Positions 1 to 64,000 of a DNA stretch of 64,000 bases are shown piece after piece. A model generated the notes under the pieces. The model was not told the origin of the DNA and did no database searches. It was given only the letters and a program-made list of their open reading frames with translations. Source of the DNA: Tribonema minus (lineage: Eukaryota; Sar; Xanthophyceae; Tribonematales; Tribonemataceae); contig JAFCMP010000065.1 in the NCBI GenBank assembly GCA_017506865.1, forward strand, positions 124,001 through 188,000, read 5' to 3'. The position numbers and the translations under genes are program-made. Positions within the stretch are counted from its first letter, which is position 1; the number at the start of each line of letters is the position of its first letter.

Positions 1-82
1 ACACAAACTCTTCCGGCCAGCAGCAGCGGACCGGTGGGAGTTTCCGCTTCCAGCTGCCCTTCCGCAGGAGGGGTGACTGCAA

Positions 83-892
83 TTGCCAGCAGCAGCGGAC
101 TGGCAGGAGCTAATTAATTGTGAATCAGCGATCCGGTTGCTGGATTCGCTTGGCGTGGCGCGGCGTGGCGTCTACCTCGCGTCACCCTCAGCAGCAGCAG
201 CAGCAGCAGCAGCAGGGTGGCGTTTGAGTTGCAGAGTTTCAGCTGGGAGCGGTGCTGTTTGTGGCGAGCTATTGAAGCCGTTGCAGCAGCACTGGAGCAG
301 CTATCAGCTTCCATTAGCAGCATCGCAACGCTGTAGTGTGCGGCACTCGGCAGCAGCAGCAGCAGCAGCAGCGGCAGCCGTGCACACCAGTATTTCAGCA
401 CGCCCTCACCTTTTGCCGGAAGCAAAATGGCGGGGGGGGCAGGAGCGTGCTCAGTTAGAGGCTGCCCACATGAGCTGGGAGACTGCGTTAGAGGTCCGCA
501 AATTCTACAACGAGGATCGTGAGAGAAATTGGACAATCACCTCGTCCTCAGGGGCTGATTTAACACTCCACCTCGATGTCACGTACGACGCGATGGACTA
601 CTTCGCAGATGCTGTGTCGCGCTTGCGGCAGCAGCTGGAGTAGCAACAGCAACGGGAGCAGCTACAGCAACAGCTACACCAGCAGCAGATGCAAGAGTTG
701 CACCAGCAAGCTAGCAGCGCAGCAGCACGAGCAGCAGATTGCGAAGGACGCATTGAGGAGCTGGAGTCATCGGCAGCGATGGCTCGACGCATGCCGACTT
801 CCGTCGCCAGTACGCAGACCGACAGCAGCCAAGCACCGGCGGCACCAGCCGACGAGCCAGCGGCTGGGGGCGACGACATGTCGTACAGGTAG
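83..892 (+). pseudogene. Gln/Ala-rich coiled-coil protein frame with in-frame TAG
   Basis: One reading frame runs from 83 to a TAG at 641-643, continues in the same frame to a second TAG at 890-892, and is coding-like on both sides. The first part has two poly-Ala runs encoded by GCA repeats and then a charged helical stretch (ALEVRKFYNEDRERNW). The TAG lies between LRQQLE and QQQREQLQQQ, so it sits where a CAG would be expected inside a Gln-rich coiled coil. After it come heptad-like helices (GRIEELESSAAMARR) and a low-complexity Pro/Ala tail ending MSYR. The first codon is TTG and there is an in-frame TGA at about 71-73, so the true start or an upstream exon is not visible. No family is recognised. 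TAG ends other genes in this window, so a C-to-T nonsense change is more likely than a reassigned codon. Confidence 0.4.
189..373. repeat. Two GCA/CAG trinucleotide tracts
   Basis: Perfect (GCA)n runs of about 26 bases lie at about 190-215 and 350-373. In the plus frame they encode the Ala runs of the coiled-coil protein; on the minus strand they give Leu runs that mimic a signal peptide. Confidence 0.85.
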
Positions 893-1651
893 CCATGTCA
901 TGGTGTAGCTGGGCGCAAACAGGGCCCAGAACGGTGGAGCCTCCGGAAGGTGTAAACGCTGTGCAGGGTTGGCTCGAAGCACCCTGAGCAAGGTATACGA
1001 GCATGCAAGGCCTACAGCATACCCCTTGTGGCACGCCGCACACGGCCTATGTGTGTACACAGGCAAGGCAGTGGAGACCATGTACTACGTGAAAGGCCGC
1101 GTAGCGCACAGCGTACGCACATGGGCAATGACAAGCATATGAGGATGCGCGCAAGCATGCAAAGACACACGTACGCCATGAATGCCATGAACATATATCT
1201 GGGTGCATTGCTGTGATGCCCGCGCGGCTGTTTTGACTGCTCGCACACCGAATCTATGCTGCTTGCGCTGCGCGTGCGTCTACATCTGGTGCATCTACAG
1301 ATATGTCCTGCGTATGCGTACATGACAGTTATGCACATCAATTGTATGACACCTCTTGATGTACTATCAGCACACCCCAAGAGTCCTTGTCCCCCCACCC
1401 CCCATCCCAGTGTACTCACTCACATCAGATATCAACATGTCGTTCCTGAAGCAGTCACCAATTGGCTGCTCGACCAGCACAGGATTTAGTGTCCCGCTCC
1501 ATCCTCCCCCTCACTTAGTGCGTGCTGTGCCCGAGATCCAATTCGGCTCCTGCTACAGCACTGCCTGTACTCATATTCTCGTATTAGAAAGGGCCGCGAG
1601 GGAGGCCGGTTGCTTGTGTGGACAACATGGAAGATCTGTAAGCCACTCTGT
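893..1651. other. No gene seen
   Basis: Only short unsupported reading frames; no tRNA, repeat or conserved motif found. Confidence 0.5.
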
Positions 1652-1933
1652 CTAGACAGAGCCGTGTCCGAGCAGCGCCGACACCGGGCGCGCTGCGCAG
1701 CCAAGCATCTCTGCGCCGCGCATGTACGCAATGACGCGCTCTGCGAGCTCCTGCGCTAGCGACCTGTTCAGCGCTGCCACTATCTGCTTCTTGTTGGTGG
1801 CAGCTTTGCGCTTTACCTGCGCCTCCCTACCCCCTGTGCTCAGTGCTGAGTGCATTGCTAGGTCCTTAACACCGAATGCGCTGCTTTCGATCACTTGTAG
1901 AGCGCATGCTGCAGGTACCCTGTCAGCGAGCAT
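1652..1933 (-). mobile_element. Non-LTR retrotransposon fragment (C-terminal tail)
   Basis: The minus-strand translation contains GVKDLAMHSALSTGG followed by AQELAERVIAYMRGAEMLGC. It aligns by eye with the C-terminus of the large retroelement at 46,500-46,690 (VKELAMHSALCSGG, ARELAERVMAYTRGARMLGC). Only this tail, downstream of the restriction-like endonuclease, is present. It is therefore a 5'-truncated fossil of the same or a close family, in the opposite orientation to the main copy. Confidence 0.65.
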
Positions 1934-2843
1934 CGCGTCAGCAAGTGCACAAACACTGATCAGTCATCACGGCTACATAGCTTTAAGCGTGCACACCATA
2001 GGTGGAGACAATGCATTCTTGAAAATGTGGTGGCGGGATGCGAACTACAGGTGGCAACGGTACCATCCTCAAGCCACAAGATGCACGGCAATATTAACTT
2101 GATGGTACCTCAGCTTCAACCGTGAGCACCGCGTCTGACGTCAAATGCCAAGTCATTTGCATTTGTCTCTTCAGATGGCAAGAACCTGCAATTGAGCTGT
2201 CGGAGCACGTGTGCAAGAGCACGTCTTTGCGCAGGCATCATATGTGACCATCCATGACTGTTGCAGTTGCGTCGCGGACCCTCAATGCGCTGTTCTAGAG
2301 ATATTACAAAACGTCACGGACAGAGCGAAACACGCACAAGCTGCAAAACAACAAATTATGCACAGAGCCCATTGCCCTGCACAAACAAGAGTGCTTCGCC
2401 AAGCTTGTTTAGGTTTTTAAATGGAGTGATGTGGGCAGTGCGTATGGGACGTTCACGCAATGTGCGGCGATTAATCAATGTAGGCACATTTGCAGTTTCA
2501 ATCTGAAGTAGAGCAGATTCATAACGCGTGGGGTCAGGGTAAAGGTCAACACGTGTGTTTCATTACAATGATGATGGGTCCACACACCCAATCATAAGAG
2601 CGTTGAGGGGAACGAGTTGGATTTGAGCTATACGCTCCTGGGGTATCCTTGGGGCAGGTTTGTACCTAAAGCCTGTTAACGCTAACCAAGTTCTAGTAAA
2701 GATGTGTGGCGAAGGTGCGAGCAAGGTCTGGCCAAAACGCACATGCATGCTTACAAACATCACCTTACTTATTATTCTCGCATGGGGCGCGAAAATGCCT
2801 GTCTCTTGCAAACTCAACTGCTACCTGAAATGTACACAAGTAG
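1934..2843. other. No gene seen
   Basis: Short unsupported frames only; sits between two retroelement fossils and may be decayed element 3' sequence. Confidence 0.4.
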
Positions 2844-3140
2844 CTACCAGCCATCTCCCAGCCGGTCCACGTCATCTTCTACCTCCCCCCTCGTTACATT
2901 CCCCCCTGTCCGTGTTGAAAACATGTACGCCATGACCCGTGCCGAAAGTGCCATCTGCAAGGTTGCTGACAGTGAGGCACGTATGCGCGACAATGCTATG
3001 CCTTTGAGTGCAATGGGCGTGCTGTCCCTGGCACCGCCTCCGGCGCTGCATACTCCTCCGCCATTGCGTCTAACAGGTTCCGTCCCTGATCCCCCATGCT
3101 GCCAAATGACCCAACTGCCAGTGTGGCGAGTATGTAGCAA
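2844..3140 (-). mobile_element. Second non-LTR retrotransposon tail fossil
   Basis: The minus-strand frame contains RIRASLSATLQMALSARVMA. The spacing and residues resemble the post-endonuclease helix of restriction-like-endonuclease non-LTR elements, and of the tail at 1652-1933 (both share a MYAMTR-type block on the opposite strand). The similarity is weaker than for the first fossil, so this is a tentative call. Confidence 0.4.
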
Positions 3141-5570
3141 CTCTGATCACAATGACCAGAATAGTGAGTCTGTTTGACTGCCTGCTGATCTTTACCTTCG
3201 GTACTTTGGTAATGCATATAGCGGCATGCAGAGTGCTGGTCAATGAGCTCAACCCAGGTATAAACTCTTTCAGTTCAAGACTTACAAAAAAGGGTCCAAA
3301 ACCAACCCTGCCTGCAGAGCTATACACGGCAATAGGGGTTGTACAATCAGAGCGTAGACTCAGTCTAGGCTGCGCAGACCTGGTCGTCCAAGTGCAAACA
3401 CCGTATCAATGTCGTTCGGGTTTACTCTGCGGCACTGGACCTGCACGTTACCTCCACCCTAGATCAAATGAAAGCTCAACTGCTTCGAGCAGCAAGCATG
3501 TTGATGTGGCGCAGGACCACAAGCTGAGTATCACGCCACCCTACGAGGAGAGTGCTTTGCTCAACGTCCTGATCTGGGCCCTTACCGTAACTATGACTCA
3601 CAGCATCGCCTGCATGCAGCCCTAAGCTGCCTGCTCCCTGACCCTCTGAAACTTTACCCCACACTGAGTGCCTGCCAGTTTGAGGCATGTATAAAGCAAA
3701 TCCATCCTCAGCCGTCACATAGCCCTAACCCTGTATTCTTAGCGCACCGTTGGTGTGGTGCTGTGTGCAAGCGGGCACGCAACACATCTGACATCACACT
3801 CTGCAGAGCGGATGACTTAGCCAGACGTAAATGACCATGCTATCAAATTATCACCTTCTGAAGCGCCAAAATCATCACTCGAGCGTTGAATTGCAGCATG
3901 GCATGCGTTTATAGTAGCACTTTGCAGTACCTGTGATTGTCATTGGGTTTAAATGACTAGGACCTCATAATAATGCATTAGTTCTCAGCACGCTTTATGT
4001 AAACTCGATGTTTCTGCATGTCGGCAGCCGCATGCCTACTTTTGACTGCAGAGCCTGCACCAGATGCCAGCTCATACCCTCCCCCCTCTGTGCTTATCAA
4101 AGACAAATGAAGATCCTGTCGAGTTTCTGACCTGTTGTTTCAACCTGCGTGACGATTGACAATTGCAATGGTTGACAGTTACCTCTCTACACACTGAGGG
4201 CACACACGTGATATGCATGTACCTCGTCAGAGTAGGTGGGTGACTAATCTTCACCCACCCCAACTGCGCCTACTGACCATGACCGGGTCAAAGCTACGGC
4301 AACTCCAGCTCTCAGGCCATGCTGGCGTCATGAGCTGTTGTCATCCATAGCTTGCTTGCATGTCAGCTTCATTGACGCATCTCTGGTCAAGAAGCACAGA
4401 AAGATCATGCAATTGACACACATTGGCGCATATATGCATGCTTCAGAGTACACGGTGACACATATTCGCGGTCGGCTGCAGCAGCTACAAAAGGAGAACT
4501 ACCAGCTGCGTGCCACGTATGACGACCAGCTAGACCATTGCGCAAACTTGCAGAAGCGCTGTGGCATGAAATCAAATATGTCTCGGTTTCGATTTTCCGA
4601 TTCGTGTACTGTGCTTTTGCATGTTCCAGCTTCCACTGGTATTCGATGGCCTGAGGTTGCATGACTTGTGCGCATTTCGTCATAATACATTTGCTCACAA
4701 ACGCCAACGTTATGAAAAAATTGACACACTGCACATGGACAAGGCTGGCTGAGTCGCTAGCAGCATTATACGGCGCCAACACTCATAGAATCTGTGAAAC
4801 TTGCAGCTCGCGGCTTATATAGTACGCCTGTACAAACAGTTGGCTCATGTTCTGAGGACATTGTGAGGTTGATGAAAACAAGGGAGGGACAAAAAGTTCA
4901 AGTTTGTGAAAACCAAATCAGCGAAGTGACTATGCTAAGAGCGGCGGGGGCGTTGTGCATCCTGCTGCACTGCACCGTATGAGCAGTCGCATGCTGTTGG
5001 AGCACCTGCGTCGGCAGCGCGGAATGACTAGGGGGCTGGTGGACGCATGCAGGGACTGCACACCATCGGTGCGCACCATGGGCATGTGCTAGGCAGCAGT
5101 ACGTCATGAAATCATGTGCGGGTCGCTCGCCTAGTTGCTCCTCTGTGTGCGTGTCACGAGACACTGGCAGCGGCGGTGCCAGGTCACAGCAACAACTGAA
5201 GCGCACTCCGCTGGCTTGGCCTGCACATGCTTGCTGTTACGCATCACTGAGTCCGTAGGGGCTTTTGTTTTTAATGGTATATGTGCTAATCAGGTGTCCG
5301 TCAAATTAGATGAGGGTTTCTAGAGCACGGCGAGTACGCACGCACTGCATACACTGAGCACGCAGCGTGAGGGGAAGCAGATACTGAGCACGAAGTGTGA
5401 GGGGAAGCAGATGCGTAGAAGACCATGATGATAAGGGCCTTGAACAAGACAAGCATTCATTACTGTACCAGGCGCCATATCACATCTGGTCACAATTCAC
5501 GTTGGCGTAGAACCACCCTGTTGGTCCAGGTTGCCGGTGTTACACTTAGGGTTTAGTTTCCCGCATACCT
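3141..5570. other. Gene-poor stretch with one possible coiled-coil exon
   Basis: A plus-strand segment at about 4,459-4,575 translates to HIRGRLQQLQKENYQLR followed by TYDDQLDHCANLQKR, which reads as a heptad coiled coil. It could be an isolated or decayed exon; no clear partner exons were found. A 157-codon frame at 3152-3625 has no recognisable features. Nothing else is supported. Confidence 0.3.
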
Positions 5571-6357
5571 CTATATATGAACTCGGGCAATATCGGCACA
5601 CGACTGCCATGCCACGTTCTGCTGATCAGGATCCAGTATCTGAACCGCTGCAAGCAAAGCTCTGAACACGGCTGTCAATCTTTCTTTGCCGAAGCCGTCA
5701 CCAAGGGCATCATCGGCCACCGCAGGGACAGTCGGCACCATCCTTTCAAAATCTGTTTCAATGGGGCGAAACCACTGTCTGAAAGTGTCGTCGTCATCCC
5801 ACTTGTTGCAGAATGCGCAAAATCCTATGCATGTGCGCTCACCGGTGCCCTGCTCAACCATGATCTCACCAAGAGCCTGCTGGTTGCCGTGCCATATCAT
5901 GAAGGGCGCTCGCCAGTCCCCGTCCGCCCAGGCACTGCATACCGACCTCCTCGCATCCTCATACGCTTTACTGGCTTCGGTGCGCTGAAAACGGAGAAAT
6001 CTGATCTCCGTCCGGACTATGGTCATCCATGCAAAGTGCTGTCCAATGAGATAGCAAGTGTGCCGAATGAGGTATGTCCTGTGAACATCTGCTGCCGTGA
6101 GCCGCACCAGCTCTAGGAAGTTCGTCCCTAGGTGTGTCGACGGCTTCAGTAAATTTTGAAGCCGGCAGAGTAAATCGAACATGGCCAGCAGCAAGGGCTC
6201 AGAGTACTTGTGTAATATCGTCGGCATCCTTCCGTGCTTTACGGCGTTCGTCGTGCGCTTGCCACCAAATCGTCAGTGGGACAGTAAGCAGTGCACTAAC
6301 CAGCACGCCAGCCAGCGCAACGAAGGCTACAATCATGGCGCTGACATCGATCGGCAT
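5571..6357 (-). pseudogene. Bacterial-type membrane-anchored hypothetical protein, frameshifted
   Basis: The N-terminal part starts at an ATG at 6357-6355 (MPIDVSAMIV), has one clear transmembrane helix (VAFVALAGVLVSALLTVPL), then a basic charged segment (HDERRKARKDADDITQVL) and a TGA. The frame shifted by one base continues without loss of sense from YSEPLLLAMFDLLCRLQNLL to the stop at 5571. The later part is a soluble helical domain with conserved-looking blocks (GQHFAWMTIVRTEIRFL, ALGEIMVEQGTG, CIGFCAF, FRQWFRP, ILDPDQQ). This layout of one membrane anchor, charged linker and helical domain resembles, from memory, uncharacterised bacterial proteins (actinobacterial in particular). No intron is visible and the junction needs only a one-base indel near 6,200-6,220. 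Function unknown. It could be a recent transfer now inactivated, or a sequencing error in a live gene. Confidence 0.6.
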
Positions 6358-6507
6358 CCTGATGGGCTGTGTTTTTGCGGATTTGCTGCTGCTGCTGAGC
6401 AACGCCACGCGGACTTTGAAATTAGCTCCGCGTTCGGAAGTTGTCAGCGAGGCGAGCAGCGCTCCTAGCGGCACAAGCAGCCGAGCGACCAACCGTCTCA
6501 GAGAGCA

Positions 6508-7062
6508 ATGTCAGCGAACGATGTCACAGCGCTGCCGGAACAACAGGACCTGCCACCGAAGGAGGTCGGCGAACAAAGCACCAGCCTGAAGCCGTCCACC
6601 GTGCTCTCAGACGCAGCAGCCAACGACGTCACATCGCTGCCGGGACAGAACCTGACAAACAAGGAGATCAGTGAAGGTGTGCATGCTGAATTCTGCGTCA
6701 TCAGCTTCAAGCGATGGAGTCTGGCGACCTGCGACACCGCCACTCTTTCCGTTCATGTCGACAACAAGACCGACGAGGACGTGGTGATAGAGTTGCACAC
6801 CAAGCTGGGCCTGCGCTCTGGGTTTAGGGAGCTTCACAGAGAGGTTCAGGAGGTCCGCTCAACCAGAGAGATTTTCCATTCTGAGTCAGCGCCTGTGCAG
6901 AAACTGTGTTCGCCTGGGACGAACGAATGGCAGGTCACGAAAGGCGCTGGTGTCACGCGCGCCACAGTGAGGGTCTACCTGCTACGCCATAATGTCAAAG
7001 TCAGAGTGTATGACAATATAGACATTAGGACTGTTGGTCTCATAGTGCTTGTGAAGAAGTGA
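6508..7062 (+). CDS. Unknown 184-residue protein, divergent partner of the frameshifted gene
   Basis: Intact intronless frame from an ATG at 6508 to a TGA at 7060-7062. The N-terminal 60 residues hold an imperfect internal repeat (ANDVTALPEQQDLPPKEVGE and ANDVTSLPGQNLTNKEISEG, about 35 residues apart). The remaining 120 residues alternate hydrophobic and polar positions (TATLSVHVDNKTDEDVVIEL, RATVRVYLLRHNVKVRVY), suggesting a beta-rich domain. There is no signal peptide or membrane segment. It is head-to-head with the bacterial-like gene, with 150 bp between the two ATGs, so the two may share a promoter region or have arrived together. I do not recognise the family. Confidence 0.6.
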   Translation: MSANDVTALPEQQDLPPKEVGEQSTSLKPSTVLSDAAANDVTSLPGQNLTNKEISEGVHAEFCVISFKRWSLATCDTATLSVHVDNKTDEDVVIELHTKLGLRSGFRELHREVQEVRSTREIFHSESAPVQKLCSPGTNEWQVTKGAGVTRATVRVYLLRHNVKVRVYDNIDIRTVGLIVLVKK

Positions 7063-7479
7063 AAGGTTGGATCACGGCGCTTAGCGCAGGCAATGCGCAC
7101 AGGAATTGCAGGGGCGACGTGGTCAGCCATACAAGCAGGACTGTGTAAGGCAGCGGTGAAGCTCAGTTTGTCCCTCAGACGCTCGCAGCTGTCTCAGTTC
7201 ATATGCAAGTTGACTTTCCAGATAGTCACACGTGGTGGTTGCACATTTTCGATATGAAAGATTTCATGTTTTACCGTGACTTAAGTTAGTGGTGTTTATG
7301 CGTCTCTGTGCTGACCTGATACACCGCCCAATGTCTGCCTTGTGCTAGTTCATTGCATGCATTTGTTCGCAAACCATTTGCGCTTGTTTGGAAGCGCCAA
7401 ATATCAGTGTAGCGGTAAAATGGGTGTGATGTGCTGCCTCATTATACATAGTTGATGTTTGATGTATACTTGAACTTCC
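7063..7479. other. No gene seen
   Basis: AT-richer intergenic sequence downstream of the 184-residue gene; nothing supported. Confidence 0.4.
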
Positions 7480-8130
7480 TGAGCATGTGCAGATCGAAAC
7501 CAGCTTTTTTTCAGAAGCTGTTCAGCGGCGGACCCTGAATGGGACAGGTATGACGCTTGCTAGATGTTTCTCAACTGCAATTGATGATTGTACAAAATCG
7601 AAATCAGGGGCAAGATCAGGCTCAGAGATGTGCAAGCTTCCCATACATAAGTACTCACCTTATGTCATCCAGTTAAAAGCCAGCAGGGCTCTGCTGCTGC
7701 AAAGGGGCAGGCAAATATGTCAGTGCCCGAGGGTGGTCCATGCATGTCTACATTGTCGCAAGCTGCAAATAATTACGATTCAAGATTGAGAGAGAAGGTG
7801 AGGTCAGGCGGAGAGGGGTTCAGGCTTGCCCTACAAAGTGCAGTCACCATGTTCACCATGATGGCACACAGTTGAATTCTTTTATACACTTGAAGTTCCT
7901 GCCTCTGGGCCTCAAAGAAAGCATTTATCAGAGGCTGACCCTAAATGAGGTCGTTGCGACACTCGCTAGATTTTGTAAACCGTAAATAATATGGCTCAAG
8001 ATCGAATGAGTAGGCGAGATCAGGTCAATCGAGGTTCAAGCTTGCCCTGCATTAGTACTCACCATGCTAAGCCTTGCAGCATATTTTGAACTTTTGGGCC
8101 TGTCGAAAAAAGTATTTGTCAGAGGCTGAC
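7480..8130 (-). repeat. Dispersed repeat family, minus-orientation cluster
   Basis: The reverse complement of the block around 7,920-7,990 reads AAATCTAGCGAGTGTCG, then CATTTAGGGTCAGCCTCTGA. This matches the repeat that fills two introns of the large minus-strand gene (11.4-12.0 and 13.7-15.6 kb). At least three monomers are visible here (about 7.5, 7.9 and 8.1 kb), each near a 'cagaggctgacc' core. Confidence 0.7.
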
Positions 8131-8589
8131 CGCCAGCTGGTTGCCAAAACCGTATTCAAGACATGCGACATTGAAGTGTGAGTAGCAGTGTGACGTGGGA
8201 ATAATTCACTGCCAGGGGCTCCAATGCCCTTAATATTTGTGTTACTAATGGTGACATGGAAACCCACTTTACCCATCACGCTGTGTCACAAAGCAAACAG
8301 TGGCACAAGCAAACTCATGCTGCTGGCATCGCATCAATGTTGCCGTATCGTGCAACTTGCAAGTTGTGCCGAGAGAGCAAGAGTCAGAGGTGCGTGATGT
8401 TTGATGTCTTTTGATAAGAAAATATTTGCAATCAGCATATGCCCTGCAGCCCCGGCCTTTCATTCTCGTTAGCCTCGCAGACTCGGCATCTTAAACAAGT
8501 AGCTACGGGCACCTGTGCAAGCAAGTTCCTGCATCTACATTGGCGGAGTGCCAGGAGGGGGGGGGCTGCTCGTGTGCAGGGACAGACAT

Positions 8590-9211
8590 CTACATCGGCG
8601 GAGTGCCGGGAGGGGGGGACTGTGTAGGCCCAGACATCTGGCTCTGAGCGGTAGTTTGAGAGTAGTGATAGTATCTTGGAGGGCTGTGCTGCATGTGCAA
8701 AGAGACCTGCGCGGCTGGCAGCATCTGCGGTGGGGGGTGGTGGCCGATAGCAGGAGTGTGTGCAGATTGCAGCATCTGAGGGGGGTGACCATAGGGCGCA
8801 TACATACCACGCTGCTGCATGTACAAGAAGTTAAATAACAGGGCTTGCTGGGCCTGCTGCTGTCGCTGCGCCTGCTGCTGCTGTTGAGCCAAGTAGGCAC
8901 TGTGTGCGGCAGCGTTCTGCTGCAACGTTTGGCTGTGCACCGCTGACATCTGCTGCAGTGTTTCGCTATGAAGGTGTGACGTACGCCGGTAGGTGGTTTT
9001 GTGCACTTTCTGAAACTGCTGCAAAGACAGTGCGTGTGTCGCCTGCATCTGCTGCATGGTGGTCGCGTGTGTGTTCTGCATGTTGGCGATAGCGCCCTGC
9101 AAACTAGCTGCGTGCACATGCTGCATGTTGGCGATTGCGGCAGCAGCCATTTCGGCAATGGCTTGCGCACCACCTCCACAACCGGCCACGCCCCCCCCAG
9201 AACAACCCTCG
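8590..9211 (-). CDS. Orphan gene last exon: Gln/His-rich coiled C-terminus
   Basis: The open frame has a repeated pattern of about 14-16 residues with His and LQQ (THALSLQQFQKVHK, LHSETLQQMSAVHSQTLQQN), then poly-Gln and a Pro-rich end (SPPPGTPPM, TAG at 8592-8590). A near copy of the terminal codons, including the stop, lies just downstream at about 8,535-8,562. The open frame extends upstream to 9375, so the exact acceptor is uncertain; 9211 is the phase-compatible AG nearest the poly-pyrimidine run. Confidence 0.5.
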
Positions 9212-12200
9212 CTCCCGGCTAAGGACATTGGGCGCAGTGCAGGGGGTGGACGCGGTGCATCAACGACACCGTGGTGCTCACCATCCTCGGTGAACTGGGA
9301 GCGCTTCCCCCTGGTTCTGCACACGGCTGGCACGGAGAGCCTCGAACTGTCTGTAGGCGCTCTTTGCCGCTGCAACGCTGCTGTGCAACTCCTTCATGCC
9401 TGTAATTACAACAGCAACAGGCAGACATAACAACGTCAGATCTAGCCATGGTTGCAGTCAAGCATGAGGCAACTGAAAGCTATCTGCTTCACATATAGTG
9501 CTTGCAGATGAACTAAACCAAAGCACATGCAGACATAATAACATCAGGTCCAGCTATGGAAACTGCCTAGTTTAATCCGACTGCAATGTACTTGCTGCAT
9601 ATATTGAGTGATTGCACATAGGGTGAATGACGGACTCTAGCAGAGTGTGACCGCACGGTACATTTACTGCTTACTGATGATGCTGCATATTGATGCTACA
9701 TGCAAACATGACAACACCGCATCTACCTGTCTAGCATGAGTTCGATTGCAAGGCCTCTTGCTATATTGAATGCTTTCAGACAGGACAGACACGCGCACAC
9801 AACAACAGCTACCATTAGCAAACAGAAGCTATTGACGTGACATGCAAGTTGTTGGACTCACTTGATAGAATGAAGTCCTGTGCCTCCCCCCACCTCCCCT
9901 CTGCACACATCTTGCGCGCCTTCGCAAAGATTTCCGTCACGGCAGTGGATCTGTTGCTGTAGGACGCGTAGTAGGGGATGCCCAGGTTGCTGCGGCCGAT
10001 CTCGTTGGGGACCTTCTCCCGAAAGGTGTTTTGGCTCACTTGATAGTTGGCACCGCCGCTGAGGCCGACTAAGCGGTCGGGTACTGGGGTTCCGAAGTGA
10101 ATGGCGCGCATTGCCCGGCACAGAAAGAGGACCGTCAGCATAGGCCTGTTGAGCTCCGATGGGACTGGCACACATGTCTTCATCGGCTCCGTGTCGTCAC
10201 CGCCACCGCTCATGGCGATCTTGCCGAGTTTAGCGTTCGCAATGTCCTGACATGAGAACGCAGCAAAGAGGCGTTGGTGATGACGTCAACTCACAGCAGG
10301 GGTATTAGAAGGTATGTTGCATCACTATTGTTGACACACGTTACACATCATCAAGTCGTGCTTAACATGCTTAGAGTGTGAGCTATGTTGCATCACAATT
10401 GTTGACACACATTATACATCATCAAGTCATGTTTAACATGCTTAGAGTGTGAGCTATGTTGCATCACAACTGTTGACACACAGTACACATCATATCAAGA
10501 CATGCTTAACATGCTTAGAGTGTGAGCTATGTTGCATCACAATTGTTGACACACGGTACACATCATATCAAGACATGCTTAGAGTGTGCGCGCATGCCTG
10601 GTGATAGGCATACCTGAAATAAGATGAAGGAAACACGGCCATCTGGGCCCGTTGTCATCTTGGCCCAGATTTGAGAGGCAAGATTGCTCATCAAAGCCTC
10701 GGGCCTGACAGGGAGCAGGTAGTAGGCGTACAGGTGGACGAGGATCTCGAGGTTGGCGACGTCGTACATGGTGAACTGCTCTGCCTCCAGCATGTGGTGT
10801 GCGAGTGTTGTGACCCAGCCGACCTCCAGATGCGCGCAGTCACCCTCCGTCTGGGCCATGTTGAAGCCGTCGGCGGGACGACGGTTCGCCAGACGCTCGA
10901 TGAGACCGTCAAAGTCCGCCATCTGACGGCCCTGCGCCTCCAGCCCGCGTTGAATGGCTCTCTCGAACGGCTTCCAGGTGCTCTTGATGAACCCTTCCAG
11001 CATGTCATGAATGAGGTACATGAGGTGCTCCGGAAGCATGCGGCCTTGCTCCACCTTGTGCTCGTGTGTCTGGCTGTATGCCTGCCACTTCTTCAGCTGT
11101 AAGCGGATATAGCACTGGAAGGGGGCCTGGCAAAGTAGCAGGAAAAGGTGCCACATGTATGACACACAACAAACACAATGACACTGTGGCACTGTCGGGG
11201 TGAACATGCGCAATGTAGGTTAGTGTAGATGTGCAGTGTACACGTGCACTGATGGTACAGTACAATGGTGAAGATGTGCGGCACAAGAAGTGTAGACGTG
11301 CAGCGTAGGGAAGTGTAGACATGCAGTGCAGAGCAGCATAGACGCTGTGCAGAATAGTGTAGACATGCAGTGTAGGGTGTCGCCGTGAATGACGAGTACT
11401 CATGTAGGGACAGCTTGAACCTACAGCAGACTGATCTGACCTACACGTTTGATCTTGAGCCGTGATCACTGGGCAATTTACAGAACTTCAAGTGCACACA
11501 AAAGTTCAGGTTGTAGCCCTGAGACCGGGAATGGCGACTGCTCATGTAGGGACAGCTTGAAATCCTCTTAGCCTAACCTCACCTGCACTTTCGATGAGGG
11601 ACCATATTTATTTGCAGCTTACGAAAATCTAGCGAGCGTCGTACCGGCCCAATTTAGCGTCAGCCTCTGAGAAATACTTTTTTTGACAGGCCCAGGATCA
11701 GGAACTTCAAGTTTCAGCATAAGTTCAAGTTTGTGTCATAAGGCTTGGATTGGCAAGTACTCATGTAGGGACAGCTTGAACCTGTAGCGGACTCATCTGA
11801 CCTACACTTTTGATCTTGAGCCATGATTACTGGGCAGTTTATGGAACTTCAAGTGCACACAAAGGTCAAGTTCAAGCCCTAAGACGGTAATGGCGAACGA
11901 CTGCTAATGCAGGAACAGCTTGAATCCCTCTTAGCCTGACCTCACCTACACTTGCGATCTATTGCATGTGTGCGGGCGAGCATTGAACTTGTATCGACAA
12001 TGACGAACGTAAGATGCAAAGGATATAGGTCCAGCATACGACTGTGCTATGTCTGTAAACGTCAAGGCAATGATGGCGCCAGCTGTTTGCCGTCAAAGTC
12101 AACTGAATAATTACACCTCCCATCCAGCAAAAGCATTATCGCCAGTGACACACCTTCAGTAACTGATCGTGTCAATCAAAGTGCAACTCACCTGATTCCG

Positions 12201-15200
12201 ACGTAGGCTCTCGGTGCATCGACTCAAGTCGATCGAGTTTTGCAAGGTGCTCCTGATGGTGTGCAGGCAGAACTGGGCGTCGCTCATCAAGTTGCAATAC
12301 GCCGATTGCGAACGAGCAGCCTCCCCAGAGTTGGTGTCCGCCGAGAGGAACCACATCTCCATCCTCGCCATCGGGGTGCTGTTGACAACGCACACAGGTG
12401 GGCGTTCGGCTCCGCGCTTGCTGCAGACGAGTGCTTCGAGGGCACGTGGTAGCGACGGGTGGGAAGGGGGGATGAGTGTTTCCAGGACGCCGAAAGGCTT
12501 GCGATCGTCAGCGACCGTTGTTGCGTGGATGCGAGTTTCCGCCAACTCGAGCTCCTCCTGGTTCAGCATGACAGCACCTGAAGCGCAGGTGGGGAGACGG
12601 CCGAGGACTGCTGCGGTGGACAGGATCTTGATGACCGAATTGACTGGGGTGCGGTTGGCGACGGTCTTTTTGGGGAGCTTCTCCAGCTCTAGTGTGTCCA
12701 CAGTCTGCTGGGTGAGGCCAGGCCAGCAGATTGCCATGTACGAGCTGCTGGTGTCTAGGTGGGTGTACCGATGCTGTTTGGGTGGCACAAGACGGTCGCA
12801 AGTAGCTGCGTCCGCAATAGCGCATACGATGCCATGCGTCCGCTTGCCGTTGGAGTGAAGGTGTGGCTGATTGGGGCGCAGGTACTTGCCGTCTCTAACC
12901 CACTCGTTGGCATCGAAGCGCGACCCAGACACTCTCTTGACCTTGGCGTCCGTGAGGTAGACATGCATGACCAGCATCCCCTCGAACACCAGGCATGCAC
13001 GTTGCAGCAAATATGTCCCCCATGCCTCGCAGAGTGGCATGATGCCCTGCGCCGGCTCCGCGCGCTTCAGTACGTCAGACAGGCTGAGTAGTTCAGTCCT
13101 GGTTGGCGCCCTGCGCGGATAGCAGCGCAACATTTTGAGAAGTGAAGTTAGAATCTGCCTGCTCAGACAGCCATACTTCCTGCAGATTACAGGTGCACAA
13201 TGGCGAAAGCTGTCACTTACTGACGGACAATACAAGACTCAGGTGGACAGAACATTAACACACAATGCGGACCTCACCTGACATATTGTCTCCCCTTGCT
13301 GCCCTTCTTGCTGGCGCGCTTCCTGCGAGGGGGGGCATCAGCGCTTGTGCCCTGCTGCCTGCCCGATGTCTCCACAGGCTGAGAGTCTGGGGCAGCAGTG
13401 CTGCTGGTCATACAAAAATGCACACAGAGAAGAACAAAAAGCATTGTGAGCGTACGATTGCGTGCAGTGGTCATTTGTATTCGACTGTCTGTGCATGGCA
13501 ACATACAGTCGATGCGCAGCGACCGATGGTGAACTATCTCACCTGACATTGGCCGCCATGCCATCACCATTTCGCTCGCTGTCGGCAGTGGGTGCCGTGG
13601 CAGGGATGGGCTCACTGTTGACAGCAGAGATTGACACACAGGATATGACGACAGTGTGGTAAGGTAATGACAGTGTGTGTGGGCAACACGTGACATCAGT
13701 CAATGATCAACTGTGTGTCAGCTAGGTATGGCCTCTTCTCATGCTGGGGATGCTTGAACCTCTCCTACACTGATCTTGTCTCGACAGGCCCAGCCTCAGG
13801 AACTTCAAGTGTATACAATAGTTCAAGTGTGTGCTGTGAGGCTGAGTGTGGTGACTGCTGATATAGGGAACACGTGAACCTCTCTTAGCCCGACCCCACC
13901 AACACTTTTGATCAGGAGCCACAAATGTTTACGCTTTATGAACTCCTTCAGCATAAGTTTAACTTTGTGTCACAAGGCTTAGTATGGTGAGCACTCATGG
14001 AGGGGCATGTTGAACCGCTCTTGCACTCATCTCACCTACACTTCTGATCAGCAGCCCTATTTATTTGCAGGTTACACGACACGGTTACTCGACAGGCCCA
14101 GCCTCAAGAACTTCAATTTCAACACAAGTTCAACTTTGTGCTCTAAGCCCTAGTATGGCCTATGCTAATGCTGGGGATGCTGGAACCTCTCTTACACTGA
14201 TCTCACCTACACTTCTGATCAGCAGCCCTATTTATTTGCAGGTTACGAAAATCTAGCGAGCGTCGTACCGACCCCATTTAGGGTCAGCCTCTGAGAAATA
14301 CTTTTTTTCGACAGGCCCAGCCTCAGGAACTTCAAGTGTGTGCCAAAGTTCAAGTTTGTGCTGTAAGGCTGAGTATGGCGGCTGCTCATGTAGGGATAGA
14401 TTGAACCTCTCTCAGCCTGATCTAACCCACACTTTCGATCATGAGCCACAATTGTTCACACTTTATGAACCCTTTTCTCGACAGGCCTACTTCAATTTCA
14501 ACACAAGGTCAACGTTGTGCTCTAAGCACACACCTCTGCTAATGCTGGGGATGCTGGAATCTCGCTTACACTGATCTCACCTACACTTCTGATCTTCAAG
14601 CGTGTGCCAAAGTTCAAGTTTGTGCTGTAAGGCTGAGTATGGCGGCTGCTCATGTAGGGATAGATTGAACCTCTCCCAGCCTGACCTGACCCACACTTTC
14701 GATCATGAGCAACAATTGTTTACACTTTATGAACCCTTTTCTCGACAGGCCTACTTCAATTTCAACACAAGTTCAACTTTGTGCTCTAAGCCGTAGTATG
14801 ACCTCTGCTAATGCTGGGGATGCTGGAACCTCTCTTATACTGATCTCACCTACACTTCTGATCAGCAGCCCTATTTATTTGCAGGTTACGAAAATCTAGC
14901 GAGCGTCGTACCAAGCCCATTTAGGGTCAGCCTCTGAGAAATACTTTTTTTCGACAGGCCCAGCCTCAGCAACTTCAAGCGTGTGCCAAAGTTCAAGTTT
15001 GTGCTGTAAGGCTGAGTATGGCGGCTGCTCATGTAGGGATAGATTGAACCTGTCTCAGCCTGACCTGACCCACACTTTCGATCATGAGCCACAATTGTTT
15101 ACACTTTATGAACCCTTTTCTCGACAAGCCCAGCCTCAAGAACTTCAAGTTACAGCATAAGTTCAACCTTGTGCTCTAAGACTTGGTATGGCAAGCAGTC

Positions 15201-18200
15201 ATGTAGGGACAGCTTGAACCTCTCTTACACTGATCTCACCTACACGTTCAGTCAGGAGCCCTATTTATTTGCGCTTTACGAAAATCTAGCGAGCGTCGTA
15301 CCAAGCCCATTTAGGGTCAGCCTCTGAGAAATACTACTAGTAGTACTTTTTTTGACAGGGCCATGATCAGGAACTTCAAGTCTACACCAAAGTTCAAGTT
15401 TGTGCTGTAAGGCCGACTATTGTGACAGCTGATGTCGGGGAAGCTTGACCATCTCTTCGCCTGACCTCACCAACACTTTCGATCCTGAGCCACAATTATT
15501 TACACTTCGTGAATTCTTTCTCGACAGGTCCAGCCTCAAAAACGTCAAGTTTCAGCATAGATCCAATAAACAAATTTCACCTCTGTGCCAAGAACCAGCT
15601 GTCTACGCCGGGTGCCTTGTTGCCAAAAACTGTGACGCCTGGGATCTTAGACGTTTCCTCCCTGTATGAGTTGATGCTGAGCCGAAGAGGGCCGTCCACT
15701 CCGACGCCGTCCTGGTTGGTGTTGTTGATGCGCACACGGTCGCGTTGCAGTGTGAGCTTGATGAGCCGATGACTGTCCACAGCCTCGAATGACGTGATCG
15801 AGCCTCGCACCCAGCACCTGCGCCCGTCCACGTCCCTGCCCACCCAGACTCGCAGCCGCGATGTGTCTCCGGTCAGGTCTACCTTCTTCGCCTGGTCTTT
15901 ACTCAAGGGCAGAAACGCTACGGCGGCTGCTGCTGCTGCTGGCGCTCGTGCTGCTGGTGCTGCTGGGGCTCGTGCTGTTGGTGCTGCTGGAGCTTGTGCT
16001 GCTGGTGCTGCTGGGGCTCGTGCTGCTGGTGCCGCTGCTGCTGCTGGGGCTCGTGCTGCTGCTGGGGCTGGCGCTGGTGCTGGTGCTGATGTGGATGCTG
16101 GCAAAGGAGCCGACGTAGTCACCTCTTGCGCAGAGGCTGAAGTGGCACGTTGAGAGGTGGGCTCCGGTGACAAGCCATAGCCGACCTCGAAGTGCATGCC
16201 ACGTACGCCGGTAACGATGCCTCCACCGCGCACCCTCGTCCTACCCAGGCGAATGCCATAAGCAGCTGGGTCAGCGAAGCGCGCAGAGTTGAAGAGGGAC
16301 TCGTCCACGCGTTCGGAGGGCTCCGCTGTGCAGTAGAGGACACGGTCTCCGCTGGTGCGCAGTAGCACGGTGTTGTGCTTTTGGCTCCTAGTCCAGGACA
16401 CCTGCAGGTACATAATGCATGCAAGAGTATGGTGAGGTCGAGAGTCTCACAGATGCTAACAATGCTGAAGAGTCGCACGACACTTTGACTTGCATGTACA
16501 CTGCACCTCTTTCACCAGATGCAAACAATGCTGAAGAGTCACATGTACTCTGCGCCTCTTTCACCAGATGCCAACAATGCTGAAAAGTCACACTGCAAGT
16601 AGCCGTCACCAACCTCGTTCACCAGCAGCTTCTCAAGGGATAGGAATGTCTGCTGGTTGTCGCGTGACTTGTTCCTCCGTTCCTGCACCTCCACCTTGTG
16701 TTTGTCGGACTTCTGTCGGACTTCTGGATGAGGACGGCCGGGTCGCCATTGACCAGACTGGTCTGACGGGCGAGCACAGCACCGCCAACCAGCTTGTGAG
16801 CTGCTCGATTGCAGCCCGAAATGCAGAAGGACGTGATGCGCGCAAACGCCTGCAACCATAGAGAAGCGGAGTAGGTTAGTCAGCAGACAGGCATATGCAG
16901 AGTCAACAGATGCTGAGAAAGGGATAGACCGTACTCACATTTCGGGCCGCACTCGCCGCTCTTGCTGCTATTGCTGGTGCCCCTCCTGCCGCAGTGGTTG
17001 ACGTGGGTATCGCATGGCTGTTTGAGTCCTCCACATCACTGTCGTCGGCGTCGCTGTCCTCGGCGTTGCTGTTGTCAGCATCACTGGCATCCACATCGCT
17101 GTCCTCGTCGTCCATCTGCGCAGAAAAGTGGACCACAGAGCAATATGGTGAGCATTGCACAAACGTTACTGGACAGCAGCAATGCCTCTGAAGAATTGCC
17201 ACTTTGCCACTTACCATCTGCAGGTCCTCGGCAAGGGCTTGCTGTATCTGTGTCTCCATGTGCTGATAGTCAGCCGCAGTGACAGGCAGAGGGTGCTGTT
17301 TGCGACGTTGCTCCGCATTCAGTTGCTCCGTGTGCAGGGCGGTGGCAGTGGCGTCCTCCTGCTCGCAACAGAACATGACTCATTACATGTGGTGCGGAAG
17401 TAGAAATGATGCGATAGTAGCAAACCCAGCAAACCTGCCAGTGCTGGCACAACTGTCGAAACACCAACAACATGATACTCACATCATCTGAGCCCGACGA
17501 GTCTGTTGCTGCCGCTATGACCGCTGCAGCCGCTCCTGCAGCTGCGCTGACCAATGGTCCCATGTAGCTGTTGTCAAGGCCAGCGCCGTCGTCCATGGCC
17601 GCCACAGGTGCGCATGCTTGCAGTAGCAGTGTCAGCAGTAGATGGGCATGGCGCATCGTCGTGCCGCCGCCACCGAAGTGCGCATACTGCTTGTAGGAGC
17701 TGATGGCCTGCCCGCCAGCAACACCGGCCAGTGTATAGAGCGGCTTGATGTCCACAGCTGGCACAATGACGCGCATAGCTGCCAGAGCCGTTGCTGCCGT
17801 GATGGCACCGCGAACAAACTGTGCCATGCAGCGTAGGAACGTCACCTTTGCGTGCTCACGCAGCGCCTGTAAAACACACACGTATTAAGTAGGTCAGGTG
17901 CTGTGCCGCAATTGTGATGCTACTAGGTGCGGCACGGGAGGGCTAGGCTGGGTACCTTGAGGACCAGTGACCGCAGTAGGGGTGGGGTGATGGGGTCTTC
18001 AGTGGTGCTCGTGCTGCTGAGGCGCCTTGCATAGACCCACTGCATGAGAGCACGACACAACGTAAAGCAATGAGCTTGCAGTTTGCACAAGGTTTTGTGG
18101 CTATCAACATGCTGCATGTACGTACTTGCAAGGCAACGCACATGTAAGCTGTGTTGGCGCACATGCATTCTCACCTGAGCAGGCATGCGACGGCGACACT

Positions 18201-18555
18201 TTTTGGCACGGCCGATGGTGGCGGCAAAGATGGCATTGGCTCGCTTGCGGGTGCCCCCGATCTGCCTGAATGTTGGGCCTCGGGGTGAGTCCTGTTGCAA
18301 AGTTACATCACGTTTCGCAGTTGTTAGCGACACATGCCACAATGTAGGCTACATAGAGGAGTTGTAAGCACTGCATGCAGGCATACGAGGCGGCATTACA
18401 ATAGCATCTACCTGCTCCATCATGACTTGCCACAGCCCGGCCACCACTAGCAGCACCACATGCGGCGTCAGGCTGCACGGGGTCGCCATGACGATCCAAG
18501 GGAGGAGGAACACCAGAATGGCCATGTAGGCCATGAGTTTCTTGAACGTAATCAT
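8590..18555 (-). CDS. Large 14-exon orphan gene (about 1,615 aa)
   Basis: Exons, 5' to 3' on the minus strand: 18555-18412, 18291-18175, 18039-17956, 17866-17483, 17358-17215, 17115-16939, 16849-16614, 16401-15581, 13403-13278, 13179-12192, 11126-10614, 10246-9862, 9399-9282, 9211-8590. Every junction has GT..AG borders and matching phase, which strongly supports a single gene; the last acceptor (9211) is the least certain. The ATG opens a membrane helix (MAYMAILVFLLPWIVM). Then come a basic segment, hydrophobic stretches in exon 4, an acidic Asp/Ser run (exon 6), an Ala/Pro tract (exon 8), a large globular-looking region (exons 8-12) and a Gln/His-rich coiled C-terminus with MQQMQ-type repeats. 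Exon 7 carries a frame-breaking 11-bp duplication. I recognise no known family; the role is unknown. Confidence 0.65.
9862..10246 (-). CDS. Orphan gene exon 12
   Basis: A 385-nt exon (GTCAG acceptor, GTGAGT donor). It codes DIANAKLGKIAMSGGGDD through IFAKARKMCAEGRWGEAQDF and ends in phase 1. The next exon (9399-9282) continues with MKELHSSVAAAKSAYRQFEA. Confidence 0.65.
10312..10600. repeat. 72-bp intronic minisatellite, about 4 copies
   Basis: Units start with TATGTTGCATCAC at about 10313, 10384, 10455 and 10528 and contain GTTGACACAC, a CATCA run and AACATGCTTAGAGTGTGAGC. Lies in intron 11 of the orphan gene. Confidence 0.85.
10614..11126 (-). CDS. Orphan gene exon 11
   Basis: A 513-nt exon (171 codons), phase 0 at both ends, with a TTGCCAG acceptor and GTATGC donor. 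Mostly helical (HLMYLIHDMLEGFIKSTWKP, VANLEILVHLYAYYLLPVRP). Its 5' intron holds dispersed repeats and its 3' intron holds a minisatellite. Confidence 0.65.
11200..11390. repeat. Degenerate short tandem repeat (about 20 bp)
   Basis: Recurring GTGTAGACATGCAGTG-like units in intron 10 of the orphan gene. Confidence 0.6.
11396..11960 (+). repeat. Dispersed repeat family, intron 10 cluster
   Basis: Repeating blocks: CATGTAGGGACAGCTTGAA, CTAACCTCACC-like, CGAAAATCTAGCGAGCGTCG, GTCAGCCTCTGAGAAATAC, T7 and GACAGGCCCAG. Same family as at 13.7-15.6 kb and, inverted, at 7.5-8.1 kb. Confidence 0.8.
12192..13179 (-). CDS. Orphan gene exon 10: largest globular segment
   Basis: A 988-nt exon coding about 329 residues, entered in phase 2 and ending at a GTGAGT donor. 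It is rich in ordinary globular sequence (SLSDVLKRAEPAQGIMPLCE, VFEGMLVMHVYLTDAKVK, NSVIKILSTAAVLGRLP). No catalytic motif is recognised. Confidence 0.65.
13735..15560 (+). repeat. Dispersed repeat family, large intron 8 cluster
   Basis: About 1.8 kb of head-to-tail monomers with modules of about 130-170 bp: CTCATGTAGGGATAGATTGA, GATCTCACCTACACTTCTGA, TTTATTTGCAGGTTACG, TCTAGCGAGCGTCGTACC, GGGTCAGCCTCTGAGAAATA, CGACAGGCCCAGCCTCA and a 'gttcaa(g/c)tttgtgctgtaag' block. The GCGAGCGTCGTACC module occurs at about 14,260, 14,900 and 15,290, giving a higher-order spacing of about 380-650 bp. It fills the intron between exons 8 and 9 of the orphan gene. Confidence 0.85.
15581..16401 (-). CDS. Orphan gene exon 8 with Ala/Pro tract
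   Basis: An 821-nt exon between a CTGCAG acceptor and a GTGAAA donor. The first 100 residues look globular (LLRTSGDRVLYC, GVRGMHFEVGYG). About 65 residues of Ala, Pro and Arg follow, encoded by GCx repeats. A second globular part has RLRVWVGRDVDGRRCWVRG. It ends in phase 2, matching exon 9 across a 2.2-kb repeat-filled intron. Confidence 0.6.
16614..16849 (-). CDS. Orphan gene exon 7 with 11-bp frame-breaking duplication
   Basis: The exon is bounded by TTGCAG and a GTTGGT donor and measures 236 nt. It contains TGTCGGACTTC twice in tandem (16703-16713 and 16714-16724, plus strand). Removing one copy gives 225 nt = 75 codons, with the frame joining the flanking exons (GGAVLARQTSLV through VQERRNKSRDNQQTFLS). 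With both copies the reading frame shifts and stops within the exon. This is a mutation or assembly slip in an otherwise coherent exon. Confidence 0.7.
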
Positions 18556-18568
18556 GGCGCCGCTGCGC
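18412..18568 (-). CDS. Orphan gene exon 1: N-terminal membrane segment
   Basis: Acceptor-like TTGCAG precedes 18568 and the ATG is at 18555-18553. It codes 48 residues with two hydrophobic stretches and ends at a GTAGAT donor in phase 0. It may instead be a second exon if a 5' UTR exon lies upstream. The next gene on the plus strand starts only 298 bp away (18853), giving a possible shared promoter. Confidence 0.55.
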
Positions 18569-18852
18569 CTGCAAGTCAAGTGGGAAGTGTGAGAGAGGAT
18601 GAGCAGTGGGCAAGCAAATGTCAGCTTGTAACGCATCCTCAAACTTGTTCATGTACTATACATGTCACTGGAGTCATGGCACAAGTCATCATGTATGGCC
18701 CATGCTTGCATTAGGTTTGTGATTCTTTGCGGTCATTGACGTGCTGATAATATGTGTGCAAAGCAACAAGACTGTGAGCACTCCATTCACTTGTCTTCGC
18801 GCAAGGCCGTCAGGTCATACTGGCAGAGCGCAGACAAGTTTAGCACGCAACA

Positions 18853-19230
18853 ATGCAACGGCTATGCCTGGTTTATAGGTGTGGGAAGCAGCGGATTGAT
18901 CGCTTCTTCTGTTTGGAGCACCGGTTGCAGTCGGCAGTTGAGTACGACACGCCTGACAATGACATGGACTGCAAAGAACAGGAGAGTTCAAGCACCGTGG
19001 CCGATGCGTGCTGTGACAATGGATGCAGTGAGTCAGCAAGTGTGTGTAGCAGTGATGTGCGCAAGGGCTTAGAAGATGTAGCAAGTGACGGACGCGCAGA
19101 AGAGCAGTGCTCTGCAACTCACGCGGCTATTGCTGTAGATGAGGAAGAGAGCAAGAAGGCGCAGACAGGTGCTGAAGTGGCGATCGGCACAGCTGCTGGC
19201 AACGACATTGGGTCGCTTGCCCCAAATTGA
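18853..19230 (+). CDS. Truncated tandem copy of the zinc/HNH-like gene
   Basis: Intact 125-codon frame from ATG 18853 to TGA. It opens with LVYRCGKQRIDRFFCLEHR (Cys and His spaced as a small zinc-binding unit) and continues with an acidic Ser-rich linker. The first 35 residues nearly repeat the start of the downstream gene, whose ATG is 22 bp after this stop. The zinc-ribbon and HNH-like parts are missing. It is either a tandem-duplication remnant or a short zinc-binding protein in its own right. Confidence 0.6.
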   Translation: MQRLCLVYRCGKQRIDRFFCLEHRLQSAVEYDTPDNDMDCKEQESSSTVADACCDNGCSESASVCSSDVRKGLEDVASDGRAEEQCSATHAAIAVDEEESKKAQTGAEVAIGTAAGNDIGSLAPN

Positions 19231-19252
19231 GCCTTCCACTATACCTGCAGCC

Positions 19253-20992
19253 ATGCAGAAGCCATGCTTGGTTTACAGGTGTGGAAAGCAGCGGATTGAT
19301 CGTTTCTACTGTTTGGAGCACCGGATGCAGTCGACGGTTAAGTGTGACGCGCCAGTCGATGACATGGACTGCAAAGAGCAGGAGAGGTCAAGCACCGCAA
19401 CCAATGCATGCAGTGACAATGCTGTAGCAGAAATGTGTAAGACCAGCACCATGGAAGGGTTTGATGACAATGTGGCGGACTCAACATATGTAGCAGCAGC
19501 GCCCACCAACACATACGGCTTTTCCAAGAAGACAAGCGTTATGCGCGTTGAGGATGTCAATGCAGACGAGATCCCTGCGAAGGCACACATGGCGGACATC
19601 AACGCGGCAAAACAGCACCGTGAAGATGAGGAGCGCACTGCTAAGAGGGTTGCTGCTGCTTCTGCAAAGGAGGAGGGGAGCAAGAAGGCAAGGAAAGTAA
19701 CGGTTGCGGCAGCAGAGGCTGCTGCTGTCGTGAGTCATGCGTCGCCACTGCCTCACACTGACTGCAACAAACAGGAGAAGCTGAGCTCCACAGGCAATTT
19801 GTGCTGCGACGAGGATGTCAGCGGCCAGGTAGCCACTGTGGAAAAGCTCTCACTGTCCACACACCAGGACACATCTGACTCCGTGGTGGCAGTGATGTGT
19901 GCGGGCACAAAGCGGTGCAGCAAATGTCAGATTGAGAAACCCCTGACTTCCTTTCATAAGGACAAGTCATCCAAAAATGGGCTGCAATACTATTGCAAGA
20001 TGTGCAACGCACTTGCAGCCAGAGTCCTTCTCAACACGCGCACGGGGTTTATCAAACAGCTCGTTGCCGCCTCCAGACAGCGGTCCACGAAGCGCGGTAT
20101 GAACCATAATGAGCTCTCCACCGCCATCTTTGATGACATCTGTAGCGCGCAGGGCGATCGCTGTGTCTACAGTGGCCTGCCTGTGACATTTGCCCCTATG
20201 TCGGACTTCCAGGCTACCATTGAACGAATCAATGATCAAGATGACTACACTTTCGAGAATAGTGCTCTGTGTGCGCTTGAATTCAACGTGCGCGCTGGTT
20301 GGAGTGTGGCGAAGGTCAAGTATGCAGCCACACACACTGACAGGGTAGATATAGCTACTGTGGAGGCCAATGTGCATGAAGCGCTCATCAAGCCCACAAA
20401 TTGCAAGCCCGCCAGCCCCATCTTCAAGAAGGAGGAGGATGGGGTAACTTTGACTCGCTGCAACACCTGCTGCGAATGGCGAGCACAACAGGACTTCTCT
20501 GATTGTGAAAGAAGTACGTGCAAGAGATGCGTGAGCGACAGGCAGAAAATGTATGGGGCCACATGGCGTGGAGCATTTAAGAGATTGGTAACAAACGCGA
20601 CTCACACTTGCAAAAGACCGACCCGTGAGGCGCGGGGGTTGGTGTGTGAGATCACATTCGAGGACGCCGTCAACATGTACCGCGAGCAGAGGGGTGTGTG
20701 TTTCTACAGTGGCATTCCGCTGACGGCGGAGGGTGACTGGAAAGTGTCACTAGAGAGGAGAGATGTGCATGTGGGATACACCGGTCGGAACTGCTGCTTG
20801 GTTGCTGCAGAATTTCAGGGAATAGACCATACAGTGGACAGCAAATATGGGGGCACGGGGTCTGGCGCATGGTCACGTTCGAAATATGAGTACTTCAGGG
20901 ACAATTATGACCCTGCCAATGTCCCTGTGTGTTGTCCTCTGGCGCTAGTTTCTACTCCGACAGCGACTGATACCATTGAGAACACTGAGTAA
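19253..20992 (+). CDS. Double-module zinc-ribbon/HNH-like protein (579 aa)
   Basis: The ATG at 19253 opens LVYRCGKQRIDRFYCLEHR, then a Lys/Ala/Glu-rich linker to about residue 215. Two similar modules follow. Module 1 (about 220-350): CSKCQIEKP, YYCKMC, then RCVYSGLP and TIERINDQDDYTFENSALCA. Module 2 (about 400-545): RCNTCCEWR, CKRC, then CFYSGIPL and SLERRDVHVGYTGRNCCLVA. The CxxC pairs and the YSG...ER...Y..N..L pattern match an HNH-fold nuclease family common in protists and large viruses. The His of the usual DH step is Glu-Arg here in both modules, so catalysis is uncertain. Ends with TAA. Could be a mobile-element-derived DNA-binding protein. Confidence 0.75.
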   Translation: MQKPCLVYRCGKQRIDRFYCLEHRMQSTVKCDAPVDDMDCKEQERSSTATNACSDNAVAEMCKTSTMEGFDDNVADSTYVAAAPTNTYGFSKKTSVMRVEDVNADEIPAKAHMADINAAKQHREDEERTAKRVAAASAKEEGSKKARKVTVAAAEAAAVVSHASPLPHTDCNKQEKLSSTGNLCCDEDVSGQVATVEKLSLSTHQDTSDSVVAVMCAGTKRCSKCQIEKPLTSFHKDKSSKNGLQYYCKMCNALAARVLLNTRTGFIKQLVAASRQRSTKRGMNHNELSTAIFDDICSAQGDRCVYSGLPVTFAPMSDFQATIERINDQDDYTFENSALCALEFNVRAGWSVAKVKYAATHTDRVDIATVEANVHEALIKPTNCKPASPIFKKEEDGVTLTRCNTCCEWRAQQDFSDCERSTCKRCVSDRQKMYGATWRGAFKRLVTNATHTCKRPTREARGLVCEITFEDAVNMYREQRGVCFYSGIPLTAEGDWKVSLERRDVHVGYTGRNCCLVAAEFQGIDHTVDSKYGGTGSGAWSRSKYEYFRDNYDPANVPVCCPLALVSTPTATDTIENTE

Positions 20993-21146
20993 GCATAATA
21001 AGACCAACCAGTGTGGTTTTCATTGATTGTTCTTACTGCTGCCATTTGCAGTTGCTTGAGTGCAAGTCATTACCATGTTGTGTATTGAAGTGATGGAAGC
21101 CACCGCGGGCTCTTGCTGTAGAGCCCTACTGTCAGTCTACACACCT

Positions 21147-21310
21147 GTGGGGGAGCCGGCTGCGGCAATGGGGCGCTGTGCGAGAGTCAAGTCACTCGGC
21201 CTACACGAAGGAACGGCATCACCAAAAGGTATCAGTAGCAGCAGCAGGCACAGTGCCTTCACTATGGCACCTACTGCAGTACGTGGAAGCGACCCTGCCA
21301 GCCCTGCCAT
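21147..21310 (-). other. Possible signal-peptide exon
   Basis: ATG at 21310-21308, then MAGLAGSLPRTAVGAIVKAL and a strong hydrophobic core with a cleavage-like DAVPSC. It ends at a GTGTGT donor near 21147. It resembles exon 1 of the orphan gene in layout only. No partner exon is visible, because the sequence downstream on this strand is the HNH-like gene. Confidence 0.25.
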
Positions 21311-21529
21311 GTAAAGCCTTAGGACACAGTTGTCGCCAATAGTGTTACGTAGTCCACACTTCTGCATGCCGCACACTGTAGTGCCATTGGTAATCGGCAC
21401 CTGCTGTAAGTGTGCACATGGTGCCATTGCCTTGTAAGTGTGCAGATAACAGAACTGCAGCTGCATGGTAAGTGTTCGCACATGATGGCGTGTGGTATAA
21501 AATCACAGCAAAAAAGTGTTGAGGGGCAG

Positions 21530-21960
21530 GCTACTCATCATTGCATCATCCCTGCATGGGCAGGTGTTCGCACATGATGGCCTGTTGTGCGACATTGCAG
21601 CACATGATCGACAGCCATGAAATGTGGGAGTAAGTGCACAACTCGTGTCATGAAATTGTCATGACAACCTCCCTGCATGGGTACATGTCAGCACGTGATG
21701 GGACAGCCTTGAGATGTGAGAGCAAGAGCACGACTCATGTCAAGACGTCACAGCATCACAGCGTTGAGGTGCAGGCTACATGCGAGACAGTTTTGAGAGC
21801 TTGCAGTGAGTGCACCACTCGTAGCATGAAATCGTGCGTCATCCCTGCATGGGTGAGTATCGGCGTTACCGTGTTGAGGTGCGGGCTATAGCTGCAGCAT
21901 CCCTGCATGGGTAAATGGTGGCTCATGATGAGACAGCCTTGAAGTCTGGGAGTGCAGAAC
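21530..21960. repeat. Degenerate tandem repeat, unit about 120-150 bp
   Basis: Blocks containing CTGCATGGGT, CACATGATG, GACAGCCTTGA and 'gggagtgc' recur at about 21,550, 21,670, 21,850 and 21,900. Confidence 0.6.
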
Positions 21961-21969
21961 ATCGTGGCA

Positions 21970-23480
21970 TGAGATCATAGCATAACGCGTACTATCAGTC
22001 AGCGCACCTGTGAGTGCCCTGCCGTGCAGTCTTGGCCCTGCAGCACTTGTGTTGGAGAGACGCTCAGCCTGCATAAAGGTAGGTAAATCAGCAGCAGCAA
22101 TGTGTTGCCTTTGACAAGTGCAGATGTACAGACTTTGCCTTGGAAAGTGAAGGGCACAATTATTTAGAGCTTGCGTTTAGTGTCAGCACATGATGCGTTT
22201 GTCTCAAAAATGCGCAGATGTTGAGCTTCTGCCTTATGTGCAGAATCATTTAGCTGTTGCTTTGTAGTGTGCGGGTCTTCCGCTGCTGATTAGTCGGGTA
22301 GGTGTCAACACATGCAGCGCTTGCTTTGAAGTCTACAGGTCGTCCACCGCTTCTGAGCGGAGCAGACTCAACACATCTAGCGCTTGCGTTGAAAATCACA
22401 GATAGCAAGCAGCAGCAACGCGTGTAATCCTGGGTTTGTGAGCCGACGCAACTTCTCACCTGAGCGCTTTACGGGCGGCCCTTGTCGTGAAGACCCAACG
22501 CTTGTAGCAGCCCCGGATGATGTGCCAAGTCTGCAGCAGCGGCGGTGCCTTGATATCGCAGCACTTTGCCGCCGCGAGGAAGAGTGGCAAAGTGATGAAC
22601 ACAGCGTAGCGCTGCAGTGCATGCGCTTTTCGTTGACTGGCCAACTGATCTGTGCATTATATTGCAGCGGATGGGCAAGACGCCGCACTATTGTCGTGCC
22701 ACTCTGTTAACTTAGGTCTAACTCCCCACTATTGTTGCAGTCGCAGAACATCAACCGCCACCCCCTGATATCCCCCAATTAGCACACGTGTCTCGCTTGT
22801 GATATGCTAAAATATCAAGAGGCCAGTTTTAGTGCATGTACGGAGGTGTCCAAATGAGCACCCACTGCAGATCTTTGCACAATTTCAGGCTCTGCCTTGC
22901 TAGGCCCCCCACCTCCCTCCTTGCCCGTACTTGCTGAAACATGGCTCCGTTGCATTCCACTTTTCTCAAATAACAGTAGCCAAGCCTGGCAAGCACATGA
23001 GGCAGGCTGCAGTGCAGTTCAGGGATGGTGACAGGTATAGCGCCTGTAGTTGGCAATGCACTGACACTTTACATGCCTCTATTATAGGCACCCGGCGGGG
23101 ACCCATGCATCCAGTGTCCACATGTCCCCCTACATGCACATCTGCTGCTAATACATTAATGTGGCAACTGGTGATTGTGTTAATGGTTGGGCAGAAACCT
23201 GGAGGAATGCAAGGTAAGCACCTGGCATTTGCCAACGACAGCAACATTGCTCAGTCTCGCCTAGGCTGCCGCATGCCACGTGACAATACCGTTTGCTATT
23301 GCCAACCCCCTACTGTAGAGTCCGCCCCAAAGTGGCGATACCTCGAGGCCTCGTGTGAAACACCTGGGCGCACTATGCGTGGGGTGGTACTGTATATACA
23401 TATTTTATGAACGCGAGGTCCTCACACAACACTGGGCACTGAATAACTGCTGCACTCGTAAGAAAGAAGAAGAACAACAC
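21970..23480. other. No gene seen
   Basis: Short frames only. A 90-codon plus frame at 22438-22710 has no motif and no splice support. Confidence 0.4.
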
Positions 23481-23499
23481 GTGATGCTGATGCTGAGAC

Positions 23500-24300
23500 C
23501 CCTTAGGATTCGAACCTGTGGGCCTTGGAAGCTGAAATGTTTTTAGACGAATTATTATTTTAAAAATGGTTTTTTATTGGTCACTTGTTGAAGTTCGCGC
23601 TGGAGGAAAAAAACAGAACAGAGAAGGAGGTGCATGTGGTCTATGGAAGCAGAAGCCTGAAAGGAGCTGTTGAGTTTCCGGACAGGAGCTCTGTTGTCGC
23701 CTTTGCTGCCCAAATGCTTGATGTCACCCACGCAAATTTGCTGGGATCATCCCTTGTGGAGTTCATCGGCAACGACGAGGGTGGGCTCAGTCATGCTCAT
23801 GCCAGAAAAGGCTGCCAGGTACGCCCTCCCCATCAGGCACATCCAGTCACGTCAAGCACACATACGTCAGAGTCTCAAGAACACTGAGCTGTCTGGCATG
23901 GAGCAGCATGTTGCACTTGTTTCGTGGCTCTCCAGACGATAGATGTCTCTCTCATTCAAATTCGGTCCTGTGAGTTTTTATAAATGCAAATTCAATGCAA
24001 GCAAGCTCTTTGCAAGAGCTTTTGCTGATCATTCGGTGTAGTTGCATTTGCGAATGCACACAATGCAAACAATGTGCTGATTGTGAACCACTCCAAAATT
24101 GGTTATTTCCTGATAGCCTGTCCATTGAGCATAATATCTCCACAGACGTCAATGATTTGCAGCATCTTTTGCATGGGCGCGTTATTGGTGTTTCAGCAAC
24201 AAGTGCACTGCACCCGTTGCGACGACAAATGGCAGCTCTCATGAGCGTGCCACGCACATTGTTTTATCTCGAAGTGGATACGGCGCTCGTCATGACCTTC
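23500..24300. repeat. Segmental duplication, copy A (partner at 25,030-25,800)
   Basis: Shares with copy B an opening block (GAAGCTGAAATG...CGAATT... TCACTTGTTGAAGTT), a middle block (GTTCATCGGCAACGACGAGG) and a Cys-rich translatable block (LLIIRCSCICECTQCKQC). A 100-codon frame at 23585-23887 (VVYGSRSLKGAVEF) is intact here but broken in copy B, so the unit probably once coded for a protein. The left end on the minus strand contains GGTTCGAATCC, a perfect pol III B box, without a clear A box. Confidence 0.65.
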
Positions 24301-25029
24301 AATACGACAAAAACCTTGCACAGCTTCTATGGTGCCCAACCTTTTTCTGTTGCTTGCAAAGATGTGCCTCCCTCCCCTTTCTTGCGGTCCATATGCGGCA
24401 TATGCGCTCGTGTGCGCTGCACGGGATGAACCACTCAGTGACTCATATGATAAATCACCGCATCATGTGTGCATATGCAACACCACAGCACCATTTGGCA
24501 CCGTCAAGAGCAGTCAGAAAGGCATCAAACGCACAACAAAAGTCGGCTTTTAAGCGCAATGTCACACAGATGGTCATCACTGTCAGACTCTGTCTGCAGA
24601 GCAACCACCTGCTGCGCTGCAGGGAGGCTGAAACCGAATTGGCCCGGCTAATCCCTACCTTGCAGAATACTTTAGCAAGCTGTGTTGTTCGTCTCTGTCT
24701 GTCTCTACTTCACGCAAGGTTTTTTCATAGCTTGCTTGCCTTCAAATGGCCTACTGCCAGCGCCTGCTGAATATTCAGCATGATGATTGTGCTGCACGTG
24801 CGTGTTTCCAAAATGTTATATGCGAGGAAACCCACTTACTTACGGAAATGGTTTCCCAAAGCTGAACTGGCTTGGAGGTCTGAAGCGGCTTGTGCATGCT
24901 GCATTCATATCCGGCACTTCAAGATGGTGCTAGATAAGCTAAAATGGCTCAATTGGAAGTGCACCCTACCCTTTTTCCCCATGTAGTGTTAACGGCGCCC
25001 CACGCCACTTTTTTGATGAGGCGCAGGAT
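24301..25029. other. Spacer between duplicated copies, no gene seen
   Basis: Short unsupported frames; no motif. Confidence 0.4.
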
Positions 25030-25800
25030 TGGAACCCATGGGACCTAGAAAGCTGAAACGTTTCAGGCGAATTTTTTTTTATCGGTCACCTGGTGAAGTT
25101 AGAAACGCTTGATAGAAACGGTAATAGAAAGGGGAGAGAGAGGGAGGGGGGGAGGTTGACGCTAGACTCCCCAGGTCTCATGGAAGCAGAAGCCGCTGGA
25201 GGATCTTTGTTACCGCCTTTGCCGAAATATTTGATGTCACCCGCGCAATTTGCTGGGAACTATATATATTAGAAGTATAATCTCTTTGTGGAGTTAATCG
25301 GCAACAAGAGGGGCCCAGTCATGATGCCAGGAAAGGTGGCCAGGTGCGCCCCCATCAGGCATCTCGACTAAGGTCAAGCGCACAAATGGCAGAGTCTCAA
25401 GAACAGGGATTTGATCGGGAACAGAGACAATGGGAATGGAGATAAACAAGGTTGCACTCAACTCAACTACAAGACAATAGGTCTCTCCCTTGTTTGTTCA
25501 ATGTCCAGGCCTGATGTGAGTTTTTTTGCAAATCTTATGCAAGCTGCCATGCACGCTCTTTGCAAGAGCTTGTTGATCATACGCTGTGGTTGCATTACAT
25601 TTTGCGAATGCAGACAATGCGTATGTGCTGAGTGTCAACCACTCCAGAGTTTCAACCTCCGGATAGCCTGTCCACCGCGCATGGTGTTCTGCACAGCTGA
25701 CAACGACTCGCAAAATCACTTGCATCGGAGCGCTGATTGATGGCTGATGAATACTGCACCCATTGCGACTACCATTGGCAGCTCTCGTGAGCCTGCCATG
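25030..25800. repeat. Segmental duplication, copy B
   Basis: Diverged partner of 23,500-24,300, with stops in the frame that is open in copy A. Keeps the Cys-rich block (LLIIRCGCITFCECRQC) and GGATAGCCTGTCCA. Confidence 0.65.
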
Positions 25801-28800
25801 CACTTGGTATTATCGCAAAGTGGATACTGCGCTCATCATCAGTTTGAATACTTTGTAGCCCTTGTGCAAATACTTGATCACCCTTGCGCAGCTACCGTTT
25901 CGGGGTTTACTCTGGTGATATGCTTCACAATATGTGTGGCTGTTTTCACAAAGTGCGCTGCACACCTGAAACTGATGCTCAGCGCATAAAGGAAGATAAA
26001 ATGTATTTGAAGATGAAGTATACTCTTCAAGTTGCATACACTATCTTTGTGGCTTGCTGGTATCGGCGGAGTGCAACTCGGACCTGTGTGAGCAAACAAG
26101 TGTTGCCTGTGCACACACAAGGTGGACAACGTTTCTGGGCAGCACCGCCACTCTAGCGAACTTCACATTTGCCATGCAGCCTAAAGATGCCCACGCGCCC
26201 ACTTGTCAGCTGTAACACATTGGCCGAACTATGCATACCGTATGGCTGATGGTCGTACCCTGCTTTTACTAATGAAGTGCCCTGTACGGCTGACGTGTGC
26301 ATTGATGATCAGTGAGCGCATGCGCGCAAATGACATTGCTCCTTCGGCGCAGCTGCATTTAGCATGTGTTGATTGTGACCGTGCCATCGTCGTCTGCCGG
26401 CTGCTGAGCCTCCGTAACCGCTCACTATGTCATGGTACCAGCTGGCCGTGTCGCCGCGCCGTGGCACATATGCGGTACATGCGCGCGTCGACAAGGCACC
26501 GCTTTTTGGCTGACCGCTGCACACACGTCCTCTGCGCACAGATGCGCCTCAAGCAGCGCGCGGAGCGGAGGCAGCGCCCCGGTAACAGCAGGCACATGTG
26601 CGACGTTGCTGTGCGCGCTGCGACATAGGCCGACCTCACGACCGCCAATGAAGTCAAGAGCGGCTGCACGCACGCACGCCACACTCATTACCAACTTCAC
26701 CAAGGTGCGCGACGCGCATGAGCGTATGCACACTACTCTGAAGTACATGCCGTTGAGACACGTTCAGCTGGTCACATGACACACAGACATTTGTATCACT
26801 GGGCATTATCGCGCCCTGAGCAAGTTTCAGCATGGGCTTTATCGCGCACTGAGCGAACATCAATAGAAGTACACGTGCGCATTGAGATACCTTTGAGTCT
26901 TTCACAAGGAATATGACGTTCTGGCAGCAAGCTGGACGTCCACCATCTGGGGCTTTTTGCGCCCTAAGTGAGAGTCAATAAATTACCCATTTACTACGTG
27001 CCCATAAATGTGTATGTCATGAGGCACTGCGCAATGCTCTCATTGCCCACAACACATATGTGGGCAACACGTGTTTTTGCATGCACCTAGGTCTACTGTA
27101 CCACTGGTTCGAGTATGTATGTATGCTTTTGAATAGTACTTCGGAGTACATGTCCTTGCGCATGTGACCCCCCACTTGTGGCTCAGCGCTATGCAGAGCT
27201 CAAGCGTGCACCGCCGAGAGGCAGCAGCAATGCTCAGGAAGTGGAAGCGCTCACGCTGATATGACTGTAGTTCAGGCCTGTGCACGTCATAATCGACGAC
27301 GAGCAGCAGAGCAGATGTGAATCACACTTCATGAATGTTGCACTTTCGCATCAGTGCTGCGGTCACTGACAATAGCTGACAGAGAAGAATGTCCTACAGT
27401 CGTCCTGTGCGCCGCTGTGCACTTGACCCGGTCAAGCCCGAGTAACGAGCTGGTAGTAGCGAAGCGACTGCGCTCGACAATCACATACGCGGTTCTACTG
27501 ACGCGTGCACATGGCGCGGTGCTTGACCTCCGCTGCGGGCAGCTCTCGGGCCTGCGTGACCAACGCGAACTTCGTTGAACGTGCCTGTGCTTTTCCCGTG
27601 CGCTGCCTCGTTGTACAGCAAATGGTACGGTGGCCATATCGCACATACTCTTTACTTCTATGATGCAGCTGTGTCTACCTCTCAAGCAAAATAACTATCA
27701 GTACAGCAAAACTCACTCACTATGCCAGGCTCCGTCCGTCTAGTCCTTGAGGGTATTCTGCTATCGGTCCCATCATGCACTGCGTGCTCGCAGCTGGGTG
27801 GTCTGCGTCGCATCAACGTGCCGCGCAACGAGCTCCCCCGGGCATGCCGCACTGAGCTGTCACAGTGCACAGTCCCCGCTTCAGGTGACGCTGCAAGCGG
27901 TTTTATTCTCGCTTTTGCCGTGTGATGATATGCCATGATGCACTCCTGGTACCGCCTGGCACCGATTTCACACGGCACTGCTTTGCATCATTGCCTGTGT
28001 AGATTGTGCACTGTTGAGTGACAGCAGTGACAACAACGAGCTGGTACGTTGATTAAGACCCGCCCCCCCTCCGCCTCCTGTCTAGCAAATTTCAGCTCCG
28101 ATGCGCAACAAACTCCTGAGGTAGCCCCCTCTGGTACCATGTACCCCCTGACATCTGCGTGCCTCCGGCACGCAGATGTGCGGCACATGGGTTGGATCAT
28201 GGACCTTGAGCGGCGGCTAGAATCTGCAACGCCGAGCTCTAGTACAGACAATGCCTGAAGTCTGAGGAAATCGAGAGACCTAAATGAGATTTATGAGTAC
28301 TTCAAGTATGATTGTATCCACAATTCATCATGGCCTGTGCACCCGCAAATTGGCCTTGAAAGCATGAAGGGTACCCCCCATCTTAGCGGTTATTCTCTGC
28401 TGCTTGCCCATGACATGGTGTTTCGCCTCTATTTTGATCCCCATGCCCCAGCTCAAACCACGCGGGGGTCTTAATCGCCTTTGCCTACGGTGCTATGGTG
28501 GGCAACCTTCTGTGATTGTTTCATGAGCTGGTACTATGGTGAGTAGCCCTCTGTGATTGTTTCACAAGGCACTGCCTTTCATTGGGGTTGTTGCTGTTGC
28601 GCTGCGTCAGCACAAAGGCTCCTGTGTGGCCGGCTGGAGTTGGTTTCTGTCTCTGCTGCACTTGCTGTGGTTTCTGGCCAAGTGTCAACACTCAACTTCA
28701 GCATTGAAGCACTGCACTTTGTCCAAGGGACCCCAATTTCAACTGTATTGGGTTTACATGTAGCTGCAGCAACTACATACCATAATCCATCATGTATACA

Positions 28801-28850
28801 TGTAGCAGACACTCGAAACAAATCTGCATGCCTATTGTATTTGACGTAGA
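25801..28850. other. Gene-poor stretch
   Basis: Only short overlapping frames on both strands. The one clear structure is the perfect hairpin at 28,151-28,179. Confidence 0.4.
28151..28179. other. Perfect 13-bp hairpin with 3-nt loop
   Basis: ACATCTGCGTGCC, loop TCC, GGCACGCAGATGT. Not followed by a T run, so a terminator role is not indicated. Confidence 0.8.
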
Positions 28851-29324
28851 ACTATGCGGCAGTGCTGAGCACGCTCTACTCTGACTGTTCCCAGACTACG
28901 CATCCAACTGCGACACTCCTCTGCTCCCCTACAGTGCAGCATTTCACCTGCCCCTTTGTGCAAGCAGTTGCCATGCGTGACGGCGGAATGTTGCCTGTCA
29001 GCTGACTGCATACGCAAGTTGCAGTGCACGTGGCTGTTGTTGTGCAGGAGAACCTTGAGGCGTGCTGACTCTTCTTGACTGTGCACTGTGCTGGCAAGAA
29101 CTTCACTTGAAGCTGGGGGTGATGATGCCAGGCTCACTGTTTGGCATGCCCATGGCATCAAATCCAGTGAGAGCCCACTCGAGCGTGATGCTGGCATCAA
29201 AATGCAAGAAGCTGCTGTTTGGCACAGGGCCTGGCGGATGGCCAGTACACAGAATCGCTCTATGCCTCGTGCTCCCCTGATCCTTACACAAGTGCATGAC
29301 ATTGTGGCAGGCCCAGACATACAG

Positions 29325-30720
29325 TTGAAGTGCATCATGAACTCAAGAAGAGTTGCACTGCAAATTTGCTGGCCTGTACGTCACAGGATCAATACAGACT
29401 TGGGCCTGACGGCACTCCCAGATGTGGGCCGCTGCGTTGCTCAGCACTGGCAGGTCAGTGCTGAGCATTGATGCTTTGGAACTCTTTATGACCTGCAAGT
29501 TTGATACAGAAAGGTGCCATACTTCAAGATCGCCGAAGCATGTGTACCCGTACATCTGCCACAGTTCTCAATCATGACACTCATCATAGTTCATGTGGCC
29601 CTGCGCAAAACTCGGTTCTCCAGATGTAGGCAAGAGTGTACAGTGGCTGTGGTGGGGCAGTGCTTGGCGTTGTAATGCTGGTGCACTGCTGAGGAGTGGC
29701 ATGCACTGAAGCGCTTCCACCCATAAACCAAGCCACCAATTGGGCAGTCACATGCTTGAAATACTTGACATACTGTAATGACATTTATCCACAATTTCGA
29801 GTTGTGGACGCTCCTGTTATCAGAGGCGACCATGACTGTTGGCTCTTTCACCACCAACTTGTCAGGTTGATTGAGCAACACCTCAATTGCTGAACATTCG
29901 CATACATGTAGAAGTACGCATAAGACTATGTGACAAGCCTGGCGCCTTCACCTATGTAATTGCTGCAGTGGCAAGCTCACACTGTTGCTGAGCCATGCTG
30001 GTGCTGCCTCCTTATAGATTGGGCCTTGTGGAAGTCTTGCACTTGGGTAATGTTGACTCAGACAGTGCCAGACTGAAGAAATACTCAGTCTGCTTTAATG
30101 ATCACAAGTACGCATCGTCATTGTGGAACCTCTGCTGATGTTGCGCTGACATGTAGTGAATTGAAAAGAAGCTGCTGAGTTGTTTCACAGAGGAGCCCGA
30201 ATACATTTACAAGGGATGCACAAATTCTAGACGGCATGATTGGCGCCCAATTGATGCTTGCTAGCAGTGCGCAAGCTGTTGGCCAACCAGTAGAGCCATA
30301 GAGGCCCGGACTCCCCCGGAGGCTGGGAGGTCATGTATACGTATATGACAGGCAAGAGGCTGAAATGCTGGAGCTTGCAGAAAGCAGGAACTCTAGCGAT
30401 GGTAAAAAAAGCATGCTTTAACTTGCACTACATACAGTATGGCCGACGCGCTTGTGCCAAGTCACTGTCATCCGCACAAAACTCTTGACCAAGGCAATGG
30501 CTGTGCCGTCTTTTGACCCAAACACTGTCTGAAGAAAGGAGGCAGATCATTTGGTGCGCTGCGCCCTCTGCTCAGCTGCGGCAGCGCCGACACCATTATT
30601 ACCTTTGCACTTGGCGGGGCGGTCCCTGCCGCGGCAGCAACCGCGGTGTGCGTGCCTCCTCATTGCCTACTTCAACACGCGCTGCGGCAGCGGCAGAGCA
30701 GCTGCCACAGCGGCAGCACA
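29325..30720. repeat. Segmental duplication of about 1.4-1.8 kb, copy A
   Basis: Collinear with 34,218-35,990. Shared blocks include GTGGGCCGCTG, GGCGCCT(T/C)CACCTA, GTGCTGACATGTAG-like and, near the end, GCGCTGCGCCCTCTGC and CCGCGGCAGCA. The copies differ by many small indels, so the duplication is old. Confidence 0.7.
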
Positions 30721-30778
30721 TGCCAGTGGCAGCACTTTTACGGTCTGGGGGCAAAGGCGGTGGCGACGCGCTCAGCGC

Positions 30779-31218
30779 CAAGGATCCGCTCCGCCCATCC
30801 GCGACCCTGAAACCCAAGAAGCAACCGAGCACTTATGCTAAAGTGAGGTCAGTCAAGACCCTCAAACTGTTGAAGTTAGATAATAGTAGGTTGTTGGCCT
30901 CACTCAGACGCACCAGAGGAGCTCTTGGTTGTTGAAGTTGAGATGGGTGGAGCCGTGCTATTGCACGTTGAGCAGTGACATGACAGTTGAAGTTGGCATG
31001 AAGTTGAAGTTTGAATATCATCGTTGAAGTTCAATATCACATCAGGATCAATATCAACTTCAACAAGTGAGTAGTCAGCAGATGCCCCTGACATGGGGCT
31101 ACAGCATGCCACAACCCAACTTCAATATCAGTTCTGCCCTGCAGACTTTACTACTGGACAAGGGCCTCGGTTGCTTCTTGGCTTTCAGGGTCGCGGATGA
31201 GCGGAGCGGATCCTGGGG
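30779..31218. repeat. Inverted repeat with 55-bp arms and nested hairpin
   Basis: Left arm 30,779-30,833 (AGGATCCGCTCCGCCCATCC, then CGACCCTGAAACCCAAGAAG) is the near-exact reverse complement of 31,165-31,218. Within the 330-bp spacer, GTTGAAGTTCAATATCA pairs with ATATCAACTTCAAC around 31,023-31,062. The spacer also has several TTGAAGTTG motifs. Confidence 0.8.
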
Positions 31219-31229
31219 GCCCCAGCTTC

Positions 31230-33030
31230 CTGCTGGATATGCGCACGGACGCCTTGGACGTACTAGCCTGTCAGTCAGTGAGCGTCTTCCGGGTTGTGGA
31301 AGCTCTGTATAGCAGCAGCGGCGCCGCTGTGCAGCGCTCCGCACGGCGCTTCGCCGCTGCAGCCGCCATCGTCCGCGCCCGCGCCGCTTACTCACTCTGA
31401 CAGGAACCGTTGTCGTTATGGCACATGCCATTGGCCGCAGTGCGCTTCGTCCACGAACAGCAGCACATCGCGAGCGTGGCACGCCGCGGCGCGCATGCGC
31501 AGGTCCGCCACTTCACGCGTGTGCAGACAAGACAAGGACAACGGCAGCTCCGGCGCCGCCGTGTGCTGCGAGCTCCGCGCACGCATCATCAGCGCACCAT
31601 ATGGCACACTGCCAGGTCCCTGTCAGGATCTCCGAGTCACTAGTAGTACGCTCACCCACGGCCCTGAGGGGGCGGGGAACTTGGGGGCAGCGCTGGTGAG
31701 GGCGAGTGTGCTGATAGCGCACTTGGGCGCATTGTGCGGCAGTGTGTTGACACTACGTCATATGGGGCCCATGGCAACGCCACCGCGAGGTGCTACACGC
31801 ACTGCTGACTGCGAGCAGCGCGTGCTACCGCATCTTTGCAGTGCTGCCATTGGCCAGGAATCAAAAAGTATACTGTGGCACTGCACTGGCAAGTGCAAGA
31901 GGCACGAAACAACATGCACTGGCAGTGGCAGCGAGTACCAGTCCATACGTACCAGTCATTGTGACTTGGCATCACAGACAGGACCCAAGGGGTAGGCTCT
32001 GAAGAGGCTGCCCAGCTCCGGCAGCTCCGACAAGTTGAGCCTGTAATACTATGTGATGGCTGTTGTCACGGTGCTCAGGCTGCAGCTGAGCAGCCTGTTC
32101 ACCAGAGACGCACGCGTCCCTCTGCGCATCTTGTGGCCAGCCTGAGGCAAGAACTTCAAGTTCTAGAGAGGGGCCTGACTTGGCAGCTGTCTCGGTCAGG
32201 ACATCTACTAGGAATACCGTGTGACAAACTGGCAGGGAGCGGGTCAAGTTTGCTGTCCGCAGCTGCCTAGGTCATGCGGGGCACAGTGCAACGCAGTCCC
32301 TGACATACTGAGTGAGTTGCACTCATCATGTGCATGCCCAGGCAGCTGCACTATCATGATGGCCATGGAAGCCTGATCATCATCCTCCAGGCACCAGGGT
32401 TGCCTTCAAGAGCTTTCGTGACATTGTCAATCTCGCAAAAGCATGGAAATGACCGCACTCGATTTGAACTGCTTCTCAATGCGTTCAAGACCACTGGCAT
32501 GTTAATGTCTGTCCCCGTACAGCGTTTCTGTCACAGTGACGCGGAGACTCTCACGCTCTTCAACAGCTGTCGTGAAGCGGCATCGTTAAGTAATCGTGCA
32601 TTCAACAAGTTAGCATGTTAGTTGCTGTCTTGGTGGTAGCACGCCTTGAGTGGCCAGGGCTCAATTTGACAGATGAGCCCGAAGGTGCCAGCTGATGATC
32701 TTGCTATAAGTCGCCTCAAGGTAAATGGCAGTGCTCAGCTCATGCTGCCGTCATGTGCTTATTGATTAATAATCAGACACCTGTAAAACCGAGCTATAAT
32801 TCATAGCGCCTTGCTGCTGCTTGTGCTTGCCGGCCACCTTCACTAATAGAGTCTCTGGCTGTTTGTGGGAGTTGAAACGGACCGCCTTTCCCACGGCACA
32901 CAGGAGTTTGCTGAGTCGAGATAGGACCAGGTTGGGTACTACTACTAGTGCACAGCGACATATATTCACAGCACACACACTTCAGGAGGCACGCGCACCC
33001 CACTCCCCCCCACATTGACATCCGACGAGA
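31230..33030. other. No gene seen
   Basis: The long overlapping frames at 31.3-32.0 kb lie in GC-rich sequence open on both strands and have no motif. Confidence 0.4.
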
Positions 33031-33033
33031 CAG

Positions 33034-34218
33034 TGCAGTGAGACCTTCCTGCAGGGGCGCAAGCAGAGAAGGCAGACCCGCAACGCCCTCATCATCTGCA
33101 GCGCAGCAAGGCCGTGTGTAAGTAAGCTCACTGTCATTGTCTGACAAGCGGGAGGTACAAGTATTGGAGGCAGGCGTTGGTGTAACAGTTGTCCAGTGTC
33201 TCCTTGACTACCGCAAAATGCTAGACTTCACGCACCAAAAGGCTGAGAGGAAGATACCATCAGTATGATAATGCGAGATGTACATCTGGAGGTTGTTGGA
33301 AGTGTTTAAATGCATACCCCTCTGAGTCAGATGCCAAGGAGCGTGTAGGGGCTTTCAGAAAGAAGTTTGTGGAGTATGCGAACATGTTGAAACAGGGGCA
33401 GTCGGAGAGTGTACAGCTGTCACAGTTGCCAAGTGTGCTGACTTAGAGCTGAAAGAGAAGAAGGTGGCAGCTGCGAAGGGCCTCAGTGTGCATGCCTTTT
33501 TGGCCAAGGAGAAGAAGTTGGACAAGAAACGCTCTCCTGCATGCATGACTGACCCATGATAGGGAAATGATGACAGCAGCGCCGAAAGGCCTCTTGCTGT
33601 AGTGGCGCAAGCGAAGAACTTCCTCGAAGGCAGACCCGCAGCGCCCTCGTCACCTGCAACAGGCATAGCGAGAGGTGCTTTGGCGCTGCCGTCATCGTTT
33701 CCCTGGAATGGGTCAGTCATGTACGCAGGAGAGTGTTTCTTGTCCAACTTCTTCCCCCTGGCCAAATAGGCATGCACCGTGACATTGAGGCCCTTTGACG
33801 CTGCCACCTTCGTCTCTTTCAACTCCAAGTCAAGACACAACTGTGACAGCTTGACACTCTGACTGCCTCTGTTCCAACATGTTCACATACTCCACCAACT
33901 TCTTCTTGAAAGCCCCAACACGCTCATTGGCATCTGAGGGACGTTTAAATACTTCCAACAGCCCCCAGATGTACCTCTCGCAGTGTGCTGATAGGTAGTG
34001 GCTTCCTCACACTGACAGCCGTTTGAAGCGTGAAGTCTCGCATAATGATTTTGCGGCAGTCAAGGAGACACTGTACAACACCAACGCCTGCCTCCACTAC
34101 CACCCGCTTGAGCTTACTCACGGCCTTGCTGCTGCAGGTGCACCATGATGAGGGCGCTGCGGGTCTGCCTTCTCTGATCGCGCCCCTGCAGGAAGCCTTA
34201 GTCTAGGCCTCACTGCAT
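33034..34218. repeat. Large imperfect palindrome (about 0.55-kb arms)
   Basis: The left arm (about 33,034-33,590) and right arm (about 33,670-34,218) are diverged reverse complements. The outer ends pair GCAGTGAGACCTTCCTGCAG with CTGCAGGAAGCC...CTCACTGC. A copy of the outer end recurs at the centre (about 33,605-33,660). Each arm codes, outside-in, a peptide with VGAF(R/K)KK and VEY(A/V)NML(K/E)Q. The minus frame 33355-33840 is sense through one arm and antisense through the other. It looks like two inverted copies of one decayed coding element. Confidence 0.75.
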
Positions 34219-35990
34219 CAAAGTGCATCATCATGATAAGCTCAAGTTTTGCACCGCAAAGTTGCTGGCACGTATGTCACAGGTCCTGGAGTGTCATAGA
34301 CCTGGGCCTGGCGGCGCTCCCAGGTGTGGGCCGCTGTGTTGCTCTGCAGGTCAGTACTGAGCTACCTCATATACTAAAAGTATGACCCTCTGGAAGTTTA
34401 TGGACTGCAAGATTGATACGGGAACCTCTTGAAGGTGCCATACTTCAAATTGACACAACATATGTATCCGTTCATCTTCCAGAGTGTTCATCAGGACACT
34501 CATCATAGTTTTTGTGGCCCTGCGGCCCTGCGCAAAGCTCCTTTCCATACATGTAGGCGGGACTTAAATGTACAGTGGCTGTGGTGAGGCAGACTGAGTG
34601 CTCGGTGGTGTAATGCTGGTGCAATGCTGACGTGTGGAATGCAATGAAGCGCTAAGCCTTCCAGTCCACAAGCAAGGCCACAATGTGTGGTGACATGTCT
34701 GAGTCACTTGAACACCAAACTGCCTAAGCCATTGTCCACAGTTCCTGATTGTGACGCTCCTGGTCCCTAGAGGTGGCCTTTGCTGGCTCTTTCACCACTG
34801 ACTTACTGTGACCCTTTCAGGTTGGACAAGCAACATCTCCAATGCTGAACATTTGCACACGTGTGTGCACAAGAATGCATGACACGCCTGGCGCCTCCAC
34901 CTACATTATTGCTGCAGTGCCAATTGTGAGCTAAAGCTCACACGCTCACTGAGCCATGCTGCTGCTGTCAGTACCTTCATGAGGATTGGGCCTCGTGGAA
35001 GTCTCGCACAGACTGACACTGAGAGAGATGGGGACACAGAAAGTGCCAGATAAGGGGGGCTACTAAATGATCACAAGTACGCATTGTCACATGGAACCTC
35101 TGCCGATGTGGTGCTGACATGTAGTCAGTTGAACGACGAGCCCCCGGGTCGTTCCTTACAAAAGTCCCAATACATCCACAAGCAATGCACACATTTTGAT
35201 CGGCGTATTTGGCAATAAATCAATGCCAAATGAGCAAGCTCTTGACCCGCAAGCAGAGCCGTAGAGTCATGGACTCCAGGGCCGAGAGGTCGTGTATGAG
35301 GCGAGAGGCTGAAATGTTAGAGCTTCAAGTTACGGAAAGCCTGGGACACCAGTGATACTTTGGAAAATGCATGCGATATATTATAACTGCATACAACAGT
35401 GTGGCCATTGTGTTGGTGTCAAATTATCTGCGCAAAAGCCTTGACCATGGTGCAAGGTGACTCGGATTGCTGCCTTTTTTTTTTGACATTCTGTGGGTTG
35501 GTGCCAGCTGTATCAACTTGTCTCTTCTTCAAGTTTGGGACAGTTCCAAGACAGTTCTTGCCAATTGGCGGTTTCAGTTGATGGGTGATCTCCCTTTCTT
35601 TCACTGCAGAGTGTTTGGGTGATCTCTTCTGTCACTGCAGAGTGAGCGATAGCCTGATAACACACGCACACTTGCTTAAGGGGTGCTGTGAGGTGTCAGT
35701 GTGCTGTCTGCTCTGTTCGTCATTGACCGTGTAGTGCAAACACGTTAATTCTGACTAAAAATGGGGGCAGGGCCTTGGCGCGCTGCGCCCTCTGCCGCGG
35801 CTGTGCTGCGCCCTCTGCAGCAGCTGCGGCTGCGCCAGCGACACCGTCATCACTGGTGACACCTACGCACAGCAGTTGGCGCGGCCATCCCCGCCGCGGC
35901 AGCAGCCGCGCTGTCCGTGCCTCTACACGCTACAGCATCAGCAAAACCTGCCAGAGCAGCGGCACACTGTGATACTGTTGCGGCGGAAAG
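34218..35990. repeat. Segmental duplication, copy B
   Basis: Partner of 29,325-30,720, same orientation, starting exactly where the 33-34 kb palindrome ends. Confidence 0.7.
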
Positions 35991-36806
35991 TAAAGGTGGT
36001 GATGATGCGCTCAGCGTCTGACTCAGCTTTTTGTGGACATAAGCATGTGGCAGTATGGAGCCGTACCAACGACGCAGGCACGGATGCGCAGTGCCACGTT
36101 ACATGGTCGTGATGCACGAGGCGAAGCAGCAGCAGATTCTGAAGCTGGCTGAGTCACTCTTTCTTGAGCCAGTCTAGGAGCAGAAGGATGCTGAAGTGTA
36201 CAGACCTGATGGTGGCGGCATTGCTTTGAGTCCTCACGCTCGCAAAGACCGCAGTTGCTTTACATGCAGCACTGCACAGACCTTGCAAGAGCTTGTCAGC
36301 TGACACATTGGCGGTACACGTAGATATCGAGAGGTAAAACATGACCGAGTGGCGCGGCTGCGCTTTATGTTGGCAGAAGGCAATGTTAGTAAAAGCTAAT
36401 CTAAGGACACATATAAGTAGAATGCGGGGGTCTGTGATGGCCGGCCTGCCTTTCCATCTTGATCTTCACAGAGGGCACTACGCCGCGCACGACTGCCCCA
36501 GGGCCTACAGGTAGCCTCCGTCCATGCCGGCACTTATCAAAGGGGCAGTTGATACTATGACACGTACAGTTGGCATCGTACGCCTCTTTCTGTACAAGTG
36601 GGTACCCCCTGTAACAGCGGTGCACCGTGAGTCAAGCCAGCACAGCACCCAAATTGGAACATACACGAAGCTCAACGCTCAGATGCTGGTGCCTCAGAAG
36701 CGCTGTATCCATCATTGGAGACTTGCTCAACAGGCTTTGCGAGCCTTTATTGTTCAGCACAATGGGCACCACAAGTGCTGTGTCACCTCTAACAGCATGC
36801 TGCAGT
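35991..36806. other. No gene seen
   Basis: Short unsupported frames on both strands. Confidence 0.4.
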
Positions 36807-37168
36807 GTGAGGTAGGGGTGCATGTGAGGCAACTTTCTATCTGGTTAAGAAAGTCTGACCAGATAGTGTGCAACCTTTTGTGGTACAGTTGGAAGTGCCC
36901 CTGTCTTAACAGTTGGTGGAGTCGGGTTCGATACCCACCAAAGTCCCCGGATTTTTCAGCATCAGCCTCCCCCCGGGTGCTGGGAAATCAAACCCTGTGA
37001 AAACAGAAAACCACCGGCAATGCGACTTGGGGACCAAGTCAAACAACGAGTAGGGGAGATTGTGAGGTAGGGGTGCATGTGAGACAACTGTCTATCTGGT
37101 TAAGAAAGTCTGACCAGATAGTGCGCAACCTTTTTTTGGTACAGTTGGAAGTGCCCCTGTCTTAACAG
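36807..37168. repeat. Pair of 106-bp direct repeats
   Basis: Copies at 36,807-36,912 and 37,062-37,168 (GTGAGGTAGGGGTGCATGTG to GTCTTAACAG) are about 95% alike. Each contains the hairpin TATCTGGT...ACCAGATA. The segment between them carries GGTTCGATACC, a perfect pol III B box. It could be a small SINE-like element or a tandem duplication. Confidence 0.75.
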
Positions 37169-37273
37169 CAGCCCGGATGTCAAACCCCCCGGGCCTCACC
37201 GTTATGGTGATCTCATAAGCAGCGGCGCGCCATGCGGGCCATCAATGAGACATCGATAGGGTTGCAAACTCCG

Positions 37274-37536
37274 ATTGGAAAACCGGAGGTGCGCAGAGAG
37301 AGAGGAGAGCAGCCATGCCCTGGCCGCAGGCCGCCCGCAGGCGCCTCGAGCTGGGAGAAGAAGAAGTGATATTATCGCTGACACAAAACAAGGGCCAGCG
37401 GGAACCTTCCGTTCCGTAGGGGCACCAGAACCTACAAGAACTTGCTAGAACTTAGTGGAGAAACCCTTAGAACTGGACCGTGCCCTACCCCTAGGGTATG
37501 CATGCACCAAGTATTGGACCATCTCATATTCCAACA
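37274..37536 (-). repeat. 3' LTR of the LTR element
   Basis: Left copy; differs from the right copy by a few substitutions and a small indel near GATATTATCGC, implying fairly recent insertion. Confidence 0.85.
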
Positions 37537-38492
37537 CCCTCCCCCAGTCAACGCTCCATGCCCTCATGAGCTTGACTGTCACACGGTATCAGCACCCAAA
37601 AGAGCCTGGTGCCTTACCTCTGCACAATACACTGCTACATCTGCAGCTACTTGCAAACTATCAGGCAACACCTGCGCCGTGAACAACTTGTCACTCAACG
37701 CTTTATGCCCATTACTACCTGCGCTGCTAACAAGCGCATGCCGTGCCCCCCATAAATGTTGAGAGGTACCCTCCCCGGCTATGCCCGCCAGACTAACATC
37801 CTTTACCATCTACGCTCCAGCTATACTTCAGCAGACCAAGCTCTGAGCGCATTTTATCTGCCGCTCCTTAGCCAGCTGCTCCTCGTACCAGTCCTGATCG
37901 TCATAAGCTCCTGAGCTTGAGCACGCTCCATGCCCCTTGGGCATTGGTCGCCTCTGTCACAGCTCGACCTCCGGGCATGCCTGTGTAGCGCACCAGCCAT
38001 ACGCTGTGCCCACGTCGCATTGGGTGTGCCTTGCAACACCCTTACCCCCTGCCGATGCCACAGTCCTACCACGCTGGGATTTACGGACCCTTCCCCGTGC
38101 CTGGGGTGGCAACTGCGATGCCGTAGCTCAACCGCTCCGCTTGTGCACGACGCTAGCACTCCGAAGTCAAGCTGCTCCTGCTGCTGCTGTTGTTGCCGAA
38201 CGACGTACATCCCTGATGTAGCTGCTGCTGCCGTCGTCGTGAGGTAGAGTTGGCCACAGCTGAACTCGCATGCTGAATCTTGTCGGGGATGCCTTCCTGC
38301 ACCTGACCTCACAGCGTGATGCAGCTCGTGCTGTAAACCGTCTCCTACTTGCGTATGTCCTCCACGCCAGCAAACGATAGGTGATCAGCCGTCCTCGTCG
38401 CTGCTGCGCGTGCGCCCATTGATAACCCAGTGGCGTCGAAGCTGGGGACTTCAGCTGTGCAGGCTTCTCCTCATGAGCGCAGGCTCATAACC

Positions 38493-38749
38493 ATTGGAAA
38501 ACCGGGGGTGCACAGAGAGAGAGGAGAGCAGCCATGCCCTGGCCGCAGGCCGCCCGCAGGCGCCTCGAGCTGGGAGAAGAAGAAGTGATATTATCGCAAA
38601 ACAAGGGCCAGCGGGAACCTTCCGTTCCGTAGGGGCACCAGAACCTTCAAGAACTTGCTAGAACTTACTGGAGAAACCCTTAGAACTGGACCGTGCCCTA
38701 CCCCTAGGGTATGCATGCACTAAGTATTGGACCAACTCATATTCCAACA
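38493..38749 (-). repeat. 5' LTR of the LTR element
   Basis: Right copy, followed on the minus strand by the GGTTATGAGCC primer-binding site. Confidence 0.85.
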
Positions 38750-38754
38750 CTCCG

Positions 38755-39515
38755 TATGCGTACTTAAGTACGGGGGCGTATATACGTATTTAAATACGTA
38801 TCTGTATGAGCAAATACGCCGCAAATACGGTGTTGTCGTAGCCTGTTAACTGCGCTCCTTTGCTGACGCTTACACTGGCAGCTGCAGCGAGACAGCAGCA
38901 CCAGGAACTGGCACGTGCTTCTGAGCGACCTCACGCGTGACCCCTTTGCAAATGCCCACGGAGTGCTTGACAAGGCAGTTCGGGCAACGCCGCATCCGTC
39001 CAGCTTGCTGCACAGGCACGCCGCCCTTGCCCTTCCCTCGATGATCAATTAAGCCGAACTTCAACGATGATTTATTCTGTGCACGCGCACTTTTCTTCGA
39101 TACAATGGATGATGGCCACACAGCCGATGGTTGGCCGCACAGGCAGCAATGCTCGCTCGACAGGAATTGTTGCAGGAACAGCAGCCTCACCAGCACCGCT
39201 ACCGCCGTCATCAGAGGTGTCTGCCATCACCAACTCACGATTTGTGCATGTGTGAAACCCACGTTGTCGTTGTGGCTACTCGAGCTCCCACACCTAACCC
39301 TGACGCTCCTTCTAACCCTGCCCTTAACCCTGAGCGCCTACTAGTAGACGAGGCATTACAGTGCGTCAAACCTCAACTTGAACTTGAGGTTGCACACCAG
39401 CGAGAGCTGTGTCTGCTGAACTACATGCCCAAACACGCCAAATACGTCCAATACGTACTGGAAATACGGCGTGATCAAATACGGCGTATATGTGTGGGGA
39501 ATACGCTTTTTTGCA
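38755..39515. repeat. ATACG-rich inverted segments around a short interior
   Basis: The left part (38,755-38,850) has the perfect palindrome TACGTATTTAAATACGTA and AAATACGCCGCAAATACGG. The right part (39,430-39,510) has AATACGTACT, AAATACGGCGTGATCAAATA and CGGCGTATAT, largely the inverse. Between them a minus frame has RRCPNCLVKHSVGICKG, a zinc-knuckle-like stretch. It may be the remains of an element with inverted ends. Confidence 0.45.
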
Positions 39516-39539
39516 ACCCTAGACATCGATGCACACCAA

Positions 39540-39960
39540 TATGGCATTGCGCTTTTGTGGCTACGACGCTGCCGCCAGCACCACGCACCCATTGATTTGT
39601 GCCTCCAATGCCTGCAAGAATGTCTTTGGCGCTGTGTTGTCACAGGTTGATGCCGACGGCGTCGAGCAGCTGTTGCCTTCACCTCCCGCACACGCTGCTA
39701 ACGAGTGCAACTGGCCACTTTGGACTCGAGGCCGACGCTATAGTCACATTGGCAATGGCATCAAGAAGTTCCGCCACATGCTGTGGGGTACCCCCTTCAC
39801 GCTCTACACCGACCACCGCGCGCTGCCGTACATGGAGTGCGTCCGAGCGCGAGTGCTTGTGGCGAGGCTCAGCGCTAAGCTGAGTTACTATTGGCATTTG
39901 TCATCAATCTGGCTCACCGGGCATTTAAGCAGGGCAGCGCTCACGGCACCACTGACAGTC
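39540..39960 (+). mobile_element. Ty3/gypsy RNase H fossil
   Basis: The plus frame reads NVFGAVLSQVDADGVEQLLP, then GIKKFRHMLWGTPFTLYTDH and RALPYM, and GHLSRAAL. This is the order of the RNase H domain that follows reverse transcriptase in Ty3/gypsy elements (GAVLSQ, KKFRHYLWG, FTLYTDHRAL, LSR). The initial TDAS-type motif is degraded and no RT or integrase flanks it, so it is a fragment. Confidence 0.75.
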
Positions 39961-40171
39961 CATTGGCAAGCCGCAGTCCACTCGCAGCAACTTGAACAAT
40001 GCTGCGGGCGCCACCGAGGTGGCATGCTCCAGGCTTCTACATGCATATTACTAGTACTTCCGCAAAATCCTCGGATGCGAGCACCTGCGGGTAGACCCCA
40101 GGCAAGCCCATGCATCTACGTTGGACGGTGTGGCAGTTGCGCCGCTGCCGAGACTGACCCGGAGCAGCACA

Positions 40172-41548
40172 ATGGGTGTGCTGCCTGGCGAAAGTCGTGC
40201 TAGCGATAGCGGCGCAACGATGTCAAGCAACGATCGTGTGCCCAGCACACCTGGCAGTGCCGCGGCTGCTGTCGCAGCGGGCGCTCAGTCTAGCGAATGC
40301 CCCAGGGACCCGACGGGATCACACTGGCAAGGCTTGCTGGGGGTGGCTGGCGCACTCGCGCGCAGGGTACGTGCACTGGCCCTTGCCCCCAATCGGGCAC
40401 GCGTCACGGTGCTTTGCGCTTGGCCGACGGGTACCAAGCTTAGACCCTGCCGCACGTCACGCCGACTGCATATGCGGCCGGCGGCCAGCGACGTGCCAGC
40501 AACACAGACCCTGCTGGGCCGGACTCCCTGCGCACCGCTGGTGAGTCAGATGCATGACCTGACGGTCACGTTCAGCTTGCTCTCCCTCCGAGAAGAGGGT
40601 AATGACCTGGCAACGGTGTTTGACCAACTCTCCCTCAGGGAACCGGTCGTTGCCAGGTCGCCTCGCCAGCCAGCCGGGAAACGTGGTGAGTCACACGTAA
40701 CGCAGGCTGGTGATAACAGCACCCACGCAACAATGCCCGAGACAGCACCTGTCACGGCTATGGTTGCCAGTGGAAAGCGCAGTCGACGCAGAGGTAAACA
40801 CAGACGGCGGACGCAGGAGCGACAGGCCCAGTGCGACAATTCTCGTGCACCCCTGGCACCAGCCACCACACCGCCGAGGGGCGGTGCCTCTGCCCCCTCA
40901 GCACCAATATCCGGGCCGGCGAAGGTCACCACCGTGACGGTGGCGACCCGGATACCCTCAACCGTGTGCCATACAGTCACCGTGGAGGAGCAGCAAGACG
41001 CGCTGGCAAAAGCCACCAACTATGGTTTTTCCACTTGGCACACGGGCCTGCAGGCACTCCACAAACAGGCGCTTGGGGAAAACACAGCGACGCTAGCACG
41101 TGGTGGGGAGCTTCGCCCCGTGAGCAACGTGGGCAACGGCAACTGCCTGATTCATACAGCTCTACACGGCATAGGCAGCGTCGCAGTTGAGCACGGACTG
41201 CCGGCCCCAGCGCTGGTGATTGCCATGCGAGAGGCACTGCTGGACGGGATGGTGGCATACGTCACGCAGGGGGCGGGCAAACAAGGGGCCAGCATGTCAT
41301 CGATGCGTCAACTGACCGCGCATGCAGCAGCACAACCTGCGTGTACACGTGAACAAATCGACACGTACGGGACACGCGCTCGCTGCCTCGCAATCGAGTA
41401 CGGCACAAATGCAACGGACAGCGCGGACAGCGGGCACACGCTCCTGCTGCAACGCCTACAGGAAGAGGGCGTGTGGGGACGGCCCCTCGGTTTGTCTGTG
41501 TGGGCCATTGTTGCAGCGGTCTACGCGGTCTCGGTGACGGTGTGGTAG
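40172..41548 (+). CDS. Retroelement N-terminal part with OTU cysteine-protease core
   Basis: The ATG at 40172 (MGVLPGESRASDS) opens a low-complexity N-terminus. The stretch NVGNGNCLIHTALHG (Cys codon at 41,144-41,146) is the nucleophile block of OTU deubiquitinase-fold proteases (usually DGNCLF.A). LQRLQEEGVWGRPLGLSVWA follows, where OTU domains have a 'W....l..lA' block. The frame then meets TAG at 41,546-41,548, before the catalytic His. Confidence 0.7.
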   Translation: MGVLPGESRASDSGATMSSNDRVPSTPGSAAAAVAAGAQSSECPRDPTGSHWQGLLGVAGALARRVRALALAPNRARVTVLCAWPTGTKLRPCRTSRRLHMRPAASDVPATQTLLGRTPCAPLVSQMHDLTVTFSLLSLREEGNDLATVFDQLSLREPVVARSPRQPAGKRGESHVTQAGDNSTHATMPETAPVTAMVASGKRSRRRGKHRRRTQERQAQCDNSRAPLAPATTPPRGGASAPSAPISGPAKVTTVTVATRIPSTVCHTVTVEEQQDALAKATNYGFSTWHTGLQALHKQALGENTATLARGGELRPVSNVGNGNCLIHTALHGIGSVAVEHGLPAPALVIAMREALLDGMVAYVTQGAGKQGASMSSMRQLTAHAAAQPACTREQIDTYGTRARCLAIEYGTNATDSADSGHTLLLQRLQEEGVWGRPLGLSVWAIVAAVYAVSVTVW

Positions 41549-43003
41549 GCCGAGCCTCAGGCCACTGGCAGCACGCAAAAATCAACAGGGCTGGTGCTGG
41601 CACAACTGATGGGGCTGCCAGCGGTATTCGCACCGGCAACTCCAGCTCAGCCTGACTGCCATCTGGATGTGCTGTGGACGCCGCCTGGGCTATATACAAA
41701 TGTGGGACACTTTGAACTGCTTGTCGCCCCTGCGGCAGCTCCGCCCTTGCCAACCACTGTGACAGCGTCGGCGACCACTCAAGCTGACAGCACCCACATC
41801 ACGGCTCCGAGTCGGACACAGCCCCGTACTGCGCTGCAGTTGCCACAGCAGCCTGAGCCACTGAGATGTCCACTATGCACACTGGCATTTTGGCAGCTTG
41901 GTCAGAAAGAGGACAGCAAACAGCGAGGCAAACTGTCAGCTGCGAGCCGCATGGCACCGGTAGTGGCCCACTTCAACGGTGGTAGCTGCACGAGGTCGAT
42001 GCTGAACCCTGAGGCGAGCACATCACACTGTCAGCAAAATCCGGCGGCAGCAGACGCCAAGGGCATCCGGCAGCAGGTTGATCACGACCCATCCGGTGAC
42101 CGTGCCCCTTCAGGCAGCAGTACCTGCAACACTGGGGCACACCATGCCAAGCGTGTGCAGGAGATGAGCACCATGTATGGTTGCACGGCAGAAGACTTCC
42201 TACGGGCGGTAAGGAAGCTGAGTGCATGCACAGGTGCCTGCGGTCTGGTCCATATGTCAGCCAGCGCGGGGCAGAGGCAATGCGCGCTGACCTCGCCATG
42301 CCACACGTGTCGACGGAATGGAAGCGCCCCCACGCGCGCACGCCCGGCAGTACCCCCGGGCCAATCCGAGGGCGGGGGTGCGGGTAGCGACGGCGCAACC
42401 GCGGCGGCGGGGGCTGCCGCAGCGACACCTCCAAAGCCACCGGCGGTGCCGGCTAGTGGCGCTGCCAACTCAAAGTCCAGCAAGAAACGCCCGGCGGCCA
42501 CGGCAACCGGCGCGCAACGCCGGCGCCGAACGGCTGCCGCAGCTGCTGCGGCACCGCCTGGCAGCGCCGGCAGCCGCACTCAGTCTAACAGCCTAAGGCA
42601 GCCGCTGCAGGACAGCAGCCCCCCCCACGGGACGGCCGTGGGATGGGCTGACATGGACTTGGACCCGCCGGACGATGCCGCGTCACCGCCCCTGCCGACC
42701 ACCACCACCAGTGGCAGGCCCTCAAAGCCCCAGGCACGAGCATCCCTGGCTTGGGACCTCTCGACGCCCTCGGTCGTCCACGCACTTGACCAGACCAATG
42801 AGGCGGATCTACTGCTGCTACGGTTCACCACGACTGCCAACCCCTTCCGCACTCAGCTGCAGCGCACCCAGTGGGCACGGCTAGTGGAGCACGCCACACG
42901 ACTACTGGCGGACGCCACAGACAGACTGAGTGCACGTGGGCGGCACGGGTGCGCCTCCACCATGGTGCCGGGGCGTTTGCTCATCAGGTTTCTCAGACTC
43001 TAG
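41549..43003 (+). CDS. Retroelement middle part: OTU His block, zinc-binding region
   Basis: The same frame continues past the TAG. LYTNVGHFELLVAP (His codon 41,708-41,710) is the expected OTU catalytic His block (GH(Y/F)..L), so the TAG splits one domain. Then come LRCPLCTLAFW...H and CALTSPCHTCRR, likely zinc-binding, and a long Ala/Pro-rich linker. The final part (WARLVEHATRLLADATDRLS) leads into the RT region but slips out of frame near 42,950-42,980. Confidence 0.65.
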   Translation, partial: AEPQATGSTQKSTGLVLAQLMGLPAVFAPATPAQPDCHLDVLWTPPGLYTNVGHFELLVAPAAAPPLPTTVTASATTQADSTHITAPSRTQPRTALQLPQQPEPLRCPLCTLAFWQLGQKEDSKQRGKLSAASRMAPVVAHFNGGSCTRSMLNPEASTSHCQQNPAAADAKGIRQQVDHDPSGDRAPSGSSTCNTGAHHAKRVQEMSTMYGCTAEDFLRAVRKLSACTGACGLVHMSASAGQRQCALTSPCHTCRRNGSAPTRARPAVPPGQSEGGGAGSDGATAAAGAAAATPPKPPAVPASGAANSKSSKKRPAATATGAQRRRRTAAAAAAAPPGSAGSRTQSNSLRQPLQDSSPPHGTAVGWADMDLDPPDDAASPPLPTTTTSGRPSKPQARASLAWDLSTPSVVHALDQTNEADLLLLRFTTTANPFRTQLQRTQWARLVEHATRLLADATDRLSARGRHGCASTMVPGRLLIRFLRL

Positions 43004-45582
43004 TGCAGCGCGGCTACAGGCTGCTGCACCTGCTAGCAGCAATGGCCTTTGGTAGGCAACCGGAGGGAACCGGTATGCCGCCTGCGGCCCGGCTGGCAGC
43101 GTTGCTGTCTGGCGACTTTGCGGAGCTACTGAGAAAGACGCTGTCAGCAGCAGCGGCGCTGCGGGCCCCCAAACCAAACAACGCAGCTACGGCGTCGGCA
43201 CAAACGAACTTCGATGCCGACTGGACGGAGGCTGACTCCAGGCAGCAAACAGCATGCGCTGCCCTCTCAGGCAAGCGACGGGGGGTAGGCCTGGCTGCCG
43301 CACGACTAGAGGCGCGTGAAGCATGCGCCCCAGCAGACGAGGTCACGGCACAGGTGCTGGCAGCAAAGCACCCTGAAACTGGCACCCGGCCCGGGGTAGT
43401 CGATACGCCAATGGAGCAAGTGCGCGGCCTGGTACGCGACGCCCGGCGGCACTGCTTGCACGGCGCAGGGGTGGCAACGACCGCCGGGCCCGCTGGCAGC
43501 GGCAGTCCCGTCTTCGAATCGGGTCAGGCGCATGATCGCAGCGATAGGCCTGAGGATGCTGCCAGCGCAGCCGGACGGCGCCTCGAGGTGGAGGCGACAG
43601 ACATACTGTCGACCTTGTCCGCAGCAGGGGCGGGGAAGGCAGGAGGGCTGGACGGCCTACGCTATGAACACCTCTTGATGGCCGCTGGGCCTGGTGCACC
43701 AGTGAAAGCAGCCACCCGCCCCGTGGGCAGTGCCTCGCCAGGACTAGCTGGTGATTCAGAATCGGATGTGATGGAACCGGCATTCGCCCATCACCTGGCC
43801 AAGGTGTTCACGACGCTGCTTGTTGAGCCCGAACTGCTGCCGGAGCAATCGCAACGGCTTCTCCGCGCCGCGGCCCTCTCAGGCATAGGACAGAAGCGGC
43901 GTCCGATCGCCTGCTCCAGTGTCTGGCGCAGACTCCTCGGGTCCACAGCGGCACGGAGTGTCAAGGGCAAAATATCGGGGCTGCTGGCCTCCATGTCGCA
44001 GTTTGGCGTAGGATACCGGTCTGGCGTCGAGCATGTGGCAGCGCGCGCGCGCGTGTGGCACGAGCTGTATGGCACCACAATCCAGCTGGACTGTGAGAAC
44101 GCATTTAACAGTGTGGATCGCGCCGCCATTGTGCGGGGACTTATGCTCTTCTGTCCGGAGCTGCTCCCGCACTTTGAGTCCGTATACTGTGGTGACACTG
44201 CCCCAGAGATGCGAGTGGAGGTGAACGGTGAAGCTCGCATTATCTGCTCCCACCTAGGGTGCCAGCAAGGGGACCCTCTAGGGCCGCTGTACTTTGCAGT
44301 GGCAGCGGCCTTCCTACTCTTCTACCCTGATGGAGTGAATGCGACGCCCGGCAGTATGCCGGCCTACGGCCACAGCACAGCGGAACCGCCAGCCCCGCAC
44401 TGCGCTTTCCTGGATGACCTCAACGTGCTGCAAGCTGCCTACTTCGACGATGCAGCGGCCGCTGGGGTGGCAGAGGTGATCCGTCGGCTTGCGGCAGGGG
44501 GCCTACGCGTTCGACCAGACAAGTCGCTGGCCATCGCCATGCGCGGCACAGTGTTTGATGAAGCGGCCAGAGCACGCCTGCGCGCCCTTGACATACCGTT
44601 TGTGGACGCCACCATGCCAGAATCCAGTCAGGGCTTTACGTCGGTCGGGGTACCGGTAGGGCACCCAGCCTATGTGCATGCTGCCATGAGCAAGCATCTT
44701 GTTGACGCAGGGACATGGCGATTGTCGTGGCAGCTAGCTGGAATGGCGCGGCATCACCTACAGGCAGCACAGTTCATTCTGCGCAGGTCACTGACGAAGC
44801 GCATGGGCTTCTTAGCTCGGGTCGTTGACACGGCTTTGAGTGAGACATGGCTGCACGCATTTGACGGGTTCTGTGCATGGACGCTTGAACGCATGCTGCA
44901 CCTGCACGGCTGCGCTACCGCGGCAGTCATGAAGTCACACCTGCTGGCCGCCTGCACTGCTGGTGACAATGAGGAAGCCAGCAGTGGCAGCGTGCTGGTA
45001 TTGCCGCGCTTGGGCCCGCCAGAACTCACGGACATCGCAGTGCCACTGCGGGCGTCACGGTTGCCGGAGCGACGAGGCGGTCTGGGCATGCCGCTTTTGG
45101 GGCTACTGGCACCAGCCGCATACACGGCCCAGGCATGCACAACACTGCGGCCTGCAATAATTCATGCCACTGTGGCAGCAGGGGCCCTGAGGCTCGGCAC
45201 TGACGAACACGGCGCAGTCACCTGGTTCGCGCAGCACTCATGCGCAATACGCGAGGACCAGGGACTGCCGCCAATCATCGAGGCCGTGCGACGCTCTACG
45301 CGAGCGCTGACAGCTGATGGCGGCGAAAAATCACGCACAGCTGTGGCCGAGCAGCTCCCAGCATCGTTGCTACGGTGGGCAGCAGATACAACGGCCGCAG
45401 CGTCGACGCTCCCCACTGCGGTGCAAGCGATCTACGCCGCAACTGCCGTCACGGAGACGGGGACCACTGAGCCAGCCCCACACACCCACGGCATTGTGCC
45501 TGGCGCCGAGGCGGCCGCTGCGGCGGCGACCGTACCTGGCCCTCAAGCCGCTGCCGCGGCTGCCTCTTCCACCGCCCGCTAA
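42871..45582 (+). CDS. Retroelement reverse transcriptase
   Basis: From about 42,960 the frame is coherent with the preceding part. RT motifs in order: GKAGGLDGLRYEHLL, KRRPIACSSVWRRLLG, motif A LDCENAFNSVDR (about 44,087-44,122), motif B GCQQGDPLGPLYFA (about 44,260), motif C FLDD (about 44,407, with Phe in place of the first residue of YxDD) and GGLRVRPDKSLAI. The thumb region (TSVGVPVGHPAYV) and a long C-terminal helical part follow, ending in an Ala-rich run and TAA. The open frame upstream of about 42,950 is probably not translated. Confidence 0.85.
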   Translation: MGTASGARHTTTGGRHRQTECTWAARVRLHHGAGAFAHQVSQTLVQRGYRLLHLLAAMAFGRQPEGTGMPPAARLAALLSGDFAELLRKTLSAAAALRAPKPNNAATASAQTNFDADWTEADSRQQTACAALSGKRRGVGLAAARLEAREACAPADEVTAQVLAAKHPETGTRPGVVDTPMEQVRGLVRDARRHCLHGAGVATTAGPAGSGSPVFESGQAHDRSDRPEDAASAAGRRLEVEATDILSTLSAAGAGKAGGLDGLRYEHLLMAAGPGAPVKAATRPVGSASPGLAGDSESDVMEPAFAHHLAKVFTTLLVEPELLPEQSQRLLRAAALSGIGQKRRPIACSSVWRRLLGSTAARSVKGKISGLLASMSQFGVGYRSGVEHVAARARVWHELYGTTIQLDCENAFNSVDRAAIVRGLMLFCPELLPHFESVYCGDTAPEMRVEVNGEARIICSHLGCQQGDPLGPLYFAVAAAFLLFYPDGVNATPGSMPAYGHSTAEPPAPHCAFLDDLNVLQAAYFDDAAAAGVAEVIRRLAAGGLRVRPDKSLAIAMRGTVFDEAARARLRALDIPFVDATMPESSQGFTSVGVPVGHPAYVHAAMSKHLVDAGTWRLSWQLAGMARHHLQAAQFILRRSLTKRMGFLARVVDTALSETWLHAFDGFCAWTLERMLHLHGCATAAVMKSHLLAACTAGDNEEASSGSVLVLPRLGPPELTDIAVPLRASRLPERRGGLGMPLLGLLAPAAYTAQACTTLRPAIIHATVAAGALRLGTDEHGAVTWFAQHSCAIREDQGLPPIIEAVRRSTRALTADGGEKSRTAVAEQLPASLLRWAADTTAAASTLPTAVQAIYAATAVTETGTTEPAPHTHGIVPGAEAAAAAATVPGPQAAAAAASSTAR

Positions 45583-45589
45583 AACACAA

Positions 45590-46753
45590 ACTAGCGCGGA
45601 AGAAAGCAGCTGCAGCGGCGGGCAGGAGGACGACGACGACGACTGGGAGGCCTATGCTGACGAGATCTGCAGGAAGGTAGTGCCCCGCCGCCGGCGCGGT
45701 CACTTCACGCACGGACTACAAGCCGGCCTTTCAAATGTTCTTCGAAGTCAATACGAGGACTGCCTGGTGGAGGACCTAGAGGCTGCCTCGGCTGGTGCCG
45801 TGGGCAAGCCGACGCAGGCTACACTTATTGGTGACTCACGTGACACCAGTCGCCGCCGCCAACAGGCTAGCGCGCGGGTCCTGGCGCAGCTGCGCAGCCA
45901 GCGTGCGTCCGGGGCAATGGCGTGGATGAGCGTGCCGTCCGCTGCCAATGACCGCCCGGGTGCGGCGCCCATGTCCAGTATGGCAGCAGCCACGATGATT
46001 TTGGTTGCGATCTTTATAGACGGGTGGGGCATACAGGGCGAGGTGTGCCCATGGCGGTGCAGTGACGTGAGCCCCACCTCCACGCATGCGATCAGCTGCC
46101 CCAGCCAGCACATACGGGGGCATAACGCGACACACACTGCCCAAAAGCGGTGCCTACAGCGCATCTTGAGACAGCACTATGTCTCTATTGTCCGCAATGA
46201 GGACGCTAGCGTCTTCAAGGTACCGGGGTATCGGGCGGACACAGTCATTGACCCAGGGTGTCTGCACTGTAGCAGTGCATACCGTAACAAGGGAATAGTG
46301 CTAGACACAAGTGTGCGCGCGCCCACAGCGAGCTCGTACCTGACAGGCAAAACAAATGCCTCGAACACGGACGGCTATGCTGCTGGGGTGGGGGAGGACG
46401 CGAAGGTCAAGCACCACACCGGCACCTTGACGTCATCTTGGGCTTTTGTGCCATTCGTGCAGGAGTCGTACGGACGGCTGGGCAAGCAGACAAGCCTTTT
46501 TGTTAAGGAGTTGGCAATGCACTCAGCACTGTGCTCAGGGGGGGGGGAGGCAGATGTGTTACGCAAGGCCGGGTTAGCTAAGCGTCAGATCCACATTGAG
46601 CTGAGCATATCGCTGGCGCGGGAGTTGGCGGAGCGCGTCATGGCATACACACGTGGAGCGCGAATGCTGGGCTGTGTTGCGGCGCCGGTATTCACTCCTA
46701 GGGCACAGCGCAGACTAGGCTGCTGCGTTGACGCAAGCTTTTCGATTGCATAG
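45590..46753 (+). CDS. Retroelement CCHC finger and restriction-like endonuclease
   Basis: An acidic linker (QEDDDDDWEAYADEICRK) leads to CPWRCSDVSPTSTHAISC (C-x3-C-x8-H-x3-C), the finger placed between RT and endonuclease in RLE elements. The endonuclease core follows: GYRADTVID, GIVLDTSV, then the Lys of AKVKHH and FVPFVQESYGRLG. This matches the R-PD-D-K pattern of RLE domains. The tail ARELAERVMAYTRGARMLGC is shared with the fossils at 1.7-1.9 kb. Ends TAG. Confidence 0.75.
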   Translation, partial: TSAEESSCSGGQEDDDDDWEAYADEICRKVVPRRRRGHFTHGLQAGLSNVLRSQYEDCLVEDLEAASAGAVGKPTQATLIGDSRDTSRRRQQASARVLAQLRSQRASGAMAWMSVPSAANDRPGAAPMSSMAAATMILVAIFIDGWGIQGEVCPWRCSDVSPTSTHAISCPSQHIRGHNATHTAQKRCLQRILRQHYVSIVRNEDASVFKVPGYRADTVIDPGCLHCSSAYRNKGIVLDTSVRAPTASSYLTGKTNASNTDGYAAGVGEDAKVKHHTGTLTSSWAFVPFVQESYGRLGKQTSLFVKELAMHSALCSGGGEADVLRKAGLAKRQIHIELSISLARELAERVMAYTRGARMLGCVAAPVFTPRAQRRLGCCVDASFSIA

Positions 46754-47700
46754 GCAACCCGGCCTCCCTTGGGCCTTTATAAGTACAAGTCCATACGTAC
46801 TTCCGGACTCCACGTAGTACGGTCTGGACGCCTTCGGTGATCCGAGTCGCCGCATTGAGGCGCGCGCCCTCGGCAAATACTTGGAAATATGCATGCTCAC
46901 TGTAGAGCCATTTCAGGGGGGCGATGGGGGGGAGCCTAAGGAAAGCTTGCTAGTATGTCAAACTCATTTTTGGCAGCGGCTCGCTCCAGGGTGTGCAGTG
47001 CATCTGCTGAGCACATGCAGCTGGTGCGACTTACCACTGGTGAATGGCAGCGTGAGCAGCGCGCGGACAAAGTCAGCTTGGCGCGCTAAATGCCTTCCTG
47101 GCACGTAGTGCACCGCCTAGCAACGCAGCGTTTTGTCTGTACGCATTTGAAGCAGTCGGCGCAGCACTGCACTGTGCGCGTTTTATTTGGGGATATGCGA
47201 AAGTCTGCTGGTGTATAGGACGGCGTACACAACATTCCACGTATTTCACGGCGTACACTGTGGCATTTGCGGGCTGCATACGCCGCCATCTACGTTTTCT
47301 GCCTGCACATGTGCCGTCCTGCTGCCCTGCGGCTCTTGCATGTTCATTTCCTATAGGCTTGTGATGATTCACATGAGGGGCGCACTGATTTGTGTAGCAG
47401 GCTGTTACAGTGCTCAATTGAACATTCATAATCTGCACTGCACGAAGATGAGTTGCAAAACCATGGCAGGTAGCTCAGTAGCTCGTCCGCAGAGTTGCAA
47501 CTGAGGATTGTTTCAAAATTGTTACAGCTGAAAGCGCATCCAAATAGGACATGACCTGCTGTGACTACCCTATCTGCAGTGCAGTAGAAAGCGCAGGCCT
47601 GTGCTATGTAGACACGTGCAATGGGGCAGACACAGCGGCACACAGTCTGGGCCACACTGTCACACAATTTAAGTTGTGGTTTGTTGCATTCATCGCGCGG
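46754..47700. other. Retroelement 3' flank, no gene seen
   Basis: The first 100-150 bp may be 3' UTR (TAAGTACAAGTCC..., ACTTCCGGACTCCACGTAG). The rest has short frames only. Confidence 0.4.
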
Positions 47701-47719
47701 AAGGGGCAGCAGGGTCATG

Positions 47720-47980
47720 TGAGATGGGATTAGGGCTAGTAAGGCGAGGGTTAGAGTTAGGGCAAGGGTCAGCACTAGGGGTAGAGGTTGGGCTAGGGTT
47801 ACGATGAGGGCAGGGGATTTCTAGTAGAATTAGGGCTAGGATGAGGGTTAAGGTCAAGGCTAGGGTGTTTTTAGGCTAGGGTGGGATAAGGCCTCAGGGT
47901 TGAGCATGAAAAAAGTTTTGCCCATAGGGTTAGGGTTAGGGATAGGGTTAGGGTTAGGGATAGGGTTAGGATTAGGTTCA
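47720..47980 (+). repeat. Interstitial telomere-like repeat (TTAGGG)n, degenerate
   Basis: A G-rich stretch of TAGGGTTAGGG, GATAGGG, GTTAGGATTAGG and similar units. The best part (about 47,925-47,975) has consecutive TTAGGG and ATAGGG units. Confidence 0.9.
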
Positions 47981-48142
47981 TGCCGTCAAACTACACATCT
48001 CGGCTACTCAGCAACAACGCAAGACACTATCACGGACAATTGGGCCGATGCACGAGTGAAAAAAAAGTAGGTGACATGAGAAGAAAACAGAGCAAAATAT
48101 GCAGCACCAACGCTGCAAGAGACTGATCTTCGTTGCGGCGAG

Positions 48143-48146
48143 AAAA
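48143..48146 (-). terminator. Pol III T4 terminator of tRNA-Gly
   Basis: TTTT on the minus strand, two bases after the tRNA discriminator base. Confidence 0.7.
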
Positions 48147-48148
48147 TG

Positions 48149-48219
48149 TGAGTACTGCCGGAATCGAACCAGCGGCCTCTGCTTGGAAAGCAGAGATGTT
48201 GCCATTACACCAAGTACCC
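48149..48219 (-). tRNA. tRNA-Gly (anticodon UCC)
   Basis: A full cloverleaf reads on the minus strand. The acceptor GGGTACT pairs with AGTACTC (one G.U) and the discriminator base is A. The D stem GTGT pairs with ACAT and the D loop has GG. The anticodon stem TCTGC/GCAGA has the 7-nt loop TTTCCAA, so the anticodon is UCC. The T stem GCTGG pairs with CCGGC around TTCGATT. Box A (TGGTGTAATGG) and box B (GGTTCGATTCC) are intact and a T4 terminator follows. No intron. It is the only complete copy in a locus full of derived fragments. Confidence 0.93.
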
Positions 48220-51200
48220 CAGATTTTTTGTAATACTCTCCCTGCTCCCCACGCCTCTCTGACGCGCGTCTGCTGCGAGTAGTACAGCACTAGTACTACT
48301 AGCGGTAAAGTGAATATAGTATCTCACCAGCGGCCTCTGCTTGTGAAAGCAGAGATGAGCCATTACACCAAGTACCCCAATCTTTTCTGCATCGCAACGA
48401 CCATGCCCTTTTGACTCATGTGTCGTCTCCGACCCTGAGGTCACTGACAGTTTTCTGCTGCCACCATCATGATGGCACTGGCACTCGGCTGACGGCTGCC
48501 TTGGAGTCGGTGGATGCAAGGCCTTCACTAGCTCAGTAGTACTACAAGCTTGGTGACACTGACGAGGGCCCTGTACGATGCTGTAGACATATCTGGGCAA
48601 TGCGCTAGACTATTACTTCTAGTAGGTAGGTACTGTAAGATACTACTGATAGCACCGCCTGGCCACTCAGCGGCGGCCCAGGCTGCTATGCGCAGTCACA
48701 GGGCGCTGCCATCTCGCCAGCGGCCTCTGCCTGGAAAAGCAGAGATGAGCCATTACACCAAGTACCCCAATCCTCTTTTCTGCATCACAATGACCATGCC
48801 CTTGTGACTCATGTGTCGTCTCCGACCCTGAGGTCACTGACAGTTTTCTGCTGCCACCATCATGATGGCACTGGCACTCGGCTGACGGCTGCCTTGGAGT
48901 CGGTGGATGCAAGGCCTTCACTAGCTCAGTAGTACTACAAGCTTGGTGACACTGACGAGGGCCCTGTACGATGCTGTAGACATATCTGGGCAATGCGCTA
49001 GACTATTACTTCTAGTAGGTAGGTACTGTAAGATACTACTGATAGCACCGCCTGGCCACTCAGCGACGGCCCAGGCTGCTATGCGCAGTCACAGGGCGCT
49101 GCCATCTCGCCAGCGGCCTCTGCTTGGAAAAGCAGAGATGAGCCATGACACCAAGTACCCTATTAATTTTTTACTACTCTCCCTTCTCCCCACGCCTCTC
49201 TGGCAGCGCTGACAGGTGGCAGTCAACCTCACTGACATCATATGATACTAGTAGGATCAGGCTGCTCCGTCATGGTGGCCTCCACGGTGACCTGTCAGTG
49301 AGTGATTTCAGCTGGCAGCGCACTGCACGGTGACTGCAGCTGCTGCCAGTAGCCCCGCTGACTCCCAGCCTGGGCTGGCACGCCCCGGGCCCGGCAACTG
49401 GGAGCTCAGTCACTGGTGCCGCCACTGTGACAGCATGATGTGGACTCCACACCAGCCTCAGGCTGAGGTGCGGGCAGTCACTGTGCTCCTACTAGTTGTG
49501 GTCTCATCTCACCAGCGGCCTCTGCTTGGAAAAGCAGAGATGAGCCATTACACCAAGTACCCCAGATTTTTTTTAATACTCTCCCTGCTCCCCACGCCTC
49601 TCTGACGCGCGTCTGCAGCGCTGACAGCCCAGCTGTGGCAGTCAACCTCGTGCTCACTGACAGGCAGCTGCTCCGTCATGGCGGCCTCGGAGTCCACCTG
49701 TCAGTGAGTGATTCAAGCGGGCAGTGCGGCACTGCACCGCAGCAGCCAGCAGCCCCACTGAGAGGCTGACACACCCCTGCAACTGGGAGCTCAGTCACTG
49801 GCGCCGCCGCAGCATGCTGTCCACACCAGGTGCGGGTAGTACAGCACTAGTACTACTAGCAGTAAAGTAAATATAGTATCTCACCAGCGGCCTCTGCTTG
49901 TGAAAGCAGAGATGAGCCATTACACCAAGTACCCCAATCCTCTTTTCTGCATCACAATGACCATGCCCTTGTGACTCATGTGTCGTCTCCGACCCTGAGG
50001 TCACTGACAGTTTTCTGCTGCCACCATCATGATGGCACTGGCACTCGGCTGACGGCTGCCTTGGAGTCGGTGGATGCAAGGCCTTCACTAGCTCAGTAGT
50101 ACTACAAGCTTGGTGACACTGACGAGGGCCCTGTACGATGCTGTAGACATATCTGGGCAATGCGGTAGACTATTACTTCTAGTAGGTAGGTACTGTAAGA
50201 TACTACTGATAGCACCGCCTGGCCACTCAGCGACGGCCCAGGCTGCTATGCGCAGTCACAGGGCGCTGCCATCTCGCCAGCGGCCTCTGCTTGGAAAAGC
50301 AGAGATGAGCCATGACACCAAGTACCCTATTAATTTTTTACTACTCTCCCTTCTCCCCACGCCTCTCTGGCAGCGCTGACAGGTGGCAGTCAACCTCACT
50401 GACATCATATGATACTAGTAGGATCAGGCTGCTCCGTCATGGTGGCCTCCACGGTGACCTGTCAGTGAGTGATTTCAGCTGGCAGCGCACTGCACGGTGA
50501 CTGCAGCTGCTGCCAGTAGCCCCGCTGACTCCCAGCCTGGGCTGGCACGCCCCGGGCCCGGCAACTGGGAGCTCAGTCACTGGTGCCGCCACTGTGACAG
50601 CATGATGTGGACTCCACACCAGCCTCAGGCTGAGGTGCGGGCAGTCACTGTGCTCCTACTAGTTGTGGTCTCATCTCACCAGCGGCCTCTGCTTGGAAAA
50701 GCAGAGATGAGCCATTACACCAAGTACCCCAGATTTTTTTTAATACTCTCCCTGCTCCCCACGCCTCTCTGACGCGCGTCTGCAGCGCTGACAGCCCAGC
50801 TGTGGCAGTCAACCTCGTGCTCACTGACAGGCAGCTGCTCCGTCATGGCGGCCTCGGAGTCCACCTGTCAGTGAGTGATTCAAGCGGGCAGTGCGGCACT
50901 GCACCGCAGCAGCCAGCAGCCCCTCTGAGAGGCTGACACACCCCTGCAACTGGGAGCTCAGTCACTGGCGCCGCCGCAGCATGCTGTCCACACCAGGTGC
51001 GGGTAGTACAGCACTACTACTACTAGCAGTAAAGTAAATATAGTATCTCACCAGCGGCCTCTGCTTGTGAAAGCAGAGATGAGCCATTACACCAAGTACC
51101 CCAATCCTCTTTTCTGCATCACAATGACCATGCCCTTGTGACTCATGTGTCGTCTCCGACCCTGAGGTCACTGACAGTTTTCTGCTGCCACCATCATGAT

Positions 51201-54200
51201 GGCACTGGCACTCGGCTGACGGCTGCCTTGGAGTCGGTGGATGCAAGGCCTTCACTAGCTCAGTAGTACTACAAGCTTGGTGACACTGACGAGGGCCCTG
51301 TACGATGCTGTAGACATATCTGGGCAATGCGCTAGACTATTACTTCTAGTAGGTAGGTACTGTAAGATACTACTGATAGCACCGCCTGGCCACTCAGCGA
51401 CGGCCCAGGCTGCTATGCGCAGTCACAGGGCGCTGCCATCTCGCCAGCGGCCTCTGCTTGGAAAAGCAGAGATGAGCCATGACACCAAGTACCCTATTAA
51501 TTTTTTACTACTCTCCCTTCTCCCCACGCCTCTCTGGCAGCGCTGACAGGTGGCAGTCAACCTCACTGACATCATATGATACTAGTAGGATCAGGCTGCT
51601 CCGTCATGGTGGCCTCCACGGTGACCTGTCAGTGAGTGATTTCAGCTGGCAGCGCACTGCACGGTGACTGCAGCTGCTGCCAGTAGCCCCGCTGACTCCC
51701 AGCCTGGGCTGGCACGCCCCGGGCCCGGCAACTGGGAGCTCAGTCACTGGTGCCGCCACTGTGACAGCATGATGTGGACTCCACACCAGCCTCAGGCTGA
51801 GGTGCGGGCAGTCACTGTGCTCCTACTAGTTGTGGTCTCATCTCACCAGCGGCCTCTGCTTGGAAAAGCAGAGATGAGCCATTACACCAAGTACCCCAGA
51901 TTTTTTTTAATACTCTCCCTGCTCCCCACGCCTCTCTGACGCGCGTCTGCAGCGCTGACAGCCCAGCTGTGGCAGTCAACCTCGTGCTCACTGACAGGCA
52001 GCTGCTCCGTCATGGCGGCCTCGGAGTCCACCTGTCAGTGAGTGATTCAAGCGGGCAGTGCGGCACTGCACCGCAGCAGCCAGCAGCCCCACTGAGAGGC
52101 TGACACACCCCTGCAACTGGGAGCTCAGTCACTGGCGCCGCCGCAGCATGCTGTCCACACCAGGTGCGGGTAGTACAGCACTAGTACTACTAGCAGTAAA
52201 GTAAATATAGTATCTCACCAGCGGCCTCTGCTTGTGAAAGCAGAGATGAGCCATTACACCAAGTACCCCAATCCTCTTTTCTGCATCACAATGACCATGC
52301 CCTTGTGACTCATGTGTCGTTCTCCGACCCTGAGGTCACTGACAGTTTTCTGCTGCCACCATCATGATGGCACTGGCACTCGGCTGACGGCTGCCTTGGA
52401 GTCGGTGGATGCAAGGCCTTCACTAGCTCAGTAGTACTACAAGCTTGGTGACACTGACGAGGGCCCTGTACGATGCTGTAGACATATCTGGGCAATGCGC
52501 TAGACTATTACTTCTAGTAGGTAGGTACTGTAACATACTACTGATAGCACCGCCTGGCCACTCAGCAACGGCCCAGGCTGCTATGCGCAGTCACAGGGCG
52601 CTGCCATCTCGCCAACGGCCTCTGCTTGGAAAAGCAGAGATGAGCCATGACACCAAGTACCCTATTAATTTTTTACTACTCTCCCTTCTCCCCACGCCTC
52701 TCTGGCAGCGCTGACAGGTGGCAGTCAACCTCACTGACATCACATGATACTAGTAGGATCAGGCTGCTCCGTCATGGTGGCCTCCACGGTGACCTGTCAG
52801 TGAGTGATTTCAGCTGGCAGCGCACTGCACGGTGACTGCAGCTGCTGCCAGTAGCCCCGCTGACTCCCAGCCTGGGCTGGCACGCCCCGGGCCCGGCAAC
52901 TGGGAGCTCAGTCACTGGTGCCGCCACTGTGACAGCATGATGTGGACTCCACACCAGCCTCAGGCTGAGGTGCGGGCAGTCACTGTGCTCCTACTAGTTG
53001 TGGTATCATCTCACCAGCGGCCTCTGCTTGGAAAAGCAGAGATGAGCCATTACACCAAGTACCCCAGATTTTTTTTTATACTCTCCCTGCTCCCCACGCC
53101 TCTCTGACGCGCGTCTGCTGCGGGTAGTACAGCACTAGTACTACTAGCGGTAAAGTGAATATAGTATCTCACCAGCGGCCTCTGCTTGTGAAAGCAGAGA
53201 TGAGCCATTACACCAAGTACCCCAATCTTTTCTGCATCGCAACGACCATGCCCTTTTGACTCATGTGTCGTCTCCGACCCTGAGGTCACTGACAGTTTTC
53301 TGCTGCCACCATCATGATGGCACTGGCACTCGGCTGACGGCTGCCTTGGAGTCGGTGGATGCAAGGCCTTCACTAGCTCAGTAGTACTACAAGCTTGGTG
53401 ACACTGACGAGGGCCCTGTACGATGCTGTAGACATATCTGGGCAATGCGCTAGACTATTACTTCTAGTAGGTAGGTACTGTAACATACTACTGATAGCAC
53501 CGCCTGGCCACTCAGCGGCGGCCCAGGCTGCTATGCGCAGTCACAGGGCGCTGCCATCTCGCCAGCGGCCTCTGCCTGGAAAAGCAGAGATGAGCCATTA
53601 CACCAAATACCCTATTAATTTTTTACTACTCTCCCTTCTCCCCACGCCTCTCTGGCAGCGCTTACAGGTGGCAGTCAACCTCACTGACATCATATGATAC
53701 TAGTAGTATCAGGCTGCTCCGTCATGGTGGCCTCCACGGTGACCTGTCAGTGAGTGATTTCAGCTGGCAGCGCACTGCACGGTGACTGCAGCTGCTGCCA
53801 GTAGCCCCGCTGACTCCCAGCCTGGGCTGGCACGCCCCGGGCCCGGCAACTGGGAGCTCAGTCACTGGTGCCGCCACTGTGACAGCATGATGTGGACTCC
53901 ACACCAGCCTCAGGCTGAGGTGCGGGCAGTCACTGTGCTCCTACTAGTTGTGGTCTCATCTCACCAGCGGCCTCTGCTTGGAAAAGCAGAGATGAGCCAT
54001 TACACCAAGTACCCCAGATTTTTTTTAATACTCTCCCTGCTCCCCACGCCTCTCTGACGCGCGTCTGCAGCGCTGACAGCTCAGCTGTGGCAGTCAACCT
54101 TGTGCTCACTGACAGGCAGCTGCTCCGTCATGGCGGCCTCGGAGTCCACCTGTCAGTGAGTGATTCAAGCGGGCAGCGCACCGCACTGCAGCACTGCCAG

Positions 54201-54760
54201 CCAGCGGCCTACTTCTAGTAGTAGGCTCACTGAGAGGCCGCAAACCACATTGAAAAAAGGCATTGGTCACTGTCATTTGTGTGAAGAAGACAAGCATGTC
54301 TGCCTTCTAAGGTGTAGTTTGTTGGGGGTGGTTTGGGGGGTATTCAATGGGGGTAATCCTCTTTTCTGCATCACAATGACCATCCCCTTGACTCATGTGT
54401 CGTCTCCGACCCTGAGGTCACTGACAGTGTTGTGCTGCCACCATGATGGCACTGGCACTCGGCTGACGGCTGCCTTGGAGTTGGTGGATGCAAGGCCTTC
54501 ACTAGCTCAGTAGTACTACAAGCTTGGTGACACTGACGAGGGCCCTGTACGATGCTGTAGACATATCTGGGCAATGCGCTAGACTATTACTTCTAGTAGG
54601 TAGGCACTGCGTGTGCAGTTCATTACAAGTATCCCTTTAATTTGTAACACTCTCCCTGCTCCTCCCCATGCCTCTCTGACGCCCGTTTCTAGCTGACAGG
54701 TGGCAGTCGACCCCGCTAGCAGGCTGCTTCGTGGCCTCCACCTGCATTGGCAGTGCACCG
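48220..54760 (-). repeat. Higher-order tandem repeat (1,167 bp) carrying 16 truncated tRNA-Gly copies
   Basis: Units of about 390 bp (A), 400 bp (B) and 373 bp (C) are arranged A-B-C with a period of 1,166-1,168 bp. Each is headed by a tRNA-Gly-like segment on the minus strand. Segments end at about 48377, 48767, 49160, 49563, 49933, 50327, 50729, 51101, 51494, 51896, 52268, 52662, 53063, 53223, 53622 and 54014. Each keeps the acceptor 5' strand, box A and anticodon arm but has an 8-nt anticodon loop (TTTTCCAA or TTTCACAA). All break at GCTGGTGAGAT, losing box B, the T arm and the 3' acceptor strand. Unit bodies share CTCTCCCT...CCCCACGCCTCTCTG. The array ends in a truncated A unit (54,355-54,606) and a B/C-like remnant. 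The short frames in it repeat with the DNA and are not genes. Confidence 0.92.
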
Positions 54761-54769
54761 CACTGCCGC

Positions 54770-56980
54770 TGCTGCATTTTTTTAATTTGCATGTTGCACG
54801 CTCCTACAAATTTACTGGAAACTTCTTGCCGTGCTGCAGTCATCGCCTGCGTTCTGCCAGCCTCTGTTGGACATGATAGCGATGCAAACACCAAGTAATG
54901 CCCTGTACCTACTACATATATATAGACTATATACTTCGAAAAATATAATTTTATTTGGTAATCTGAAAGAGGATAACCTCTGCCCAAGGCCTTCTGTGGG
55001 GTAGTTTGTGGGGTAATGTAATCAGTGGCGCCATCACACCATGGAATTTCAGCATCGACCCTCACGTTGTACGGCGTCGGCATCCGCCTTCGGGAATACA
55101 ATGATCTGAATGTCCGTGGACTGTAGTCCAAAGCGTTGTCATAAGCAAAAAAGTCTAATAGGGTTTGAACATGTGTTGATACGCTTCAGCCACGTTCCCG
55201 ACAGGCTTCTCGTCTTTACGTACGTATACTATACATCATGATCTGCAGAGTGTTGAAAGTGCACGACCAATCATTGACCGCTACAAGTGTAAAATCTTTC
55301 AATTAATTATCATATCCAATGGCATGCCCTCCGCGCCTCTGATCACAAATAATTGCCAGCACTCATTGACAGGCTGCCACAGTGGCATATGCTGGGACGG
55401 CACTCACTAGACCTGCTCTCCACACCAACGCGACTTCGATCATCATACCACCGTGGCATCTACAGTTCGCCTCCCGGACCTGCAGCGGCCTGAGGCGCCT
55501 TTTGCACCATGCCATTTTTGATACTCACCCTGCTTCCCACGCCCTAATCCTAAACCTCAAGATTTCTACTCTCCCTGCCCCAAATTCTAATAGTATTTTC
55601 TTTCACTCTCCCTGCCCTCGGCGGCGCCATCTCCAACAGACTCTTTGTCGGTCACCGGCAGGCGCCCGTCATCCTTGCTGACAGGCTGCTGAGTGCCCTT
55701 CACTTCGACCGCCAGCACTGCACTGCAACAGCTAGCCTGACACGCGCGCACGCATCAGTGCGTACAACACCGCTGGAACTGCAACCTGACACAAGGACTT
55801 AAAGCCTGACATGTATTCAGTTGGGCCTCGTCTGGGAAAATTTGGTAATAAAAAAAATACTGCTCGGGTGCATGGATGTCGTTGTCATGCATCACGCGCA
55901 GACTGCAGTGTAGCCATTGCTTCAGCCTGCAGTTGCTTGCTCGATGCCGCCCGCTGCTTCACGCACACCTGTTGCGGTTCATGATTCATGCTTCAAGTTT
56001 GCTGAACCTCCTGAAACAGTGACTTCAATGATTACACGGCACCTCACCCAAAATGACAATTATTATTGCAACCGCTTGCGGAGAGTCAAAGCTCACAGCC
56101 ACGCCCCTCTTCAAAGGCCGTAAACGCCAACGAACGCCACGCACGCCCTAGCATTATGAAAATGTCACCAAAGCCTCAGGACACAAATCCAATTTCAAAA
56201 TGCAAGATGGACACCTGAGCGCCATTGGGAGGACACAGTTGTCATCAAGCACAGGCAACATTCCATTCCCAAGTTTTTCGCTTTAATACCAGACCTGCAA
56301 TTATGACCTTGCACTGAGGCCAGCCTGAACTCGCATGCCCAAGATGCAGCGCAATGCAGCTGCACTGTATCGCCCAGGGCATACTCAGTTGTGATACTCA
56401 ACACATTTGAATTCGATGCACTTGCAAGCATTATGGCATAAAGAAGTCATGGTCATGTGGTGCAGAAGTGGCGGCGCGCCGACCGAATGATCATTACAAT
56501 AGCACTAATCACTTATACATGCCCTCTGCACGTGCTGAGAAAGCAGTTGTGGCTGCCAAGTTCAGTGAGAAATACCACCCACGCAAAGAATAATCCCCAT
56601 ATAATGCTGTAACAGCCTTGGCTGTTGATCCTTATATAATGCTGTAACAGCCTTGGCTGTTGCGGCATTGTCTACGACAAGCGCCTTCTTCCATTGGGCA
56701 TACCAGCCGTCACCAGATGCGCCATTTATTGTCAGCGACGAACAGCCCATTCATCAAGAGATGCGCATGTAGTATGCAACACAACAATGTGGCAATGGTT
56801 CTACCCGTAGACATCACATGCCGCACCAGGCAGTTGAGAAACAATGCATTACAAGCGCACAGGGCACCACTACAACGGGTGCGACAGCAGATGCAGCAGC
56901 AGCGCCACACTAGCCACTTCGCTGCGCCATCTGTGGCCCCCATCTGCCTGTGCCACGTGCGCACTCCTCCCAAAGAACAC
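54770..56980. other. No gene seen
   Basis: Downstream of the array. It holds CTCTCCCTGCCC remnants near 55,580, a 36-bp tandem duplication at about 56,597-56,662 (TAATGCTGTAACAGCCTTGG) and short frames only. Confidence 0.5.
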
Positions 56981-56987
56981 GCCAGCG

Positions 56988-59900
56988 CTACATCTTCACA
57001 CCGCCGAGCGCTGCCGTCAGCTCGTCTACAGAGGCGTCTGCAGCGGCCTCCTCAGTTTCTTCTTCCGCTTCCGCCTCATCTCCAGATTCTTCCTCGGATT
57101 CTTCCTCTTCCTCTTCCTCGGAAGCTTCCGCGTTGTTGTCGTCCATCTCGCCAAGCGCGCTCAGCTTGCCCGCTGCGCCGAGCGCCTCCGTGAACCCGTA
57201 CATGCCCTCCTCGCTGATAGCATTGCCGTTCTGCAGGCGACGGGGCGGTGCATCAAGGTTGTGCCATGAGAGCAGTGTTGCTTTGGGGCAACAAGGTGAA
57301 GTTCAAACTCCGGGGCGGGGCTAATACAGTGTACAGTCACCATTTCAGACGTGGGGCAACAGATTGAACTTCGAAGCTCCGGGGCCAATACATGTGCAGT
57401 GACAATTGCGGATGTTGGAGATGTCATTGCGCTGCGCTCGTGTGTGCTTGTGCTGCTGCTGGTGCTGCTACCATCTCTATGACACAATGCGGCGCAAATG
57501 ACATTTGTGGTGCTCTCACTGCCCATGAATGCTGAGACTTGCCCCCTGACTGTAGTGTCTTCATAATGCATGGTATTTGGATGTGGCACAGCTGGCTGCT
57601 GGTGTCTGCACACATGGAGTTCTGGACCAACACAACATGCAGGGAAGACCACTCCACTGCTGGACTCGTGCAATGGCCTTGCTTACATAATGAATGCTGA
57701 AAGCAGCAAATAAAAAGCGGCACGGTCGCTGATGGGCTTTACAGAGTGCGCTGCAATTCCAGCTGCTGTGGGCAACGGCAGGGGTGTCTTCAAACTCGCA
57801 AACCTAGCAGTCTCTCACAGGCAGCAGGTTCATTCTCACCAGCTCTAGACTCGTCAAGCAGTCCAGCCCTTCCAGGGACTTGGCCAAGGCCACAGCTCCC
57901 CGTGTGCCTATGCTGCACTGCCCCAGCTGCAGCCGCTGCAGCTGCTTGAGACCCCCCAATACACCTGCCAGCTTGACTGCACCTGCTGACCCGAAACCAT
58001 CGTTTTCCTGCAGACAGTGAGGGGGGAGAACAAGGAGCAACACTCAGCCGCAGCCACGATAGACGCTGATGATGCTGACAAAATGTGTGTTAAGCGATGC
58101 TATGCAGTTGTGTGCAGCTTTACGACAATGCGCACCGCACAGCAAACTCTGCAGACAGCGCAGTCTCTCTCAGCAGCCGTCGTCTCACTAACTTGTTCAA
58201 AGCAGGGGTCATCTATTGCCGCCGCTGCCCGGCGCATGGCAGAATAGATTCATCAAGTAACTCAGTCACTCTCACCTCCAGGCCCAGGTATAGGTCATCC
58301 ATCGCTGCGGCCGCCCGGCGCATGCCAAATGAATCCCCAAGCAACTCAGTCACTCTCACCTCCAGGCCCAGGTACTCGAGCTTGGTGCACGATGCGACAG
58401 CCCTCGCGACGGCCTTTGCGCACGCGCCCGTGCAGTCGTTGGCGGACAGGTCCAGCGACCGCAGCGCCGGCGCAGCGCCCCTGAGCGCATTGGCCACGGC
58501 CACCATGCCTTCATCTTCTAGCGAGCCGTCTCGAAGCGACAGCAGCGTGAGGTTCGCCTGTGGCAGTAGCGGGGCACAACGTGCGAGTCATGATGTAAAA
58601 TCGCTGTTGCTGTCGCCGGAGAGTGTGTTATGAGTGTACTCTGTTCATATTGTGGGCAGGGTCTGCGGCGCAGGGACCCTGAGCGCCTTGGCCACGGCCG
58701 CCATGCCTTCGTCTCCAGCGAGCCGTTGCGCAGCGACAGCATCGTGAGGTTCGCCTGTGGCAGCAGCGGGCACAACGTGCAAGTCAAGATGTCAGATCGC
58801 TCTGGCTGCCGTTAGAGATTGCATTGCAGGCAGGGTCTGTGGCGCAGCACCCCTAAGCGCCTTGGCCACGGCCGTCATGTTTTGATCCTCCAGCGAGCCG
58901 TCGCGCAGCGACAGCGTCGTGAGGTTCGCCTGCGGCAGCAGCGAGTGCACAGTGCGAGTCGTGCTATCAAATTGCCGTTGCTGTCGCCGGGAAAGTGTTC
59001 TGAAAATACTCTGATGGTATTGGGGGCAGGGGCTGCGGCGCAGCGTCCGTGGCTCGTTGGCCACCGCTGCCATGCCTTCATCACCCAGCGAGCCGGCGCG
59101 CAGGAACACGTTGTGAGGCGTGCCCATGTGGCAGGGAGTGCAAGTGAACGCTTACTGTCAGTGTCGTCGCACACTACACTGTGAGAGCAATTCTACTTGC
59201 TTGCTGCTTTGTATATTCACTTTCCCGCGCCAGCTCCCGCGCCAGACACCCCGAAACTGCGCGCGCCAGGGCTGCGGCAAGCGGCGCATCCCCGACCCCC
59301 CCCCCGTCCCCTACCCCCCAATAACCCACCTGCTTCCTGAGCACTGTGGCGAGCGCCGCGGCGCCCTCCGTCCCGAACGTGTTGTCCGCCAGATCCAGGC
59401 TCACAAAGCGCCCACTGGTCGCGGCCGGACACGCCGCTAGCGCGTTGGCAACTGCCACCGAGCCGGGGCGCCCCGCGCGCGTGCCCGAGAAGCGCAGGTC
59501 GCGCAGCTGCGGGCAGTGCGGCAGTATCTGCGCCAGCGCCTGTGGTCACGGTCGGGGTGAGGGGAAGGGGGGGGGGGGGGGGGGTGAGCGTCGAGCGAAC
59601 AGCCTCAGCAAAAACACTGTTTCACAACAGCCTGCAATACAGCTAAAATACAGCAAGTGGCAAGTGCAGGGAGAGGTCAACACTGCACAGGCCGGCGACT
59701 TTCCTGACCACCAGACGTCCCACAGCTGCAAGCCCTGCGAAAGCACCTGCGCCAGCGCCGCAATCTTGATTGTGGAGTGCAATGCACAGCTGTGCGAGCA
59801 CTGCCACATGGGGCCTGTCTGCAACGCAGTGACACATGCGCCAGTACCAGCCAACAAAATCTAATACGAGTTGTGTGCTGCAGTGCCAGAGGAGCTATAG

Positions 59901-62900
59901 GGGGTAAACAGCAATGTAAGGCTCTGGCTTCAGTCGATGTCGCACCACCAGTGTCACCAACAAGGCACAAATTGGTGGTACACATGTACTTAAAACCTGA
60001 CATCGTGTGCAAGCAGGGTTTGTTGGTGTGTGAGGACCAATCGTGCTCCCTCTTTGTAAACCCAGTTGCTGGTATATACAGGGCGGGCACACATGTAAAG
60101 TTGAAGTTTGAAATGGGAGAGTTGAAACCGACATCAGTGGAAACAGGAGAGTTGAAAATTGACATTCAGTGCAGATCCGACAAGCGCCACACGCCGCTGT
60201 CATGCACACAGACACATTGACCGCATACCTACCGTCGGCATCCGCACGCACACACCTTGGCGCCCCCGTCCCCGCTCATGTTGTTGAAGAAGTGAAGTTG
60301 CGTCAGCCGCGTCGGCACGTCACCCGCCACCAGCAGGTCCCGCACCGCCTCCATGGCGCTGGCGGACAGGCCGTCGTTGCACATGCGCAGCGCCGACAGC
60401 GTCTCCCGCTGCCCCTCCAACGCCGCTCTGTGTGGCATGGCAGCGCAGAGGGGATGAGGGAGTTGAACGTGAAGTTTGTATGTGGCAACTTCAACGTTGC
60501 ACATGCGCAGCGCCGACAGAGTGTCCCACTGCCCTTCCAGTGCCGCTCTGTTCGGCACGACAGCGCAGACAGGATAGGGGGTTGAAACGTGACCTTGTGG
60601 CAACCTCAACGTTGCACATGCGCAGCGCCGACAGGGTCTCTCACTGCCCGTCCAGTGCCGCTCTGTGCGATACGGCAGCGCACAAAAGTGAAGGGGGTTG
60701 AACGTGAAGTTTGCCTGTGACAACTTCACTTTTGGTTGGTGTGAGTTTCAGCTTCTGCGTGGTGGCCGATGTGCCCATGGCGGCGGCGCAGACTGGTAGA
60801 GGACTTGAGAACATGACAGACCTGTCCACACTAAAGAGCTTACCCTTCTGCAGCGTGTCTGTGAGCTGCAGTGCAACAGAGTGTAGGCGGTTAAACCGAC
60901 AGGTAATTGCAGATGACCTGCGGTGCTTCATGACAAAGCCGCACAGTACCTCGGAAGTGCAAAGCTGCGCTTCACTGCTCGACAGACGGCAACACCAGTG
61001 CTGCTACAGCGGTGACACATCTTGCTCTCTGCTACATAGTCATAATTGAAATTATTGAATGACTGGTCACAACAACGTACCTAAGTGCGAGCTTTGCCGC
61101 GCATCTGGTGCAGTGCATATTTCATCTGCAGATTGTTATTTACCGCAAAGTGATTAAACTGCTGATGACATTCATGTGTGAAGGCCACAAAGAGACAGAA
61201 ACACTGCAGCACAAATACGACTGACTAGACTATGCACTCTCTGGCTGGATACTACCAAACACAACAACAGCCATGTCTTGGACACATGGCTGTCATTTTG
61301 CACCTGAAAGATTTAGCAAGCGGCTCACAGCTCAGGCAGCGTTTCATCGGCCAACTCACGCTTCGTTTTCTTCAAATCGTCTGCTCGTCCGCCTCGTATT
61401 GCCTGCATAGCAGCTGTACTTCAGCTGCAGATTATGAGTTGTGGCGTGGCTTCAACACGCTTTTTTCCGCCTTCCATGTGCCACACTATGGTGTATCCTC
61501 ACCTGCACGCATTCACCCCCTTCTCCCCCATGGCGTTGTCGCTGACGTCAATCAGCGACAGCGATCGACCCGCAAGCCCCCCGCATATGGCCGCCAGCAC
61601 CCGCAGCGCCATGTCCTCCGGCCGCCCCGCGATGACGTCGCTGATGTCCGCCTCCGTCACACTCGTCATCTTGGAGAGAGCCTGCAACAGTCGCAGTGTG
61701 CGCATAAACGGAAGGTTCGGACTGTCCACATACTACTTGAGCGAGTCATTATGTGCATGAGTAGCACATCCTTAGATTAGTACGCGCAGCGTCATGTCCT
61801 CCGGCCGCCCCGCAATGACGTCGCTGATGTGCGCCTCTGTTACACATGTCATCTTGGAGAGAGCCTGCAGTGGTTGCAGTGTCCACATACACAGAAAGTT
61901 TAGGCCAGCCACAGTTTGCTTTGGCAAGGCATTCTGTGCACGAGTAGCACATTATTAGGTAATGATTGCTTGCGCTTGCACGTGGTCGCAGTGTGCGCAT
62001 AGACAGAAGGCTCAGACTGGCCACCCTTTGCTGCGGCGAACCATTCTGTGCATGACTGGCATTGTTTCAGATGTTGAAAGCACGTGCTTCCGGCACGCTT
62101 GCCGTCGTTCCTGAAGCCTGAAATGAATGCAGTGCCTTACATGGGTAAGTACAGTGCCTTCCATCGGTGAATTTCTGAGGTCTGGCTGCTGCTCCTGGCC
62201 ATGCATGCAGAACCTTGTTCGTAAAGTGAGTGTGACAGCCAAAATGGGCACTTAATGAGCTCTACGTAGGCAGGTCGCGCTGTTGTGCTGTCAGATGAGC
62301 TCTGCATAGGCCTGTCGCGCTGTTGTGCTGTATCTGTTCACTGCCAGCCTGGCATTGCGGGGACTGTTGAAGTGTGTACTTAGGCAGCATGTGAATACAT
62401 GCATGAATATATGTATCGTGCAATGCACGTCCCTAGATCTGCAGGCCTTTCCCATTTGATTTGTGATGCGCACGAATTGTGTCAGAGACTGGCAGAGCAG
62501 GAGCAGGACATACCAAGCGGCGAGAAACAAAGACTAGCGCGCTACTGTTCAATAACCCTGCCGCTAAAATTTACAAACAAAAGGCTACATGATGAAAGTA
62601 CTGCTGATGGAAAACGTGCCGCGCATTTGCTCCACTTTGCGACATGACTGTTGCGCAGGAAAGTGGGTTGTCACTTATCGCAAAATCTTCAAGTTCTTCA
62701 GCGCGAACCATCAAATAATGGTGCTCGCTGACCAGGACTCGAGTACATCATGTCCTTACCTCTGCTATTGCTCCTGCTGCGCCTTCATCATAAGACTTGT
62801 TGGACAAGCAGATGCGAGTAATAGCCGTGTGGTCTCGGCCTGCCAGCGCCTTATCGACCAGTGCCTGAGCTGCTTCGGCTCCATTGACCAGCTCTCGCTT

Positions 62901-62954
62901 GCCGTCATTCAGATTGAACAGGCATGTGCCGTCGCTATCAGTGAAGGCTGCCAT
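56988..62954 (-). CDS. RanGAP: Ran GTPase-activating protein (RanGAP1/Rna1 family), 7 exons, 454 aa
   Basis: Exons: 62954-62760, 61681-61503, 60427-60256, 59539-59330, 58557-58360, 58007-57840, 57230-56988; all GT..AG with matching phases. The ATG follows an in-frame TGA by one codon. The protein is a ribonuclease-inhibitor-type LRR crescent: ITRICLSNKSYDEGAA, ADISDVIAGRPED (the GR Arg, residue 85, fits the Arg finger of Rna1), LIDVSDNAMGEKGV, LHFFNNMSGDGGA, LRDLRFSGT, LDLADNTFGTEGA, SLELNGNAISEEG. A Glu/Asp-rich tail (residues about 390-435) ends the LRRs, as in RanGAP proteins, before TAG at 56990-56988. It stimulates GTP hydrolysis by Ran in the cytoplasm and sets the nuclear transport gradient. 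There is no N-terminal WPP domain (plants) and no long SUMO-target C-terminus (vertebrates); the length is close to yeast Rna1. Confidence 0.93.
58640..59118 (-). repeat. Three tandem echoes of RanGAP exon 5 in intron 4
   Basis: Partial copies start at about 58,754, 58,929 and 59,116. The first keeps its acceptor but lost one base after LRNGSLE. The second keeps acceptor and frame (LSLRDGSLEDQNMTAVAKAL). The third lost the acceptor AG. None has the second half of the exon or its donor. Confidence 0.85.
59567..59584. repeat. G18/C18 homopolymer at RanGAP intron 3 acceptor
   Basis: About 18 consecutive G (plus strand), that is C18 in the transcript, about 30 nt upstream of the exon 4 acceptor. 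It acts as part of the polypyrimidine tract and could fold as a G-quadruplex on the other strand. Confidence 0.8.
59710..59772 (-). repeat. Diverged echo of RanGAP exon 4 in intron 3
   Basis: Translates AALAQVLSQGLQLWDV against ALAQILPHCPQLRDL of the true exon at 59,539. Confidence 0.65.
60493..60662 (-). repeat. Two echoes of RanGAP exon 3 in intron 2
   Basis: Copies of the exon's first 53 nt plus its acceptor region at about 60,493-60,547 and 60,607-60,662. They are separated by copies of the intron tail (GTTGAACGTGAAGTTTG). Confidence 0.8.
61776..61867 (-). repeat. Echo of RanGAP exon 2 in intron 1
   Basis: Copy of the acceptor and first half of exon 2 (about 92 bp; CTCCAAGATGACATGTGTAA...). 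CTGCAG is intact, but the copy runs into TAA after MTLRVLI and has no donor. Confidence 0.8.
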
Positions 62955-63857
62955 CCTTCACCTTCACTTCACGCTTGTGAACTGTGTACTTCACACCTCC
63001 TCTCGGAGTCCTCTGATCAATAACCTCAAGACTTCTTTGAACTTTGAACTTCCGCACTTGAAAGAACCTCCCTCTTGTTTGTAACCGTCCCCCACGTATT
63101 TCGGGCGCACTGCCCTGCTGCTGGGGGAACCAGCACCCGTCTTGACATTACATGCATGTCCTGCGAACCACTAAAAACAGCATCTGGCCATGACCATACT
63201 ACATGCACCATGCCAATCAATGACAAGTGTCACAGCTATGGTGTCCAAGGCTGGCACTCTGTTGCCACAACGAAAACAGACACTACAAAGAAACACGTGT
63301 TTTGCGCCGCACATCAAATACTGTCACCTTGTCTTCCATAACATTTCAGGGGGAAAAAAGCATTTTCAAGGCTTGCGGAGTCCGTATCTTACAGATGTGC
63401 GCTGCGTATCCATGCCAGCATTCAACGAGCAGCAAACAGTCAATGGTGGAATTTGTGATATTGATTTGTTGCTGAGTGGGCATGTCCATGCCGCTTCCAG
63501 TGTGATTCCAGTCTAAAATGCCTGCAGCAGCACCGCAGAAAGAGGCAAACCAGATAATGAGTGAGTGGCTGATCAAGCGTGGTGAATGAATGCACCACGT
63601 GCATACCTGCTGAACCAGGCAGTAGATCATGCATGCACCAAAGGAAAGCTGTAGCGTGCAAAGCAAGCACAGCCTGCTTTCAAGCTACCAAGGTGCCTCA
63701 ATGGCACGTTCCGCATCATACATCATGTTCCACATATGTACAGTCTCGCCTCGCAAACACATGCAAAGCGACCCTTCATTGCCATTGGATTGAAGGACCC
63801 TTGACCACCAGTTTGTCATTTAATGCCTATGCCTCCCACCTGTGTATTGCGCCGCGC
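62955..63857. other. Region between RanGAP start and next gene end, no gene seen
   Basis: Holds the RanGAP 5' flank; short unsupported frames only. Confidence 0.45.
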
Positions 63858-63983
63858 TTATAGCGGGAACGCCTCTGCCTTGGACGCGTCGCCGAAGGAG
63901 GACGGAATGGAAGGGTCTACAGCCGTGAACACCTTCTTGTGCGTGCCGTCGTTGTCCAGCGCCCGCACAACCACGTCCGCAAC
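63858..63983 (-). CDS. Last exon of a further minus-strand gene (partial)
   Basis: TTGCAG acceptor at 63,984-63,989, then 41 codons and TAA (63,860-63,858). It codes VADVVVRALDNDGTHKKVF followed by TAVDPSIPSSFGDASKAEAF. A 'Dva..vv.aL.n....k.f' ending is typical of the C-terminus of NAD(P)-binding atypical short-chain dehydrogenase-like proteins. With only the last 41 residues visible this is a suggestion. The rest lies beyond the window. Confidence 0.6.
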   Translation of the reverse strand, partial: VADVVVRALDNDGTHKKVFTAVDPSIPSSFGDASKAEAFPL

Positions 63984-64000
63984 CTGCAACAGACAATCGA

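What the first reader, a model, noticed from the sequence alone, without database searches (positions are those of the whole stretch)
48149..54760. tRNA-Gly gene seeded a 1,167-bp higher-order satellite with 16 clones of a truncated tRNA
One intact tRNA-Gly(UCC) lies at the edge of an array in which every unit of about 390 bp is headed by the same tRNA 5' half plus anticodon arm. Three unit types alternate A-B-C with a period of 1,166-1,168 bp, like centromeric higher-order repeats. The tRNA part is well conserved across units while the bodies differ, so it is either the recombination register or under selection. I know of no described satellite with this architecture.
Basis: partly seen in the sequence, partly recalled or inferred. 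Interest (0 to 1): 0.85.

Follow-up and report, generated by a model that had tools for sequence, protein, structure and literature searches.

The report
Pseudo-tRNA repeat arrays upstream of tRNAs
In a yellow-green alga, several tRNA genes are preceded by rows of repeats that each begin with a damaged copy of the front half of that same gene, a recurring pattern that may have arisen by repeated partial copying of the genes and may help the cell load its tRNA-making machinery.

Summary
The window comes from Tribonema minus (inferred from protein matches). One intact tRNA-Gly(UCC) ends an upstream array of 16 truncated tRNA heads; units run B-A-C with a 1,167-bp period, with one extra A and two shortened C units. 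It is not a genome-wide satellite: matching units were found at two loci, each with an intact tRNA-Gly(UCC). Nor is it unique. Of 55 tRNA loci examined, 8 (5 of 25 anticodons: Gly-UCC, Phe-GAA, Arg-CCG, Gln-UUG, Gln-CUG) carry tandem repeats headed by the 5' part of their own gene. All 55 full heads found lie upstream on the gene's strand; no 3'-only counterpart was seen beside the 30 genes where it was tested. In one head per family, nt 1-28 differ from the gene in 2 of 140 columns, nt 29-56 in 55 of 151; no head has a B box above background. In diverged Phe and Gly arrays, and between the two Arg arrays, heads change less than bodies; in Gln-CUG they do not. Best reading: one-sided tandem duplication, unequal exchange, and possibly constraint on the A-box-bearing head (a Pol III "spacer promoter"-like role). 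Structure is shown; origin and function are inferred.

The parts
48149..48219 (-). intact tRNA-Gly(UCC) gene at the 3' end of the array
   Evidence: ARAGORN, Rfam RF00005 57 bits; a 100% identical 71-nt copy on contig C301
48221..48320 (-). 5' flank of the intact gene = short C-type body (100 bp), shared with 53066-53165
   Evidence: 97% over 100 bp
48321..48378 (-). truncated tRNA head 1
48711..48768 (-). truncated tRNA head 2
49104..49160 (-). truncated tRNA head 3
49506..49563 (-). truncated tRNA head 4
49878..49935 (-). truncated tRNA head 5
50271..50327 (-). truncated tRNA head 6
50673..50730 (-). truncated tRNA head 7
51045..51102 (-). truncated tRNA head 8
51438..51494 (-). truncated tRNA head 9
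51840..51897 (-). truncated tRNA head 10
52212..52269 (-). truncated tRNA head 11
52606..52662 (-). truncated tRNA head 12
53008..53065 (-). truncated tRNA head 13
53166..53223 (-). truncated tRNA head 14
53556..53612 (-). truncated tRNA head 15
53958..54015 (-). truncated tRNA head 16
49104..52605 (-). three complete higher-order copies (1167, 1167, 1168 bp), 3-5 differences between any two
54016..54760 (-). distal edge: part of a C-type body, a headless A-body piece (54355-54609, 96%) and, by eye, a decayed head at about 54617-54631 with matching flank

Best explanation
This is one of a class of upstream arrays at tRNA genes of Tribonema minus. SHOWN: at 8 of 55 tRNA loci examined (5 of 25 anticodons) the intact gene stands at the end of same-strand tandem repeats whose units are headed by the gene's own 5' part; heads resemble the gene closely in nt 1-28 (A box included), are altered from the anticodon loop on, and have no recognisable B box or 3' acceptor strand. 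SHOWN for Phe and Gly, and between the proximal and distal Arg arrays: heads have fewer changes than bodies. INFERRED (about 0.7): each array began as a one-sided tandem duplication of [5' flank + tRNA nt 1 to about 56], with the gene-internal break near the T-loop/B box, then grew by unequal exchange, which also made the higher-order order. INFERRED (about 0.4): heads persist because an A-box-bearing, B-box-dead module is useful, acting like the spacer promoters of rDNA: it helps load Pol III factors next to a low-copy tRNA gene without making rival tRNAs.
For: Same architecture in five tRNA families. Of 30 genes searched 1,400 bp on both sides (29 with full flanks), 4 have 5'-only copies upstream, 0 have 5'-only copies downstream and 0 have 3'-only copies on either side; the other hits are three overlapping stretches of one tandem array of full-length Arg-TCT genes. 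Head versus own gene, one head chosen per family: 2/140 changed columns in nt 1-28 against 55/151 in nt 29-56, p=4e-16; over all 55 full heads 27 are unchanged in nt 1-28, all 18 Gly heads carry at least their shared D-loop change, and 10 others have 1-2 changes. A-box score of the head equals the gene's in 9 of 10 heads scored. Best B-box score among 55 heads, nt 29-85, is -0.5; own genes 16.6-19.3, background 95% point 0.4. Heads against bodies: Phe 3/58 v 96/242 (p=3e-8), its altered part nt 33-58 alone 1/26 v 96/242 (p=7e-5), so copying from the intact gene does not explain it; Gly 2/58 v 63/272 and 3/58 v 53/272; Arg distal v proximal 0/58 v 14/85 (p=4e-4). Both intact Gly-UCC genes and both intact Phe-GAA genes found have arrays.
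Against: Gln-CUG heads are no less variable than their bodies (4/28 v 10/182, p=0.98); inside young arrays (Phe C45 p=0.52, Arg distal p=0.09 for nt 1-30) heads are not clearly special, and in the Arg distal array nt 31-58 are the most variable part (9/28 sites). The -30..-1 flank, which should hold the start site, is not clearly conserved (Phe p=0.12), and the distal Arg units lack the last bases of the gene's flank. A head without a B box should bind TFIIIC poorly (recalled knowledge). No depletion of Pol III terminators in eight non-redundant units: 3 T-runs seen, 0.76 expected. A head at the distal edge seems to have decayed. 47 of the 55 loci show no such array within the stretch examined. 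In Gln and Arg the end of the head past nt 31 cannot be aligned with confidence, so a common break at the B box is shown only for Gly and Phe. No expression data exist here. Fisher tests treat sites as independent and related units as one sample.
Confidence: 0.5

Rival explanations
1. Purely mutational: forks or repair synthesis moving into a Pol III gene stall at the factor-bound B box, the strand re-anneals upstream and copies again; the array is neutral, and heads stay alike only because the longest identical block is the preferred site of exchange or short-tract conversion between units.
For: Explains upstream-only placement, the break near the T-loop in Gly and Phe, the higher-order copies with 3-5 differences, the 4-unit order in the Arg distal array, and the lack of head conservation in Gln-CUG. 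tRNA genes are called known replication fork barriers in the abstract of PMC6733944 (listing) and are linked to fragile sites in a passage of PMC2888827.
Against: The conserved block coincides with the tRNA-derived part in Gly, Phe and Arg rather than with an arbitrary stretch, and is kept between different contigs. In all five families nt 1-28 are close to the gene while nt 29-56 are altered.
Confidence: 0.4
2. The heads are sources of 5' tRNA-half-like small RNAs; nt 1-28..32 is about the length of a 5' half (recalled).
For: The best-kept part ends at the anticodon arm in Phe, Arg and both Gln families.
Against: Gly heads differ from the gene inside the D loop. Three Gly heads fold no better than shuffles (z 0.60, 0.17, -1.00). 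No RNA data.
Confidence: 0.08
3. A SINE or other mobile element with a tRNA-derived head that became tandem.
For: tRNA-derived 5' end and repeated body.
Against: No dispersed copies in searches that score best candidates only: Gly units on C65 and C301 alone, and 5'-end-bearing partial copies of Phe, Arg and Gln-UUG only within 8.4 kb upstream of an intact gene of the same kind. Heads match the neighbouring gene; no B box in 55 heads. The DNA between the C301 array and its gene matches none of the other loci held.
Confidence: 0.04
4. Assembly artefact.
For: Near-identical copies are hard to assemble; no reads were available here.
Against: The same design with different bodies and periods on eight contigs (C65, C301, C45, C535, C90, C551, C75, C1), with 17-35% body divergence between diverged units of Arg, Phe and Gly, cannot come from one assembly error. 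Copy numbers may still be off.
Confidence: 0.03

Closest known systems
Entamoeba tRNA gene arrays (named in passages of PMC2888827)
   Same: Tandem units containing tRNA sequence; function said there to be unclear
   Different: There the passages speak of tandem arrangements of tRNA genes; here one intact gene ends an array of truncated, altered heads
Spacer promoters and promoter-derived repeats upstream of rRNA genes (Pol I; recalled, not looked up)
   Same: Tandem copies of the promoter plus the first transcribed bases, upstream of the gene
   Different: Pol III gene with an internal promoter; only the A-box half is kept; no transcription shown
5S rDNA- or other gene-derived satellites (recalled, not looked up)
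   Same: A small Pol III gene or part of it seeds a tandem repeat
   Different: Here arrays lie upstream of the intact gene, one-sided, and recur at five tRNA families
tRNA-derived SINEs (recalled)
   Same: tRNA-derived head with non-tRNA body
   Different: No dispersed copies found, no B box, each head matches its own neighbouring gene
Centromeric higher-order satellites (recalled)
   Same: Multi-type units in a longer repeating order with near-identical higher-order copies
   Different: A few kilobases beside one gene; no genome-wide abundance found

Membership tests
Entamoeba-type tRNA gene array | units contain intact tRNA genes | tested here: not met
   one ARAGORN tRNA in the 64-kb window; heads lack T-arm 3' part and acceptor strand
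tRNA-derived SINE | dispersed copies in the genome | tested here: not met
   Gly units only on C65 and C301; the search scores best candidates only
tRNA-derived SINE | A and B boxes of a Pol III type 2 promoter | tested here: not met
   A box kept in 9 of 10 heads; best B-box score of 55 heads -0.5, below the background 95% point
tRNA-derived SINE | target-site duplications and 3' tail | not tested
   units are tandem, no single insertion to test
Higher-order satellite | multimeric period with near-identical copies | tested here: met
   1,167-bp copies with 3-5 differences
Higher-order satellite | abundant in the genome | tested here: not met
   two loci found in 158 Mb
Higher-order satellite | centromeric or heterochromatic position | not testable with these tools
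   no chromatin or centromere data
Spacer-promoter array (Pol I rDNA type, as an analogue) | tandem copies of the 5' promoter region upstream of the gene | tested here: met
   8 of 55 loci, 5 families, A box kept
Spacer-promoter array (Pol I rDNA type, as an analogue) | start-site flank conserved in the copies | tested here: inconclusive
   29/30 in one Gly comparison, not significant in Phe, last bases missing in distal Arg units
Spacer-promoter array (Pol I rDNA type, as an analogue) | binds the polymerase machinery and enhances the gene | not testable with these tools
   no ChIP or RNA data

The most novel reading that the evidence does not exclude
tRNA genes of this alga carry a Pol III counterpart of rDNA spacer promoters: arrays of A-box-only pseudo-tRNA modules, built from the gene itself and kept by selection, that load Pol III factors beside low-copy tRNA genes.
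Probability: 0.3. Interest if true: 0.82.

Novelty: new variant of a known kind. Interest (0 to 1): 0.62.

Why it matters
tRNA genes are mostly treated as self-contained units with an internal promoter. A genome in which several tRNA families carry one-sided arrays of their own 5' half gives a natural experiment on how Pol III genes break, duplicate and might be regulated from outside. The arrays also show which half of a tRNA gene persists when only part is copied (A box yes, B box no). Scanners that look for whole tRNAs can miss such heads (ARAGORN reported none of the 16 here), so the pattern may be overlooked elsewhere.

Tried and rejected
Terminator avoidance on the sense strand looked striking by eye but is not borne out: 3 T-runs seen against 0.76 expected from dinucleotide shuffles of eight units. 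A special RNA fold of the heads is not supported (three heads). Telomere-like GGGTTAGG near some arrays is not special: 9 of 30 tRNA loci have it. A shared mobile element filling the 4.6-7.7-kb gaps between proximal and distal heads was considered; the C301 gap, the only one fetched, matches none of the other loci held, and 7 of the 19 listed ORFs of at least 100 aa in its part on L012 gave no Pfam family. An exact 30-base piece of the head was not found in viral contigs. Window ORFs were scanned for Pfam families to learn the surroundings: of 29 ORFs only the retroelement ones gave a match over the cut-off.

Literature: six searches for arrays of this kind showed none in the parts of their listings that were printed (one search found no paper; the others printed 3 to 20 titles out of 3 to 72). 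I saw listings only, and passages of PMC2888827. The genome paper of Tribonema minus, looked up by a recalled DOI, is not held. One literature search was left unused.

The tRNA sample is no full census: the Rfam search scored 63 of 2,861 first-look candidates and did not list the two Gly-UCC genes. Its 60 hits were all examined: 50 (all with an ARAGORN tRNA; three of them are neighbours in one C274 array) and 10, of which 7 were dropped for lack of an ARAGORN tRNA. L073-L106 had about 700 bp upstream and 60 bp downstream, so the two-sided test rests on L034-L063. A 16-nt copy 27 bp upstream of a Val-GAC gene and a flank-only copy at the third Gln-CUG gene were not counted. Genome-wide, partial matches without the 5' end also exist away from the arrays: Phe nt 20-69 on C535:300485, 78 kb from the gene; Gln-CUG nt 8-51 on C1, 3 kb upstream of a gene; Arg nt 37-71 on C29 and several Arg-like copies covering nt 9-73 to 21-72 elsewhere. 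My first B-box scan started at nt 41 and would have missed a shifted box in Gln-CUG; it was repeated from nt 29 on all 55 heads.

Full report
Setting. The window is contig C65:124001-188000 of a 158-Mb, 554-contig eukaryotic genome. A reverse transcriptase in the window matches proteins of Tribonema minus (Xanthophyceae), and two of those proteins sit on contigs of 576,709 and 186,273 bases, the lengths of C551 and C136 here, so I take the genome to be T. minus.

Observation. The array is as described. An intact tRNA-Gly(UCC) at 48149-48219 on the minus strand is followed upstream by 16 truncated heads up to 54015. On the tRNA strand the units run B (403 bp), A (392), C (372), total 1,167, with one extra A and two short C units of 158 bp; three full higher-order copies differ by 3-5 positions. 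One short C body is the intact gene's own 5' flank and is 97% like the other one, so the gene's flank is itself a piece of the array. B and C bodies are about 70% alike over 274 bp; A showed no match to them. The distal edge holds a headless A piece and, by eye, a decayed head.

What the heads are. The heads share a D-loop change with a 1-nt deletion, an 8-nt anticodon loop and a T-arm that breaks off in the T-loop. They are therefore one altered lineage, not repeated copies of the present gene.

A second Gly locus. Contig C301 has the only other intact tRNA-Gly(UCC) found, 100% identical over 71 nt, with a B-type body directly upstream (92% over 207 bp) and, 7.5 kb further upstream on the same strand, two full heads and one cut head with A- and C-type bodies. 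Between the loci the aligned bodies are 78-81% alike in the best BLAST matches and roughly 40-87% by segment, with many gaps, while heads show 2/58 and 3/58 variable sites against 63/272 and 53/272 in bodies (p=1e-4 and 4e-3).

The pattern is general. I tested other tRNA genes of the genome for copies of their own ends. Of 55 loci (50, 3, plus C65 and C301), 8 have upstream tandem heads. Gly-UCC: 2 of 2 intact genes found. Phe-GAA: 2 of 2; C45 has nine heads, eight of the nine intervals down to the gene being 331 bp; C535 has two heads near the gene and one 8.4 kb upstream. Arg-CCG: 1 of 3, the other two tested over 700 bp only; 14 heads of 140-143 bp units lie 5.5-7.4 kb upstream, with a 4-unit order present twice, and one full and one partial head lie next to the gene. 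Gln-UUG: the one gene found, with heads at -134, -268 and 4.9 kb upstream. Gln-CUG: 2 of 3, with five and two heads in the 1.5 kb seen, period about 275. All 55 full heads (18 Gly, 12 Phe, 15 Arg, 7 Gln-CUG, 3 Gln-UUG) are on the gene's strand and upstream of it.

Direction. In 30 loci with 1.4 kb searched on both sides (29 complete), 5'-only copies occur upstream in 4 (three families) and downstream in 0; 3'-only copies occur in 0 on either side. The remaining hits are full-length tandem Arg-TCT genes on C274, seen through three overlapping stretches. Away from the genes, a few partial matches without the 5' end exist (listed under Tried and rejected).

What is kept and what is lost. Aligning one chosen head per family to its gene, nt 1-28 differ in 2 of 140 columns, nt 29-56 in 55 of 151 (p=4e-16). 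Over all 55 heads, 27 are unchanged in nt 1-28; the 18 Gly heads carry their shared D-loop change (five of them two further changed columns), and 4 Phe, 2 Arg and 4 Gln-CUG heads have 1-2 changes. The anticodon arm is altered in all five families; in Gly and Phe the sequence can be followed to the T-loop, in Gln and Arg the alignment past nt 31 is uncertain. A-box scores equal those of the genes in 9 of 10 heads scored, the exception being a Gly A-type head. The best B-box score of any of 55 heads is -0.5, against 16.6-19.3 in their genes and a background 95% point of 0.4.

Conservation. In diverged arrays heads change less than bodies: Phe, four units from two contigs, 3/58 v 96/242 (p=3e-8), and for its altered segment nt 33-58 alone 1/26 v 96/242 (p=7e-5), which speaks against copying from the intact gene; Arg, one distal unit v the proximal unit, 0/58 v 14/85 (p=4e-4). 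In young arrays there is no clear signal (Phe C45 p=0.52; Arg distal nt 1-30 p=0.09, with nt 31-58 the most variable part) and in Gln-CUG none (p=0.98). Gln-UUG was not tested. The tests treat sites as independent.

Reading. Origin: a one-sided tandem duplication that takes the 5' flank and the gene up to about the B box, in five families, followed by unequal exchange. This accounts for place, strand, the intact gene at the end, and the higher-order copies. Why the break should fall near the B box is inference, and the break itself is clear only in Gly and Phe; a factor-bound B box as an obstacle to replication or repair synthesis is one candidate, and tRNA genes are called known replication fork barriers in the abstract of PMC6733944 (listing). 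Maintenance: either constraint on an A-box module, with an rDNA spacer-promoter-like role, or preferential exchange within the longest identical block. The first explains why the kept block is the tRNA-derived part in Gly, Phe and Arg; the second explains Gln-CUG and the weakly conserved flank. I cannot separate them here.

Novelty. Six literature searches listed nothing of this kind in what was printed. The survey of eukaryotic tRNA organisation PMC2888827 (passages) works with genes and pseudogenes found by tRNAscan-SE; whether that program sees such heads was not tested here. Earlier description outside the held library cannot be excluded.

Noticed in passing
window 39529-46753: Retroelement with RNase H-like (PF17917) and reverse transcriptase (PF00078) domains on the plus strand, close to the array; two T. 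minus proteins match 98-99% over 16-18% of the RT query.
   Followed up: partly
window 47925-47976: Interstitial TTAGGG-like repeat about 170 bp downstream of the tRNA; the motif GGGTTAGG occurs at 9 of 30 tRNA loci.
   Followed up: yes
L073 (G000:C379:477377-477448): tRNA with anticodon UUA (would read UAA), bacterial/plastid Gln-like in appearance (by eye, recalled); possible suppressor or organelle-derived copy.
   Followed up: no
G000:C274:23842-25723 (L042, L043, L051): Three full-length tRNA-Arg(UCU) genes in tandem with a 903-906-bp period, an ordinary tandem gene array.
   Followed up: no
L049 and L061 (G000:C51): Inverted pair of tRNA-Val(GAC) genes 9 kb apart with nearly identical 5' flanks but unlike 3' flanks; one shows no T-run in the 30 bases after the gene.
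   Followed up: no
L093 1-330 (G000:C45:323400-323730): AT-rich stretch with organelle-like tRNA fragments (by eye) just beyond the distal end of the Phe array.
   Followed up: no
L032 (G000:C13:412243-412304): Solo degenerate tRNA-Gly copy with anticodon arm and T-arm but a poor 5' end.
   Followed up: no
window 10313-10581, 60375-60728, 61602-61952: Other tandem repeats (71, 115-120 and 183 bp units), not examined for any tie to tRNA genes.
   Followed up: no
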